A program made the translations under genes and the position numbers. A stretch of 64,000 nucleotides of DNA, taken from contig JACKKX010000003.1 in assembly GCA_024236215.1 (NCBI GenBank), positions 372,001-436,000 on the forward strand, given 5' to 3'. Below the pieces are notes generated by a model. That model did no database searches and was not told the DNA's origin. It saw nothing but the letters and a program-made list of their open reading frames with translations. This document shows, in pieces, positions 1-64,000 of the stretch (its first letter is position 1; each line of letters begins with the position of its first letter). Source of the DNA: Novosphingobium sp. GTDB taxonomy: Bacteria > Pseudomonadota > Alphaproteobacteria > Sphingomonadales > Sphingomonadaceae.

Positions 1-800
1 TTGGCGGTGTCGATATCGGGGGTGCCGCCGATCGGGATCAGGATCGTCGATCCCTTGATCACGCCGGTCGACGGATCGAAATTGACATTGGCATTGGCAA
101 CCGGAATCGCGTTGCCGAACCCGTCGACATAGACATAGCCGGCGTGGCCGCCCCAGTAACAGTCGACCGCCATGAACACGAGCTTGTAGTCATGCCCGCT
201 GGTGGTATCGATATCCTCGACCTTCCAGTCGGTGGTGACGAAGTAGCCCGCAGTCCGGAAGATTGTCGAATTCTGCGCGGTATAGGCGCTGTAGGCGATG
301 TTAGTGACCACCGTGTTGGTGGTTTCGTCAATCACCTTGATGATGAACGAGGGGCTGTCGGTCTCACCGTGCGAGGGTTCGAGCACCGCGTTCCACGCGT
401 AGTAGAGCTTGTTGCCATTGTAATTGGTGACGGACTGCGAAAGCCCGGTGATATCGTTGCCGCCCGAGGAATTGTTGAGCCGCAAAGCATAGTTGCCGGC
501 AAACACGGTCTGGTCCCCGGTGATCGGATCGGTGCCCGGACCTACGAGGGTCGCCAAGGTAGCGGGGCCGTTGCATTCGGATTCGGGGACCGGCCAGGTG
601 CCGCTGTACCACTTGCCGCCGCAGGTGGTCCAGCCGGTGGTATCGCCGGTTTCGAACCCGGGATTGTTCAGCGAACCGACCGCCTGGGCCAGTGCCGGGG
701 TGGCCGTGCAGCTTGCCAGCAAGGCAGCCAGCAGGGCGGCGCGGCGCCCGCGGGCCTCTGTGATGGCGCTGTGGGCGGAGGTTTCGGCACGCTTGGTCAT
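1..800 (-). CDS. Secreted protein of unknown function (3' end beyond window)
   Basis: An uninterrupted reading frame runs from an ATG at 800 down to the window edge, giving about 266 visible residues. A strong Shine-Dalgarno (AGGGGAAG) lies just upstream. The N-terminus is a long signal peptide: Arg-rich n-region, an Ala/Leu core, and a likely signal peptidase I site after ATPALA near residue 38. The mature start carries a pattern of the kind N-x-GFE-x-GDTTGW followed by several Cys, as in carbohydrate-binding or surface-sorted modules. The rest is Thr/Asn/Gly/Tyr-rich and probably beta-sandwich. Secretion is well supported. The function is unknown, and the missing C-terminus would show whether there is a sorting or autotransporter domain. 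Confidence 0.75.
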   Translation of the reverse strand, partial: MTKRAETSAHSAITEARGRRAALLAALLASCTATPALAQAVGSLNNPGFETGDTTGWTTCGGKWYSGTWPVPESECNGPATLATLVGPGTDPITGDQTVFAGNYALRLNNSSGGNDITGLSQSVTNYNGNKLYYAWNAVLEPSHGETDSPSFIIKVIDETTNTVVTNIAYSAYTAQNSTIFRTAGYFVTTDWKVEDIDTTSGHDYKLVFMAVDCYWGGHAGYVYVDGFGNAIPVANANVNFDPSTGVIKGSTILIPIGGTPDIDTA

Positions 801-1074
801 TTGGATCTTCCCCTGATCTGGACAAGCGACATCGCCCCACGAAGCGCTCGTAAGGCAGGCGTCGCTACAGTACTGTCACAATGCCGCAATCTTGCAGCTC
901 GCAAGTTCGGCATCCAAAACAGGATAAGTCGAGTCGACTTTCAGAAATTGGAAAAACGCGCCAAGTAATAGATATTTCAATATTGACCTATTCGCTTGAC
1001 GAATGGCGGGATATTCACGGCGGGGCGGTCAAGCGCGAAGAGCGGCAGAATGCGGAGTTCCGGCCACGGCGCAT
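801..1074. other. Intergenic region with palindromes upstream of the secreted-protein gene
   Basis: Between the secreted-protein start (800) and the rpoC terminator there is no gene that I trust. The stretch 860-1010 is clearly AT-richer than its surroundings. It holds a near-perfect palindrome at 927-939 (AGTCGA-G-TCGACT) and an inverted repeat at 990-1004 (ATTCG-N5-CGAAT). These could be operator sites for the minus-strand secreted-protein gene. I could not place a convincing -35/-10 pair. Confidence 0.4.
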
Positions 1075-1075
1075 G

Positions 1076-1104
1076 AAAAACCCCGCCGGATCGCTCCGGC
1101 GGGG
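1076..1104 (-). terminator. Rho-independent terminator of rpoBC
   Basis: A perfect 10-bp stem (CCCCGCCGGA against TCCGGCGGGG) has a 4-nt loop at 1081-1104. On the minus strand it is followed by a run of five T at 1076-1080. It lies 30 bp past the rpoC stop codon. Confidence 0.85.
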
Positions 1105-1133
1105 TCTTTCGTGTCCTTCGGGGTTGCCCCGGC

Positions 1134-5414
<4,281 letters not shown>

Positions 5415-5439
5415 TTCTCAATCCCTCTTGGGGTGAAAT

Positions 5440-5661
5440 TCAGTTCGGTCGATCATCGGCGGAAAATCTACGTCCGCCCCAGATCAGCTCGACAACTCCT
5501 AGAGTTAGCCAGGCAATGCCTGTTCCGAGGTCGCGGCTAAGTGTCAGCCCGTGTTCGGAAATAGCTATGCCGATCTCGACCAGCCCCCACAGTGCCAAAA
5601 CGGCGAAGCCTACCTTGAAGGCGAGCTGACGCTTGGGCATGGGGGCTGGCGAGGATGCCAT
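5440..5661 (-). CDS. Small two-helix membrane protein between rpoB and rpoC
   Basis: 73 residues, starting 3 bp after the rpoB stop codon and ending 25 bp before rpoC, so it is almost certainly co-transcribed with them. It has two hydrophobic segments, about residues 14-34 and 49-62, with charged ends (MPKRQ before, RRF-DDR after). I recognise no family. The second half uses codons that are rare in neighbouring genes (ACA, CTA, GGA, AGA, CGA), so it may be a later insertion into the operon. The start at 5661 has only a weak ribosome site; an in-frame ATG at 5640 has none. Whether it is expressed as a protein is inferred from position and hydrophobicity. Confidence 0.6.
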   Translation of the reverse strand: MASSPAPMPKRQLAFKVGFAVLALWGLVEIGIAISEHGLTLSRDLGTGIAWLTLGVVELIWGGRRFSADDRPN

Positions 5662-5664
5662 GGC

Positions 5665-9831
<4,167 letters not shown>

Positions 9832-10050
9832 GGAGGGGTCTTGCCTCTTTCAATGGTGCCGGGAGAACCCCGGCGGGAATGGTGCCACGCGCGATGATGG
9901 CGCCATCAAACGAGAAAAGGCCGCATGGCAAACGCCCCCTGGTGGGAGGCGGCCCGCAGCTTTCGCGTCAGATGGATAACCCGCCGCTTCCTTTCCGTGA
10001 GCCTCCCCCGCGCATGGGAAGCCCTTGCTCGAAGCACCGGGCGAGGGGCG

Positions 10051-10079
10051 CATATAGGGAGTGGCCCAGGCCATGTCAA
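10051..10079 (-). promoter_or_regulatory. Sigma-70-type promoter for rpoBC
   Basis: Read on the minus strand: TTGACA, 17 bp, TATATG. The -35 is perfect and the spacing ideal. The start of transcription would be near 10044, giving a leader of roughly 210 nt before the rpoB ATG. Confidence 0.8.
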
Positions 10080-10100
10080 ACAACCACCTGATCGAAATCC

Positions 10101-10128
10101 TTGACTTGGGCCGCCTGGCTGCTAATGG
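10101..10128 (+). promoter_or_regulatory. Probable sigma-70-type promoter for rplJ-rplL
   Basis: TTGACT, 16 bp, TAATGG. It would start transcription near 10135 and give a leader of about 240 nt, long enough for the autoregulatory L10 leader known in front of rplJ in other bacteria. Confidence 0.5.
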
Positions 10129-10160
10129 CCCGCCCCGACCGGGCGTTCGCGCCCGATCAT

Positions 10161-10211
10161 CCGTCCGAGACAGTTGGTGAGGGCTTCCCTCTTAATTTCC
10201 AGCCTAGACGG
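10161..10211 (+). promoter_or_regulatory. Candidate L10-binding leader
   Basis: CCGTC at 10161-10165 can pair with GACGG at 10207-10211. The enclosed segment holds a 5-bp hairpin (GAGGG-CTT-CCCTC, 10179-10191) and an unpaired GAGACAGTTGGT stretch, resembling the multi-stem plus kink-turn layout of L10 leaders. The family assignment is inferred and was not checked against a covariance model. Confidence 0.4.
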
Positions 10212-10374
10212 GGACAGAGAAATTCAGGTCCGGCCCCCGTGCCGCACCCGGCCCGGCGTGGTTTCCCCGCCCTCCTTCCCCATCGCACGGACTCGCCCGT
10301 GGCCCCTCCGGGTCATGGACAAACGTAGCCGGCCGTCCGGGCATTCCGGTCGGTCATATGTGAAGGAGTAAGGC

Positions 10375-10884
10375 ATGGATCGTTCGCAGAAAGCCGAATC
10401 GGTCGCTTCGCTCAACGCGGTCTTCAACGAGGTCGGCGTGGTGGTGATCACCCGCAACCTCGGCATGACGGTGGCCCAGTCCACCGCCCTGCGCGGCAAG
10501 ATCCGTGAAGCGGGTGCGTCCTACAAGGTTGCGAAGAACCGTCTCGCCAAGCTCGCCATCAAGGACACGGCCTACGAGGGTCTGGGCGAAATGCTCACCG
10601 GCCCCACCGCGATCGCAGCCTCGCTCGATCCGGTCGCCGCCGCCAAGGCGGTCGTGGATTTCGCCAAGACGACCGACAAGATCGAAATCGTCGGCGGATC
10701 GATGGGTTCGCAGGTTCTGAACGCGGAAGGGGTCAAGGCGCTCGCCTCGATGCCCTCGCTCGACGAACTGCGCGCCAAGCTCATCGGCCTGGTCCAGGCT
10801 CCGGCCACGAAGATCGCCCAGCTTTCCACCGCTCCCGCGGCGAAGCTGGCGCGCGTCTTCGGCGCCTATGCCAAGGCAGCTTGA
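10375..10884 (+). CDS. rplJ: 50S ribosomal protein L10
   Basis: 169 residues, typical. It begins [10 protein letters not shown] and holds the L10 core with the conserved [12 protein letters not shown] segment near residues 47-58. L10 anchors the L7/L12 dimers on 23S rRNA to form the ribosomal stalk. The hydrophobic C-terminal helix is the L7/L12 docking site. A strong ribosome site (GAAGGAGTAAGGC) decides the start. rplL follows after 63 bp. In most bacteria rplKA precede and rpoBC follow on the same strand; here rpoB is divergent and rplKA are absent upstream. Translation is probably controlled by L10 binding its own leader. Confidence 0.97.
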
Positions 10885-10947
10885 TTACCCGGTTCAACGA
10901 TTATTCCGGGGCATTTCCCCGGTCCATCATTTCAGGAGTGAAACATC

Positions 10948-11325
10948 ATGGCCGATATCGCCAAGCTTGTTGAAGAACTTTCGAAGCTGACCGTCCTTGA
11001 GGCGGCCGATCTTGCCAAGGCGCTGGAAGAAGCCTGGGGCGTTTCCGCTGCTGCCGCGGTTGCCGTGGCCGCTCCGGCCGGTGGCGGCGAAGCTGCTGCC
11101 GCTGCCGAGGAAAAGACCGAATTCGACGTCATCCTGACCGGCGACGGCGGCAACAAGATCGCCGTCATCAAGGAAGTCCGCGCGATCACCGCGCTGGGCC
11201 TGACCGAAGCCAAGGCGCTGGTCGAAGCCGCTCCCAAGGCGGTCAAGGAAGGCGTTTCGAAGGCCGAAGCCGACGAAATCGCCGGCAAGATCACGGCTGC
11301 CGGCGGCACCGTCGAAATCAAGTAA
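10948..11325 (+). CDS. rplL: 50S ribosomal protein L7/L12
   Basis: 125 residues. An N-terminal dimerisation helix pair ([18 protein letters not shown]) is followed by an Ala/Gly-rich flexible hinge (about residues 35-52) and a C-terminal factor-binding domain with KTEFDVIL and AVIKEVR. It recruits the translation GTPases to the ribosome. A good ribosome site (CAGGAG) lies upstream. A strong terminator 24 bp after the stop ends the two-gene operon. Confidence 0.98.
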
Positions 11326-11348
11326 GCTTCGCTTTATTGCATTCAGGA

Positions 11349-11378
11349 AAGGGCGGTCCTTCGGGGCCGCCCTTTTCG
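11349..11378 (+). terminator. Rho-independent terminator of rplJ-rplL
   Basis: AAGGGCGG and CCGCCCTT form a GC stem around a TCC-TTCG-GGG apex. A T-rich tail (TTCGTTT) follows. Confidence 0.85.
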
Positions 11379-11451
11379 TTTGCGCCGCAAAAGCAAAGAG
11401 ACCGGAGCTTGCACCCCGGCCTCCCGCGCGACCCCGATGGGGCTCTTGTGA

Positions 11452-11919
11452 TTACTTCAGCGTCTTGAGGTATTCGATCACCGCCTTGCGCGCGGCGGGA
11501 TCGGCCAGCCCGGCAAAGGTCATCTTGGTGCCGGGCACCACCTTCATCGGCGCGGTCAGGTACTTGTCGAGCGTGGCGTCATCCCAGGTCAGCCCGGCCT
11601 TCTTCATCGGCTCGGAGAAGGCATAGCCCGCGATCTCGCCGGACTTGGTGCCATAGACCCCGGCCAGGCTCGGGCCGACGCCCATCTTGCCCTTCTCGGT
11701 CGAATGGCAGGCGGCGCACTGGGCGAAGGCGGCCGGCTTGCCATCGGCGGCAGCCGTGGTCGCGGCCGGGGCGGGAGCGGCAGCCGCCGGAGCCGCTGCA
11801 GCGGCCTCGCTGGTCGGGCTGGCCGGTGCTTCGCTCGAAGCCTCGTCCTTGGCGCCGCCGCAGGCGGCAAGGCCGATCGCCAGGGCAACCACGGCAAAGC
11901 TCTTGGCAGGAATTCGCAT
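11452..11919 (-). CDS. Lipoprotein cytochrome c (class I)
   Basis: 155 residues from the ATG at 11919, chosen because AAGGAG sits 6 nt upstream; an ATG two codons earlier abuts that site. The signal ends in a lipobox (GLAAC), so Cys is likely lipidated and the protein tethered in the periplasm. An Ala/Pro-rich linker (about 20-55) leads to a single heme site, CAACH, and a downstream KMTF Met that should be the sixth ligand. It resembles the short membrane-anchored cytochromes c that carry electrons between the bc1 complex and oxidases. The partner is not visible here. It is divergent from the MATE gene. Confidence 0.9.
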   Translation of the reverse strand: MRIPAKSFAVVALAIGLAACGGAKDEASSEAPASPTSEAAAAAPAAAAPAPAATTAAADGKPAAFAQCAACHSTEKGKMGVGPSLAGVYGTKSGEIAGYAFSEPMKKAGLTWDDATLDKYLTAPMKVVPGTKMTFAGLADPAARKAVIEYLKTLK

Positions 11920-12117
11920 GTCCATCTCCTTGATCGATGCCGGAGGCACCCCTTCGGCGTGAATATAAGCAAAGCCTGATATAGACAATTCCACTTGCGG
12001 GGAAGTGCCAATCTTGCAGCATCCGTTGCAAGAAGCGCACGGCCCGGCAACCAAATGCCCCAGACGTTTGAACAGGCCTTTCGCCCCTCGGCATCGTGGC
12101 CTATCCGGGCCGGCTTC

Positions 12118-13497
12118 ATGGCTGACCAGACCACTCTCGATCCCTGGCGCGCCGAATTGGGCGCGACGCTGCGGCTGGCGGCGCCGCTGGCGCTCGCCAA
12201 CCTGCTGTGGATGGCGATCGGAACCACCGACGTGATCTTCGTCGCCATGCTCGGCCAGCGCGAGCTTGCCGCATCAAGCCTGGCGGTGACCCAGTACATG
12301 CTGATCAGCTGGTCGTTGACCGGGCTGACCGGGGCGGTCGCGCCGCTGGTCGCCGCCGAGCTTGGCCGCAAGCGCCACGCGGTGCGCGAGGTGCGCCGGT
12401 CGGTGCGGATGGCGATGTGGCTGGCGCTGGCAACCGGGCTGGGCGGGATCGCGCTGTGCGGCCTTGGCGAGGCCTTCATGCTGCTGACCGGACAGGACCC
12501 GGAAATCTCGCGCCATGCCGGATCGTTCCTGTCGATCATCCGTTGGGCGATTCCGGCGATGGTGGGGGCCTCTGTGCTGCGGACCTTCGTTTCCGCACTG
12601 GGCAAGCCGATGCTGGCTACCGCGATCACCGCCATGGCGATCGGGATCAACGCGCTGGGCAACTGGGTGTTCATCTTCGGGCACTGGGGGGCGCCCGCAC
12701 TGGGCCTTGAAGGCTCGGCGCTCGCCAGCGTCATCACGTCTTACGCAACGCTTGCCGCCTATGGCCTGGTGATTGCCGCAGACCGGCGGCTGCGGCGCTA
12801 TCGCCTGCTCGGCAACTGGTGGCGGAGTGAGTGGCAGCGGATGCGCGAGATGATCCGCATCGGCCTGCCGATTGCCTGCATCATCATCGCCGAGGGCGGC
12901 TTCTTCAGCAGCGCGGCCTATCTGATGGGGCGGATCGGGGCGGCGCAGCTCGCCGCGCACACCGTGGCGCTGCAGGTGGCGGCGCTGGCCTTCCAGGTGC
13001 CCTTCGGCGTGGGACAGGCGGCGACGATCCGGGTCGGCTATCACTATGGCGCGGCGGATCGCGAAGGGGTGCGGCTGGCGGGGAACGCGGCGCTGTGGAC
13101 GGCCTTTGCCTTCTCCTTTGTCGGGGCGGGGATAATGCTGCTGTTTCCGCGCGCGGTGCTCTCGCTCTATGTCGACATCGCCGATCCGGCCAATGCGGCG
13201 ATGATCGCGCTGGCGGTGCAATACCTTGGCGTGGCGGCGCTGTTCCAGCTGTTCGACGGAATCCAGGCGGTCGCCGCCGGAGCGCTGCGCGGGCTGCAGG
13301 ATACCCGCATGCCGATGGCGATCGCGCTGTTCGGATACTGGCTGCCGGGCTTTGGCCTGTCGTGCTGGCTGGGGCTGTTCACGCCGCTGGGCGGCCTCGG
13401 GGTATGGATCGGGCTCGCGGCGGGGCTGGTGGTGGTGGCGGTTCTGTTGCTCCACCGCTGGCGTAGGCGCGAGGCTTTGCGCCTGCTCCCGGGCTGA
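12118..13497 (+). CDS. MATE family multidrug/cation efflux transporter
   Basis: 459 residues from the ATG at 12118, the usual size of a NorM/DinF-type exporter. About twelve hydrophobic helices in two similar halves are visible. The first half begins LRLAAPLALANLLWMAIGTTD, with an Asp in helix 1-2 as in the family; the second begins MIRIGLPIACIIIAEGGFF. It would export cationic or aromatic compounds with Na+ or H+. The frame is open upstream to 11995, but those codons lie in the promoter region and lack a ribosome site. The substrate cannot be read from the sequence. Confidence 0.92.
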   Translation: MADQTTLDPWRAELGATLRLAAPLALANLLWMAIGTTDVIFVAMLGQRELAASSLAVTQYMLISWSLTGLTGAVAPLVAAELGRKRHAVREVRRSVRMAMWLALATGLGGIALCGLGEAFMLLTGQDPEISRHAGSFLSIIRWAIPAMVGASVLRTFVSALGKPMLATAITAMAIGINALGNWVFIFGHWGAPALGLEGSALASVITSYATLAAYGLVIAADRRLRRYRLLGNWWRSEWQRMREMIRIGLPIACIIIAEGGFFSSAAYLMGRIGAAQLAAHTVALQVAALAFQVPFGVGQAATIRVGYHYGAADREGVRLAGNAALWTAFAFSFVGAGIMLLFPRAVLSLYVDIADPANAAMIALAVQYLGVAALFQLFDGIQAVAAGALRGLQDTRMPMAIALFGYWLPGFGLSCWLGLFTPLGGLGVWIGLAAGLVVVAVLLLHRWRRREALRLLPG

Positions 13498-13518
13498 AAG
13501 AATCTCGCCAGACTCTCC

Positions 13519-13547
13519 TTGACGCGATCCGGGCGCACACCCATATG
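13519..13547 (+). promoter_or_regulatory. Promoter of groES-groEL
   Basis: TTGACG, 17 bp, CATATG. Transcription would start near 13554, at the left edge of the CIRCE element, so bound HrcA would block the start site. Confidence 0.7.
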
Positions 13548-13554
13548 CGCCCCG

Positions 13555-13581
13555 CTGGCACTCTCACCACATGAGTGCCAA
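13555..13581 (+). promoter_or_regulatory. CIRCE operator (HrcA binding site)
   Basis: CTGGCACTC, 9 bp, GAGTGCCAA. The inverted repeat matches the CIRCE consensus TTAGCACTC-N9-GAGTGCTAA except for one symmetric A-to-G (T-to-C) change and the outermost left base. Its place in front of groES fits HrcA heat-shock repression. Confidence 0.88.
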
Positions 13582-13616
13582 GGCATTTCAACACGTCATG
13601 TAGAGAGGTAAATCGC

Positions 13617-13904
13617 ATGAGCTTCCGTCCCCTGCACGATCGCGTGCTGGTCCGCCGTGTCGAGGCCGAGGAAAAGACCGCCGGCGGCATCATCATTCCC
13701 GACAGCGCCAAGGAAAAGCCCGCCGAGGGTGAAGTCGTCGCCGTGGGCGCCGGCAACAAGGCCGAAGACGGCAAGGTTACCCCGCTCGACGTCAAGGCGG
13801 GCGATCGGGTGCTGTTCGGCAAGTGGTCGGGTACCGAGGTCAAGATCGACGGCGAAGACCTGCTGATCATGAAGGAATCGGACATCCTCGGCATCATCGG
13901 CTGA
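13617..13904 (+). CDS. groES: Co-chaperonin GroES (10 kDa)
   Basis: 95 residues. The fold's opening [25 protein letters not shown] is followed by the mobile loop, which lets the heptameric lid dock on GroEL. The ATG at 13617 has an AGAGAGGT ribosome site; upstream in-frame codons lie in the CIRCE region and are not used. It is co-transcribed with groEL after 79 bp. Control is by HrcA through CIRCE. Confidence 0.97.
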
Positions 13905-13923
13905 GCTACCGGTTTTTGCACAT

Positions 13924-13945
13924 TGGACAGTGTCCAGTGTGTCCA
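13924..13945. repeat. Palindrome and direct repeat in the groES-groEL spacer
   Basis: TGGACA-G-TGTCCA (13924-13936) is a perfect palindrome. Its TGTCCA half is repeated at 13940-13945. It could be a protein site or an RNA fold at the intercistronic junction. No known family was recognised. Confidence 0.4.
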
Positions 13946-13971
13946 GTCTAGAATTTAACCGTTTGATTTGA

Positions 13972-15621
<1,650 letters not shown>

Positions 15622-15641
15622 GCCTGTCGCCAGGGAACAAG

Positions 15642-15677
15642 GAGGCCGGGAAGAGGGATCTTCCCGGCCTCTTTTTT
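15642..15677 (+). terminator. Rho-independent terminator of groESL
   Basis: A perfect 12-bp stem (GAGGCCGGGAAG against CTTCCCGGCCTC) has a 6-nt loop and is followed by TTTTTT. Confidence 0.95.
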
Positions 15678-15783
15678 GGAGCCCAGCCGGACAAACGCAC
15701 CTGAATTTCCTTACAGGACTCGGTTGCCCGCGCGCAGAAAACAATTCGTCGCTTGCCCGCTTTCCTGCGCGGATTCGCCAGCG

Positions 15784-15813
15784 TTAGTCTTGTGGAAACC
15801 ACATATGGACTAA
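15784..15813. promoter_or_regulatory. Composite inverted repeat upstream of the beta-lactamase-like gene
   Basis: TTAGTC (15784-15789) pairs with GACTAA (15808-15813), and inside it GTGG (15792) pairs with CCAC (15799). The repeat ends 10 bp before the GTG start at 15824. It could be an operator or a small RNA hairpin that overlaps the translation start region. The sequence does not match the BlaI consensus. Confidence 0.4.
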
Positions 15814-15823
15814 TGCCTAGAAC

Positions 15824-16867
15824 GTGACGAAACGGATTTTCCCCAGACTGACGGGCCTGCTCGCGCTGGCCGGGGCGCTGCTGGCGCCGATTTCGGCTGC
15901 TCGGGCCGACAGTCTTGAGCTCGCTTTCGATCGCACCTTCGGGACCGAGCTGCGCGCGCCGCGCGATCTGCCCGCCGGGCCGCGGCAGTTCGTTGCGTCA
16001 GGCGTCCAGAGCCAAAATGTCAGCGGGTTCGAGGCACGGCTGTTCCAGCTTGCCGATGCCGGACAGGGCCGGATCGGCGTCGCTGCGCTCGATCTCACCA
16101 CCGGACGCGCGGTAGCGGTGCTGGGCGATCAGCCTTTCCCGATGGCCTCGACCAGCAAGATCGCGATCGTCGCGACCTTCCTCGACGGGGTCGACAAGGG
16201 CCGCTGGAAACTGAGCGACCGGTTCCCTCTGATGGTGCCGACCCGTTCGGCCAAGTTTTCCAGTCTGCGTGCGCCGGTTGTCGCGGGCCAGTCGATGAGC
16301 GCGGAGACGCTGATCGAGCTCGCCATTACGCGTTCCAACAACCAGGCGACCGACGCCCTGCTGGCAGCGATCGGCGGTCCCTCGGCGGTCAACCGCTGGC
16401 TGGCCAGTGCCGGGGTGACGGGTCTCAGGATGGACCGCGATATTGCCACGCTGGTGCGCGACGACGGCGAATTCGATCCGGCACGGATGATCGATCCGCG
16501 TGACAGCGCGACGCCCCGGGCGATGGTCGGCCTGCTCACCGGGCTCTATCAGGGCCGCTGGTTGAGCCCGGAAAGCCGCGGGGTGCTGATCGGCGCGATG
16601 GAACGCTGCCTGACCGGCAAGCATCGCCTGTCCGGCCAGCTGCCCGAAGGCACGCTGGTGGCGCACAAGACCGGGACGCTGAGCAACACCTCAAGCGATG
16701 TCGGCCTGATCCATACCCCTGATGGGCATGTGATCGCGGTGGCGGTCTATGTCACCGGGCAGGGCAGCAAGGCGGCGCGCGATGCCCGCATTGCCACGAT
16801 CGCCCGCGCGATCTTCGATGAAAGCCAGACCGAGGGCTCAGGCCTGCGCCGTTCCGCGCAGCGCTAA
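15824..16867 (+). CDS. Class A beta-lactamase-like serine hydrolase
   Basis: 347 residues from a GTG start, with a signal peptide cleaved near residue 28 (SAARA-DS). The class A fold's motifs appear in order: S109-T-S-K112, S171-N-N, then K282-T-G. A PRDSATPRAM stretch matches the conserved segment after the omega loop of class A enzymes. The omega-loop E-x-x-L-N motif, holding the deacylation base Glu166 and Asn170, is not present. True beta-lactamase turnover is therefore doubtful, and it may instead act on peptidoglycan-type substrates or only bind penicillin. There is a long N-terminal extension of about 60 residues before the domain. It is convergent with the acyl-CoA dehydrogenase gene, 4 bp overlapping. 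Confidence 0.85.
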   Translation: MTKRIFPRLTGLLALAGALLAPISAARADSLELAFDRTFGTELRAPRDLPAGPRQFVASGVQSQNVSGFEARLFQLADAGQGRIGVAALDLTTGRAVAVLGDQPFPMASTSKIAIVATFLDGVDKGRWKLSDRFPLMVPTRSAKFSSLRAPVVAGQSMSAETLIELAITRSNNQATDALLAAIGGPSAVNRWLASAGVTGLRMDRDIATLVRDDGEFDPARMIDPRDSATPRAMVGLLTGLYQGRWLSPESRGVLIGAMERCLTGKHRLSGQLPEGTLVAHKTGTLSNTSSDVGLIHTPDGHVIAVAVYVTGQGSKAARDARIATIARAIFDESQTEGSGLRRSAQR

Positions 16868-18153
16868 ACGGCAAACTGCGCTTTCCGCGGCCCGAGATAG
16901 CCGAACAGGTAGGCGCCGACCTTGCGCATCTGAATCTCCTCCGCGCCCTCGGTGATCCGGTAGCGGCGGTGGTGGCGATAGATGTGTTCGAACGGCTTGT
17001 GGCGTGAATAGCCGATCCCGCCGTGGACCTGCATCGCCCGGTCGGCGGCCTCGCAGACCAGACGGTTGGCGTAGTAGTTGCACATGCTGATCTTGTCGGA
17101 AAGCTTGTGCTCCAGCTCCTTGTGAGGGAGCTGATCCATCTCCCAGGCGGTCTTGAAGATCAGCGCGCGGAGCATTTCACATTGGGTGGCTAGCTCCACC
17201 AGCGGGAACTGGATCGCCTGGTTGCGGGCCAGCTCCTGCCCGAAGGGCTTGCGCGTCCGGGCATATTTCACCGCTTCCTCGACGCAGTAGGTCGCCGCGC
17301 CGAGCGAGGAGGCCGCCTGGCGGATACGGTTCTGGTGGACGAAGCTCTGGGCAATGGCGAGGCCGCCTTCGACCGGCCCCAGCACCACGCTTTCAGGCAC
17401 CCAGACATTGCTGAAACTCACCCGGGGGTGGTCGGTCGGCATGTTGAAGGTCCACAGATATTCCTCGATCACCAGCCCCTCGCAGGGGTTGGGAACCAGG
17501 AAGCAGGTGATCCCTCGCGCGTCACCGTCATTGCCGCTGGTGCGGGCGAATGTGGCGCAGTGGGTGGCAACGTGCATCCCTGTGGTCCACATCTTCTCGC
17601 CGTCGATCCGCCAGCCCGGCACCCCGTCGCGGCTCTCGCGCACGGCGCGGGTTTCCATGTGGGTGGCGTCCGAACCGTGCAGCGGCTCGGTCAGGCCAAA
17701 GGCCACCCGGCGCTTGCGCTCGAACCCGCCGAGGATGAATTCGTTCTGCTGGTCCTCGGTGCCGAAATGCTCGAACATGGCCACGAAAGGGAAGTTGCCG
17801 ATGATCGAATGTTCGTTCTGCAGATCGTTGTGAAGCCCCAGCCCCATGCGGGTGAAGTGATCGCGGATCACCGCCATCCACAGGTTGGACCCATCCTTGC
17901 CGCCGTATTTCTTGGGCGCCGAAAAGCGCCAGTGTCCGGCCTTGTCAGCCCGCAGCGAGGCCTCGCGCAGCAGCATTTCCCATTCGTGGCGGGGCAGCCC
18001 GCCGTTCTCGAAATCGGTGCGCGCCCATTCGCGGCGATGGTCGAAGAAGCGAATGTTGTCGTCGGCTTCCTCCAGCGGCCGGATCTCGGCGGCGATGAAG
18101 GCATCGAGCTCGGCCAGATAGGCGACAAGGTCTGCGGGCAGGGCAAAGTCCAT
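16864..18153 (-). CDS. Acyl-CoA dehydrogenase (ACAD10/11-like)
   Basis: 429 residues from the ATG at 18153 (ribosome site GGAAGG). The ACAD fold is seen in the FGLTEPLHGSD flavin/substrate stretch, the MWTTGMH segment, and the C-terminal MQVHGGIGYSRHKPFEHIYRHHR stretch with ITEGAEEIQ. These FAD enzymes oxidise or rearrange acyl-CoAs in the cytoplasm. It follows the phosphotransferase gene by one base and is surely co-transcribed and functionally paired with it. In animals ACAD10/11 and in Pseudomonas Lva enzymes, such pairs phosphorylate 4-hydroxyacyl-CoA and remove the phosphate. The substrate here is inferred from that. Confidence 0.9.
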   Translation of the reverse strand: MDFALPADLVAYLAELDAFIAAEIRPLEEADDNIRFFDHRREWARTDFENGGLPRHEWEMLLREASLRADKAGHWRFSAPKKYGGKDGSNLWMAVIRDHFTRMGLGLHNDLQNEHSIIGNFPFVAMFEHFGTEDQQNEFILGGFERKRRVAFGLTEPLHGSDATHMETRAVRESRDGVPGWRIDGEKMWTTGMHVATHCATFARTSGNDGDARGITCFLVPNPCEGLVIEEYLWTFNMPTDHPRVSFSNVWVPESVVLGPVEGGLAIAQSFVHQNRIRQAASSLGAATYCVEEAVKYARTRKPFGQELARNQAIQFPLVELATQCEMLRALIFKTAWEMDQLPHKELEHKLSDKISMCNYYANRLVCEAADRAMQVHGGIGYSRHKPFEHIYRHHRRYRITEGAEEIQMRKVGAYLFGYLGPRKAQFAV

Positions 18154-18154
18154 A

Positions 18155-19489
18155 TCAGTTTCCTTCCCAGCGGGCGCGGGCCAGGGCCAGCGCGGGATAT
18201 TTGGGTACATCGGCGCTCAGCTTGGAGAGCGCCATCCGGCGCAGACGGGCGAGCAGCCCAGGGGTGGCAAGATCGGCCCGGCCATCAAGCAGATCGGCGG
18301 CCAGCGCCGCGTCGGCAGCCGCAGGGCGCAGCGCGATCTCGCGCGCGACGATCCCCAGCGCATTGCGGGCAACGGCAAGGTCGAACTTGCCGCGCCCGGA
18401 AACCAGCGGCTTGATCGCGCTGCCCAGCCATTCGGAAACCGCGCCCAGCACTTCGGCTCCGCTGGGTTCGCCGGGGCCCTGCGCCAGCGGCTGCGGCGGG
18501 GGTGGCAGAGCGCGAGCGCGTTCTTCTTCCGGCGCCAGCTCCTCAAGCAGCAGCAGCAGATCAAGCTCCTGTTCGCTGGTGCGGCGCGCCACCACCACGC
18601 GCTCGACCGAGCGATCGTGCCCGGCGCGCCAGTATCCGCCCATCTGCAGGCAGCCCAGCGCCCACCACAAGGTGCGGTAGATGGTCCAGAAACGGAACCG
18701 CAGCGGATCGAAGCGCTCGCCCCCCGCGTCCTCATAGGCCCGCGCGAGCGTTTCGATGCTGGAAAGGCCATAGGCCGGGCGATCGGGGCGGGAAAAGCGC
18801 CACACTGTCAGGCACCCGAAAGCCAGATCCTCGTGCCAGTCCCCCAGATGCGCCAGCTCCCAGTCGAGCACCCCGCTCAGGTGTCCGTTCTCGACCAGCA
18901 GATTGCCGAGCCGAAAGTCGCCGTGGACCAGCCGGGGCTCAGTCGGTTCGGGCAGGTTCTGTTCAAGCCAGCGGATCGCCAGGGCAAGGATCGGGCGATC
19001 CCCGCCATAGCTCAGGAATCGCCCCTTGAGCTCGCCCAAAGCCAGCGCTGTGTCCATCGCGGGAACCTTGAGCGCCGAGCAATCGACGCGGTGGGTCAAG
19101 GCTAGCTGGGCGGCGATTTCGCGGATCAGCACCTCGCCATCGGCCTCGGCGAGGATCGCGGCGGGATCGGGGGTGCCGCCAATCGCCCGCATCACGAAGC
19201 CCGAGCCGATGCCGTCATCCGGCTCCAGCTCAACCAGGATTTCCGGGGCGAGAACCCTGGCCCGGCGCGCGGCACGGATCAGCGCGGCTTCCCCGGCATG
19301 ATCCATCGGTCGCCCTGCCATCATCTCGGGCGAAGGCGCGCGGCGCAGGACGCAGGCTTCCGTACCCGCAGTGAAGCGCCAGCTTTCCATGTTGGCGCCG
19401 CCCGAGAGGCGCGACAGATCGGCGGGAGCAGGCAAGCCGATGCGGGCAAGCGCGCGGGCCAGACCCTGTTCCAGCGAGACCTGCTCCAA
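18155..19489 (-). CDS. Phosphotransferase (APH family) with C-terminal DUF6285-like domain
   Basis: 444 residues. The start is TTG at 19489, with GGGAGCG upstream. The aminoglycoside-phosphotransferase/choline-kinase fold is shown by the Brenner motif HGDFRLGN and the metal-binding VLDWELAHLGD that follows. The last ~110 residues resemble the DUF6285 domain often attached to these kinases (GKFDLAVARNALGIVARE). It is paired with the acyl-CoA dehydrogenase, so the likely substrate is a hydroxyacyl-CoA or hydroxy acid rather than an antibiotic. The kinase and the partner are well supported; the substrate is inferred. Confidence 0.85.
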   Translation of the reverse strand: MEQVSLEQGLARALARIGLPAPADLSRLSGGANMESWRFTAGTEACVLRRAPSPEMMAGRPMDHAGEAALIRAARRARVLAPEILVELEPDDGIGSGFVMRAIGGTPDPAAILAEADGEVLIREIAAQLALTHRVDCSALKVPAMDTALALGELKGRFLSYGGDRPILALAIRWLEQNLPEPTEPRLVHGDFRLGNLLVENGHLSGVLDWELAHLGDWHEDLAFGCLTVWRFSRPDRPAYGLSSIETLARAYEDAGGERFDPLRFRFWTIYRTLWWALGCLQMGGYWRAGHDRSVERVVVARRTSEQELDLLLLLEELAPEEERARALPPPPQPLAQGPGEPSGAEVLGAVSEWLGSAIKPLVSGRGKFDLAVARNALGIVAREIALRPAAADAALAADLLDGRADLATPGLLARLRRMALSKLSADVPKYPALALARARWEGN

Positions 19490-19583
19490 TTCGCGCTCCC
19501 GGTTGCGATGCGAAGGGGCAAACGTTTAAGTGTGCGATTAAATCAGTCAAGCGCTGCGCGACCGCCCCGCGGGAAGCGGGCAA

Positions 19584-19615
19584 AAGAAAGGGGCGCAAGG
19601 TTGCCCTTGCGCCCC
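19584..19615 (-). terminator. Rho-independent terminator of the Ala-rich lipoprotein gene
   Basis: An 11-bp perfect stem (GGGGCGCAAGG against CCTTGCGCCCC) has a 4-nt loop. On the minus strand it is followed by TTTCTTTT. Confidence 0.85.
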
Positions 19616-19638
19616 AATTCTGTGCCGTGAGGCGAAGA

Positions 19639-19857
19639 TTACATCTTCTTCTCAGCGTCGGCGGCAGCGGCGTCAGCAGCAGCGGCATCGGCCGGAGCAG
19701 CAGCGTCGGTGGCAGCCGGAGCAGCAGCGTCGGTCGCGGCGTCGGTGGCGGCGTCGGTGGCAGCTTCGGTGGCAGCGGCTTCTTCAGCCTTCTGGCCGCA
19801 GGCCGAGAGGGTCAGAGCGGCGCCAGCAGCGGCGGCGGCGAGAACGATCTTGCGCAT
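19639..19857 (-). CDS. Small Ala-rich lipoprotein
   Basis: 72 residues from the ATG at 19857 (AAGGA upstream). The signal peptide ends in a lipobox (LSAC), so the mature protein is a lipidated tail of about 52 residues. The tail is low complexity, with repeats of the kind ATDA and APA-TDA, and ends DAEKKM. Such tails are common in sphingomonad small lipoproteins; no function is known. It has its own terminator and a candidate promoter at 19938-19965. Confidence 0.75.
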   Translation of the reverse strand: MRKIVLAAAAAGAALTLSACGQKAEEAAATEAATDAATDAATDAAAPAATDAAAPADAAAADAAAADAEKKM

Positions 19858-19937
19858 GAATCGATAATCCTTGAACAGCGAGTGGACCACGCACGGCATC
19901 CTTCACACGAGGGCGAAAGGCGCCGGGCGGAAAGCCA

Positions 19938-19965
19938 ACCTTATCGGTAGACTTCGACGCGTCAA
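19938..19965 (-). promoter_or_regulatory. Candidate promoter of the Ala-rich lipoprotein gene
   Basis: On the minus strand: TTGACG, 16 bp, TAAGGT, about 80 nt upstream of the start codon. Confidence 0.4.
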
Positions 19966-20151
19966 ATAATAGGCTTCGCCGGGCGATGCAAGCGATTGTC
20001 GTCAAGCCGCCTTCAGGTGGCGGAATTCCGCCGTTACAATGGTATGCAAGGCAATTGTGGCAGCGATATGACGGCCGCGCGGACAGGATTGCCGGTCGAT
20101 TCGCCGTGCCGGCGGCTTCCACCCGGCCCGATCCGGGGCTAGACCCGCGCG

Positions 20152-22989
20152 ATGGAATCCAAGCAGCATCTCTATCTGGTCGATGGCTCGGCCTATATCT
20201 TCCGGGCCTATCACCGTCTGCCCCCGCTGACCAACCCGCAGGGCGTGCCAGTGGGCGCGGTCTATGGCTATACCACGATGCTGTGGAAGCTGGCCGACGA
20301 TCTGCACAAGGCCGACGGGCCGACCCACCTGGCGGTGATCCTCGATGCCTCGGGCAAGAGCTTCCGCAACGAGATTTTCCCGGCCTACAAGGCCAACCGC
20401 CCGCCGCCGCCCGAGGATCTGCGCCCTCAGTTCCCGCTGATCCGCGATGCCACCAATGCTTTTTCGCTGCCCTGCATCGAGGAACAAGGGCTTGAGGCCG
20501 ACGACCTGATTGCCTCCTATGCCCGCGCCGCCTGTGAGCGCGGCTGGGACGTGACGATCGTTTCCTCCGACAAGGATCTGATGCAGCTGGTCGGCCCCTG
20601 CGGGGCGGGGCGGATCGACATGCTCGATACGATGAAGCAGGCGCGGATCGGCATTCCCGAGGTTGAGGAAAAGTTCGGCGTCGCGCCGGAAAAGGTTGGC
20701 GATGTGCTGGCGCTGATGGGCGATGCGGTGGACAATGTGCCCGGCATTCGCGGGATCGGCCCCAAGACCGCGACCAAGCTGATCCAGGAACACGGCAGCC
20801 TTGAGGCCGCGCTGGCAGCAGCGCCGGAAATGAAACCCTCCAAGCTGCGCGAAAGCCTGATCGAACAGGCCGAGATGGCCCGGCTGAGCCGGGTGCTGGT
20901 GGCGCTGAAGGAGGATTGCGCGCTGCCGATGGCGCTCGACGATTTCGTCCTTGGCGAAATCCCGCCCGGTCCGCTCTCTGTTTTCCTTGAGGAGCATGGG
21001 TTCAATTCGCTGCTCAAGCGGCTGGGCGAGGGGCGCGGCAGCCCCGAGCGCAAGACCCAGCTCCATCCGGCGAAGGCGGTCACGCCCGGCGCAGCTCCGG
21101 TAACCGACGGCAACCGGCAGGCGCTGCCCGCGCTGCCGCCGATCGACCGGACAAAATACCAGACGGTGCAGACCCGCGAAGCGCTTGAGCAGTGGGTTGT
21201 GCGCGCCTTTGCCGCGCGGACCGTGGCTTTCGATACCGAAACCAGCGCGCTTGATGCGATCGGCGCGGATCTGGTCGGGATCAGCCTGGCGCTCGGGCCG
21301 GGCGATGCTTGCTACGTGCCGCTGGGCCACGGCGGCAGCGACATGTTTGCCGAAAAGCCGCGGCAGGTGCCTCTGGCCGATGCGCTGGCCCTGCTGAAGC
21401 CTCTGCTGGAAAGCGATGCGGTGCTGAAGGTGGGGCAGAATGCCAAATACGATCTCAACGTGCTCGCCCGCCACGGCATTGCGGTAAGCCCGATCGACGA
21501 CACCATGGTGATGAGCTTCGATCTCGATGCCGGGCGCGGCGCGGACGGGATCGGCGGCGGGCACGGGATGGACGAGCTTAGCCAGCGGCACCTCGATCAC
21601 ACCACGCTGGCTTTCAAGGATGTCTGCGGCAGCGGCAAAAGTGCAATCTCCTTTGCCGAGGTGCCGGTGGAGCGCGCATGCGAATATGCCGCCGAGGATG
21701 CAGAGGTGACCTGGCGGTTGCACCGCCTGTTCAAACCGCGCCTGTCCGACGAGGCCGCGACGCGGATCTATGAGCGGGTCGATCGCCCGCTGATCCCGGT
21801 AGTGGCGCGGATGGAGCGCGAGGGGATCAAGGTTGACCGCGAGCGTCTGGCCGCGCTTTCCGCCACTTTCGCCGAGGAGATCGGCATGCTCGAAGGGGCA
21901 ATCCACGGCCTGGCGGGCCAGGAATTCACCATCGGCAGCCCCAAGCAGCTGGGCGAAATCCTGTTCGACAAGCTGGGCTTCAAGGGCGGCCGCAAGAGCG
22001 CCAAGAGCGGGCAGTATTCCACCGATGTCTCGGTGCTCGAGGCGCTGGCGGGAGAGGGCGCGGAAATCGCCGCCAGAGTGCTCGAATGGCGCCAGCTCTC
22101 CAAGCTGCGCAGCACCTATACCGAGGCCTTGCAGACGGCGATCAACCCGGCGACGGGGCGGGTCCACACCAGCTACAGTCTGGTTGGCGCGCAGACCGGG
22201 CGTCTCTCATCGACCGATCCCAACCTGCAGAACATCCCGATCCGCACTGAGATCGGTCGCCAGATCCGCGATGCCTTCGTGGCCGAACCGGGCAACGTGA
22301 TCCTTGCCGCGGACTATAGCCAGATCGAGCTGCGGCTGGCCGCGCACATGGCCGATGTGCCCGAACTCAAGGCCGCGTTCGAGGCCGGGGAAGATATCCA
22401 CGCCCGCACCGCGCAGGAAATGTTCGGGGAGGTCAACCGCGATACCCGCGGGCGGGCCAAGACGGTCAACTTCGCGATCCTTTACGGGATCAGCCGCTGG
22501 GGGCTGGCAGGGCGGCTGGGGGTGACGCCCGAAGAGGCGCAGGCCACGATCGATCTCTATTTCCAGCGCTTTCCCGGCATCCAGCGCTATATCCACGATA
22601 CCCTGGCCTCGGTGCGTGAGCGTGGCCATTCCGAAACGCTGTTCGGCCGCAAGACCTGGTTTCCGCGTATTTCCTCACCCAACCAGGCCGAGCGCCAGGG
22701 CAGCGAGCGCGCCGCGATCAACGCCCCGATCCAGGGCACCAGCGCCGATATCATCAAGCGCGCGATGGCGCGGATGCTGCCCGCGCTGGAGGCGGCTGGA
22801 CTCGGCCATGTGCGGATGCTGCTCCAGGTCCACGACGAACTGGTGTTCGAGCTTCCGCAAGCCGATGTCGTGGCGGCCAGCGAGGTGATCCGCGCGGTGA
22901 TGGCGGGTGCGGCCGAACCGGCGGTGAAGCTGTCGGTGCCGCTGGGGGTTGAGATCGGAACCGGGCCAAGCTGGGGCGCGGCGCACTAG
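20152..22989 (+). CDS. polA: DNA polymerase I
   Basis: 945 residues with all three activities. Residues 1-290 form the 5'-3' exonuclease (LYLVDGSAYIFRAYH, DLIASYA, GPKTATKLIQEHG). The 3'-5' proofreading domain has D361-T-E363. The polymerase domain has motif A DYSQIELR at 721 and motif C VHDE with Asp895. It fills gaps and removes primers in replication and repair. The key catalytic residues are present, so it should proofread. The stop codon lies in the loop of a GC hairpin, and the gene is convergent with the Cdc48-like gene, only 13 bp away. Confidence 0.97.
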   Translation: MESKQHLYLVDGSAYIFRAYHRLPPLTNPQGVPVGAVYGYTTMLWKLADDLHKADGPTHLAVILDASGKSFRNEIFPAYKANRPPPPEDLRPQFPLIRDATNAFSLPCIEEQGLEADDLIASYARAACERGWDVTIVSSDKDLMQLVGPCGAGRIDMLDTMKQARIGIPEVEEKFGVAPEKVGDVLALMGDAVDNVPGIRGIGPKTATKLIQEHGSLEAALAAAPEMKPSKLRESLIEQAEMARLSRVLVALKEDCALPMALDDFVLGEIPPGPLSVFLEEHGFNSLLKRLGEGRGSPERKTQLHPAKAVTPGAAPVTDGNRQALPALPPIDRTKYQTVQTREALEQWVVRAFAARTVAFDTETSALDAIGADLVGISLALGPGDACYVPLGHGGSDMFAEKPRQVPLADALALLKPLLESDAVLKVGQNAKYDLNVLARHGIAVSPIDDTMVMSFDLDAGRGADGIGGGHGMDELSQRHLDHTTLAFKDVCGSGKSAISFAEVPVERACEYAAEDAEVTWRLHRLFKPRLSDEAATRIYERVDRPLIPVVARMEREGIKVDRERLAALSATFAEEIGMLEGAIHGLAGQEFTIGSPKQLGEILFDKLGFKGGRKSAKSGQYSTDVSVLEALAGEGAEIAARVLEWRQLSKLRSTYTEALQTAINPATGRVHTSYSLVGAQTGRLSSTDPNLQNIPIRTEIGRQIRDAFVAEPGNVILAADYSQIELRLAAHMADVPELKAAFEAGEDIHARTAQEMFGEVNRDTRGRAKTVNFAILYGISRWGLAGRLGVTPEEAQATIDLYFQRFPGIQRYIHDTLASVRERGHSETLFGRKTWFPRISSPNQAERQGSERAAINAPIQGTSADIIKRAMARMLPALEAAGLGHVRMLLQVHDELVFELPQADVVAASEVIRAVMAGAAEPAVKLSVPLGVEIGTGPSWGAAH

Positions 22990-22998
22990 GCGCCGCGC
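22976..22998 (+). terminator. Hairpin over the polA stop codon
   Basis: GCGCGGCGC and GCGCCGCGC form a perfect 9-bp stem with the loop ACTAG, which contains the polA TAG stop. There is no T run, so it is a weak terminator on either strand. It lies between two convergent genes. Confidence 0.45.
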
Positions 22999-23002
22999 TT
23001 GC

Positions 23003-25309
23003 CTAACCATGCTTCTTCGCCCGGGTCGATTCGACCATGCCCGGGGCGAGGAAGCCGATCGATGGCGTCACCTCGGCGGCGCGCTTCTTGAGTTCGCCCT
23101 TGAGCTTGAGGTATTCGGCCTCCATCGCCTCGCTCACCGTGGCGCGGCTGTCGGCCAGGGCCTCGGCGAAATCGGCGGCGTTGACCTTGCTCGCCTTGCT
23201 GCCTTGTCGGCGGATCGCGGCCAGCCCGGCGCGGCGGACCAGATCTTCCAGATCGGCGCCGGTGAAGCGTTCGGCCTGGCGCGCGATTGCGGCCAGATCG
23301 ACATCCCTGGCCAGCGGCATCCTTGCGGTGTGGATCCCCAGAATATGTTCGCGCCCCTTGGCATCGGGCGTGCCGACATAGACCAGCTCGTCGAGCCGAC
23401 CCGGACGCAGCAGCGCCGGGTCGATCAGACCGGGACGGTTGGTGGCACCGATCAGCACCACGCTGGAAAGCTCCTCCATCCCGTCCATCTCGGCGAGGAT
23501 GGTGTTGACCACCCGGCCCGTGACCTGCGGTTCGTTGCCGCCAGAGCCGCGCGCGGGGACCAGGCTGTCGATCTCGTCGATGAACACCACGCAGGGGGCG
23601 ACCTGGCGGGCGCGGGCGAACAGGCGGCTGATCTGCTGCTCGCTTTCGCCGTACCACTTGGAGAGGAGATCGCTTGACTTGATCGAGATGAAATTGGCCT
23701 CGCTCTCTTTGGCGACCGCCTTGGCCAGCAGGGTCTTGCCGGTGCCGGGCGGGCCATAGAGCAGAAAGCCCTTGGCCGGACGGATGCCGAGGCGGCGGAA
23801 GGCTTCGGGGTTCTTGAGCGGCAGCTCGATCCCTTCCTTGAGCCTTTCCTGCGCCTCGTCGGCGCCGCCGATGTCTGCCCAGCCGACATTGGGCATCTGC
23901 ACCATCACCTCGCGCATCGCCGAAGGCTGGACGCGTTTCAGCGCAGCGAGAAAATCGTCGCGGGTGACGTTGAGCTCTTCGAGCACCTCGGGGGGAATGG
24001 TCTGCGCCTCAAGATCGAGCTGGGGCATGATCCGCCGCACGGCCTCGATCGCCGCCTCGCGGGCCAGTGCGGCCAGATCGGCGCCGACGAAGCCGTGGGT
24101 GGTGCGGGCCAGCTCGACCAGATCGACCCCTTCGGCCAGCGGCATGCCGCGGGTGTGAATTCCCAGGATCTCGCGGCGGCCCTTTTCGTCAGGCACACCG
24201 ACCACGATCTCGCGGTCGAAGCGGCCGGGACGGCGCAGCGCCTCGTCGATCGCGTCGGGGCGGTTGGTGGCGGCGATCACCACGATGTGGTTATGGGCGT
24301 TGAGCCCGTCCATCAGCGTGAGCAGCTGGGCAACCAGTCGCTTTTCCGCCTCGCCGGGCGTGCCCGAACGCTTGGGGGCGATCGAATCGATCTCGTCGAT
24401 GAACACGATCGAGGGCGAATTCTTGCCCGCTTCCTCGAACACCTCACGCAGCCGCCGTTCGCTTTCGCCATAGGCACTGCCCATGATCTCGGGGCCGTTG
24501 ATGGTGAAAAAGCTTGCCTCGCTCTCGTTGGCGACCGCGCGGGCCAGCCGGGTCTTGCCGGTGCCCGGCGGGCCATGCAGCAACACCCCCTTGGGCGGAT
24601 CGACCCCCAGGCGGGTGAACAGTTCGGGATAGCGCAGCGGCAATTCGACCATCTCGCGCAGCTGGCGGATGGTATCGCCCATTCCGCCGACATCGTCGTA
24701 GTTGACCTCGCCGCGCCCGGCGCGCGCTTCCTCGAATTCCTCGCGCAGCTCGACTTCGGTTTCCTCGTCGATGTGGACCACGCCCTTGGGCACGGTGGCA
24801 ACCACGCTGAGGCGAATCTGGGTGAGCGCAAAGGCCGGGGCGTTGAGCATCCGCGCGACCTCGGGCGGCATGTCGCGCACCGGGGTCTGGCCGGTGGTGG
24901 CAACCAGATCGCCCGCCACCAGCACCCGGCCGAAGAAATTGCGCTTGAGCGCCTGGCCCGGACCCTGAAGGCGCATCTCGCGCTGGGCAGGGGCGAAGAT
25001 CACGCGGGATGCCGCCTTGCTCTCCGCCTTGCGCACCTGGACATGATCGCCCGAGCCGACCTCGGCATTGGCGCGCTGCAGCCCGTCGAGGCGGATCACC
25101 TCAAGCCCCTCGTCCTCGGGATAGGGGGCCAGCACCCTCGCAGCGGTGGCGCGCTTGCCCTCGATCGCGACCACATCGCCTTCGGTCACGCCCAGCGCGG
25201 ACATGGCAGTGCGCGGCAGCCGGGCAATGCCCTGGCCGCTTTCTTCCTGCCGCGCTGCGGCAACTTGGAGCTTGATCGTCTTTTCCGCGTTGCCCTCTGC
25301 CTCGGCCAT
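23003..25309 (-). CDS. Cdc48/VCP-type double AAA+ ATPase
   Basis: 768 residues from the ATG at 25309; a GTG two codons earlier abuts the ribosome site and was not chosen. An N-terminal double-psi-barrel region (about 1-190) precedes two AAA+ domains. D1 has Walker A GPPGTGKT at about 246-253 and Walker B FIDEID near 303-308. D2 has Walker A near 519-526 and Walker B FIDEID near 576-581. RRPGRFD and LRPGRLD give arginine fingers. Archaeal VAT and eukaryotic p97 have the same layout and unfold proteins as hexamers. Bacteria with this gene are a minority. No adaptor gene is next to it, so the targets are unknown. Confidence 0.93.
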   Translation of the reverse strand: MAEAEGNAEKTIKLQVAAARQEESGQGIARLPRTAMSALGVTEGDVVAIEGKRATAARVLAPYPEDEGLEVIRLDGLQRANAEVGSGDHVQVRKAESKAASRVIFAPAQREMRLQGPGQALKRNFFGRVLVAGDLVATTGQTPVRDMPPEVARMLNAPAFALTQIRLSVVATVPKGVVHIDEETEVELREEFEEARAGRGEVNYDDVGGMGDTIRQLREMVELPLRYPELFTRLGVDPPKGVLLHGPPGTGKTRLARAVANESEASFFTINGPEIMGSAYGESERRLREVFEEAGKNSPSIVFIDEIDSIAPKRSGTPGEAEKRLVAQLLTLMDGLNAHNHIVVIAATNRPDAIDEALRRPGRFDREIVVGVPDEKGRREILGIHTRGMPLAEGVDLVELARTTHGFVGADLAALAREAAIEAVRRIMPQLDLEAQTIPPEVLEELNVTRDDFLAALKRVQPSAMREVMVQMPNVGWADIGGADEAQERLKEGIELPLKNPEAFRRLGIRPAKGFLLYGPPGTGKTLLAKAVAKESEANFISIKSSDLLSKWYGESEQQISRLFARARQVAPCVVFIDEIDSLVPARGSGGNEPQVTGRVVNTILAEMDGMEELSSVVLIGATNRPGLIDPALLRPGRLDELVYVGTPDAKGREHILGIHTARMPLARDVDLAAIARQAERFTGADLEDLVRRAGLAAIRRQGSKASKVNAADFAEALADSRATVSEAMEAEYLKLKGELKKRAAEVTPSIGFLAPGMVESTRAKKHG

Positions 25310-25565
25310 GGTCACTTTCCCGCTGGGGCCGCCGATCGGCCCGCTGGAGGCAAGCTAGGAACTGCTTGATGGCAATGCAAATCCTCGCGGGCGCCGGACG
25401 CCTTCGCAATTGCGAAAAAAAGGCCCGGACGTTGCCGTCCGGGCCTTGGAAGTTTTGGGAGAGGATGCCTGAAAGGCAGGCTCTAAGTGGGACACGGACG
25501 GTTTTTGTGCAAGTGCGAAAAGATCATTTTGCGTTGCGTAATTTGCAACAGCCATTCACTTCCGC
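25310..25565. other. AT-rich intergenic stretch with a terminator
   Basis: 250 bp between the Cdc48-like gene and the exported methyltransferase, both minus strand. Besides the terminator it is AT-rich (25490-25555) with no reading frame that I can support. It probably holds the promoter of the Cdc48-like gene in the part below 25410. Confidence 0.5.
25415..25446 (-). terminator. Rho-independent terminator of the exported methyltransferase gene
   Basis: A 9-bp stem (GGCCCGGAC against GTCCGGGCC) with a 6-nt loop is followed on the minus strand by eight T. Confidence 0.85.
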
Positions 25566-26315
25566 TCAAGGACGCCGGAATTTGAGCACGAAGCGGTCGG
25601 TCTTGCCGCGAATTGCGGGGTTGAACACGCTCTTGGTGTGATCGTCGGCCGGGTTGCCCAGGACCGCGCTTTCCGCTTCCAGCACGAAACCGGCGGCGGC
25701 CATATCGGCCTTGACCTGCGCGGGATCGATCCGGTGCATCTTTTCCACCACCTCACGCGGATCGCCCGCAGGGCCGACATGGTCGACGATCACGACATGG
25801 CCGCCGGGCCGGACCGCTCGGAACCAGCCCGCCAGCACCGCGGGCACATCGACGCGCGGATAGTTGTTCTTGGCCGATTCCCAGTAGAGATCGTGGTAGT
25901 TGAGGTTGGTGAAGATCGTATCGACGCTGGCCGGGGCGAGCTGCATCGCCGCCACTTCGGCCACCAGCACGCGGATGTTGGGATATTTGGGCAGCAGCGC
26001 GTCCCAGGCCTTGGCATCGTGGAAGCTCGGGGGATTGAGCACATAGACCGTGCCCCTGGGCCCGACCGCGCGGGCCATCATGGTCGAGTAGTATCCGCTT
26101 CCGGCGAAAAAATCGACCACCACCTGGCCTTTGCGAACCCCGGCGAAATCGAGAATCTCCGCGGGCTTGCGCCCTTCATCCAGCTTGCGATCGTCGGCAC
26201 TGCGGGCCGGATCGGCGATCACCCTGGCATAGTCGGCGGGCTTGGCCGCAAGCGGCGCGGAAAGCGTCAGCGCGCCAAGGGCGGCAAGCGCGGCCGCGCG
26301 GAACAGGTTTGGCAT
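25566..26315 (-). CDS. Exported class I SAM-dependent methyltransferase-like protein
   Basis: 249 residues from the ATG at 26315, with GGGGGAG upstream. The first 24 residues form a clear signal peptide (cleavage after APLAA). What follows is a Rossmann methyltransferase domain: VVVDFFAGSGYYSTMMA (motif I), NLNYHDLYW, and GGHVVIVDHVGPAGDP. Predicted methyltransferases of this kind with export signals are known, but SAM is not normally present in the periplasm. It may therefore bind another ligand. It starts 97 bp after the universal stress protein gene, in the same direction. Confidence 0.85.
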   Translation of the reverse strand: MPNLFRAAALAALGALTLSAPLAAKPADYARVIADPARSADDRKLDEGRKPAEILDFAGVRKGQVVVDFFAGSGYYSTMMARAVGPRGTVYVLNPPSFHDAKAWDALLPKYPNIRVLVAEVAAMQLAPASVDTIFTNLNYHDLYWESAKNNYPRVDVPAVLAGWFRAVRPGGHVVIVDHVGPAGDPREVVEKMHRIDPAQVKADMAAAGFVLEAESAVLGNPADDHTKSVFNPAIRGKTDRFVLKFRRP

Positions 26316-26412
26316 TTCGGTTCTCCCCCAAGGTTCGTTGGATCGAACCCGGATTTAAGAGAAAACCGGCAGTCTGGAAGCGGCCATTCTGCGAAACGCC
26401 GCCCGCGTCCGA

Positions 26413-27195
26413 TCAATGCGCCAGAAGCAGCGCCGGTCCGCCCTCCTCCTCGAGGAAATAGCGCGTCACCCCGCCGAACAGGAATTCGCGCACCCGGCTG
26501 TGGCCATAGGCGCCCATCACCAGCAGCTCGGCGCCATGCTGGGCGACGCTGGCGGCCAGGGTTTCCTCGATCGAATCGCCGCGTTGCAGCTCGGTCAGCT
26601 CGGCCGCGATCCCGTGGCGCGAAAGATAGCGCAGCGCGTCGGTCGGCGGGAAACCGGCGGCCTTTTCGGTCATCACGGTCAGAACATGGACCGCACTGCA
26701 GCCCTTGAGCAGCGGCACCGCCGCGCGCAGGGCATGGGCTGCCTCATCGCCGCCGTCCCAGGCAATGCAGGCTGCGGCCAGCGGCAGGCGCAGTTCCTTG
26801 CCATCGAGCACCAGCACCGGCGAACGCGAGATCACCGCCAGATCGCCGGCATAGCCGCAGCCGCGCGAAACCACGCTGAGATCGGCGAGCCGTGCCGCTC
26901 CGGCCATGGCATCGAGCGGCTGGGTTTCAAACCGGACGACATCGAAGGGCACGTCGTCGTTGGCAAGGCGCCCGGCGAAGGCCTGGGCGAGTTCCTCGTC
27001 ATCCTTGAGCGCGGCCTCCAGCGCCTCACGCGCGACATAGGTACCGCCATAAGGATCGGTGGTGACATAGCGGTCGATCGGGGTATCGATCAGCACTGTG
27101 ATATGGCCGCCATGGGCGCGGGCGATATCCATCGCGCTATCGAGCCGAACGGGCATTCCCGGATCGCGGCCGGCTTGGACGAGGATGGAGCGCAT
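26413..27195 (-). CDS. Universal stress protein (UspA family, tandem type)
   Basis: 260 residues from the ATG at 27195, with AAAGGAG 8 nt upstream. The length suggests two fused Usp modules. The N-terminus (SILVQAGRDPG, then ARAHGGHITVLIDTP) matches module one. The C-terminus has the G-x2-G-x9-G-type ATP loop (LLVMGAYGHSRVREFLFGG). Such proteins bind ATP and respond to stress or starvation. It is divergent from the HAD hydrolase gene. Confidence 0.88.
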   Translation of the reverse strand: MRSILVQAGRDPGMPVRLDSAMDIARAHGGHITVLIDTPIDRYVTTDPYGGTYVAREALEAALKDDEELAQAFAGRLANDDVPFDVVRFETQPLDAMAGAARLADLSVVSRGCGYAGDLAVISRSPVLVLDGKELRLPLAAACIAWDGGDEAAHALRAAVPLLKGCSAVHVLTVMTEKAAGFPPTDALRYLSRHGIAAELTELQRGDSIEETLAASVAQHGAELLVMGAYGHSRVREFLFGGVTRYFLEEEGGPALLLAH

Positions 27196-27326
27196 GATCA
27201 ATTCTCCTTTCGCAGACGGTATTGCCTCTGGATTGCAGGGCAGACCATGACCTGCGTCAAACCTTGCCAGCGGCGGAGCAATACGCCACTGCGCCGCAAC
27301 CATAGCACAAGCGGGAGAGAGCGGAC

Positions 27327-27983
27327 ATGGCGGGCCGGTTCGAGGCAGTGATCTTCGACTTTGGCGGGGTGATCACCGAATCGCCGTTTGAGGCCTTCAA
27401 CCGGCTTGAGGCAGGGCGCGGCCTGCCGCGCGATTTCATCCGCCAGGTCAACGCCGCCAACCCGGACGGCAACGCCTGGGCAAGGTTCGAGCGCGCCGAG
27501 ATCGATGCCGCCGCCTTCGATGCGCAGTTTGCCGCAGAGGCCAGGGCGCTGGGGCACGAGCTTGAGGGCAGCGCGGTGCTGGCAGTGCTGTCGGGATCGA
27601 TCCGCCCGGCGATGGTCGCCGCGCTCGATCGTCTGGCCGACGCCGGTCTGCGCCTTGCCTGCATCACCAACAATGTGCCCACCGGTCATGGTGCCGGAAT
27701 GGCCCGCAGCGGCGACGCCCGCGATGCCTACGAACAGGTCTTTGCCCGATTCGAGCACGTCATCGAAAGCAGCAAGGCCGGGGTGCGCAAACCCGATCCG
27801 CGAATCTATCGGCTGATGTGCGAGAAGCTGGGGCTTGGGCCCGAGCGCTGCATCTATCTCGACGATCTGGGGATCAACTGCAAACCCGCCGCGATGCTGG
27901 GCATGCACGCGATCAAGGTGGTGAGCGGCGAACAGGCATTGGCGGATCTGTCGGACGTTCTTGGACTTGCGCTTACTGCATAG
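27327..27983 (+). CDS. HAD-superfamily hydrolase (subfamily IA)
   Basis: 218 residues. The nucleophile motif I is FDFGG (residues near 10), with the second Asp of the DxD pair replaced by Gly. A helical cap follows. Motif II is CITNN, and motif III/IV GVRKPDPRIY with YLDDLGIN. DFGGV-type members include haloacid-dehalogenase-like phosphatases and the N-domain of soluble epoxide hydrolase. Because the general-acid Asp is Gly, phosphatase activity may be weak or absent. The substrate is unknown. It is followed 100 bp later by scoAB. Confidence 0.85.
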   Translation: MAGRFEAVIFDFGGVITESPFEAFNRLEAGRGLPRDFIRQVNAANPDGNAWARFERAEIDAAAFDAQFAAEARALGHELEGSAVLAVLSGSIRPAMVAALDRLADAGLRLACITNNVPTGHGAGMARSGDARDAYEQVFARFEHVIESSKAGVRKPDPRIYRLMCEKLGLGPERCIYLDDLGINCKPAAMLGMHAIKVVSGEQALADLSDVLGLALTA

Positions 27984-28083
27984 GTTGTTGCGTGCCGCGC
28001 AACTGGAACGGCGCAGGTTGCAATTGCATCACGGTCTGGCTTGACCTAGCCGCTACGGCTTCTTGACCGGATGGGGAGGAACC

Positions 28084-28794
28084 ATGGCCCAGAAGATCTA
28101 TCCCGATGCCGCCAGCGCGCTTGAAGGGCTGCTGAAAGACGGCCTGCTGATCGCCAGCGGCGGCTTTGGCCTGTGCGGTCTACCCGAGCGCCTGCTCGAT
28201 GCGGTGCGCGATTCCGGGATCAAGGATCTCACCTTCGTTTCCAACAACGCCGGGATCGACAACGAAGGGATCGGCAAGCTGCTGCGCACGCGCCAGGTCC
28301 GCAAGATGATCTCGTCCTATGTGGGTGAGAACAAGGAGTTTGAGCGCCAGTATCTTTCGGGCGAGCTGGAAGTCGAGTTTTGCCCTCAGGGCACCCTGGC
28401 CGAGCGGATGCGCGCGGGCGGCGCGGGGATTCCCGGCTTCTACACCAAGACCGGGGTCGGCACGCTGGTGGCCGAAGGCAAGGAATCGAAAGTGTTCAAT
28501 GGCGAGGAATATATCCTCGAGCAGGGCATCTTTGCCGATCTGGCGCTGGTCAAGGGCTGGAAGGCCGACACCACCGGCAATGTCGTGTTTCGCAAGACCG
28601 CGCGCAATTTCAACGTGCCGGCCGCGCAGTGCGGCAAGGTCTGCGTGGTCGAGGTGGAGGAGATCGTCGAGGCCGGGAGCCTCGATCCCGATTGCATCCA
28701 TCTTCCCGGGGTCTACGTCCAGCGGCTGTTCTGCGGCGCGCCCTATGACAAGAAAATCGAATTCCGCACCACTCGCACCACGGATATGGGCTGA
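28084..28794 (+). CDS. scoA: Succinyl-CoA:3-ketoacid-CoA transferase, subunit A
   Basis: 236 residues from the ATG at 28084 with a GGGGAGG ribosome site. The conserved [13 protein letters not shown] near residue 26 and the [11 protein letters not shown] segment are present. With subunit B it transfers CoA from succinyl-CoA to acetoacetate and similar ketoacids. The stop codon overlaps the start of scoB (ATGA), so translation is coupled. Confidence 0.95.
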
Positions 28795-29453
28795 TGACCA
28801 CGCACGATCACATCGCCAAGGGCTGGAGCCGCGACCAGATGGCCGCCCGCGCCGCGCAGGAACTCGAAGACGGGTTCTACGTCAACCTGGGCATCGGCAT
28901 CCCCACTCTGGTTGCCAATCACGTGCCTGCGGGGATGACGGTTACCCTGCAGAGCGAGAACGGCATGCTGGGCATCGGCCCCTTCCCGACCGAGGACGAG
29001 GTTGACGCCGATCTGATCAATGCCGGCAAGCAGACCATCAGCGAGCTGCCGCATTCGGCCTATTTCGACAGCGCGGCGAGCTTCGCGATGATCCGCGGTG
29101 GCAAGATCGATCTGACCGTGCTGGGCGGCATGGAAGTGTCCGAAGGTGGCGACATCGCCAACTGGATGGTGCCCGGCAAGATGATCAAGGGCATGGGCGG
29201 GGCGATGGACCTGGTTGCGGGCGTCAAGAAGATCATCGTGGTGATGGAACACTGCGCCAAGGATGGCAGCCCCAAGTTCATCCCCGCCTGCACCCTGCCG
29301 CTGACGGGGCGCAACGTGGTCGATATGGTGATCACCGATCTCGCGGTGTTCCAGCGGCCGGATCATGCCTCGCCCTTCCGACTGATCGAGACAGCGCCGG
29401 GGGTCACACCTGAGGAAGTGGCGGCGCGGACCACCGCGCACTACATCGCTTAA
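28794..29453 (+). CDS. scoB: Succinyl-CoA:3-ketoacid-CoA transferase, subunit B
   Basis: 219 residues. The catalytic Glu is in [11 protein letters not shown] (Glu55), the residue that forms the CoA thioester intermediate. [13 protein letters not shown] precedes it. It works with scoA to activate ketone bodies into the acetyl-CoA pool, or in reverse. The stop is followed by 70 bp before the nitronate monooxygenase gene, which may belong to the same unit. Confidence 0.95.
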
Positions 29454-29523
29454 CTGCCCGATTAAACAGACTTGCCGCCGGGCGCGCAGCGGGCAATGAT
29501 CGCTCCCTTGCAGGGAGAGAATC

Positions 29524-30660
29524 ATGGACAATGCCGTTTGCCGTCTGACCGGCTGCGAATTTCCTCTGTTCGCCTTCAGCCACTGCCGCGATGTGGTTGT
29601 GGCGGTGAGCAAGGCGGGCGGGTTCGGGGTGCTGGGGGCAACCCGCTTCACCCCCGATCAGCTTGAGGAAGAGCTGGCCTGGATCGATGCGCACATCGAT
29701 GGCGCGCCCTATGGCGTCGATGTGCTGGTTCCCGAAACGATCGATCCCCGGGTCGCCGAGTTTTCCAGCAACGAACAGCGCGCAGACGCCATTTCGAGCG
29801 AACACCGTGCTTTCACCTCGGGTCTGCTGAGGCAGTACGGCGTGGCGGTCTCGCCCGATGAGGTGGTGCACTACGAAGGCCGCGCCGGGATCACCCCCGA
29901 AAACGGCTATGCCCAGATGGAAGTCGCCTTTCGCCACCCGATCCGGCTGATCGCCAATGCCCTGGGGATCGCCCCGGCGGCGATGATCGCCGAGGGCAAG
30001 AAGCGCGGGGTGCCGGTCGCGGCGCTGGTCGGGGCCAAGGAGCACGCGCTGCGCCAGGCCGCCGCCGGGGTCGATATCATCGTCGCCCAGGGCGGCGAGG
30101 CTGGCGGGCACTGCGGCGAGGTTTCCACCCTGGTGCTGATCCCCGAGGTGGTGCGCGCGTTGAAAGCCGCAGGGCAGGACATCCCGGTGCTGGCAGCAGG
30201 CGGGATCATGACCGGGGCGCAGATGGCGGCGATGATGGCGGCGGGAGCCGAGGGGGCCTGGACCGGATCGGTCTGGCTCGCCACCACCGAGGCCGAAACC
30301 AGCGAGGCCTTCCGCGAAAAGATGATCGCCGCGCGCAGCCGCGACACCGTGCGCAGCCGCAGCCGTACCGGCAAGCCCGCACGCCAGCTCAAGACCGCCT
30401 GGCACGAGGCCTGGGACAGTGAAAACAGCCCCGGCACCCTGCCGATGCCGCTGATGGGAATGGTCTCCGAACCCTCTTTCCGCCGGATCGAGAACGCGGT
30501 GCTGGGCGGCAACGAGGCGGCGCGCGATCTGGTCAGCTATTTCGTCGGCCAGGGTGTGGGGCTGGTCGATCAGGTGCGCTCGGCCCGTTCGGTGGTGATG
30601 GACTTCCGCGAGGAATTCGTCGAAGCCGTGGGCGGCCTTGTGGGCCTGCTGGGAGAGTGA
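29524..30660 (+). CDS. Nitronate monooxygenase family (NPD-type) flavoprotein
   Basis: 378 residues. A TIM-barrel FMN fold is shown by SKAGGFGVLGATRF, the VAQGGEAGGHCGEVSTL loop with the conserved His, and PVLAAGGIMTG. These enzymes oxidise nitronates, or more loosely act as 2-nitropropane dioxygenases. Many family members have unknown substrates. A GGAGAG site precedes the ATG. Its place after scoAB hints at a role in short-chain acid or nitro-acid catabolism, but the true substrate is not clear. Confidence 0.88.
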   Translation: MDNAVCRLTGCEFPLFAFSHCRDVVVAVSKAGGFGVLGATRFTPDQLEEELAWIDAHIDGAPYGVDVLVPETIDPRVAEFSSNEQRADAISSEHRAFTSGLLRQYGVAVSPDEVVHYEGRAGITPENGYAQMEVAFRHPIRLIANALGIAPAAMIAEGKKRGVPVAALVGAKEHALRQAAAGVDIIVAQGGEAGGHCGEVSTLVLIPEVVRALKAAGQDIPVLAAGGIMTGAQMAAMMAAGAEGAWTGSVWLATTEAETSEAFREKMIAARSRDTVRSRSRTGKPARQLKTAWHEAWDSENSPGTLPMPLMGMVSEPSFRRIENAVLGGNEAARDLVSYFVGQGVGLVDQVRSARSVVMDFREEFVEAVGGLVGLLGE

Positions 30661-30661
30661 A

Positions 30662-31342
30662 TTGGCCTACATCTTGATCACCGCAAACCGGAACTATTCC
30701 AGTTGGAGCCTGCGCCCCTGGCTGCTGATGAAGGCGCTCGCCATTCCTTTTGAGGATCGGCTGGAACCTTTCACCAAGCCTGACAATTACGAGGATTTCC
30801 GCGGTTTCTCACCCACCGGGCAGGTGCCGGTCCTGATCGACGGGGAGCGGACAATCCCGGATTCGCTGGGGATTGCGCTCTACCTCGCCGAGCGGCATGC
30901 CGGAATCTGGCCGGCTGATGAAGAAGCGCGCATCTTTGCCCAGGGCGCGGTTGCCGAAATGCATGGCGGTTTTGGGCATCTCAGGAACGATTGCACCATG
31001 AACGTCGGGGTGCGGGTCTCCCCCAAGCCGATGAGCGAGGGGCTGAGGCGCAACGTGAATCGCGTGCGCGAGATTTTCGAGGCCGGTCTGGAGCGGTTCG
31101 GCGGCCCGTGGCTGGCGGGGCGCGAGTTCACCGCTGTCGATGCCTTCTTTGCCCCGGTTGCCTTCCGGATCCGCACCTATGGGCTCGATGTCGGCAAGGG
31201 GCAGGCCTGGGTCGACCACGTCCAGGCCCACCCGGCGATGCGGGATTGGGAAGCCCAGGCCCTGGCCGAGACCTGGCGCGAGGAAGCCCACGAGGCTGAG
31301 CTGGCGGCAGCGGGAACCGTTACCGCCGATTATCGCGGCTGA
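30662..31342 (+). CDS. Glutathione S-transferase family protein
   Basis: 226 residues from the TTG at 30662, chosen because GGGAG sits 7 nt upstream and the protein then begins MAYILITANRNYSSWSL as in this family. The thioredoxin-like N-domain contains SFSPTGQVPVLI, with the cis-Pro VPVL of GSTs, and DSLGIALYLAE. An all-helical C-domain follows. It starts one base after the upstream stop, so it is co-transcribed with the nitronate monooxygenase gene. It would conjugate or reduce using glutathione. It is convergent with metK, only 4 bp away. Confidence 0.9.
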   Translation: MAYILITANRNYSSWSLRPWLLMKALAIPFEDRLEPFTKPDNYEDFRGFSPTGQVPVLIDGERTIPDSLGIALYLAERHAGIWPADEEARIFAQGAVAEMHGGFGHLRNDCTMNVGVRVSPKPMSEGLRRNVNRVREIFEAGLERFGGPWLAGREFTAVDAFFAPVAFRIRTYGLDVGKGQAWVDHVQAHPAMRDWEAQALAETWREEAHEAELAAAGTVTADYRG

Positions 31343-31346
31343 ACGC

Positions 31347-32552
31347 TCAGCCTAGCGCGGCCTTCAGATCCTCGACCAGATCGAGCCGTTCCCACGGGAA
31401 CAGATCGCCCTCGGCCTTGCGGCCGAAGTGGCCATAGGCCGCGGTCTTGCGGTAGATCGGCTTGTTGAGGCCCAGGTGGGTGCGGATGCTGCGCGGGGTC
31501 AGCCCGCCCAGCTTGGACAGGCCAAGAATGGCCTGCTCGATCGCGGCTTCGGGAACCGAGCCGGTGTCATGGGTATCGACATAGAGCGAGAGCGGCTGCG
31601 ACACCCCGATCGCATAAGCGATCTGGATCGTGCAGCGGGTGGCGAGGCCGGCCGCGACCACGTTCTTGGCGAGATAGCGGGTGATATAGGCGGCGCTGCG
31701 ATCGACCTTGGTCGGATCCTTGCCGCTGAACGCCCCGCCGCCATGGGGCGCCGCGCCGCCATAGGTGTCGACGATGATCTTGCGCCCGGTCAGGCCCGCG
31801 TCGCCATCCGGCCCGCCGATCTCGAAGCTGCCGGTGGGGTTGATGTAATAGACCGTGTCGCGCAGCAGCACCGGCGGGATCACATCGGCCACCACGCGCT
31901 TCACATAGGCATGGAGCTCGGCCTCCTTGTCGCCCTCGTCATATCCGGGCGCATGCTGGGTGGAGACGACTACCGCCGTCGCCGCCACCGGCAGGCTGCC
32001 TTCATAGCGCAGCGTCACCTGGCTCTTGGCGTCGGGTTCGAGGAAAGGGGCCGCGCCCGAATGGCGGTCGGCAGCCATCCGCTCAAGGATCTTGTGGCTG
32101 TAATAGAGCGTGGCCGGCATCAGATCGGGGGTTTCATCGGTGGCGTAACCGAACATGATCCCCTGATCGCCCGCGCCCTCATCCTTGTTGCTCGTGGCAT
32201 CGACCCCCTGCGCGATGTGGGCCGACTGGCCGTGGAGGCGGTTGATGAATTCGAGGCGTTCCCAGTGGAACCCGTCCTGCTCGTATCCGATCTCGCGCAC
32301 GGTGCGGCGCACGGTTGCCTCGATCTCTTCCTCGGCGCCGGGCGCCCAGGCGCCGTTTTCATAGACACCCTTGCAGCGGATTTCCCCGGCCAGCACCACC
32401 AGCTGGGTGGTAGTCAGCGTTTCGCAGGCGATGCGCGCTTCGGGATCCTTGGCCAGGAACAGATCGACGATCGCATCGGAAATCTGGTCCGAAACCTTGT
32501 CGGGGTGGCCTTCGGAAACGCTTTCGGAGGTAAACAGGTAATCGGTGCGCAT
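31347..32552 (-). CDS. metK: S-adenosylmethionine synthetase
   Basis: 401 residues from the ATG at 32552, which aligns with the usual start ([14 protein letters not shown]). An ATG at 32564 would add four residues; neither has a clear ribosome site. [36 protein letters not shown] and [19 protein letters not shown] are all present. It makes SAM from methionine and ATP. It lies 28-40 bp behind lnt. I see no SAM riboswitch in that gap. Confidence 0.97.
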
Positions 32553-32592
32553 CGCGGTATCCATATAACGAAAGCTTTATGTGCCGCGCGGT

Positions 32593-34164
32593 TTACCCCC
32601 GCGCACGGCGGCTGGCAACCACCGAGAGCAGCAGCGCCAGCGCCCCCCAGCCCAGCGAGAGCAGGTTGCCGAAACGGGCAAAAAGCGTAGGTTCAAGCGG
32701 CGGCGGAATACGCCCCGCCAGAACCCCGGCAACGTGCGAGGGCAGAGATTGCAGCACCCGCCCGCGCGCGTCGATCACCGCGCTGATCCCGGTGGTGGTG
32801 GCGCGCAGCACCGGCAGGCCCTCCTCGATCGCGCGCATGCGGGCGTGAGACAGGAACTGCGGCGGTCCCCAGCTTCCATACCAGCCATCGTTGGAGGGGT
32901 TGAACAGATAGTCAGGCCGGTGCCCGGCCTGGGTGACCTCCCCGGGGAAGATCACCTCATAGCAGACCAGCATCCCGGCCTTGCCCCACTTGCCGAGATT
33001 GAGCGTGCGCGGCCCCGGTCCGGGCCAGAACTCGATATCGCCCGGCACGAACCGCGCGATCCCCAGCGGTTCGAGCAGTCCGCGCATCGGCACATATTCG
33101 CCATAGGGCACCAGATGCGCCTTGTCGTACGAGCCGCGGATCGCGCCGCGGCCGTCGATCGCGGTAATCGCGTTGCGCGCGCCCACCGCCTTGCCGCTCT
33201 GGATTTCCAGATCGACCGTGCCGGTCAGCAGCAGCGATTCGCTTCCGATCACCCGCCCGATCCGCTCACGCGCAAGCTTCGGATCGGCGGCATAGGTATC
33301 GAAATAGTAGCCCTCGGGATAACCGTCGGCGAGGTACCACGGCACACCGCTTTCGGGCCACATCACAAGCTGTCCTTGCCCGGGCACGAGCTGGTGTGAC
33401 AGCTGGGCCGCGCGCTGGAAGTTGGCCTCGTACATCTCGGGATCGTTGAGCACATCCTGCGCGATATTGGGCTGGACCAGCAGGAACGGCGCCCCCGGCC
33501 CCCCTGCTTTGACCGGGGCTGATGGCGCGGGCCAGTACTGCAGCACGACCGGCACCGCGAGCAGTGCCAGCAATCGCCGGTCCTGGCGGAAGCGGCCCAG
33601 CGCGATCCACCACAGACCCGACAGGATCACCGTCAGGCCGGAAAGGGCATAGGTGCCCAGCCACGGCGCCAGCCGCGCCGCACCGGGCTGCCCGTATGAA
33701 ACGAGCAACGCCTGACCCAACGGGTTCCAGGGAAAGCCGGTGAAAACCCAGCCGCGCAGCCACTCGCCAAAGGTCCAGGCGCCCGCGAAGGCCAGGATCA
33801 GCGCTGCGGGCGCGCGGCGCAGATGCCAGGCCGCCATGGCCGCCAGTGCCGGCCAGACCGCGAGATAGAGCGAGAGGCCCAGTACCGCGATCCACCCGAG
33901 CCAGGCGGGCAGGGCGCTTTGATAGGAAAAGGCGGTGGCGATCCAGTTGAGCCCGAGCGCGAAGTGCCCCAGCCCGAAGCTCCAACCCAGCATCAGGGCC
34001 TGCTTGCGCGAGCCTGCCCGCGCCAGCAGCGCCAGCAGCCCGGCCACGCCCAGCAAGGCCAGCGGCCACTGCGACAGCGGCTCAAAGCCCAGCGCGGCGA
34101 TCGCGCCGAGCAGCAGGGCCAGCAGACGCGGGCGCGCCGCAGCCATTTGCAGCGCGCGCTTCAC
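32593..34164 (-). CDS. lnt: Apolipoprotein N-acyltransferase
   Basis: 523 residues. An N-terminal multi-helix membrane domain is followed by a CN-hydrolase domain with the catalytic triad: Glu in MWPESGVPWY, Lys in SYDKAHLVPYGE and Cys in VCYEVIFPGE. It adds the third acyl chain to lipoproteins at the periplasmic face of the inner membrane. It would act on the lipoproteins coded here, such as LptE, cytochrome c and the DUF3576 protein. It is upstream of metK in the same unit. Confidence 0.96.
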   Translation of the reverse strand: MKRALQMAAARPRLLALLLGAIAALGFEPLSQWPLALLGVAGLLALLARAGSRKQALMLGWSFGLGHFALGLNWIATAFSYQSALPAWLGWIAVLGLSLYLAVWPALAAMAAWHLRRAPAALILAFAGAWTFGEWLRGWVFTGFPWNPLGQALLVSYGQPGAARLAPWLGTYALSGLTVILSGLWWIALGRFRQDRRLLALLAVPVVLQYWPAPSAPVKAGGPGAPFLLVQPNIAQDVLNDPEMYEANFQRAAQLSHQLVPGQGQLVMWPESGVPWYLADGYPEGYYFDTYAADPKLARERIGRVIGSESLLLTGTVDLEIQSGKAVGARNAITAIDGRGAIRGSYDKAHLVPYGEYVPMRGLLEPLGIARFVPGDIEFWPGPGPRTLNLGKWGKAGMLVCYEVIFPGEVTQAGHRPDYLFNPSNDGWYGSWGPPQFLSHARMRAIEEGLPVLRATTTGISAVIDARGRVLQSLPSHVAGVLAGRIPPPLEPTLFARFGNLLSLGWGALALLLSVVASRRARG

Positions 34165-34172
34165 GCCGGGCT

Positions 34173-34907
34173 TCAGCTCACCGATTCGAGCGCTTCGCCG
34201 GCATCGTCGGCCGACGGCTTGCGGCGCGGACGGCCCCGGCGTGGCTTGGCTCCGTCACCCTCGGCATCGTCGCGCGCGGCGGAAATCGAGGGCGGAAGCG
34301 AAGAGGGATCGAGCCCGGCAGGAGCATCGTCCTGGCCGTCGCGATTTTCACGGCGGGGGCGCGCCTCGCGGCGGGGTTTCAGCCCCGAGCGGGAGCGATT
34401 TTCGCGCACGAAGGGGTTTTCCGCCGGTTCGAACGGGTTGGCCGAGGCGCTGTCTTCGCCGGAACCGCCGTCGTCCTGTTCGGCTTCGTTTTCGCGCGCG
34501 GTTTCATCCTCGCGCTCTTCGCGGCGCGGGCGATCCTCGCGGCTCTGGCGGGTGAAGCTGGGCTGATCGAAGCTGGGGAAATCGCTCTCGACCGAGAATT
34601 CGCCGGCATCCTCGCCTTGATCGTCACCGCTTTCCCAGCGGTCGTCACGGCGCATGCGCTGCTCTTCCTGGCGCTGGCGGCCATCGGCGATGACGCGGAA
34701 ATAGTGGTCGGCAAACTGGAGGTAATATTCCGCCTGGACCCGGTCACCGTTGAGGTGCGCGTCGTGCGCCAGCTTGCGATACTTTTCCAGCAGCTGCGGC
34801 GCATTGCCGCGCGCCCGGCTGTCGATCCGGTTGAGCTGCTGTCCGCCGCCGTTGCCCTGGCGATTGCCCCGGCCGCGCCGGCGGTTATTCCCACGATTGT
34901 TGTTCAA
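34173..34907 (-). CDS. DUF4167 protein (basic, likely RNA-binding)
   Basis: 244 residues from a TTG at 34907. That start gives the family's usual MNNNRGNNRRRGRGN opening; no ATG fits. The N-terminal DUF4167 module (about residues 1-85) is Arg/Asn/Gly-rich, then has LEKYRKLAHDAHLNGDRVQAEYYLQFADHYFRV. The rest is a long disordered acidic-then-Arg-rich tail. Conserved in alphaproteobacteria; suspected to bind RNA. It ends 9 bp before lnt on the same strand, so it could be co-transcribed with lnt and metK. Confidence 0.88.
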   Translation of the reverse strand: MNNNRGNNRRRGRGNRQGNGGGQQLNRIDSRARGNAPQLLEKYRKLAHDAHLNGDRVQAEYYLQFADHYFRVIADGRQRQEEQRMRRDDRWESGDDQGEDAGEFSVESDFPSFDQPSFTRQSREDRPRREEREDETARENEAEQDDGGSGEDSASANPFEPAENPFVRENRSRSGLKPRREARPRRENRDGQDDAPAGLDPSSLPPSISAARDDAEGDGAKPRRGRPRRKPSADDAGEALESVS

Positions 34908-35105
34908 GGGGTACGTTTCCCTAAATGGCCAGTCCCACCGGCATTCCGGCTGCCTGACCGCATGACCCTGTGCCACGCCCGCACCGGCGGCGCTGTGGCC
35001 CCGACATCTGCTAGACTGGGTGGCCGAAGCGCCACCGAACCGCAAATGTTGGATTGAACCGGCGGATCGCACCTGATGGCGGACCGGCGCTGGTCTGGGG
35101 CCGAT

Positions 35106-35957
35106 CTACGCGCTGGCACCCGCCTTGCCAAGCAAAAACTTGAGTTCGAGCACACGGTCGCGCCCGGCCAGATCAGGATGGACGCGCACGGAAAAGCCCG
35201 CGTGGTTGGCAATCGCGCTAACGGCATCGGCCTGGCTGGCGCCGATCTCGACCAGCGCGGTGCCTTCTGGCGAAAGCAGCGCGGGAAGCTGGGGGATCAA
35301 CGCGTGATAGGCATCCAGCCCCTCCGGCCCGGCAAACAGCGCGCCCGCCGGCTCATGCGCGCGCACCGAGGGATCGAGCGCCGCGTGATCCTCGACGTAG
35401 GGCGGATTGGCGAGGATCAGGTCGAACCGGCCCAACTCGGCTGACCAGCCCGGCGCATCCCAGTCCGCCGGCCTGAAATCGGCCCGGGCGGCAAGGCCCA
35501 GCTGTTCGGCATTGGCGCGGGCCATCGTCAGCGCGGCTTCGCTGCGGTCGATCCCGACCCCTGCCGCGCCCGGCAGATGGGCCAGCACCGCCAGCAGCAG
35601 CGCACCCGATCCGGTGCCGCAATCGAGCACCCTGCGGGCATCGGGCCGGGCGGCCAGCGCGTGTTCGACCAACACCTCGCTGTCGCCGCGCGGGATCAGC
35701 ACCGCCGGGCTGACCGCGAAGGGCAAGCCATAGAAATCCTGGGTTCCGGTGATGTAGGCAACCGGCTCATGCGCCTCCCGGCGCTCGACCAGGGCGGCAT
35801 AGCCTGGCGGGCAGGGATCGGCCATGCGGCGCAGCAGCAGGTCCGAGCGCGAGGCGCCCAGCAGGTGGGCCATCAGCACCTCGGCATCGAGCCGGGCGGT
35901 GTCGGACATGGCGGCAAGGCGCAGGGCCGCGGCGCGGATCGCCTCGGCAACCCTCAC
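35106..35957 (-). CDS. prmC: Release factor glutamine methyltransferase
   Basis: 283 residues from a GTG at 35957 that overlaps the prfA stop (GTGA). The N-terminal helical domain precedes the Rossmann SAM domain with [13 protein letters not shown] (motif I) and the catalytic NPPY (in [11 protein letters not shown]). PrmC methylates the Gln of the GGQ motif in release factors, here of the prfA product made just upstream. The overlapping genes ensure joint translation. Confidence 0.96.
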
Positions 35958-37030
35958 TCGCCCAGCGCCGCCAGCCGCTTGGCCTGATCCTCGGCGGTCA
36001 GCGCATCGATCAGCTCGCCCAGCCCCGGTCCTTCGAGGATTTCGGGCAGGCGGTGCAGGGTCAGGTTGATGCGGTGATCGGTGACGCGGCCTTGCGGGAA
36101 ATTGTAGGTGCGAATGCGCTCGCTGCGGTCGCCCGAACCCACCATCGCCCGCCGCGCCTCGGCCTCGGCGCCCTGGGCGGCATCGCGCTGGGCCTCGAAC
36201 AGGCGGGCGCGCAGCACGGCCATCGCCTTTTCCTTGTTCTTGTGCTGGCTGCGCCCGTCCTGGCAGGTCACCACGGTGCCGGTGGGAAGGTGGGTGATCC
36301 GCACTGCCGAATCGGTAGTGTTGACGTGCTGCCCGCCCGCGCCCGATGCCCGGTAGACGTCGATCTTGAGGTCCCTGTCCTCGATAGCCACGTCAACCTC
36401 GTCGGGTTCGGGCAGCACGGCGACGGTCGCCGCGCTGGTGTGGATTCGTCCGCCGCTTTCGGTCACGGGCACGCGCTGCACCCGGTGGACCCCGCTTTCG
36501 AACTTGAGCCTGGCGAAAACGCCGTTGCCGCTGATTTCGGCCACGGCTTCCTTGAAGCCCCCGATATCGCTGGCATTGGCGCTGACCATCTCGAAGCGCC
36601 AGCCCTGCTCGGCGGAGAAGCGTTCGTACATCCTGAGGAGATCGGCGGCGAACAGCGCGGCCTCGTCACCCCCGGTCCCGGCGCGCACTTCCAGCATGGC
36701 CGAGCGGCTGTCGGCCGCATCGCGCGGCAGCATGGCAATCGCCAGGGCGTGTTCGGCCCTGGGCAGGTCGGCCCTGATCCGCGCCAGTTCCTCCTCGGCC
36801 AGCTCGCGCATTTCGGGATCGGAGCCAGGTTCGTTTAGCGCGGCCAGGCTTGCCAGCTCGCCGCGCATCGACGCCACGGCCCCGGCGGCCTTGGCCACCG
36901 GCTCCAGCTCGGCATAGTCGCGGCTGGCGGCGATGAAGTCCTTGCCCTCCAAAGTTCCCGAAGCCAGCCGCGCCTCGATCTCGGCGAAGCGGGCAGCAAT
37001 CTGGGCAAGGCGGGCGTCGCTTATTGACAT
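35954..37030 (-). CDS. prfA: Peptide chain release factor 1
   Basis: 358 residues from the ATG at 37030. The frame is open upstream, but those codons come from an intergenic repeat. The anticodon-like motif is P-V-T at 188-190 (E. coli RF1 has PAT). GGQ is at 232-234 ([15 protein letters not shown]). PxT identifies RF1, which reads UAA and UAG. It overlaps prmC by 4 bp. Upstream is the palindromic repeat region and then hisS. Confidence 0.96.
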
Positions 37031-37038
37031 GAGAATTG

Positions 37039-37075
37039 CCCCCCCTTCCCTGCGGGGAGGGGCAGGAGGTGGGGG
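37039..37075. repeat. REP-like palindrome, left member of an inverted pair
   Basis: A C-rich arm, TGCGGGG, then a G-rich arm ending GGTGGGGG. Its partner at 37115-37151 is in the opposite direction. Similar GC-rich palindromes are common between genes in sphingomonad genomes. Confidence 0.55.
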
Positions 37076-37076
37076 A

Positions 37077-37094
37077 GCGCGGCCGCAAGGCCGC
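37077..37094. repeat. GC hairpin between the two REP-like copies
   Basis: CGCGGCC-GCAA-GGCCGCG forms a 7-bp stem with a GNRA-type loop, at the centre of the inverted pair. Confidence 0.5.
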
Positions 37095-37114
37095 GTGTCG
37101 GCAACCGCGTGGAA

Positions 37115-37151
37115 CCCCCACCCCAGCCCCTCCCCTGCGGGGAGGGGCTGG
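37115..37151. repeat. REP-like palindrome, right member of an inverted pair
   Basis: CCCCCACCCC then CCCCTCCCC-TGC-GGGGAGGGG. The reverse complement resembles the left copy at 37039-37075. It lies between the hisS stop and prfA and may act as a weak bidirectional terminator or mRNA stabiliser. Confidence 0.55.
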
Positions 37152-37169
37152 TAGCGCCAATGCAGATCG

Positions 37170-38495
37170 TCAGCATTGCGCGTAGAGGTTCCATTCAAGA
37201 GTGACAGCTTCGTTTCCGTGCATCTCAAACGGTATGACTAAGAACACGGACTTGAGAGCCCGGAGCATCTCAGTTCGCAGAGCGATCATTGCTTCGTCTT
37301 TCGGAGCGATCGGCTTGAGTTGAATATTGGCGATTGCATCTGTTGAAGTGAAATCGGAGTGGCGCGTCACAACGACGATTGCTTCCGACTTGCTTCGAGC
37401 CCTGTCGAAATCTTTCCGGTGCGGTGAACGCAAAGACTCCTCGCATCCAAATCCGTTTCGTCGAAGTGCCGAGCAAACAGCCCGAGCAACGGCTTCATCA
37501 TCTGGACCAGCTGCGACAACTGCCACACGCAAATCTCGGGAAACACCCCCCACCAACATCGCCAGCCGCTCGATCCCGGCAGCCCAGCCAACCGCCGGGG
37601 TGTGCGGCCCGCCCAGGCTTTCCATCAGCCCGTCATAGCGCCCGCCGCCCAGCACGGTGCCTTGCGCGCCGAGCCGGTCGGTGACGAATTCGAAGGCGGT
37701 GTGGCGGTAATAGTCGAGCCCGCGCACCAGCGCCGGGGCGCGGGTCCAGGCGACGCCTGCCGCATCGAGGCCCGAGGTGACCTTGCCGAAAAAATCCTGC
37801 GCCTCGCCGCTCAGGAAGTCGTCGATCTTGGGCGCATCGGCCACAAAGGCCCGGTCGCGCGGGTCCTTGCTGTCGAGGATGCGCAAAGGGTTGCGCTCCA
37901 GCCGGTCCTGCGAATCCTCGCTCAGCTCACCCTTCACGCCAAAGAAGTATTCGATCAGCGCCGCGCGCCAGGCATCGCGGCTGGCCGCGTCGCCCAGGGT
38001 GTTGAGCATCAGCGTCACCCCGTCGGCGATGCCCAATTCCTTAAGGAGCTGGTCGGCCAGGCACAGCAGTTCCACATCGGCTTGCGGTTCACCCGCGCCG
38101 AGGATCTCGGCATCGAGTTGATGGAACTGGCGGTAGCGGCCCTTTTGCGGGCGTTCGTAGCGGAACAGCGGACCGTGGGTGGCAACCTTGAGCGGGGCGT
38201 GCTGCTGCCAGCCGTTGGTGAGGAAAGCCCGGCAGATCCCGGCGGTGAATTCGGGGCGCAGGGTGAGCGATTCGCCGCCGCGATCCTCGAACGAATACAT
38301 CTCCTTGGAGACGACGTCAGTCGTCTCGCCGATGCTCCGAGAGAACACCTCGGTCTTCTCGAAAACCGGCATTTCCACCCGGCGGAAGCGGTAGAGCTTG
38401 CGCACCCGCTCGAAGGTTTCGACGACATGCGCGAAAGCCTCGGCCTCGGCGCCGAAAATGTCCTGGGTTCCCCTGATCGCCTGCGGTGTGTTCAT
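37170..38495 (-). CDS. hisS: Histidine-tRNA ligase with an atypical C-terminal domain
   Basis: 441 residues. The catalytic core (about 1-315) is class II His[27 protein letters not shown] (motif 2), and [14 protein letters not shown] with AGIERLAML (motif 3). The last ~125 residues are unlike the usual anticodon-binding domain: the G-N-L-K-K-type stretch is missing and only a faint [12 protein letters not shown] resemblance remains. From about 37548 to 37170 the DNA also drops in GC and uses codons rare in the core (GTT, GGA, CGA, TCA, ACA). This suggests replacement of the 3' end by recombination. Catalysis should be intact; anticodon recognition may differ. Confidence 0.9.
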
Positions 38496-38582
38496 GGGAA
38501 AGCGCCCCTAGACCTTTTGTCCTTCGTCGAAAAGCCGTTGCCGAAGGTTGCGATGCAATGGTCCGCGCGGCATGAACCGGTA

Positions 38583-40538
38583 ATGCAGACGAAATCGAAC
38601 GTTATGAGCGCTCTGGCCGCCGTTCTGGCGCTTGCCGGCGCTGCCCCCTCGCTCGCCGCCAATTCCGCTCCGCAGGCGGTTCCGATCGTGGCGACCGTCC
38701 CCGCCCCGGTCGATACGCCCTGGCCGGGGGGCGCGATCACGCTCGATATCGATGCCAGCGACACCGCGCGTTCGGTGTTCCGCGTGACCGAGACGATCCC
38801 GCTTGCCCCCGGCACCCGCCGCCTGACCTTGCTCTATCCGCAGTGGCTGCCGGGCAACCACGCGCCGACCGGCCCGGTAACCCAGCTGGTCGACCTCAAA
38901 TTCGAGGCCGATGGCAAGCCGGTGAAATGGTCGCGCGATCCGGTCGAGCTGTTCGCGTTCCACCTCGATCTGCCCGAAGGCGCCCGCCAGGTGACCGCGC
39001 GCTTCATCCACACTGCGCCGCTGCAGGAAAGCGAGGGGCGGGTGACGATGACGGCGGCGATCATCAATCTGCAATGGGAGAAGATGAGCCTTTACCCCGC
39101 CGGGCACTATGTGCGGCAACTGCGCTATCGCCCGAGCGTGACCCTGCCCGAAGGATGGAGCGCGGCGACTGCGCTCGATGGGGTGAACCAGGCGGGCAGC
39201 CGCTGGTCATGGGGTGAGGTCACCTATGACACGCTGGTCGATTCGCCGATCTTTGCGGGCAAAAACTTCCGCAAGTGGGATCTGGGCCACGGAGTGACGC
39301 TCAACGTGGTGGCCGACAAGGCCGAACAGCTTGGCGCCACGGGCGAGCAGATCGCCGCCCACGGCGCGCTGGTCGAGGAAGCACTGATCGCCTTTGGCAG
39401 CCGCCATTTCGATCACTACGAGCTGCTGCTGGCGCTGTCGGACAAGCTCAGCGGGATCGGGCTTGAGCACCATCGATCGAGCGAGAACCAGCTCGATCCG
39501 CGCGCCTTCCTCGATTGGGACAAGAACGAATACGAGCGCGATCTGCTGCCGCATGAATTCAGCCATTCGTGGAGCGGCAAGTTCCGCCGCCCGGCGCGGC
39601 TGTGGACCCCGGACTATCGCCAGCCGATGCAGGACGATCTGCTCTGGGCTTACGAGGGGCAGGACGAGTTCTGGGGGCTGGTGCTCTCGGCCCGCTCGGG
39701 GCTGCAATCGAAGGATATGGTGCTGGGCCAGCTGGCCAGTTCGGCGGGCAAGTATTCCAACCAGGCCGGGCGGCGCTGGCGCTCGATCGAGGATACCGGG
39801 TTCGATCCGGCGATGGGCTACCACAAACCCAAACCCTGGGCCTCGCTGGCGCGCGGGACCGACTATTACAGCGAAGGGGCGCTGGTCTGGCTTGAGGCGG
39901 ATCAGGTGATCTGCGCCGGAACCGCCGGGCGCAGGTCGATCGACGATTTTGCCCAGCGCTTCCTGGGCGCACGTGACGGCGATTGGGGCGAAATGACCTT
40001 CGAGATGAAGGACGTGGTCGCCGCGCTGAACAGCGTCTACTCCCACGACTGGGATCTCTTTCTGCGCACCCGCCTGATGACCCCGGGCCAGCCCGCGCCG
40101 GTACGCGGGATCGAGCTGGGCGGTTATCGGCTGGTGTGGAAGGACGCCCCCAACCCCTACGATGCGGCGCGCATGGCGGCTGGGCGCAGCCTGGCGCTAG
40201 ACTATTCGCTCGGCTTCACGCTCGACAAGGACGGGCGGGTTTCCGCCACCTTGTGGGACAGCCCGGGCTTCAACGCCGGGATTGTTACGGGTGCGCGGAT
40301 CGTTGCGGTCAACGGCGCGGCCTACAGCGCTGACGAGATCAAGGCGGCGATTGCCGCTGCTGCCGGGGGAGCCCCGCTTGAGCTGTTGGTCCAGCGCGGG
40401 GATCGTTTCACCACGGTGGCGATTGATTATCGCGGCGGCCTGCGCTGGCCCTGGCTTGAGCGCGCCGCGCCGGGCACCGCCCCAGCCGGGCTCGATCTGC
40501 TGCTCGCACCCCGCAGGCCGTTGCCAGGGCGCAAGTGA
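38583..40538 (+). CDS. M61 family metallopeptidase with PDZ domain
   Basis: 651 residues from the ATG at 38583. Signal peptide cleaved near residue 26 (PSLAA-NS). Zinc motif H324-E-F-S-H328, in PHEFSHSWSGKFRRP, is the hallmark of glycyl aminopeptidases of family M61. A C-terminal PDZ-like domain follows (GFNAGIVTGARIVAVNGAAYSA, about residues 545-610). Secreted to the periplasm, it should trim peptides with N-terminal Gly or Ala. Codons upstream of 38583 are a shadow of hisS. It diverges from hisS and is followed by ppa after 48 bp. Confidence 0.92.
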   Translation: MQTKSNVMSALAAVLALAGAAPSLAANSAPQAVPIVATVPAPVDTPWPGGAITLDIDASDTARSVFRVTETIPLAPGTRRLTLLYPQWLPGNHAPTGPVTQLVDLKFEADGKPVKWSRDPVELFAFHLDLPEGARQVTARFIHTAPLQESEGRVTMTAAIINLQWEKMSLYPAGHYVRQLRYRPSVTLPEGWSAATALDGVNQAGSRWSWGEVTYDTLVDSPIFAGKNFRKWDLGHGVTLNVVADKAEQLGATGEQIAAHGALVEEALIAFGSRHFDHYELLLALSDKLSGIGLEHHRSSENQLDPRAFLDWDKNEYERDLLPHEFSHSWSGKFRRPARLWTPDYRQPMQDDLLWAYEGQDEFWGLVLSARSGLQSKDMVLGQLASSAGKYSNQAGRRWRSIEDTGFDPAMGYHKPKPWASLARGTDYYSEGALVWLEADQVICAGTAGRRSIDDFAQRFLGARDGDWGEMTFEMKDVVAALNSVYSHDWDLFLRTRLMTPGQPAPVRGIELGGYRLVWKDAPNPYDAARMAAGRSLALDYSLGFTLDKDGRVSATLWDSPGFNAGIVTGARIVAVNGAAYSADEIKAAIAAAAGGAPLELLVQRGDRFTTVAIDYRGGLRWPWLERAAPGTAPAGLDLLLAPRRPLPGRK

Positions 40539-40586
40539 TCGCATTCCTGTTGCAGTGCAGCAAGGGCAAGGCTAGAGCCGCGGGCC

Positions 40587-41126
40587 ATGCGTATCGACAA
40601 GATCCCCGTAGGCGACAATCCGCCCGAGAGCCTCAACGTCATCATCGAGGTGCCGGTCGGCGGCGAACCGGTGAAGTACGAATTCGACAAGGAATCGGGC
40701 GCGCTGTTCGTTGACCGGATCCTGCACACCCCGATGCGCTATCCGGCCAATTACGGCTTCATTCCGCACACCTTGTCGGACGATGGCGATCCGCTCGACG
40801 CGCTGGTGATCGCGCGCTCGCCCTTCGTGCCGGGCTGCGTGGTGCGCGCCCGCCCGATCGGCGTGCTCAACCTTGAAGACGAACACGGCGGCGACGAAAA
40901 GCTGATCTGCGTGCCGGTGGATTCGACCTTTCCCTATTATTCCGACATCGGCGAGCAGAAGGATCTGCCCTCGATCGTGCTGGCGCAGATCGAGCACTTT
41001 TTCACCCACTACAAGGACCTCGAGGCCGAGAAGTGGGTGCGGATCGGCAAGTGGGGCGATGCCGACGACGCCAAGCGCGTGGTGCAGGAATGCATCGCAC
41101 GATATGAGGCTTCGAAGGCCGGTTGA
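40587..41126 (+). CDS. ppa: Inorganic pyrophosphatase
   Basis: 179 residues, the size of a family I enzyme. KYEFDKESGALFVDR and the metal-binding DDGDPLDALV signature are visible, plus the late Lys in FFTHYKDLEAEKW. It hydrolyses pyrophosphate in the cytoplasm and so drives biosynthesis. Only a weak ribosome site (AAGGC) is seen. It ends 84 bp before the convergent pmbA. Confidence 0.96.
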   Translation: MRIDKIPVGDNPPESLNVIIEVPVGGEPVKYEFDKESGALFVDRILHTPMRYPANYGFIPHTLSDDGDPLDALVIARSPFVPGCVVRARPIGVLNLEDEHGGDEKLICVPVDSTFPYYSDIGEQKDLPSIVLAQIEHFFTHYKDLEAEKWVRIGKWGDADDAKRVVQECIARYEASKAG

Positions 41127-41167
41127 GTCCTTTTCCGCCTGACGGGGGAGCAGGCTGGCAAGGTAAA

Positions 41168-41189
41168 GCTGATCGCGGAGGCGATCAGC
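41168..41189 (-). terminator. Hairpin terminator between ppa and pmbA
   Basis: GCTGATCGC and GCGATCAGC form a perfect 9-bp stem with a 4-nt loop. On the minus strand TTTACC follows, so it best fits the pmbA end but may serve both convergent genes. Confidence 0.5.
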
Positions 41190-41210
41190 GCATCCGGCAA
41201 GCGCCTCTCC

Positions 41211-42545
41211 TCAATCCCCCGCTACCGTCATCCCGTCGATGCGGATCGTGGGGACGTTGATCGAGCGGTGCCATTCCAGATCGCTGGCGGGGGTGAGCTG
41301 CGCGAACATGGCGATCAGGTTGCCCGCCACGGTGAATTCGGCCACCGGCCCGGCGATCTTTCCCCCGACGATGCGGAAGCCCGAAGCGCCGCGGCTGTAA
41401 TCGCCGGTCACCGCGTTGACCCCGTGGCCGATCAGCTCGGTAACATAGACCCCGTCGGCAATGTCCGCGATCAGCTCGGCCACGCTCATCGACCCGGCGG
41501 CGAGATACATGTTGGCGGGCGAGACCCCGTGTCCGCGTGTGGCATGGCCGGTCGGCTGGCGGCCGAGCTGCCGCGCTGCGGCGGCATCCATCAGCCAGCC
41601 GGTCAGCCGCCCGCCATCGACCAGCTTGCGCGCGCTGACCGCCAATCCTTCGCCGTCGAAGGGGTGAGAGGAAAGTCCGCGCCTGCGCAGCGGATCCTCG
41701 GCGATGTCCACGCCTGGGGCAAAGATCTGGGCTTTTTCCTTGTCGAGCAGGAAGCTTGCGCGCCGGGCAATGGCGCTGCCGCTGATTGCCCCGGCCAGAT
41801 GGCCCAGCAGACTGCCCCCGACACGGGGATCGAACACTACCGGCATCGGCCCGCTCTTGACCCGGCCCGGATCGAGCCGGGCAACCGCACGGGTGCCGGC
41901 TTGAGCGCCGATCTCCGCCGGACTGGGCAGGTCTTCGCTGTGGTGCGCGCTGCGCCAGGCATAGTCGCGCTGCATTCCCGATCCCTCGCCCGCCACCATC
42001 GTCGCGCTGATCGATCGCCCGGTAGCGGCGTAGGAACCTGCGAAACCATGGCTGGTGGCAAGCGCGAAAACCCGGTTCGAGGCGTTGGCGCTGGCACCCT
42101 TGCTGTTGCTGACACCGGCCACCGCGCGCGCCGCGTCCTCGCACTCCAGCGCCAGTTCGCGCAGGCGCTGCGGGCTTGGCTCCCGGGTATCGCACAGGTC
42201 GAGGTCGGGAAACGGCCCCCTGGCCAGCAGCTCTTCGGGCGCGAGCCCGGCAAAGCGGTCTTCCGGGGCGGCCCGAGCCATCGCCACCGCGCGGGTCGCA
42301 AGCTCGCTCAGCGCGGCATCGGACAAGTCGCTCGAGCCGATTGAGGCCGAACCCTTGCCCACGAAAACCCTGAGGTCGAGGTGCTCGCTCTCCGAGCGTT
42401 CGACATCCTCGAGCTGGCCCAACCGCACCTGCACGCCCTCGGAAGAACTGCCCGAATAGACCGCGTCGGCGGCATCAGCGCCCGCGCGGCGCGCCAGATC
42501 GACCAGCGCGGCAGCGCGGGCCTGGGCCTGAGTGGAATCGAGCAT
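41211..42545 (-). CDS. pmbA: PmbA/TldE-type metalloprotease subunit
   Basis: 444 residues. The fold has the N-terminal LEDVERSESEHLDLRVFVGK stretch, a central SNSKGASANASNRVFALATSHGF and the C-terminal GVYVTELIGHGVNAVTGDYSRGASG region. The GDYSRGA motif marks PmbA/TldE, the partner that lacks the TldD zinc site. With TldD it makes a heterodimeric protease that matures small peptides and degrades unfolded ones. tldD is not in this window. Confidence 0.92.
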   Translation of the reverse strand: MLDSTQAQARAAALVDLARRAGADAADAVYSGSSSEGVQVRLGQLEDVERSESEHLDLRVFVGKGSASIGSSDLSDAALSELATRAVAMARAAPEDRFAGLAPEELLARGPFPDLDLCDTREPSPQRLRELALECEDAARAVAGVSNSKGASANASNRVFALATSHGFAGSYAATGRSISATMVAGEGSGMQRDYAWRSAHHSEDLPSPAEIGAQAGTRAVARLDPGRVKSGPMPVVFDPRVGGSLLGHLAGAISGSAIARRASFLLDKEKAQIFAPGVDIAEDPLRRRGLSSHPFDGEGLAVSARKLVDGGRLTGWLMDAAAARQLGRQPTGHATRGHGVSPANMYLAAGSMSVAELIADIADGVYVTELIGHGVNAVTGDYSRGASGFRIVGGKIAGPVAEFTVAGNLIAMFAQLTPASDLEWHRSINVPTIRIDGMTVAGD

Positions 42546-42607
42546 GGGGCGTGGCTACTCCGAAGCTGGGGAGCAGCCGATCTAGGGATGCGAAGGCAAA
42601 AGGGCAA

Positions 42608-42988
42608 TCAGCCGAAAAACAGCGCCAGCAGCTTGAACAGCGCGGTGATCGCGAAAGGCAAGCCGATCGCCATCAGCCACAGCCAGGTCCGGTCCCGGCG
42701 GTAGGCGGCGGCGAAGGACGGATCGGCGGCCTGATCGTCGTTAAGGCGGTTCCAGCGATGCTCGAACCGGCGGCAGGCCGGAATGATCGCGGCGACCAGC
42801 AACGCGAGCGCGAAATAGGGCAGCAGCGATCCGCCCTTGGAGTGGAGCGCGCCCATGGTGACGAAAATCTGCAGCGCGGTATAGGCCAGCAGCGCATAGG
42901 CGATGTTGTCGCTCATCCGCTTGCGCCAGTCGAGCGGCTTGTCCTGCGCCGGCTTGCCCCAGACCTCGGCTTGCCAGTTCTTGGCCAT
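42608..42988 (-). CDS. Conserved small membrane protein, function unknown
   Basis: 126 residues from the ATG at 42988 (GAGGGGAC upstream). A soluble start with an acidic/basic patch (KNWQAEVWGKPAQDKPLDWRKRM) precedes three helices (about residues 30-47, 55-72 and 102-123). I know it only as a conserved sphingomonad hypothetical. It is divergent from lptB with a 172-bp gap. Confidence 0.7.
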   Translation of the reverse strand: MAKNWQAEVWGKPAQDKPLDWRKRMSDNIAYALLAYTALQIFVTMGALHSKGGSLLPYFALALLVAAIIPACRRFEHRWNRLNDDQAADPSFAAAYRRDRTWLWLMAIGLPFAITALFKLLALFFG

Positions 42989-43160
42989 TGTTCTGTCCCC
43001 TCCAGCGGCCCCAGGGATGAGTAAAACACCGAAGGCCCGGATTATCAACCCTCGTTAAGCATTGCTGCTATGGCCGGATTGCGACAGACCATGCAGGAAA
43101 CCTGCCAAATTGCCCCGTCGATCTTGCCCAGCCAGCCCGAGCCGCCTAAATCGCCCCGAG

Positions 43161-43940
43161 ATGGATAGTTCGACCCACCTTGCCGACCCGCGCCCCGCCG
43201 CCGCCCCGCCGATCCCGCAGGGCGGGCTTGAAGTGATCTCGATCGCCAAGAGCTACGACAAGCGCGCGGTGCTCACCGATATCTCGCTCTCGGTCGCCAA
43301 GGGCGAGGTGCTGGGTCTGCTGGGGCCGAACGGTGCGGGCAAGACCACCTGTTTCTATTCGATCATGGGGCTGGTGCGGCCGGATTCGGGGCGGATCCTG
43401 ATGGACGGGGTCGATGTCACCAACCTGCCGATGTATCGCCGCGCGATCCTGGGGCTGGGCTATCTGCCGCAGGAAACAAGCATCTTTCGCGGCATGACGG
43501 TTGAACAGAACATCAACTGCGTGCTCGAGCTGGTCGAACCCGACGCCGAGGTCCGCGCGCAGGAGCTTGAGCGGCTGCTTGAGGAATTCGGGCTGACGCG
43601 GCTGCGCGCCAGCGCGGCGATGGCGCTTTCGGGCGGTGAGCGGCGGCGCTGCGAAATCGCCCGGGCGCTTGCCGCCAACCCTTCGATCATGCTGCTCGAC
43701 GAACCCTTCGCCGGGATCGATCCGCTTTCGATCGCCGATATCCGTCACCTGGTGATCGACCTCAAGGAGCGCGGGATCGGGGTGCTGATCACCGATCACA
43801 ACGTGCGCGAAACGCTCGATATCGTCGATCGGGCCTGCATCATCTATGGCGGGCAGGTGCTGTTTGCGGGCAGCCCCGAGGCACTGGTTGCCGATGAGAA
43901 CGTGCGCCGCCTCTACCTTGGCGAAGGATTCACGCTCTAG
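43161..43940 (+). CDS. lptB: LPS export ABC transporter ATPase
   Basis: 259 residues from the ATG at 43161; the longer frame upstream has no ribosome site. Walker A GPNGAGKTT, signature LSGGERRR and Walker B LLDEPFAGIDP are intact, and the H-loop is in VLITDHNVRE. LptB powers LPS extraction from the inner membrane with LptFG. It pairs with rpoN, the usual neighbour in proteobacteria, 12 bp later. LptE for the same pathway is at 57402-57899. Confidence 0.96.
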   Translation: MDSSTHLADPRPAAAPPIPQGGLEVISIAKSYDKRAVLTDISLSVAKGEVLGLLGPNGAGKTTCFYSIMGLVRPDSGRILMDGVDVTNLPMYRRAILGLGYLPQETSIFRGMTVEQNINCVLELVEPDAEVRAQELERLLEEFGLTRLRASAAMALSGGERRRCEIARALAANPSIMLLDEPFAGIDPLSIADIRHLVIDLKERGIGVLITDHNVRETLDIVDRACIIYGGQVLFAGSPEALVADENVRRLYLGEGFTL

Positions 43941-43951
43941 GCGGCCCGATC

Positions 43952-45436
43952 ATGGCGCTCGGTCCCAGACTTGACCTGAGGCAAAGCCAGTCGCTGGTGA
44001 TGACGCCGCAGCTTCAGCAGGCGATCAAGCTGCTGGCGCTGTCGAACCTTGAGATCGAAACCTTCATCGGCGAGGCGCTCGATGCCAATCCGCTGCTGGA
44101 AATCGGCGAGGCGGGTCCCGCCCATGCCGAGGCAGCGGGGCCGGACGAGGGCGAAGCGCGGCGCACCACGCTGGAAAGCTCCCCGGTCGATCAGCTCGTT
44201 GCCGAAGGCCGGGCCGAGGACGATCGCCCGCTCGATATCGATGCCACCGCGCTCGACCGCGATCGCGATACCGGTGACTGGAGCGCCGAGTTCCGCCTGG
44301 GCGGGGGCGAGGAGGGGCCGGGAATCGATGAACGCGGCGAAGGGGAGAAAACCCTGGCCGAACATCTGGGCTCCCAGATCGGTGCGGCCACCCGCGATCA
44401 GCGCTGCGCCTTCATCGCCCGCCACATCGTCGGCCAGCTTGACGAGGCGGGTTACCTGCCGGTGCCGCTGCGCGAAGTCGCCGCCGAGCTGGGGGTCACG
44501 CTGGGCGAGGCCGAGGCCGGGCTGGAACTGGTGCAAAGCCTCGACCCGACCGGGGTTGGGGCGCGAAATCTTGGCGAATGCCTGGCGCTCCAGGCCAGGG
44601 AGGCCGACCGCTACGATCCCTGCATGGAGCGGCTGCTCGACAATCTCGACCTGATCGCCAGGGGCGATCTGGCCCGGCTCAAGCGGATCTGCGGGGTCGA
44701 TGACGAGGACTTCGCCGACATGCTGGGCGAGCTGCGCCGCTACGATCCCAAGCCGGGGTTGCGTTTTACCGCCGGCGGGGGCGAGGCGGTGACGCCCGAT
44801 ATCCTGATCGGTGCGCGCAGCGACGGCGGCTGGGACGTGCGGCTCAACGAGGCGACCCTGCCGCGGCTGATCGTCAACCGCAGTTATTACGTGGAAATGC
44901 GTGGCGCCTGTGATGACAAGGCGGCACGCGGCTGGCTTTCGGATAAGCTGGCCGATGCCAACTGGCTGGTGAAGGCGCTCGATCAGCGCGCCAGGACCAT
45001 CCTCAAGGTCGCCAGCGAGCTGGTCAAACAGCAGGACGGCTTCTTCCGTCACGGCGTTGCGCAATTGAAGCCGCTGACACTGCGCACCGTGGCCGAGGCG
45101 ATCGGGATGCACGAATCGACCGTCAGCCGCGTCACCTCGAACAAATATCTGCTGTGCGCGCGCGGCACATTCGAGCTCAAATACTTCTTCACCTCGGGCG
45201 TGGGCTCGACCCAAGGCGAGGGCGGGGCTTCGGCCGAGGCGGTCAAGGCCGCGATCCGCCAGTTGATCGATGCGGAGGATCCCAAGGCGATCCTCTCAGA
45301 CGATACCCTGGTCGATCTGCTCAAGGCGCGTGGCTATGACCTCGCCCGCCGCACCGTGGCCAAATACCGCGAGGCGATCGGGCTTGGTTCGTCGGTGCAG
45401 CGGCGGCGGCAAAAGGCGCTGGCGCGAATGGGCTGA
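43952..45436 (+). CDS. rpoN: RNA polymerase sigma-54 factor
   Basis: 494 residues. An N-terminal Gln-rich activator-interacting region (QSQSLVMTPQLQQAIKLLALSN), a core-binding middle, and the C-terminal helix-turn-helix with the RpoN box ARRTVAKYRE are all present. It directs transcription from -24/-12 promoters under enhancer-binding proteins. It comes 12 bp after lptB. The usual downstream hpf and PTS genes are not here; an exported RidA gene follows instead. Confidence 0.97.
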   Translation: MALGPRLDLRQSQSLVMTPQLQQAIKLLALSNLEIETFIGEALDANPLLEIGEAGPAHAEAAGPDEGEARRTTLESSPVDQLVAEGRAEDDRPLDIDATALDRDRDTGDWSAEFRLGGGEEGPGIDERGEGEKTLAEHLGSQIGAATRDQRCAFIARHIVGQLDEAGYLPVPLREVAAELGVTLGEAEAGLELVQSLDPTGVGARNLGECLALQAREADRYDPCMERLLDNLDLIARGDLARLKRICGVDDEDFADMLGELRRYDPKPGLRFTAGGGEAVTPDILIGARSDGGWDVRLNEATLPRLIVNRSYYVEMRGACDDKAARGWLSDKLADANWLVKALDQRARTILKVASELVKQQDGFFRHGVAQLKPLTLRTVAEAIGMHESTVSRVTSNKYLLCARGTFELKYFFTSGVGSTQGEGGASAEAVKAAIRQLIDAEDPKAILSDDTLVDLLKARGYDLARRTVAKYREAIGLGSSVQRRRQKALARMG

Positions 45437-45483
45437 GCGGTTATCGTGGGGTTCTCGGCAACCGAGCCCCGCGGAGACAAACC

Positions 45484-45954
45484 ATGATCGCCCCCAAGAT
45501 AGCCCTGCTGCCGCTGGTGGCCCTGTCCGCCCTGACCGCGATGCCTTCTGCTGCCGGAGCGCCCCCGGCGGAATACTACGCGGGCGATCCCGGGATGCCT
45601 TTTTCAGAAGCGGTGCGGGTGGGCGATCTGCTGATCCTTTCGGGTCAGATCGGGGTGGCGCCGGGCACCAATGCGCTGGTCCCGGGCGGGATTTCCGCTC
45701 AGGCGCGCCAGACGATGGACAATATCGGCGCGATCCTGGCGCGGCGCGGGCTGGGCTTTGACAACGTGGTCAAATGCACCGTGATGCTCGGCGACATCAG
45801 GGATTGGCCGGCCTTCAATGCGGTCTACACCGGCTATTTCAAGCCTGGCCGTCTGCCCGCGCGCAGCGCCTTTGCCGCGTCGGGGCTGGCCTATGGCGGC
45901 GCGGTCGAGGTGGAATGCTGGGCGCAGTTTCCTGCGCGCAAGGGCAAGTACTGA
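45484..45954 (+). CDS. RidA family protein with signal peptide
   Basis: 156 residues. A signal peptide of about 26 residues (cleaved after PSAAGA) is unusual for this mostly cytoplasmic family. The RidA/YjgF core is seen in LLILSGQIGVAPGTN, QARQTMDNIGAIL and the CTVMLGDIRDWPAFN segment; the Arg in LPARSAFAASGL is the conserved imine-binding residue. Cytoplasmic RidA hydrolyses reactive enamines. A periplasmic copy implies a different substrate. GGAGA precedes the ATG. It is 16 bp before an M19 dipeptidase, surely the same operon. Confidence 0.88.
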   Translation: MIAPKIALLPLVALSALTAMPSAAGAPPAEYYAGDPGMPFSEAVRVGDLLILSGQIGVAPGTNALVPGGISAQARQTMDNIGAILARRGLGFDNVVKCTVMLGDIRDWPAFNAVYTGYFKPGRLPARSAFAASGLAYGGAVEVECWAQFPARKGKY

Positions 45955-45970
45955 ATCAAGGGAGGGGATG

Positions 45971-47122
45971 ATGGCCCGCTTTACCAAACGGCAGGTCCTG
46001 GCGCTGGGCGGCGGTGCGCTGGCCGTAGCGGCCGGCGGCGGCTATCTGGCGCTGCGCCCCGAACCGGCGCCGATTGGATTTGCGGTGTCCGAAGCCGAGC
46101 TGGCCTGGGCCAGGGCTTTCCTGTCCGAGCACATGGCGATCGATGCCCATGCCCATCCCGGGCGCACCTTCGTGCGCGGGGCGGAACATCTTTCGGGCAA
46201 GGTCTATCTTGCCAAGCTGCTGGGCACCTTCGAGGCGACCACCGTGGCGCAAATGCGCAAGGGCGGGCTGACCGCCGCCGCTTTTGCCGCGGTCTCCGAT
46301 TTCCAGGCGCTGGGGTTCAAGGGTGAGGGGCTTGAGGCAGTGCGTGCCTTCGAGCCGGGCGAGGCCTGGGAGAGCTATCGGCGGCAGATCGCCAATCTCA
46401 AGGCGCTGGGCACCAGCGGTCTGGTTTACCCCGTGCTGGCACTGGAGGATTTTGCCGCCGCGCACCGCTCGGGCAAACCCGGGGCTTTCCTCACGGTCGA
46501 GGGCGGCGATTTCCTTGAGGGCAAGGCCGATCGCGTCGCCCAGGCCCATGCCGACGGGGTCCGCTCGATCACCCTGATGCACTACCGCACCAACGAACTG
46601 GGTGACATCATCACCGGCAAGCCGGTGCACGGCGGACTGACCCCCGCGGGCGAGGAGGTGGTGCGGGCGATGAACCAGGCCGGGGTTCTGATCGACGTTG
46701 CCCACGCCTCGGAGGCAACCGCCTTTGCCGCTGTCGCGGCCTCGGCCCGCCCGGTCATGGCCAGCCACGTTCACATCCACGGCGGTACGGCCGATCATCC
46801 CCGCTTCATCTCGCGCGAGCTGGCCCAGGCCGTGGCGGCGCGCGGGGGCGGGGTGCTGGGCGCCTGGCCGGCGGGGATCGGGATCACCGATCTGGCCGGT
46901 TTCGTGCGCCGCACGCTCGAACTGGTCGAGGCGGTGGGGATCGACCATGTCTGCCTCGGCACCGACATGGACGCCAACTACAAGCCGGTGTTCGACAATT
47001 ATGCCCATCTGCCGCAGTTCCTTGTCGGGCTGCGCCAGCAGGGGCTGGCCGAGGATGGGCTGGCCAAGCTGATCGGCAGCAATTTCCTGCGCCTGTTCGG
47101 CGAAGCCTGCACCCCTGCCTGA
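45971..47122 (+). CDS. Membrane dipeptidase (M19 family), signal-anchored
   Basis: 383 residues from the ATG at 45971, with GGGAGGGG upstream. A hydrophobic N-terminal segment (about 10-30) directs it to the membrane or periplasm. The zinc enzyme fold is shown by IDAHAHPG (HxH pair), the bridging Glu in LTVEGGD, His in MASHVHIH, and Asp in CLGTDMDAN. M19 enzymes cleave dipeptides, including D-amino-acid ones, and some act on lactam-like bonds. It is co-transcribed with the exported RidA and ends at a hairpin terminator. Confidence 0.9.
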   Translation: MARFTKRQVLALGGGALAVAAGGGYLALRPEPAPIGFAVSEAELAWARAFLSEHMAIDAHAHPGRTFVRGAEHLSGKVYLAKLLGTFEATTVAQMRKGGLTAAAFAAVSDFQALGFKGEGLEAVRAFEPGEAWESYRRQIANLKALGTSGLVYPVLALEDFAAAHRSGKPGAFLTVEGGDFLEGKADRVAQAHADGVRSITLMHYRTNELGDIITGKPVHGGLTPAGEEVVRAMNQAGVLIDVAHASEATAFAAVAASARPVMASHVHIHGGTADHPRFISRELAQAVAARGGGVLGAWPAGIGITDLAGFVRRTLELVEAVGIDHVCLGTDMDANYKPVFDNYAHLPQFLVGLRQQGLAEDGLAKLIGSNFLRLFGEACTPA

Positions 47123-47137
47123 GACTTGTGCAGACGA

Positions 47138-47169
47138 GAGGCCGGGACCCCCCGCGGGATCCCGGCCTC
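47138..47169 (+). terminator. Hairpin terminator after the M19 gene
   Basis: A perfect 10-bp stem (GAGGCCGGGA against TCCCGGCCTC) has a 12-nt GC loop. There is only a weak T-tail. It lies between two convergent genes and may serve both. Confidence 0.5.
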
Positions 47170-47196
47170 CTGGCTTCCCTCCCGGAAGCCCCGCGA

Positions 47197-48288
47197 TCAG
47201 GCGGCGATCGGGTTGCCGCCTTCCATTGCGTGGAGCACGCGCGGATCGTCGAAGATCGGGATCCCGGCTTCCTCATACTTCTTGCGCGCGGTGGGGGTGA
47301 GCAGCCCGACCCGGGCCAGCGCGGGCAGCATCAGGTCCTTCATCGCGTGGATCTGTCCCGGGGGCAGTTCCTGCATGATCCCGGCATCCTTGGCCTCGGC
47401 CATGTCCTTGAAGAAATCTTCGGGATCGATGTTGGCGTTGTAGAGCACTTCCATGAAGCCCGGATCGACCTTGCTGGCGAGCGTTCCGGTCTGGGTGCCG
47501 TTGGCGAGGATGTTGATTGCCTGGAAGGCGAAGTCGGCCAGATCCTCGCGCTCGTCCTCGGGCAGCCGGCCGATCTCCGGGCCCAGGAACGCGTGGCCGA
47601 ACGAGACGTGGCGGCTTTCGTCGCGCATCACGTTGAAGGTGATCGCTTTCAGCAGCTCGCACTGGGTGGTGCGGTACATGTTGTTGAAGGCGCCCAGTGC
47701 CAGCCCCTCGACGATCATGTTCATCCCGATCATCACCTTCTCGTAGCGGTCGCTTTGCAGCGTCGCGTCGATCAGCGCCTTGAGCCAGGGCGACATCGGA
47801 TAGACGATCGCGATCTTGTCGCAGTACTTGGCATAGACCTCGACGTGGCGGGCCTCGTCCATGGTCTGGGTCGCGGCATAGAGCTTGGCGGTCGAATCCG
47901 GCACCGAATGGGTCACGCAGGCCGCGGTCATCAGTGCGCCCTGTTCGCCGTGGAGAAACTGCGAGAGCAGTTGCGCGGTCGAATGGGCGGTGAAGGTTTC
48001 CTGCTGCGACTTCGACAGCTTGGCGAAGAACGGCATCCGGTGATAGACGTCTGAGCGATCGTTGATCATCGGCTTGGAGGGATCGACCGGAGTATCCCAG
48101 TTGAGCAACTGGTCCGAATCCCACTGATCCTGCTTGGCGCGTTTGTAGAGATCTTCCACCTTGTCGCCCGAGAGCAGGTAATCGAAGATCCAGGCGATCG
48201 CCATCGGGTTCTTGTAGATATCGTCGGGGTTCATGCTGACCTTCCAGTCCGCCTTGGGCCTGGCCTGGGTATCCACGGTAAGCGTCAT
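47197..48288 (-). CDS. Ferritin-like diiron protein (putative oxygenase)
   Basis: 363 residues from the ATG at 48288 (AAGGAG upstream). All the ligands of a non-heme diiron site are visible in the expected pattern: Glu115, then Glu145-A-R-His148, and Glu194, then Glu224-S-R-His227. The helices around them match the R2/ferritin-like fold. The adjacent 2Fe-2S ferredoxin, on the same strand 31 bp upstream, would supply electrons, so this is probably a monooxygenase or desaturase. It is not ribonucleotide reductase: no radical-site Tyr or large subunit was seen. The substrate is unknown. Confidence 0.82.
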   Translation of the reverse strand: MTLTVDTQARPKADWKVSMNPDDIYKNPMAIAWIFDYLLSGDKVEDLYKRAKQDQWDSDQLLNWDTPVDPSKPMINDRSDVYHRMPFFAKLSKSQQETFTAHSTAQLLSQFLHGEQGALMTAACVTHSVPDSTAKLYAATQTMDEARHVEVYAKYCDKIAIVYPMSPWLKALIDATLQSDRYEKVMIGMNMIVEGLALGAFNNMYRTTQCELLKAITFNVMRDESRHVSFGHAFLGPEIGRLPEDEREDLADFAFQAINILANGTQTGTLASKVDPGFMEVLYNANIDPEDFFKDMAEAKDAGIMQELPPGQIHAMKDLMLPALARVGLLTPTARKKYEEAGIPIFDDPRVLHAMEGGNPIAA

Positions 48289-48319
48289 CGCACTTCTCCT
48301 TCGATTGTCGGGGTTCGCT

Positions 48320-48643
48320 TTACAGGTATTGGCGCTGCGGAACGTGAACGACGAGCCCTTCAAGGGCGTCATCGACGCGCAGCTGGCAGCTCAGCCGACT
48401 GGTCTCGCGCCGGTCCACCGCGTGATCGAGCATCAGCTCTTCCAGCTCCTCGACCGGGGGCAGACGGCGGTACCACTCGGGATCGAACCAGACGTGGCAG
48501 GTGGCGCAGGCGCAGCACCCGCCGCAATCGGCCTCGATCCCCTTGACGCCGTTGAACAACGCGCCGTCGGCGATCGACAGGCCCGGCCTGACATCGACTT
48601 CGCGCGCGTCTCCCGCAGCATCGACATAGGAAATTCTGGTCAT
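48320..48643 (-). CDS. 2Fe-2S ferredoxin
   Basis: 107 residues with a GGAGAGGACG ribosome site. A beta-grasp start is followed by the cluster motif CGGCCACATCHVW, then a distant Cys in SCQLRV as the fourth ligand. This is an adrenodoxin-type [2Fe-2S] ferredoxin. It sits directly before the diiron protein gene on the same strand, and is the likely electron donor. The ferredoxin reductase is not in this window. Confidence 0.9.
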   Translation of the reverse strand: MTRISYVDAAGDAREVDVRPGLSIADGALFNGVKGIEADCGGCCACATCHVWFDPEWYRRLPPVEELEELMLDHAVDRRETSRLSCQLRVDDALEGLVVHVPQRQYL

Positions 48644-48764
48644 TCGGGCGTCCTCTCCGCCGCATTATTAACACCGATGTAAGTTGATGTGGGGCGCGGT
48701 CATTGACCTGAATCAAGCCGGGCCATAGCTTGGCTCGCACGGCATCCAGCCGGGCGGAGGTGGG

Positions 48765-49865
48765 GTGACGGCAAAAGGCAGCAATCGGCTCGACGCCTTC
48801 GATACCCTGCGCGGGCTGGCCGCGCTGGCGGTGCTGGGGCATCACCTGCGGCTGGGGTTCGATCCGGCGGGAACGATGATCTGGTTCGGCCAGGGCTTCC
48901 TTGCGGTTGACCTGTTCTTCCTGCTTAGCGGCTATGTCATGGCCCGCACCTATGAACCGGCCTTTGCCGGCGGAGCCGGGGCACTTGCGTTCCTGCGCGC
49001 GCGGTTCGAACGGCTCTATCCCATGCTGCTGCTGGGCGGGCTGCTTGGGGTGCTGCTGTTTGGCCTCTATACGGCCGATGGTCTGATCGTTCCGGCCAGT
49101 CTCGACTGGCCACGGGCACTTGCCGGCCAGTTCCTGCTGATCCCGTTTCTCGCCAGCGGGGGGGTGTTCGTTTTCAACAACGTGCAGTGGTCGATCGTCT
49201 ATGAGCTGATCGCCAACGCGGTTCATGCCCTGGGCTGGCGGATGCTGCGGGTGCCCACGCTGTTGCTGATTGCCGCGCTTTCGCTTGCCGCGCTGATGGC
49301 GGTGGCCTCTTTCGGGGGCAGCCTCAGCCTGGGCTGGTCGCGCGCAACCTTCGCGCTGGGCTTTGCCCGGGTCGGCTTTTCCTACAGCCTCGGCGTGGTG
49401 CTGTTTCGCACCGCGCCGCGCTGGCAACCGCTCCTGCCCCAGGTTCCGGCGTGGATTCTGGGCGCGGCCAGCGTGGTTCTGCTCGCGCTGCCCGAGCTTC
49501 CGCTCGGCAATCGTCTGCTCGGCTGGATCCAGATCGCCACGGTGCTGGCACTGATGGCAATCGTGATGCTGGCGACAACCGCCCGAGCCAACCACGCCAG
49601 CGCGCGCTGGCTGGGAGAGATGAGCTACCCGCTCTATGCGATCCACACCCCGCTGCTGGCGCTGGTCCACGCGCTGATCGCGCAGACAGGGCTCGAAGGG
49701 AGCTGGGCCGGGCGGCTTGTGCTTCTGGCGGGCTGTGCGGGGATCGCCGTGCTGGCCGAAGGGGTGGGACGCCGGATCGAGCAACCGCTGATGGCCTGGC
49801 GTGCCTCTGGCCCGGCGCAGACCGAGCTGCGCGAAGCGCGCGAACGCTATCGCGCCGCATCCTGA
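48765..49865 (+). CDS. Acyltransferase 3 family membrane protein
   Basis: 366 residues from a GTG at 48765 with GGAGG upstream. Begins LDAFDTLRGLAALAVLGHHLRLG; the R-G and H-H pair are hallmarks of the family. About ten helices follow. It would O-acylate a sugar in the envelope, such as LPS, exopolysaccharide or a glycolipid. No polysaccharide gene cluster is adjacent. The gene is divergent from the ferredoxin gene and ends 66 bp before a gene of unknown function. Confidence 0.9.
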   Translation: MTAKGSNRLDAFDTLRGLAALAVLGHHLRLGFDPAGTMIWFGQGFLAVDLFFLLSGYVMARTYEPAFAGGAGALAFLRARFERLYPMLLLGGLLGVLLFGLYTADGLIVPASLDWPRALAGQFLLIPFLASGGVFVFNNVQWSIVYELIANAVHALGWRMLRVPTLLLIAALSLAALMAVASFGGSLSLGWSRATFALGFARVGFSYSLGVVLFRTAPRWQPLLPQVPAWILGAASVVLLALPELPLGNRLLGWIQIATVLALMAIVMLATTARANHASARWLGEMSYPLYAIHTPLLALVHALIAQTGLEGSWAGRLVLLAGCAGIAVLAEGVGRRIEQPLMAWRASGPAQTELREARERYRAAS

Positions 49866-49931
49866 ACCCGTTGCGCACCACCGGCCACCGGCCTAGTCTG
49901 CCTTGACGCACATCGACTTGGGGAGACAGGG

Positions 49932-50546
49932 ATGGCCGGCTGGACGATCTGGGGCGGAGCTCTGTTGCTCTACGCCCTGTTTCGCCTGTGGTACGACAAT
50001 TGGCGCGGCCCGCTCAGCACCGCCGAGATCGACGCCTTCATGGCCGAAGTGAGAGGCCGGTTTTCGGGCAGCAACGACCCGGCGGTGCTGCGCGCCTTCC
50101 TCGAAGCGGACGATGGCAAGGAATTCGTCATGCTCAACCTCGTCAAGGTTGCGCAGGGCAAGGTGGCCGACCCGGTGACCGGCGAGCTTGTCGACGGGAG
50201 CACGATGATGCGGCGCTATTCCGACCCCTTCGTGCGGCGCCTGCTGCGGCGCGGCGGGCATCCGGGCATGGTCGGGCGCAAGGTCGGTCCCTATGTCGAT
50301 GCCTGGAATGTCGAGGCCGATCCAGGCTGGAGCCTGTTCGGGCTGATGCGCTATCGCAGCCGGCGCGACATGATCGCCATGGTCCGCGATCCCCTGTTTG
50401 CCGAGGTTCATCCCTACAAGCTGCTGGGCATTCCCACCACTTTCAGCTTTCCCACCCAGCGCCAGGTTTCGTTCTACCTGGGGCCACGGGTATGGGTGGC
50501 GCTGGTACTCGCGCTGGGCGCTGCGCTGCTGCAGCTGGCCGCTTGA
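49932..50546 (+). CDS. DUF1330-like protein with membrane anchors at both ends
   Basis: 204 residues. A hydrophobic helix lies at residues 3-17 and another at about 183-203. Between them is an alpha/beta stretch (EFVMLNLVKVA, then FGLMRYRSRRDMIAMVRDPLFAEVHPYK) that resembles the dimeric barrel of DUF1330/EthD-type proteins. The family assignment is inferred from that pattern and is not certain. Ribosome site GGGGAGAC. The neighbours are an acyltransferase and an unrelated membrane protein on the opposite strand. Confidence 0.6.
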   Translation: MAGWTIWGGALLLYALFRLWYDNWRGPLSTAEIDAFMAEVRGRFSGSNDPAVLRAFLEADDGKEFVMLNLVKVAQGKVADPVTGELVDGSTMMRRYSDPFVRRLLRRGGHPGMVGRKVGPYVDAWNVEADPGWSLFGLMRYRSRRDMIAMVRDPLFAEVHPYKLLGIPTTFSFPTQRQVSFYLGPRVWVALVLALGAALLQLAA

Positions 50547-50554
50547 ATGCCCGG

Positions 50555-51238
50555 CTATGCTCCAGCCTGACGCCCCAGTGCCAGCACCCATGCCGCAAGG
50601 ATGATCGCAACGAAGGCGACCGTTCCGCCCAGCATCAGCAGCTCATGGTTGATCGCAAGTCCCGCAAGGCTAAGCAGACCGCCGCCAGCGATTGCCGCGC
50701 CGGCCAGCTTGCGCCAGCCGGGTTGGCGCAGGTGCAGCGCGCCGATCAGCACTTCGGCCAGGCCCAGCAGGCCGAATTTGGTTCGCACCGCCGGGATCAA
50801 TTGATCGATCGTTGCCTGATCGCCGGGCAGGGTGGCAAGGATCGCAAGCAGGCGGCTGTTTTCCCACTGATCGGCCAGCGCCGCCACCACAACCGCGGCA
50901 ATCCCCGCCAGCGCCAGGCGGCGAACCTGTGCGCTCTCGCGCATCAGCGCGCCAAGCGTGAGGATCAGCAGCGCCGAATAGACCGGCACGAAGCCCAGAA
51001 TGTCGAGCCACAGCCCCTTGGTCTGCGCGGCGACCGCCTGATCGCGGCAGCCGGGCATGAACTGCGCGGCAACCTCCGCCGGATGCCGGACCATCTCGAA
51101 GGCGAGGATTGCATCGCCGCTGGAATTGCAGGCCGCTATCCCCTCGATCCGGCCAAAGCTCAGCGCAATTCCCAGAAGCGGCAGCGCCGCCACGGCGGCC
51201 AGACGCCACAGGGCGCGGGGGTCGCTTGCCAGTTTCAT
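50555..51238 (-). CDS. Polytopic membrane protein of unknown function
   Basis: 227 residues from the ATG at 51238 with GGAAGGA upstream. Five or six helices are seen. A soluble-looking loop with Cys (IAACNSSGDAILAFEMVRHPAE) lies between the first two. I recognise no family. It ends 9 bp past the convergent unknown gene at 50546 and begins 18 bp from the MOSC gene on the same strand, so it may be the third gene of the HNH-MOSC unit. Confidence 0.65.
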   Translation of the reverse strand: MKLASDPRALWRLAAVAALPLLGIALSFGRIEGIAACNSSGDAILAFEMVRHPAEVAAQFMPGCRDQAVAAQTKGLWLDILGFVPVYSALLILTLGALMRESAQVRRLALAGIAAVVVAALADQWENSRLLAILATLPGDQATIDQLIPAVRTKFGLLGLAEVLIGALHLRQPGWRKLAGAAIAGGGLLSLAGLAINHELLMLGGTVAFVAIILAAWVLALGRQAGA

Positions 51239-51255
51239 TGCTTCGATCCTTCCGT

Positions 51256-51900
51256 TCAACCCAGGGCTGCCGCGCGGCGACGCCACTCCGCGGATAGCGT
51301 ATCCAGATCGGCCAATACCCTGGTCGACCCAGGATCGCGTTTGTGCCCGCCCGCTACCAGCAGGTCAAATGCGCGCCCCACGCTCCAGTCGGGATGGGGC
51401 CGTGCGATCAGCTCCAGCGTGTCGCCCGCACAGGCCGATCCTTGCTCGATCACACGATAGTACCAGCCGCAATAGCCGGTTTTGACGACCTCGGCGGTTA
51501 CCCGCGGGTCGGAAAAACGGTGGCCCAGTTTCCAGCAGGGCTGACGTGCCTGACTGATCTCGACCAGCGCGGTGCCAAGCCGATAGCGGTCGCCGATGCA
51601 GGCTTCGGCTTCGGTCAGGCCGGAGGTGGAAATGTTTTCCCCGAAGGCACCCTCGTCGGCCAGCAACGGATGATCGCCGACGAAGCCCTGCCAGTAGGCA
51701 TAGTGATCGTGCGGATAATGGTGGATCGCCATGTCCACCCCGCCGTGATGGACCCGGTCGGCCTGTTCGTCGCCCGCCAGGCCCAGCGGGGTAACCGCCA
51801 CCGGGTCGGTGCAGGGTCGTTTGCTGATCGCGCTGGCCTCGCCATCGCGGAACGGAAGGGTTTTTCCGATATTGATGCTGCGGATCGTGAAGCGGCTCAT
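51256..51900 (-). CDS. MOSC domain protein
   Basis: 214 residues from the ATG at 51900, which overlaps the HNH gene stop (ATGA). The MOSC/YiiM fold is shown by AGDEQADRVHHGGVDMAIH, AFGENISTSGL and the QARQPCWKLGHRF stretch with its conserved Cys. Members of this family ligate sulfur or molybdenum cofactor and detoxify N-hydroxylated compounds; this copy's substrate is unknown. It is translationally coupled to the HNH endonuclease gene. Confidence 0.9.
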   Translation of the reverse strand: MSRFTIRSINIGKTLPFRDGEASAISKRPCTDPVAVTPLGLAGDEQADRVHHGGVDMAIHHYPHDHYAYWQGFVGDHPLLADEGAFGENISTSGLTEAEACIGDRYRLGTALVEISQARQPCWKLGHRFSDPRVTAEVVKTGYCGWYYRVIEQGSACAGDTLELIARPHPDWSVGRAFDLLVAGGHKRDPGSTRVLADLDTLSAEWRRRAAALG

Positions 51901-52505
51901 GCCTCCAGCTCTATGTCCCAATAGAGCCAGTCGCGCCAGGTTTCGTGCAGGTAATTGGGCGGAAAGCCGCGCCCGCGTTCCTGCAATTGCCAGGAGGTCG
52001 GGCGGATCGGTTCGAGCAACAGCGGCATGCCCGCCTGCCGGGGAGTGCGCCCACCCTTCTTCAGGTTGCACGGCGCGCAGGCGGTGGCGACGTTTTCCCA
52101 GCTGGTCCGCCCGCCCAGGCGGCGCGGGATTACGTGATCGAATGTCAGGGCATGGGGGCTGCCACAATACTGGCAGGCGAAACGGTCGCGCAGAAACAGG
52201 TTGAAACGGGTGAAGGCGGGATGTTCGCTGGGCTTCACATATTGGCGCAGGGCGATCACCGAGGGGATCTGCATGGTCCAGCTGGGCGAATGCACCTCGC
52301 GCCCATAGGAGGCGACGATATCGACCCGTTCGAGGAACACCGCCTTGATCGCAGTCTGCCACGGCCACAGGCTGAGCGGATAATAGGACAGCGGGGTATA
52401 GTCGGCGTTGAGCACCAGCGCAGGGCAATCGGCCAGATGGCGGGAGGGATCACCCTCGGCGCTGCGGAACCGGGCCGCGCGCTCGATCAGCTCCGACTTG
52501 AGCAT
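51897..52505 (-). CDS. HNH endonuclease family protein
   Basis: 202 residues from the ATG at 52505, beside a GGAGG; frames further upstream have no ribosome site. The zinc/HNH module is visible as FACQYCG, LTFDHVIPRRLGG and ACAPCNLKKGG, i.e. two CxxC pairs around the His core. The front part (LNADYTPLSYYPLSLWPWQTAIKAVFL) is conserved in this alphaproteobacterial housekeeping form. The target is unknown; it is not near restriction genes. It leads a unit with the MOSC gene. Confidence 0.9.
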   Translation of the reverse strand: MLKSELIERAARFRSAEGDPSRHLADCPALVLNADYTPLSYYPLSLWPWQTAIKAVFLERVDIVASYGREVHSPSWTMQIPSVIALRQYVKPSEHPAFTRFNLFLRDRFACQYCGSPHALTFDHVIPRRLGGRTSWENVATACAPCNLKKGGRTPRQAGMPLLLEPIRPTSWQLQERGRGFPPNYLHETWRDWLYWDIELEA

Positions 52506-52627
52506 GGCCTCCGGTAACTGGCCGGGGTTACGGTTCGGCGACAGTCCATGGACGGTATGGAGCATGGCGCGAGTCGGCGCGTCAAGCCTTGCGCCGGATG
52601 GAAATCCACAGGACAAGCCGGATCACG

Positions 52628-53473
52628 ATGATCCGCACCCGCTTCGCCCCCAGCCCCAACGGCCTGCTGCATTTGGGCCATGCCTATGCGGCGCTGGTGG
52701 CGCACGATCTGGGGCGCGGGCAGTGCGGGGAATTTCTGCTCAGGATCGAGGATATCGACGCCGCGCGCAGCCGGGCAGACTTGGCCGGGGCGATCCTGGC
52801 CGATCTCGCCTGGCTGGGGCTGGAATGGGATGGGCCGGTGGTGTTCCAGTCCACGCGGCTGGCCAGCTATGCCGCTGCTGCCGAACGGCTCAAGGAACTC
52901 GGGCTGCTCTATCCGTGCCGCTGCACCCGCGCCGATGTGCTGGCCTCGGCGCACGCGGCGGGGCCGGAAGGGCCGCTCTATCCCGGCACCTGCCGGGGGC
53001 GGAATGGCGATCCCCAAGGCGCGGCCTGGCGGCTCGACATGGCCCGCGCCGTTGCGCTCGCCGGGCCGCTCGCATGGCACGACGAACTGGCCGGGGTGCA
53101 GCAGGCGCGGCCCGAGCTGTTCGGCGATGTGGTGCTGGTGCGCAAGGATGCCCCCGCCAGCTATCACCTCGCCGCGACGCTCGATGACGCGGCCGACGGG
53201 ATCACGCTGGTCACCCGGGGCATGGACCTGTTCCCGGCCAGCCATGTCCACCGCCTGCTCCAGGCGTTGCTCGACCTGCCGGTGCCGCGCTGGCACCATC
53301 ACCCGCTGCTGGTGGAGGGTGACGGGCGCAAGTTGGCCAAGCGGCGCGGCTCGCCCGGCCTCACCGATCTGCGGGCGGCGGGCGAAGACGGCCCCGCGCT
53401 CGCCGCCGCGCTGCGCGCCGGGCGTTTCCCGGCTGGCCTTTCGCTGGGGGGCGGCGTAGAAGGCGGGGCATGA
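52628..53473 (+). CDS. gluQ: Glutamyl-Q tRNA(Asp) synthetase
   Basis: 281 residues from the ATG at 52628. It has the catalytic half of glutamyl-tRNA synthetase only: TRFAPSPNGLLHLGHAYAA, a Zn-binding CRC...YPGTC region, and KLAKRRGS in place of KLSKR. GluQRS charges queuosine in tRNA-Asp with glutamate. It overlaps the HIG1 gene by 4 bp and starts divergent from the HNH gene. Confidence 0.94.
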   Translation: MIRTRFAPSPNGLLHLGHAYAALVAHDLGRGQCGEFLLRIEDIDAARSRADLAGAILADLAWLGLEWDGPVVFQSTRLASYAAAAERLKELGLLYPCRCTRADVLASAHAAGPEGPLYPGTCRGRNGDPQGAAWRLDMARAVALAGPLAWHDELAGVQQARPELFGDVVLVRKDAPASYHLAATLDDAADGITLVTRGMDLFPASHVHRLLQALLDLPVPRWHHHPLLVEGDGRKLAKRRGSPGLTDLRAAGEDGPALAAALRAGRFPAGLSLGGGVEGGA

Positions 53474-53700
53474 CCGGTTTCCTGATCCTCATCCTCGCCG
53501 TGCTGATGGGCATGACAGTGCTCACCCTGGTTCGGGGCATTGCGGCCTTCCTGCAGGGCACCCGCGAAGATCTGGAGCGCGATGGCTCCACTGGGCCGAG
53601 CGAAATCCAGCTGAAGCAGAACAAGCTGATGTTCCAGCGCATCCTCTATCAGGGCGCGGCGATCCTGGTGGTCGCGCTGGTGCTGTTCGCGCGCAAGTAG
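53470..53700 (+). CDS. HIG1-type twin transmembrane protein
   Basis: 76 residues with two helices (about 4-22 and 58-74). The NKLMFQRILYQGAAILV stretch resembles the hypoxia-induced HIG1 domain. Homologues in alphaproteobacteria often sit near cytochrome or cobalamin genes; the function is not established. It starts in the gluQ stop (ATGA) and is followed by pduO after one base, so translation is coupled across the three. Confidence 0.8.
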   Translation: MTGFLILILAVLMGMTVLTLVRGIAAFLQGTREDLERDGSTGPSEIQLKQNKLMFQRILYQGAAILVVALVLFARK

Positions 53701-53701
53701 G

Positions 53702-54274
53702 GTGGTCAAGCTCAACAAGATCTATACCCGCACCGGTGACGATGGCACCACCGGACTGGTCGACGGGACGCGCCGGACCAAGCACGATGCGCGGATGGAA
53801 GCAATCGGCGCGGTGGACGAGGCGAACAGTACACTGGGACTGGCGTCCGCGGCGTTGGGAGACCTTGAACGCCACTTGAGCGCCGTTCGGAGAATCCAGA
53901 ACGACCTATTCGATCTCGGCGCCGATCTGGCCACGCCGGGCAGCGATTTCACGCCCTCGCCGATGGTGCTGCGGATCGTTCCGGAGCAGGCTGTCTGGCT
54001 CGAACAGCAGATCGACGCGCTCAATTCCGCGCTTTCCCCCCTCACCAGCTTCATCCTTCCCGGCGGCAGCGAGGCGGCTGCCCGCGTCCATCTCGCCCGG
54101 GCAGCGGTGCGCCGCGCCGAGCGCGCGATCACCGCCCTTGCCGCGGCCGAGCCGGTCAATCCCGCCGCATTGGCCTATGCCAACCGCCTGTCGGACTTTC
54201 TCTTCGTCCTTGCCCGCGCGATCAACGCCGCCGGCCCAGGCGATGTGCTGTGGGTGCCGGGGCAAAACCGCTAG
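53702..54274 (+). CDS. pduO: Cob(I)yrinic acid a,c-diamide adenosyltransferase (PduO type)
   Basis: 190 residues from a GTG at 53702. The ATP-site YTRTGDDGTTGL starts it, then EAIGAVDEANS, RIQNDLFDLGADLATPG and RRAERAITAL. It adds adenosyl to cobalamin to make coenzyme B12, for example for methylmalonyl-CoA mutase. It is coupled to the HIG1 gene. A patch of atypical codons lies at about 53826-53912 without breaking the reading frame. Confidence 0.93.
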   Translation: MVKLNKIYTRTGDDGTTGLVDGTRRTKHDARMEAIGAVDEANSTLGLASAALGDLERHLSAVRRIQNDLFDLGADLATPGSDFTPSPMVLRIVPEQAVWLEQQIDALNSALSPLTSFILPGGSEAAARVHLARAAVRRAERAITALAAAEPVNPAALAYANRLSDFLFVLARAINAAGPGDVLWVPGQNR

Positions 54275-54334
54275 CCTTGGCAGAAAATCGCCGCTAACCA
54301 GCCGCCCTTGCTGCAAGTGCGAAGAGGTGAGGCG

Positions 54335-55309
54335 ATGCGGATTGTCGGTGTGATCGGAGCGGGACAGATGGGCACGGGGATCGCCCAGACCATCGCTCAG
54401 TTCGGGATCAAGGTTCAGCTTTCCGATCTCGATCTGGCCCATGCCGAAGCCGGCAAGGCCAAGATCGACGCCGCATTGGTCAAGCTGGTGGGGCGCGGCA
54501 AGATCACGCCCGACGATGCCCAGGCCGCGCTTTCGCGGATCACTGCAGTTGCCGACTATGCCCCGATGGCCGAGGCTGATCTGATCATCGAGGCGGCGAC
54601 CGAGCGCGAGGAAATCAAACGCAAGATCTTCGAGGCAGCGGGCAAGGTGCTGCGCGCAGACGCGATCATGGCGTCGAACACCAGCTCGATCCCGATCACC
54701 CGCATGGCCACCTCCTCGCCCGATCCGGCGCGGTTCATCGGGCTGCATTTCTTCAATCCGGTCCCGGTGATGGGGCTGATCGAGGTTATTCCCGGCCTTG
54801 CCACCAGCGCCGAAACCGTCGCGCGCACCCGCGCCTTTGCCGAGAGCCTGAACAAGCAGGTGGTCCAGGCCGAGGACGAGCCGGGTTTCGTGGTCAACCG
54901 CATTCTCCTGCCGATGATCAACGAGGCGGTTTTCGTGCTGGGTCAGGGCACCGCCAACATCGCCGATATCGACAAGGGCTGCCGGCTGGGCCTGAACCAT
55001 CCGATGGGGCCGCTGGAGCTGGCCGATTTCGTCGGTCTCGACACCTGCCTCGATATCGTCCGCGTCCTCTATAACACCACCGGCGACAGCAAGTACCGCC
55101 CCGCGCCGTTCGACATTTCTCCGGTCAGGACATTGAACAGCTGGGGCAGCTCGTCGATGCTGGTACGGCGGATCAAGCGGCCAACGCGGGTAATCCGTTG
55201 GTCCTCTTGCCGGGTTGAAAGCGCGCCCTCGCCGTCGCTGCACTCCGCGCGCATCGAGCGGAATTTGAGCATATCGAAAAACTGGTTGCCGCGCCCGACC
55301 CGGCGCTGA
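54335..55309 (+). CDS. hbd: 3-hydroxybutyryl-CoA dehydrogenase, C-terminus replaced
   Basis: 324 codons. Residues 1-258 are a normal 3-hydroxyacyl-CoA dehydrogenase: NAD site IGAGQMGTGIAQTIAQFG, SNTSSIPIT, LHFFNPVPVMGLIEVIPG with the catalytic His, and HPMGPLELADFVGLDT. The family continues LLVKYVEAGWLGRKTGRGFYDY after SKYRPAP; here the frame instead runs through the complement of a sugar transferase gene from about 55109 to a stop at 55307-55309. The last C-terminal helices are lost, so activity and dimer contacts are in doubt. It follows pduO after 60 bp. Confidence 0.8.
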   Translation: MRIVGVIGAGQMGTGIAQTIAQFGIKVQLSDLDLAHAEAGKAKIDAALVKLVGRGKITPDDAQAALSRITAVADYAPMAEADLIIEAATEREEIKRKIFEAAGKVLRADAIMASNTSSIPITRMATSSPDPARFIGLHFFNPVPVMGLIEVIPGLATSAETVARTRAFAESLNKQVVQAEDEPGFVVNRILLPMINEAVFVLGQGTANIADIDKGCRLGLNHPMGPLELADFVGLDTCLDIVRVLYNTTGDSKYRPAPFDISPVRTLNSWGSSSMLVRRIKRPTRVIRWSSCRVESAPSPSLHSARIERNLSISKNWLPRPTRR

Positions 55310-56271
55310 ACGAACAGCACCGGGCTGCCATCCTCGAACAGGATCGCCAGCGCGACGAGGAGCATCAGCGGGGCCAGAACCACCAGCGCGCCGAGCGCCA
55401 CCGCAAGATCGAACAGCCGCTTGAGCACGCGGTCACGCAGATCGAGCGGGCCGACCGAAACTCGCAGCCAGCCGTGCCCGCCCCAGATTCCCGCACCGTG
55501 CGCCTCAAGTTCGGCGACGGCATCGTCGATCACTTCACCCGAGATGTTGGCGCCTTTGAGGATCATCGCCCAGTCGCGCCGCCGCTCGGGGACGCAGCTG
55601 ACGATCACACGGTCGATCGAGCACAACAGCTGGCCGATCCGGTTAAGCGCCGCCGGATCATCGAGCGCGGGTCTCAGCCCGTATTCGGCGGCGGAAATCC
55701 GCATCACTCCATCCTGTTCCACCATGGGGCCGCCATCTTCGATCAGCAGCTCGTTGACCACGGTTTCGCCGCAGCGCCAGCGCACCAGGCTGCGCATCTG
55801 GGCGCGTACCCACACCACCCCGATCAGCGCGGCGATCAGACCAAGGGTATAGATCACGCGCGAGGTATCCTGGCTCGATTTCGAATAGAAAGAGATGAAC
55901 AGCACCGTGGCCGCCGAAAGCGCCAGCGCGCTGAGCGCCCGGCGAACGCCGTGCTGGGCGGTGCGCAGCGCGCCGATCGAGTAGGCGCCATTGTAGAGCC
56001 CCACGGTCAGGAACAGCGGCAGCACCAGTTGCGCGAGCTCCAGCCCCTGAGAAAGCCCCGCGCGCCCCAGGTAGAGATAACCGGAGGCGCAATATCCGGC
56101 GAAAAGTGCCGCGATATCGCCAAGGATCAGTGCCAGGTAGCATTGCAGCCGCCGCCGCTCGAGCGGGCGCGCCTCGGGCAGGTCCGTGTTTTCGCCCGGC
56201 GCCACGCCGTCCCGGTGCGGGCGGGGCGTCTCCCGCCTTTCGCGCGCTGCGACCTGGTTTGCGACCTGCAT
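55069..56271 (-). CDS. Polyprenyl glycosylphosphotransferase, C-terminus truncated
   Basis: 400 codons. Four N-terminal membrane helices (about 45-155), a soluble middle and a fifth helix precede the catalytic domain of exopolysaccharide sugar transferases: FDLAVALGALVVLAPLMLLVAL, GSPVLFVQRRVGRGNQFFDMLKFRSM and the RRTSIDELPQLFNVL motif. The family continues LVGPRPHA... for about 80 more residues; here the match ends at GEMS and the frame finishes with 14 unrelated residues. The 3' end is missing at the same point as hbd. It would start exopolysaccharide synthesis on undecaprenyl phosphate, but is probably broken. It lies 105 bp upstream of the holA stop, same strand. Confidence 0.8.
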   Translation of the reverse strand: MQVANQVAARERRETPRPHRDGVAPGENTDLPEARPLERRRLQCYLALILGDIAALFAGYCASGYLYLGRAGLSQGLELAQLVLPLFLTVGLYNGAYSIGALRTAQHGVRRALSALALSAATVLFISFYSKSSQDTSRVIYTLGLIAALIGVVWVRAQMRSLVRWRCGETVVNELLIEDGGPMVEQDGVMRISAAEYGLRPALDDPAALNRIGQLLCSIDRVIVSCVPERRRDWAMILKGANISGEVIDDAVAELEAHGAGIWGGHGWLRVSVGPLDLRDRVLKRLFDLAVALGALVVLAPLMLLVALAILFEDGSPVLFVQRRVGRGNQFFDMLKFRSMRAECSDGEGALSTRQEDQRITRVGRLIRRTSIDELPQLFNVLTGEMSNGAGRYLLSPVVL

Positions 56272-56376
56272 GGTTTCGACTCGTAGGCTGGTGTGCCTTG
56301 CGGGGCACGAATCGTGCTGTGACTCAATCGGGGGCTCGCCGCAAGTGCGCAGCGATGCTTCGGTCTGCGCCGCCGC

Positions 56377-57405
56377 TCAGTCGCGCTTGGCGGCTCTGGT
56401 TATCTCGGCAAGTTCCTGAGACAACAGCAATTCGGCGCCCTGATTGTTGGCCAGTAGCTTGCGATGCAGGTCCAGCAGCCGCTCGGTCAGCCGGGTCAGC
56501 TTTCTGCCGCGCCAGCGCGAAAGCTGCGCGGCGAGATCGCGCTCATCCTTCCAGAACACCCGCCGGGCGGCGATTTCTGCCTTGAGCAGGGCTTGCACGT
56601 CGCCGCGCGGTCCAAGCTTGCCCGCAAGGTCGGTCAGCTGTGCGGCGCGGCGCTCGAAGGCCAGCAGCAGGCCCACGGGGTTCATCCCCAGCTCGCGCAT
56701 CCGGCGCAGTTCGCCGGGCAGCTTGGCAGTCTGTCCGCCCAGCACGGCGCTGACCAGCGGGGCAAAGCCGTCGTCCTCGGTGCGCGCGCCGACCGCTTCG
56801 AGCGCCGCGAGATCGGCCTCGCGCGGGGCTGCCGGGCTGGCATCGAGATAGAGCGCAAGCTTGTCGATCTCCGAGCGGGCGATGCGGGTATCGAGTGCGG
56901 CGGCGCGCGCGATCCTTTCGGCCAGATCGCCCGACAGCCTGAGGCCCGCCGGGCCCGCCATCTGCCGCACCGCTTCGGTCACCGAGCGCAGGTCGGGCGG
57001 ATAGAACATCGCAACCAGCGCGTCGCCCCGGTTGGCGAGCAGCTTGGCGGTGCGCGACTTGTCGCTGGCTCCGCTCGCCACCACCAGCACCGGGCAGCCC
57101 TCGGTCGGATCGGCCAGCAGGTTCTCGATCGCGTCGTGCGCCTCGTCGCCGCTGGCGCGGATCCAGATGTGGCGGGTGCCGCCAAACAGCGAGGTCGATC
57201 GGGCCTCGTCGCTCAGGCGCACCGGATCGCGGCGCAGATCCGATCCGGCCAGCTCGATCCGTTCGCCCGGTTCGGGCAGCAGCGCGGCAAGATGCTCGGC
57301 CGCGTCCTGCGCCCCGGCTTCATCGGGCCCGCACAAGAAGAATACCCGCGCTTCGCGCGCCGCCCGGGCGGCCTGCCCCCTGAAATCCTTCTGGGTTGCC
57401 TTCAC
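56377..57405 (-). CDS. holA: DNA polymerase III subunit delta
   Basis: 342 residues. Begins [12 protein letters not shown] and holds the AAA-like N-domain with FFLCGPDEAG (a degenerate P-loop as in all delta subunits), LFGGTRHIWIRAS and the C-terminal helical collar domain. It opens the beta clamp in the clamp loader. It overlaps lptE by 4 bp (ATGA). leuS-lptE-holA is the usual order in this group. Confidence 0.94.
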   Translation of the reverse strand: MKATQKDFRGQAARAAREARVFFLCGPDEAGAQDAAEHLAALLPEPGERIELAGSDLRRDPVRLSDEARSTSLFGGTRHIWIRASGDEAHDAIENLLADPTEGCPVLVVASGASDKSRTAKLLANRGDALVAMFYPPDLRSVTEAVRQMAGPAGLRLSGDLAERIARAAALDTRIARSEIDKLALYLDASPAAPREADLAALEAVGARTEDDGFAPLVSAVLGGQTAKLPGELRRMRELGMNPVGLLLAFERRAAQLTDLAGKLGPRGDVQALLKAEIAARRVFWKDERDLAAQLSRWRGRKLTRLTERLLDLHRKLLANNQGAELLLSQELAEITRAAKRD

Positions 57406-57899
57406 GGCGCCGATTGGTTGCGCAAATGAAGCGAGATGCGGGTGACGATCCGGTCGGCCACCTGCTTCGAGAGGTTTTCCAGCGCGGTGTTTTCGGCCGC
57501 GATGGTGGCATATTCGGAAGATACGACGTCAATCCCGGCATCGGACCCGGCGGTGGCATCGAGCACGATCTCGCCGCTGGCCAGATCGACCAGCTGATAG
57601 CGCGCGCGCAGCGTGCGCCGCTCGCGTGCGATGGTATCGTCGGACAGCAGACCCAGTCCCTCGAGCCGGTCGTCCAGCCGGATGTCGAGCCGGTAGCGCG
57701 CGGTGCCGCTGGCACCCGCCGCGCCCAGCCGGTCGGTCAGCGCGTTGCGCACCAGCCATCCGGCCTTGCCCTCGATCGGCGCGACCTCGATCCCCGACAG
57801 CCCCTGGGCGACCGCCCCGCTGGCCCCGCCGGCATACATCGGCTGCAATCCGCAGGCGGAGAGCATCACTGCAAACGCAAGAACCAGTAGGCGCATCAT
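57402..57899 (-). CDS. lptE: LPS-assembly lipoprotein
   Basis: 165 residues. The lipobox is LSAC near residue 16; the mature protein has GLQPMYAGG and a C-terminal pattern typical of LptE. It plugs the LptD barrel in the outer membrane and completes LPS delivery; its partner ATPase LptB is coded at 43161-43940. It overlaps leuS upstream and holA downstream. Its first ~20 codons share the lower-GC, rare-codon character of the leuS end. Confidence 0.92.
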
Positions 57900-60445
57900 G
57901 ACGGCTTCATAACACGACCGGGTATGATGTTAAGCAGTCGATCCGGCACGTAGATGATTCTCTGCGGCTCGACATTACCGACGTGCAAAGTGACTTTCGA
58001 GCTCGCCATTGCAATCGCGAGGTTTGCTTCTTGCGTTTGCCCTTTCGGCACGGTGATCGTGTCACGAACCTTGCCCAGCACCTGGATCGCGATGGTCACT
58101 TCGTCCTCGACTAGCAACGCGGGATCGACGCTCGGCCAGGCTGCGTCGGAGATCAATCCGTCGCCAAGGCCGGACCAGGCCTCTTCGGCCAGATGCGGCA
58201 TCATCGGCGCGACCAGCAGCAGCAGGGCCCGGATCGCGGCCGAACGGCTGGCCGAAGGGGCGGCCTTTTCCACCGCGCTGGCCAGTTCATAGATCCGCGC
58301 GACCGCCTTGTTGAAGCCCAGCCCTTCGATATCCTCGGCCACCGCGGCAACGGCCTGGTCGCGCTTGCGATCCAGCGCCTTGTCCTCGCCGCTGGCCGCC
58401 GGATCGTATTGCCCGAACAGTCGCCACAAGCGCTGCACGAAGCGTGCGCAGCCCTCGATCCCCGCCTCCGACCAGGGCAGGTCACGCTCGGGCGGGCTGT
58501 CTGAGAGCATGAACCAGCGCACCGCGTCGGCACCGTACTGGGCAATGATGTCGTCGGGATCGACGACATTCTTCTTGCTCTTCGACATCTTGATGACCCG
58601 GCCGACTTCGACCGGGTTGCCATCGGATATCAATACCGCCCCGTCGCCGCGCTTCTCGATCTCGGCCGGGCCGAAATAGACCGGCGCCCCGTTGACGGGA
58701 TCGATCCGCGAATAGGTCTCGTGCGTCACCATGCCTTGCGTGAACAGGCTGGCGAAGGGCTCCTTCACGTCGATCAGGCCAATGTGGTTGAGCGCGCGGG
58801 TCCAGAAGCGGGCATAGAGCAGGTGGAGGATCGCGTGCTCGATCCCGCCGATGTACTGCTCGACCGGAAGCCACCTGGCGATCACTTCGGGATCGAACGG
58901 GCGGTCGGCCGGCTGGCTGGCAAAGCGCAGGAAATACCAACTCGAATCCGCAAAGGTATCGAGCGTGTCGGTCTCGCGTTCGGCTGGCTTTCCGCAACTG
59001 GGGCAGACAACGTGCTTCCAGGTGGGATGGCGCAGCAGCGGATTGCCGGGGGTCTTGAAATCGACGTCCTCGGGCAGCACTACCGGCAGCTGATCCCTGG
59101 GCACCGGCACCACCCCGCAGCTATCGCAGTGGATGAACGGGATCGGCGTGCCCCAGTAGCGCTGGCGGCTCACCCCCCAGTCGCGCAGCCGCCAGACGGT
59201 GGTCCCACGGCCCCACTGGCCCTGCTCGGCGCGGGCGATCACCTCGGCCTTGGCGGCCTCGACATCCATGCCGTCAAGGAAGCGCGAGTTCACCAGGGCG
59301 CCGGGACCGGTATAGGCCTCATCACCCTCGAACACGGGTGCGCTGGTCTCACCGTCTGCTACCACCCGCGTAACCGGCAAGGCATATTTGCGTGCGAAAT
59401 CGAGGTCGCGCTGGTCGTGCGCCGGGCAGCCGAACACCGCGCCGGTGCCATAGTCCATCAGCACGAAATTGGCGATGTAGAGCGGCAGCGCGATGCCATC
59501 GTCGAACGGGTGCTTCAGCCGGATTCCGGTGTCGTGCCCGAGCTTTTCCTGGGTCTCGATCTCGGCCGCGGTGGTGCCGCCCTTGCGGCATTCCTCGATG
59601 AACGCGGCAACCGCCGGATCGCCCGCCGCCAGCCGCTGCGCGATCGGGTGATCGGCGGCGATAGCGACGAAGCTGGCGCCGAAGATGGTATCGGGCCGGG
59701 TGGTGAAAACCTCGACTTCGGTGCTGCGGTCTGCGCTCCAGAACCGGATCTGAAGCCCCTGCGACTTGCCGATCCAGTTTTCCTGCATCAGCTTGACCTT
59801 GTCGGGCCAGTTCTTCAGCTCGCCCAATCCGCCCAGCAGATCCTCGGCGAAATGGGTGATCTTGAGGAACCACTGGCTGAGCTTGCGTTTTTCGACCAGC
59901 GCGCCGCTGCGCCAGCCGCGCCCGTCGATCACCTGCTCGTTGGCCAGCACGGTCATGTCGACCGGATCCCAGTTGACCGCCGATTCCTTGCGGTAGACCA
60001 GCCCCGCCTCGTACATGGCAAGGAACAGCGCCTGTTCGTGGCCGTAGTATTCCGGCTCGCAAGTGGCCAGCTCTCGGCTCCAGTCGAGCGCGAAGCCGAG
60101 GCGTTTGAGCTGGGCCTTCATGTTGGCGATGTTGTCACGGGTCCAGCCGCCGGGGTGGACCCCCTTTTCCATCGCGGCGTTTTCCGCCGGCATGCCGAAG
60201 GCGTCCCAGCCCATCGGGTGGAGCACCTCGAAGCCCTTCATTCGCTTGTAGCGGGCCAGCACGTCGCCCATGGTATAGTTGCGGACGTGGCCGATGTGGA
60301 TGCGGCCCGAGGGATAGGGAAACATCTCAAGCACGTAGGAGCGCGGGCGCGGCGAGGCATCGTCGGCGCGGAAGGTTTGCCGCTCATCCCAGGCGGCTTG
60401 CCAGCGCGGATCGGCGCTGGACGGATCGAAGCGTTCACTCGTCAT
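57896..60445 (-). CDS. leuS: Leucine-tRNA ligase
   Basis: 849 residues. Class I motifs: [16 protein letters not shown] near residue 42 and KMSKSKKN near residue 620. The CP1 editing domain is complete ([12 protein letters not shown] and the GYGTG-like segment), and the zinc insert has CDSCG. The last ~60 codons (57896-58060) use codons rare elsewhere in the gene (GTT, CGT, GGT, CAA, AGA, ATA), though the protein still resembles the family ([20 protein letters not shown]). The ribosome site is AGAGGGACG. It leads an operon with lptE and holA. Confidence 0.96.
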
Positions 60446-60497
60446 GGGCGTCCCTCTAGCCGCTCGGCGTGGCTTGTCGAGGGGGCTGTTATGCCAT

Positions 60498-60968
60498 CTA
60501 CTTCGCGGCGCCGGCCTGGCGGCGCAGGTCGCGGGCCTTGGTCAGGATCACGTCCTCAAGCTTCTGGACGCTCGCGGCCTGGACCGGCGCGTCGACCCAG
60601 ATCCCGTTCTGGTTGACCTGACGGCTGGCGGCCACGCGCAGCGCATCGGCGCGCAGATCCTGATCGAGGATCGCCACCGTCACCTTCATCCGTTCGCCCG
60701 GATTGTTGGGGTTGGCGTACCAGTCGGTCACGATCACGCCGCCGTTGCTGTCGGTCTGGAGCAGCGGCATGAAGCTCAGCGCGTCAAGGCTGGCGCGCCA
60801 GAGATAGGAATTGACGCCGATCGTGGTCACCCGGCTGGCAGCGAGATCGGCCTTGGGGCGATCCTTCTTGCCGCCGCAGCTGACCAGCGCGAGAGCCGCC
60901 ATCGCGACCAGCCCGGCCCGGGCAAGGTTGCGCTTGGTCGAAGGGCCGGTGGTGGTGGTGCCAATCAT
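60498..60968 (-). CDS. DUF3576 lipoprotein
   Basis: 156 residues. A signal ends in the lipobox LVSC near residue 31. The DUF3576 core follows: [22 protein letters not shown], then GGVIVTDWY and [13 protein letters not shown]. It is conserved in alphaproteobacteria next to leuS, with no assigned function; an envelope role is likely. It is 52 bp upstream of leuS on the same strand, so it is probably the first gene of that operon. A promoter (TTGCCG, 16 bp, TATAGA) is visible at 61017-61044. Confidence 0.9.
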
Positions 60969-61016
60969 GTCTGCGTCCAGATCCTGTCGTTTCGGGCGGA
61001 ATGCCCTGCCGAGGCT

Positions 61017-61044
61017 TCTATAGCCGAGGCGGCACGGGCGGCAA
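61017..61044 (-). promoter_or_regulatory. Candidate promoter of the DUF3576-leuS-lptE-holA unit
   Basis: On the minus strand: TTGCCG, 16 bp, TATAGA, about 50 nt upstream of the DUF3576 start codon. The -10 is close to consensus. Confidence 0.45.
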
Positions 61045-61219
61045 GCCCGCTTGGCGCGCTAATGCCCGGTGGCGCGGTGAATGGCCGCTGAATGGGTCGG
61101 CGCGTTAAGCGGCAATTCATCGCCGCGTCTGCATCTAGGCGCTTGGATTGCGGGGCGCTGTGCGCGATAAGGCACACGAGGCGAATCCGCCGGGTCAGGG
61201 CAAGGAGTCGGCAAAGACC

Positions 61220-61966
61220 ATGCGTTTTGCAGGGCAGAATGGCGCAAAGCGGATCACCGGCAGTTCGTCGGTGCTGCTTACGGGCGCCGTCGCGCTGCTT
61301 GCGCTGCCCAGCGCGGTGCTGGCCTTTTCGAGCCGATTCGATGCCCTTCAAGCGCAGGACAAGGCTGAAGAGGCGCAGTCCGGATTCGTCCCCGCGATGG
61401 TCGATCCGCGGCTTGCCCGCTCGATCACCGTGCGCGCCCTGTCCAAGGGGCGCCTGTTCCGCTTCACGCCAGCGGCAACAACATCGCGGATGGACCGTTC
61501 GCTGACCGTCGCGGTGCGGCTCGATGCCAATTCGACCCGGACGATCTCGGCCACCGTGCCGGTGCCGCAGGTCGGCTCGCCGCTGCGCATTGCGCCGACG
61601 GCCTACAGCCTGGGGACGACCCGCGGCTATCGCAGCTTTGCCCAGAACACGGCGGCCATTCCGGAAATCCGGCGGATCGAAATGCCCGATCTGGCGAGCT
61701 ATCGGCCCAAGGCCGGTGCGGCTGCGGATCCGGCCCGCTTTGCCCCCCGGATCGAGCTTGACGAGCGTGAAAAGTCGGGCCGCAGCCCGCGCACCTTCGA
61801 GCAGAACGACCAGACCGTGGATGTCGGCGGCTCCTATCGCCTGACCGGTAATCTCAACGTCACCGCCGGGGTGCGCTATACCTCGGATCGTGACCGGCTG
61901 GTGCCGCTTACCGACGGGCGGCAGGACAACCAGTCGGTCTACCTCGGCACCCAGCTGCGATTCTGA
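61220..61966 (+). CDS. Exported protein of unknown function with a beta-barrel-like end
   Basis: 248 residues from the ATG at 61220 (AAGGAG 9 nt upstream). The signal peptide is cleaved near residue 34 (PSAVLA-FS). A Thr/Arg-rich middle (about 60-130) is followed by an end that reads like outer-membrane beta strands: TVDVGGSYRLTGNLNVTAGVRYTS and a final SVYLGTQLRF with terminal Phe, as in proteins handled by the BAM complex. I recognise no named family; similar hypotheticals occur in sphingomonads. It diverges from the DUF3576 gene. Confidence 0.7.
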   Translation: MRFAGQNGAKRITGSSSVLLTGAVALLALPSAVLAFSSRFDALQAQDKAEEAQSGFVPAMVDPRLARSITVRALSKGRLFRFTPAATTSRMDRSLTVAVRLDANSTRTISATVPVPQVGSPLRIAPTAYSLGTTRGYRSFAQNTAAIPEIRRIEMPDLASYRPKAGAAADPARFAPRIELDEREKSGRSPRTFEQNDQTVDVGGSYRLTGNLNVTAGVRYTSDRDRLVPLTDGRQDNQSVYLGTQLRF

Positions 61967-62053
61967 TCCAATAGCTATGCGCGCGCCTTGCCGCGGCGCC
62001 GAATCATGGATTAGAGTAGCTCCCAAAATGCCTGACTTGGGAAAGGGATGCTC

Positions 62054-62776
62054 ATGACGCGAGTGGCGATCGTTACCGGCGGAACCAGAGGAATTGGCGA
62101 GGCGATCTGTCTGCGCCTGCAAAAGCAGGGCCATCAGGTGGTCGCCAACTATGCGGGCAACGAGGAAAAGGCCAAGGCCTTCACCGCGCGCACCGGTATC
62201 CCGGCGATCCGCTGGGACGTGGGCGATCATGAGGCCTGCATCCACAACTGCAACGACATCGCCGCCGAATACGGGCCGGTCGATATCGTCATCAACAACG
62301 CCGGGATCACCCGCGACGGCGTGCTCCACAAGATGAGCTTCGATGACTGGAACGAGGTGATGCGGATCAACCTTGGCGGCTGCTTCAACATGGCCAAGGC
62401 AACCTTCCCCGGCATGCGCGAGCGCGGCTGGGGCCGGATCGTCAACATCGGCTCGATCAACGGCCAGGCCGGGCAATACGGACAGGTCAACTATGCCGCC
62501 GCCAAGTCGGGCATCCACGGCTTCACCAAGGCGCTGGCGCAGGAAGGCGCCAAATATGGCGTCACCGTCAACGCGATCGCGCCGGGCTATATCGATACCG
62601 ACATGGTCGCCGCAGTGCCCGCTCCGGTGCTCGAAAAGATCGTCGCCAAGATTCCGGTCGGACGCCTCGGCCAGGCCGAGGAAATCGCCCGCGGGGTCGC
62701 CTTCCTGACCTCGGAGAACGGCGGCTTCGTGACCGGTTCGACGATGTCGATCAACGGCGGACAGCACATGTATTGA
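62054..62776 (+). CDS. phbB: Acetoacetyl-CoA reductase (SDR family)
   Basis: 240 residues from the ATG at 62054, chosen because AAAGG is 7 nt upstream; an ATG two codons earlier abuts it. NADPH site TGGTRGIG at 8-15, NNAGITRD, and the catalytic S-x12-Y-x3-K (INGQAGQYGQVNYAAAKSG). It is the usual length of PhbB, which makes (R)-3-hydroxybutyryl-CoA for polyhydroxybutyrate. phbA and phbC are not next to it. It is convergent with the HTH regulator gene across the palindromic repeats. Confidence 0.92.
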   Translation: MTRVAIVTGGTRGIGEAICLRLQKQGHQVVANYAGNEEKAKAFTARTGIPAIRWDVGDHEACIHNCNDIAAEYGPVDIVINNAGITRDGVLHKMSFDDWNEVMRINLGGCFNMAKATFPGMRERGWGRIVNIGSINGQAGQYGQVNYAAAKSGIHGFTKALAQEGAKYGVTVNAIAPGYIDTDMVAAVPAPVLEKIVAKIPVGRLGQAEEIARGVAFLTSENGGFVTGSTMSINGGQHMY

Positions 62777-62792
62777 TGCGCCCGCCGGGCAC

Positions 62793-62833
62793 GAAAAGGT
62801 GACACCCCTGTCCGGGGTGAAACCTCTTTTCCA
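62793..62833. repeat. Long imperfect palindrome, copy 1
   Basis: GAAAAGGTGACACCCC opposes GGGGTGAAACCTCTTTTC with a short loop. It shares its GAAAAGGTGACA arm with copy 2. It may terminate phbB and the facing regulator gene. Confidence 0.6.
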
Positions 62834-62849
62834 TCCGATACTTGCTGCA

Positions 62850-62889
62850 GAAAAGGTGACAGATTCGGCTTTTTGGGTGTCACCTTTTC
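62850..62889. repeat. Long palindrome, copy 2
   Basis: GAAAAGGTGACA (62850-62861) opposes TGTCACCTTTTC (62878-62889) with a 16-nt loop. The A- and T-rich ends make it a plausible bidirectional terminator. It repeats the arm of copy 1, 57 bp away. Confidence 0.65.
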
Positions 62890-62988
62890 CGGCCGGGCGC
62901 GGAACAACGATTTCAAAGAGCCGATAGGCAATGCCAGTTTGCGCCGATGTAGGAAAATCGTACGGTTGGTGCTGCTGGTCTCGGTTCC

Positions 62989-63750
62989 TCAGTCGAGCAT
63001 CAAGCCAACTACTCGCCAAGCGCCGTCCTCATAGCTCAGCGCCAGAGTCTCGACCGCCTCGCGCCCGCCGGCAAAGTGACTGAGAAACCGCACATTGTAG
63101 ACCCCGTTGGGCGGTGCCGGACTGAAATCGGCAGTGATCAGATCGCGTTTCAGCGCGGGTCCCAGCGCTCCATGCGCGCCTTGAGCGGCGGCGGTCCACC
63201 GCTCCAGCGTGTTGGCCTCGCGAAACTTGCTGCCCGTCGCGGCATAGCTCGCCTGCCAATTCTTGGCATCGACCAATTCCAGAAACCGCCGCGCAGCCTG
63301 TTCGGCGCCTTGCTGCGCCGGGTCGGCGGCCACGGGCGCGCCCCAGGCGGTATCTGCAAGACCGGCAGTGCCGCCCATGATTTCCGTGACCGCCAAAATT
63401 GCCATTGCCAGACTCATTGCCAAACCTCCGATGATCCAGCCGATGCGGCGTCTGTTGCCGCGATCTTCCACTGGCTGCTCGCAAGGTTGCCTCGCCCCGG
63501 CATCGGCAGCACCCCCGAAACCTTTGTCCCCCAGCAATTGGGGGGTGCGGCACTCTGCCTCGTGCAGCACCCGTGCCGCCTCGCGGCTGCTCGATGTGGC
63601 CAGCTTGCGCCGCGCATCGCGCAGCCGTTCGTTGATCGTGTGGACCGAAAGGCCAAGCTGCCGGGCCATGCTCTTGGCGTCGTGCCCGCTGACCAGCAGC
63701 CGCAGGGCCTGCTTTTCCTTTTCAGTCAGGGTCTCGATCGCAGTATTCAT
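62989..63750 (-). CDS. Membrane-bound HTH regulator with DUF4019 domain
   Basis: 253 residues. Residues 6-65 form a LuxR/sigma-4-type HTH (TLTEKEKQALRLLVSGHDAKSMARQLGLS-VHTINERLRDARRKL). A linker leads to one helix at about 103-121. Residues ~145-253 form a DUF4019 domain (AARRFLELVDAKNWQASYAATGSKFR, then FLSHFAGGREAVETLALSYEDGAWRVVG). Orientation implies a DNA-binding head in the cytoplasm and DUF4019 in the periplasm, i.e. a one-component transmembrane sensor. What it senses is unknown. It diverges from a ribbon-helix-helix gene 62 bp away. Confidence 0.88.
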   Translation of the reverse strand: MNTAIETLTEKEKQALRLLVSGHDAKSMARQLGLSVHTINERLRDARRKLATSSSREAARVLHEAECRTPQLLGDKGFGGAADAGARQPCEQPVEDRGNRRRIGWIIGGLAMSLAMAILAVTEIMGGTAGLADTAWGAPVAADPAQQGAEQAARRFLELVDAKNWQASYAATGSKFREANTLERWTAAAQGAHGALGPALKRDLITADFSPAPPNGVYNVRFLSHFAGGREAVETLALSYEDGAWRVVGLMLD

Positions 63751-63812
63751 GCCGCCGGGTTTAGGCAGCGCGGATATTGCGGGCCACCCCGAATTTTTCG
63801 TATCCCCGCGCC

Positions 63813-64000
63813 ATGACCACCCCGTTCCATCCTCCCGTCAAACGCTCGGTCGAGATCGCCGGGCACAAGACCTCGATCAGCCTCGAGCCGCTGTTCTGGG
63901 AACTGCTCAAGCAGGCAGCGGAGGCGGAGGGCCTGCCGATCAACGCGCTGGTCGCCCGGATCGATGCCGAACGGATCAGGGCCGAAGTCCCGCCTGGGCT
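63813..64000 (+). CDS. Ribbon-helix-helix domain protein (3' end beyond window)
   Basis: The first 62 codons only. MTTPFHPPVKRSVEIAGHK is followed by TSISLEPLFWELLKQAAEAEG, the strand and first helix of the RHH_4 (PF13467-type) fold. It may be a small DNA-binding repressor. It is divergent from the HTH-DUF4019 gene, with a 62-bp shared upstream region. Confidence 0.8.
   Translation, partial: MTTPFHPPVKRSVEIAGHKTSISLEPLFWELLKQAAEAEGLPINALVARIDAERIRAEVPPG

Follow-up and report, generated by a model that had tools for sequence, protein, structure and literature searches.

Head-on junction of truncated hbd and sugar transferase genes in Novosphingobium as a probable scar of exopolysaccharide-locus deletion with a recurrent transferase end

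The 64,000-nucleotide stretch of Novosphingobium DNA analysed here as a whole (the window; G000:C3:372001-436000, from a genome of 3.08 Mb in 7 contigs) contains, on direct reading of its sequence, a head-on junction at positions 55109/55110 between hbd (+ strand) and a holA-linked sugar transferase gene (ST, - strand). This junction is probably the scar of a deletion of an exopolysaccharide (EPS) locus, in which the 3' ends of both genes went too and whose end in ST recurs in the genus, presumably through a sequence-directed break. An end recurring within a few bases in about ten lineages, and three apparent identical two-ended deletions, are unexplained by the deletion routes tested.

The two genes meet as ...GCGCCG(55108) T(55109) | T(55110) CGACATTTCTCC..., in which CCG is hbd Pro256 and 55113-55111, read on the - strand, is ST Ser387 (TCG). 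In the comparison with relatives, hbd breaks off after base 1 of codon 257 and ST 0 or +1 base past codon 387, with that hbd base at the junction (55109..55110) standing next to the complement of ST codon 388, base 1 at most; because this comparison fixes both break positions, the meeting point given by an earlier, sequence-only reading of the window (55109, within 3 bp) was right. The same reading had let the hbd protein match its family up to 55108 and the transferase up to GEMS (55111), and the profile searches agree on both sides to within a few residues. In hbd (3-hydroxybutyryl-CoA dehydrogenase; 54335..55108, + strand), which is conserved to Pro256 and lacks about 31 C-terminal residues, the N-terminal NAD-binding domain is present (PF02737, 6e-59, profile positions 2-179 of 180), the C-terminal 3HCDH domain is incomplete (PF00725, profile positions 1-76 of 97), the score stays below the whole-protein curated cut-off (NF004474, 336 bits vs 408), and the two best NCBIfam HBD models reach no further than residue 257 or 259 of the query. 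ST (residues 1-387, ending GEMS; 55111..56271, - strand) is a monotopic phosphoglycosyl transferase from which about 90 C-terminal residues, VGPRP onward, are gone; it would read GEMS|VGPRP across the break, with Ser387 as its last family-like residue. Its catalytic domain is incomplete (PF02397, Bac_transf, positions 1-103 of 179, ending at residue 387), of ten NCBIfam models seven also stop at residue 387 and the other three at 388, 392 and 396, and matches to solved transferases extend to residue 387. The N-terminal half of ST is present in the window with its Asp-Glu dyad, which we take to be located in SIDELPQ, and D373 and E374 are invariant (alignment A1, 18 rows). An Asp-Glu dyad is mentioned for monotopic phosphoglycosyl transferases in one study (PMC10942596). 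Past the junction each frame, as had been noted from the sequence, is simply the complement of the opposite gene: the full ST frame runs from 56271 to 55069 on the - strand, its run-on tail (55069..55110, NGAGRYLLSPVVL) being antisense hbd, and the hbd tail (55109..55309, + strand) is antisense ST. The left flank, in the ancestral order, is a pduO-type cob(I)alamin adenosyltransferase gene (53702..54274, + strand; PF01923 6e-59, TIGR00636 5e-52), and the right flank is holA (DNA polymerase III delta; 56377..57405, - strand; TIGR01128 2.5e-27).

Intact relatives have ST and hbd in convergent orientation, with an EPS locus separating them. The order by orientation is holA-ST->-EPS genes-<-flippase-<-hbd-<-pduO, exemplified by G084 (holA-ST-ligase-like-wza-wzc-...-flippase-hbd-pduO; the EPS genes, rnd, transposases and the lyase-like gene are named here by recognition of translated sequences by eye), and the pduO-type neighbour is found also in G034, G008 and G084 and, by DNA alignment, in G024. 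The gap between the two break positions is 15.6 kb in G084 and 21.4 kb in G180. Because intact relatives carry 15.6-21.4 kb of EPS genes at this place, the junction is read as an EPS-locus deletion, and the window is taken, from these sequence comparisons, to have lost the EPS locus, about 31 hbd residues and about 90 ST residues including VGPRP. The deletion between two facing genes that the sequence-only reading had preferred, with the rest of an EPS locus and the hbd end removed, is thereby supported, as the comparison of gene order that it had proposed returned pduO-hbd-EPS genes-ST-holA in intact G084. A search for the ST C-terminus covered 15 truncated and 3 intact genomes; the only match elsewhere in G000 was a full-length paralogue on contig C2, and, paralogues aside, the C-terminus was not found in G000 and 11 other truncated genomes (G181 being only 89% complete), while G009 and G192 have other full-length ST paralogues and G188 has an intact second copy. 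Reversible switching within one genome was rejected on the same ground, no copy of the ST C-terminus having been found, paralogues aside, in G000 and those 11 genomes. Loss of EPS through deletion is certain enough.

The fate of the dehydrogenase probably differs from that of the transferase. The sequence-only reading had the strain, if the junction was real, losing a dehydrogenase terminus and the initiating glycosyltransferase; the ST 3' end is indeed lost, but the function of hbd is probably kept despite the truncation at the window, since an intact second copy lies 192 kb away on the opposite strand (G000:C3:233073-233969, a full-length frame of 298 codons with 96% DNA identity to the window hbd over the shared 839 bases). 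This second copy looks, to judge by the split in identity, partly gene-converted, because identity between the two falls from 98-99% in the first 600 bases to 86% in the last 168. It sits (L067:9074-9970) among several transposase-like genes, and a second hbd in G034, 88% identical, begins 46 bp past a transposase-like gene pair (L066); hbd may be carried as a passenger of such transposase elements, which are presumably IS1595-like. Among the other genomes with the hbd junction, residues 1-78 of hbd stand at the starts of two contigs in G004 (C7, C9) and residues 1-30 at two places in G170 (C6, C10), with the middle of hbd missing or single, a pattern as expected if assemblers had collapsed two near-identical hbd copies; in the fragmented genome of G181 one hbd was found.

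The deletion reading was nonetheless incomplete, as the event is not private to this strain: deletions in the genus have repeatedly ended at the same ST codon. From a source set of 195 Novosphingobium genomes, the ST rows among the matches listed, down to about E 1e-75, make up a set of 142 loci from 138 genomes, with a holA match in 130 of the 142. ST ends at codon 387 (Ser387) in 15 of these loci and has its full C-terminus in 123, the remainder being contig-edge cuts or partial C-terminus matches (in G135 a contig edge interrupts it after 20 residues, and in G143 the match covers 78 of 90); the truncated count excludes G142 and G121, which run into contig edges, and G136, which has a frameshift but retains the C-terminus. 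Outside the set are eight further listed rows, all with long frames, from G196, G189, G098, G068, G099, G158, G113 and G194, of which G189 and G194 have an intact ST. Lower-scoring genomes are covered by G027, which has a row in the set, and by 28 chosen genomes approached through holA, 21 of which had a holA match and were examined, several loci ending at contig edges. Eight partner positions are joined to codon 387, namely hbd (G000, G181, G034, G004 and G170), gmd (G021 and G009), rmlA (G216, G192 and G188), an rnd-like gene at its stop codon (G183), wza near its start (G137), wzc twice, near its start (G161) and in its interior (G138), and a lyase-like gene (G203). Judged by gene order, simple deletions would account for the junctions whose undeleted state is known: ST lies 41.7 kb from the rnd-like gene in G131 and is fused to it in G183, and it lies 22.7 kb from gmd in G033 and is fused to it in G009. 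Further rearrangement must be assumed in G216, G192 and G009, because no holA was found near their truncated ST. At these loci (L105, L109 and L119) the truncated ST stands with a short 5' fragment of rmlA or gmd away from holA, units that seem to have been relocated by further rearrangements.

Where it can be fixed, the ST breakpoint lies 0 to +2 bases past codon 387, and +4 to +9 in G188. On the far side, with wza, wzc and the lyase-like gene left out for lack of a close intact relative in the comparison, the same bases are cut in both genes in three tree-separated hbd-ST groups, two gmd-ST cases and two rmlA-ST cases. The chance of such clustering of ST ends is about 8e-12 if the eight partner positions are independent draws and four other breaks are counted as misses. 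Those elsewhere in the gene include breaks within about the first 75 residues (G178, G154) and a fragment ending near residue 296 (G016), and no ST remnant was found after holA in seven genomes. At the contig start of G121:C163 (L209), ST passes into other sequence around residue 379, which is 24 bases short of the hot spot and 20 bases from the contig end; this may be a further deletion close to that motif. Because these other positions exist (G178, G154, G016, G121 and the seven remnant-free genomes), codon 387 is a strong hot spot and not the sole end. In G188 an intact ST copy, 106 kb off from the truncated one, is identical over 1217 bases and has about 390 bp of holA before it; this second place (L110, L112) comprises EPS genes, the intact ST and the ~390 bp of holA beside an IS3-like gene, and the original holA site holds the truncated ST, identical to the intact copy. 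G108:C4 (L192), a replicon of 188,672 bp, bears a second full-length ST.

Several routes to a fixed end were considered and rejected. No cut at codon 387 was seen in the 80 transferase loci of a broad search (the best 80 among the matches listed, at least one of which, L325, is from Novosphingobium), which argues against general fragility of these transferases, nor in 14 loci from other genera of the family; outside the genus no ST frame of 380-440 codons occurred among the matches listed, by a frame-length criterion that misses long run-on frames of the G137/G203 type, and one 357-codon frame there begins at a contig edge. A phage or plasmid carrier was set aside, the next motif (VGPRP or a close form) being present in all 16 viral loci with related transferases; the ST C-terminus as query found one viral contig, at 36% identity, and related transferase genes occur in 15 plasmid records. 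Homology- or microhomology-mediated deletion fails for the hbd-ST type, whose ends in five intact genomes score 5-11 for shared homology, below the chance 95% level of 12; the rmlA junction of G188, where 8 of 9 bases match, is an exception. Ku-type non-homologous end joining fails for the hbd-type junctions because none of the five genomes carrying them yielded a Ku gene (G181 being only 89% complete); among the genomes searched, Ku genes occur in 6 of the 15 with a truncated ST and in 7 of 17 with an intact one. Recombinational exchange at the codon among intact loci was likewise rejected, 69 close pairs showing no general identity step (mean identity 0.888 before and 0.877 after codon 387; largest single step, 0.90 to 0.83/0.79), as was a DNA hairpin, for the folding energy just downstream of the codon (mean -7.4 to -7.7 vs a gene mean of -5.5, sd 1.35) is equalled at several other places in the gene. 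No insertion element or terminal repeat was seen by eye, the junctions read being direct ST-gene joins, and neither a cutting enzyme nor a recognition motif or common homology came to light.

The hbd-ST junction itself is identical in G181, G034, G004 and G170. G181 aligns with window 54217-64000 at 92.8%, straight across the junction; G034 has it in the same order as the window, with pduO, holA, lptE and leuS; and the same type of run-on tail is found in G034, G004 and G170. The chimeric assembly that the sequence-only reading had kept as an alternative, in which an assembler fused two unrelated sequence ends, could appeal to a known fault, since assemblers do produce exact head-on joins of two coding sequences, and to the junction being known from assemblies rather than reads. 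Such a chimera would be expected to be unique, however, whereas four other genomes carry the same join, one of them 92.8% identical across it, in the expected synteny, so that its probability is negligible; mis-assembly or chance is, on comparison of these sequences, a very unlikely origin of the junction because G181, G034, G004 and G170 share it. Relatives with the same short proteins, which had been named as evidence against a lesion, thus do exist, but on the trees they look like separate deletions and not like normal short proteins. In the ST-N tree (141 rows, G157 being left out for its length) the truncated label needs 11 changes, at least 10 of them forced by well-supported branches, and the AU test rejects a single clade of the five hbd-type rows (holA, p 6e-74; ST-N, p 3e-12). 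Intact G180 is sister to truncated G034 in both the holA and ST-N trees; in the holA tree intact G130/G077/G136 stand beside truncated G004/G170, with G000 and G181 elsewhere. The five hbd-type genomes have identical end bases in both hbd and ST, and the last ST bases before the junction are lineage-specific (TCG A or AGC C), which disfavours copying of one junction. Because the trees separate the carriers, the end bases are identical and the ST bases follow the lineage, the same two-ended hbd-ST deletion seems, on this sequence evidence, to have arisen at least three times. One ancestral deletion allele, either spread by recombination in the flanks or ancestral with later regain of the locus, would draw on the homology of the flanks between species and on a junction type common to five genomes. 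It is nevertheless decidedly improbable, given that the ST-side bases are lineage-specific right up to the junction, the carriers lie apart in the ST-N and holA trees and hbd shows little extra similarity between carriers near the junction, and it is incompatible with eight partner positions on one ST end.

The remnants themselves raise a further alternative. All 15 truncated ST frames are free of stops over the aligned part and end in unrelated run-on tails of 6 to 161 residues. Between G000 and G181, ST differs by 61 synonymous and 14 non-synonymous changes (167 expected without selection), a constraint ratio of 0.073, with 0.048 for holA; between G004 and G170 the ratios are 0.081 and 0.039; and the short hbd of G000 and G181 gives 23 synonymous and 4 non-synonymous changes (68 expected; ratio 0.054). 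Such strong purifying selection on both truncated genes (window 54335-56271 vs L113) is unexpected for dead genes, and the hbd constraint could come from gene conversion by the spare copy. Because the truncated ST is nearly as constrained as holA and 15 of 15 frames lack stops, it would appear that the truncations happened very recently in each lineage or else that the remnants retain function; old pseudogenes do not fit. The latter branch leads to the proposal that an ST ending at GDMS is a useful protein under selection, deletions with other ends having been weeded out, for which the ratios of 0.073 and 0.081 and the 15 frames open over the aligned part would speak; but the near base-level precision of the end, with unrelated tails of 6-161 residues, is hard to obtain by selection at the protein level, the same far-side bases in hbd and gmd are left unexplained and other breaks are tolerated, which makes it improbable. 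A dedicated site-specific system (a recombinase, or a homing-type or RNA-guided nuclease) that cuts the ST motif and preferred far-side sites, EPS loss then being a semi-programmed irreversible switch, is conceivable though unlikely. It would account for one ST codon with eight partner positions, for the same bases cut in both genes (three hbd-ST groups, two gmd-ST, two rmlA-ST) and for the lack of homology at the hbd-ST ends, and the 15 of 15 truncated frames without stops over the aligned part would suggest recent events; yet no enzyme, shared motif or element was seen at the junctions read, nothing appeared in viral contigs, and other break positions exist. That Novosphingobium directs DNA cutting to the ST motif and certain far-side genes, repeated and recent EPS excision serving as an irreversible, semi-programmed switch from the coated to the uncoated state, is accordingly a rather unlikely proposition.

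In the deletion-scar reading that we prefer, the deletion would remove the EPS locus between hbd and ST plus the 3' ends of both genes. ST without about 90 C-terminal residues is assumed to be inactive, and the EPS pathway would therefore be off. Losing ST together with its pathway may avoid a dead-end undecaprenyl-linked sugar; the frequent hits in ST would be due to the drain on undecaprenyl phosphate that the initiating enzyme would cause if it stayed active without its pathway, and the loss of the hbd end may be tolerated because a second hbd copy is present. The break would be sequence-directed, within the conserved GDMS-VGPRP coding motif, which is the weakest step of the proposal, and non-homologous joining would then connect the broken ST end to a far-side end, in many cases a preferred site as well. 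Growth defects from the sequestration of undecaprenyl intermediates are reported in Shigella (PMC11218652); such sequestration of undecaprenyl phosphate gives a reason to couple the loss of late EPS genes to that of the initiating enzyme, and accounts for the transferase being hit, not for the position of the cut. If a specific enzyme is behind the deletions, they would represent a new bacterial route to shed a surface coat and a new sequence-directed cutter; even without one, the deletions explain misleading short 'sugar transferase' and 'hbd' genes in the genus.

These deletions are worth comparing with known systems of gene loss. EPS loss is common and, to our knowledge, usually without fixed ends, and among the titles listed in full-text literature searches none dealt with the holA-linked ST locus or with EPS deletions that share a fixed end. 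Site-specific deletion and excision systems, such as phase-variation recombinases and islands with att sites, likewise have fixed endpoints and repeated events, whereas here no recombinase, att repeat or element was seen and the far end varies. Adjacent deletions mediated by insertion sequences also have one end fixed and the other variable, but in them the element should remain at the junction, and no insertion sequence was seen in the junctions read. In wcaJ and wbaP mutants of Klebsiella, capsule or EPS is lost through an inactive initiating phosphoglycosyl transferase, and the Novosphingobium deletions resemble them in that the initiating transferase is knocked out and the polysaccharide lost; unlike in the Klebsiella mutants, part or all of the locus goes too, and the same ST codon is hit in many lineages.
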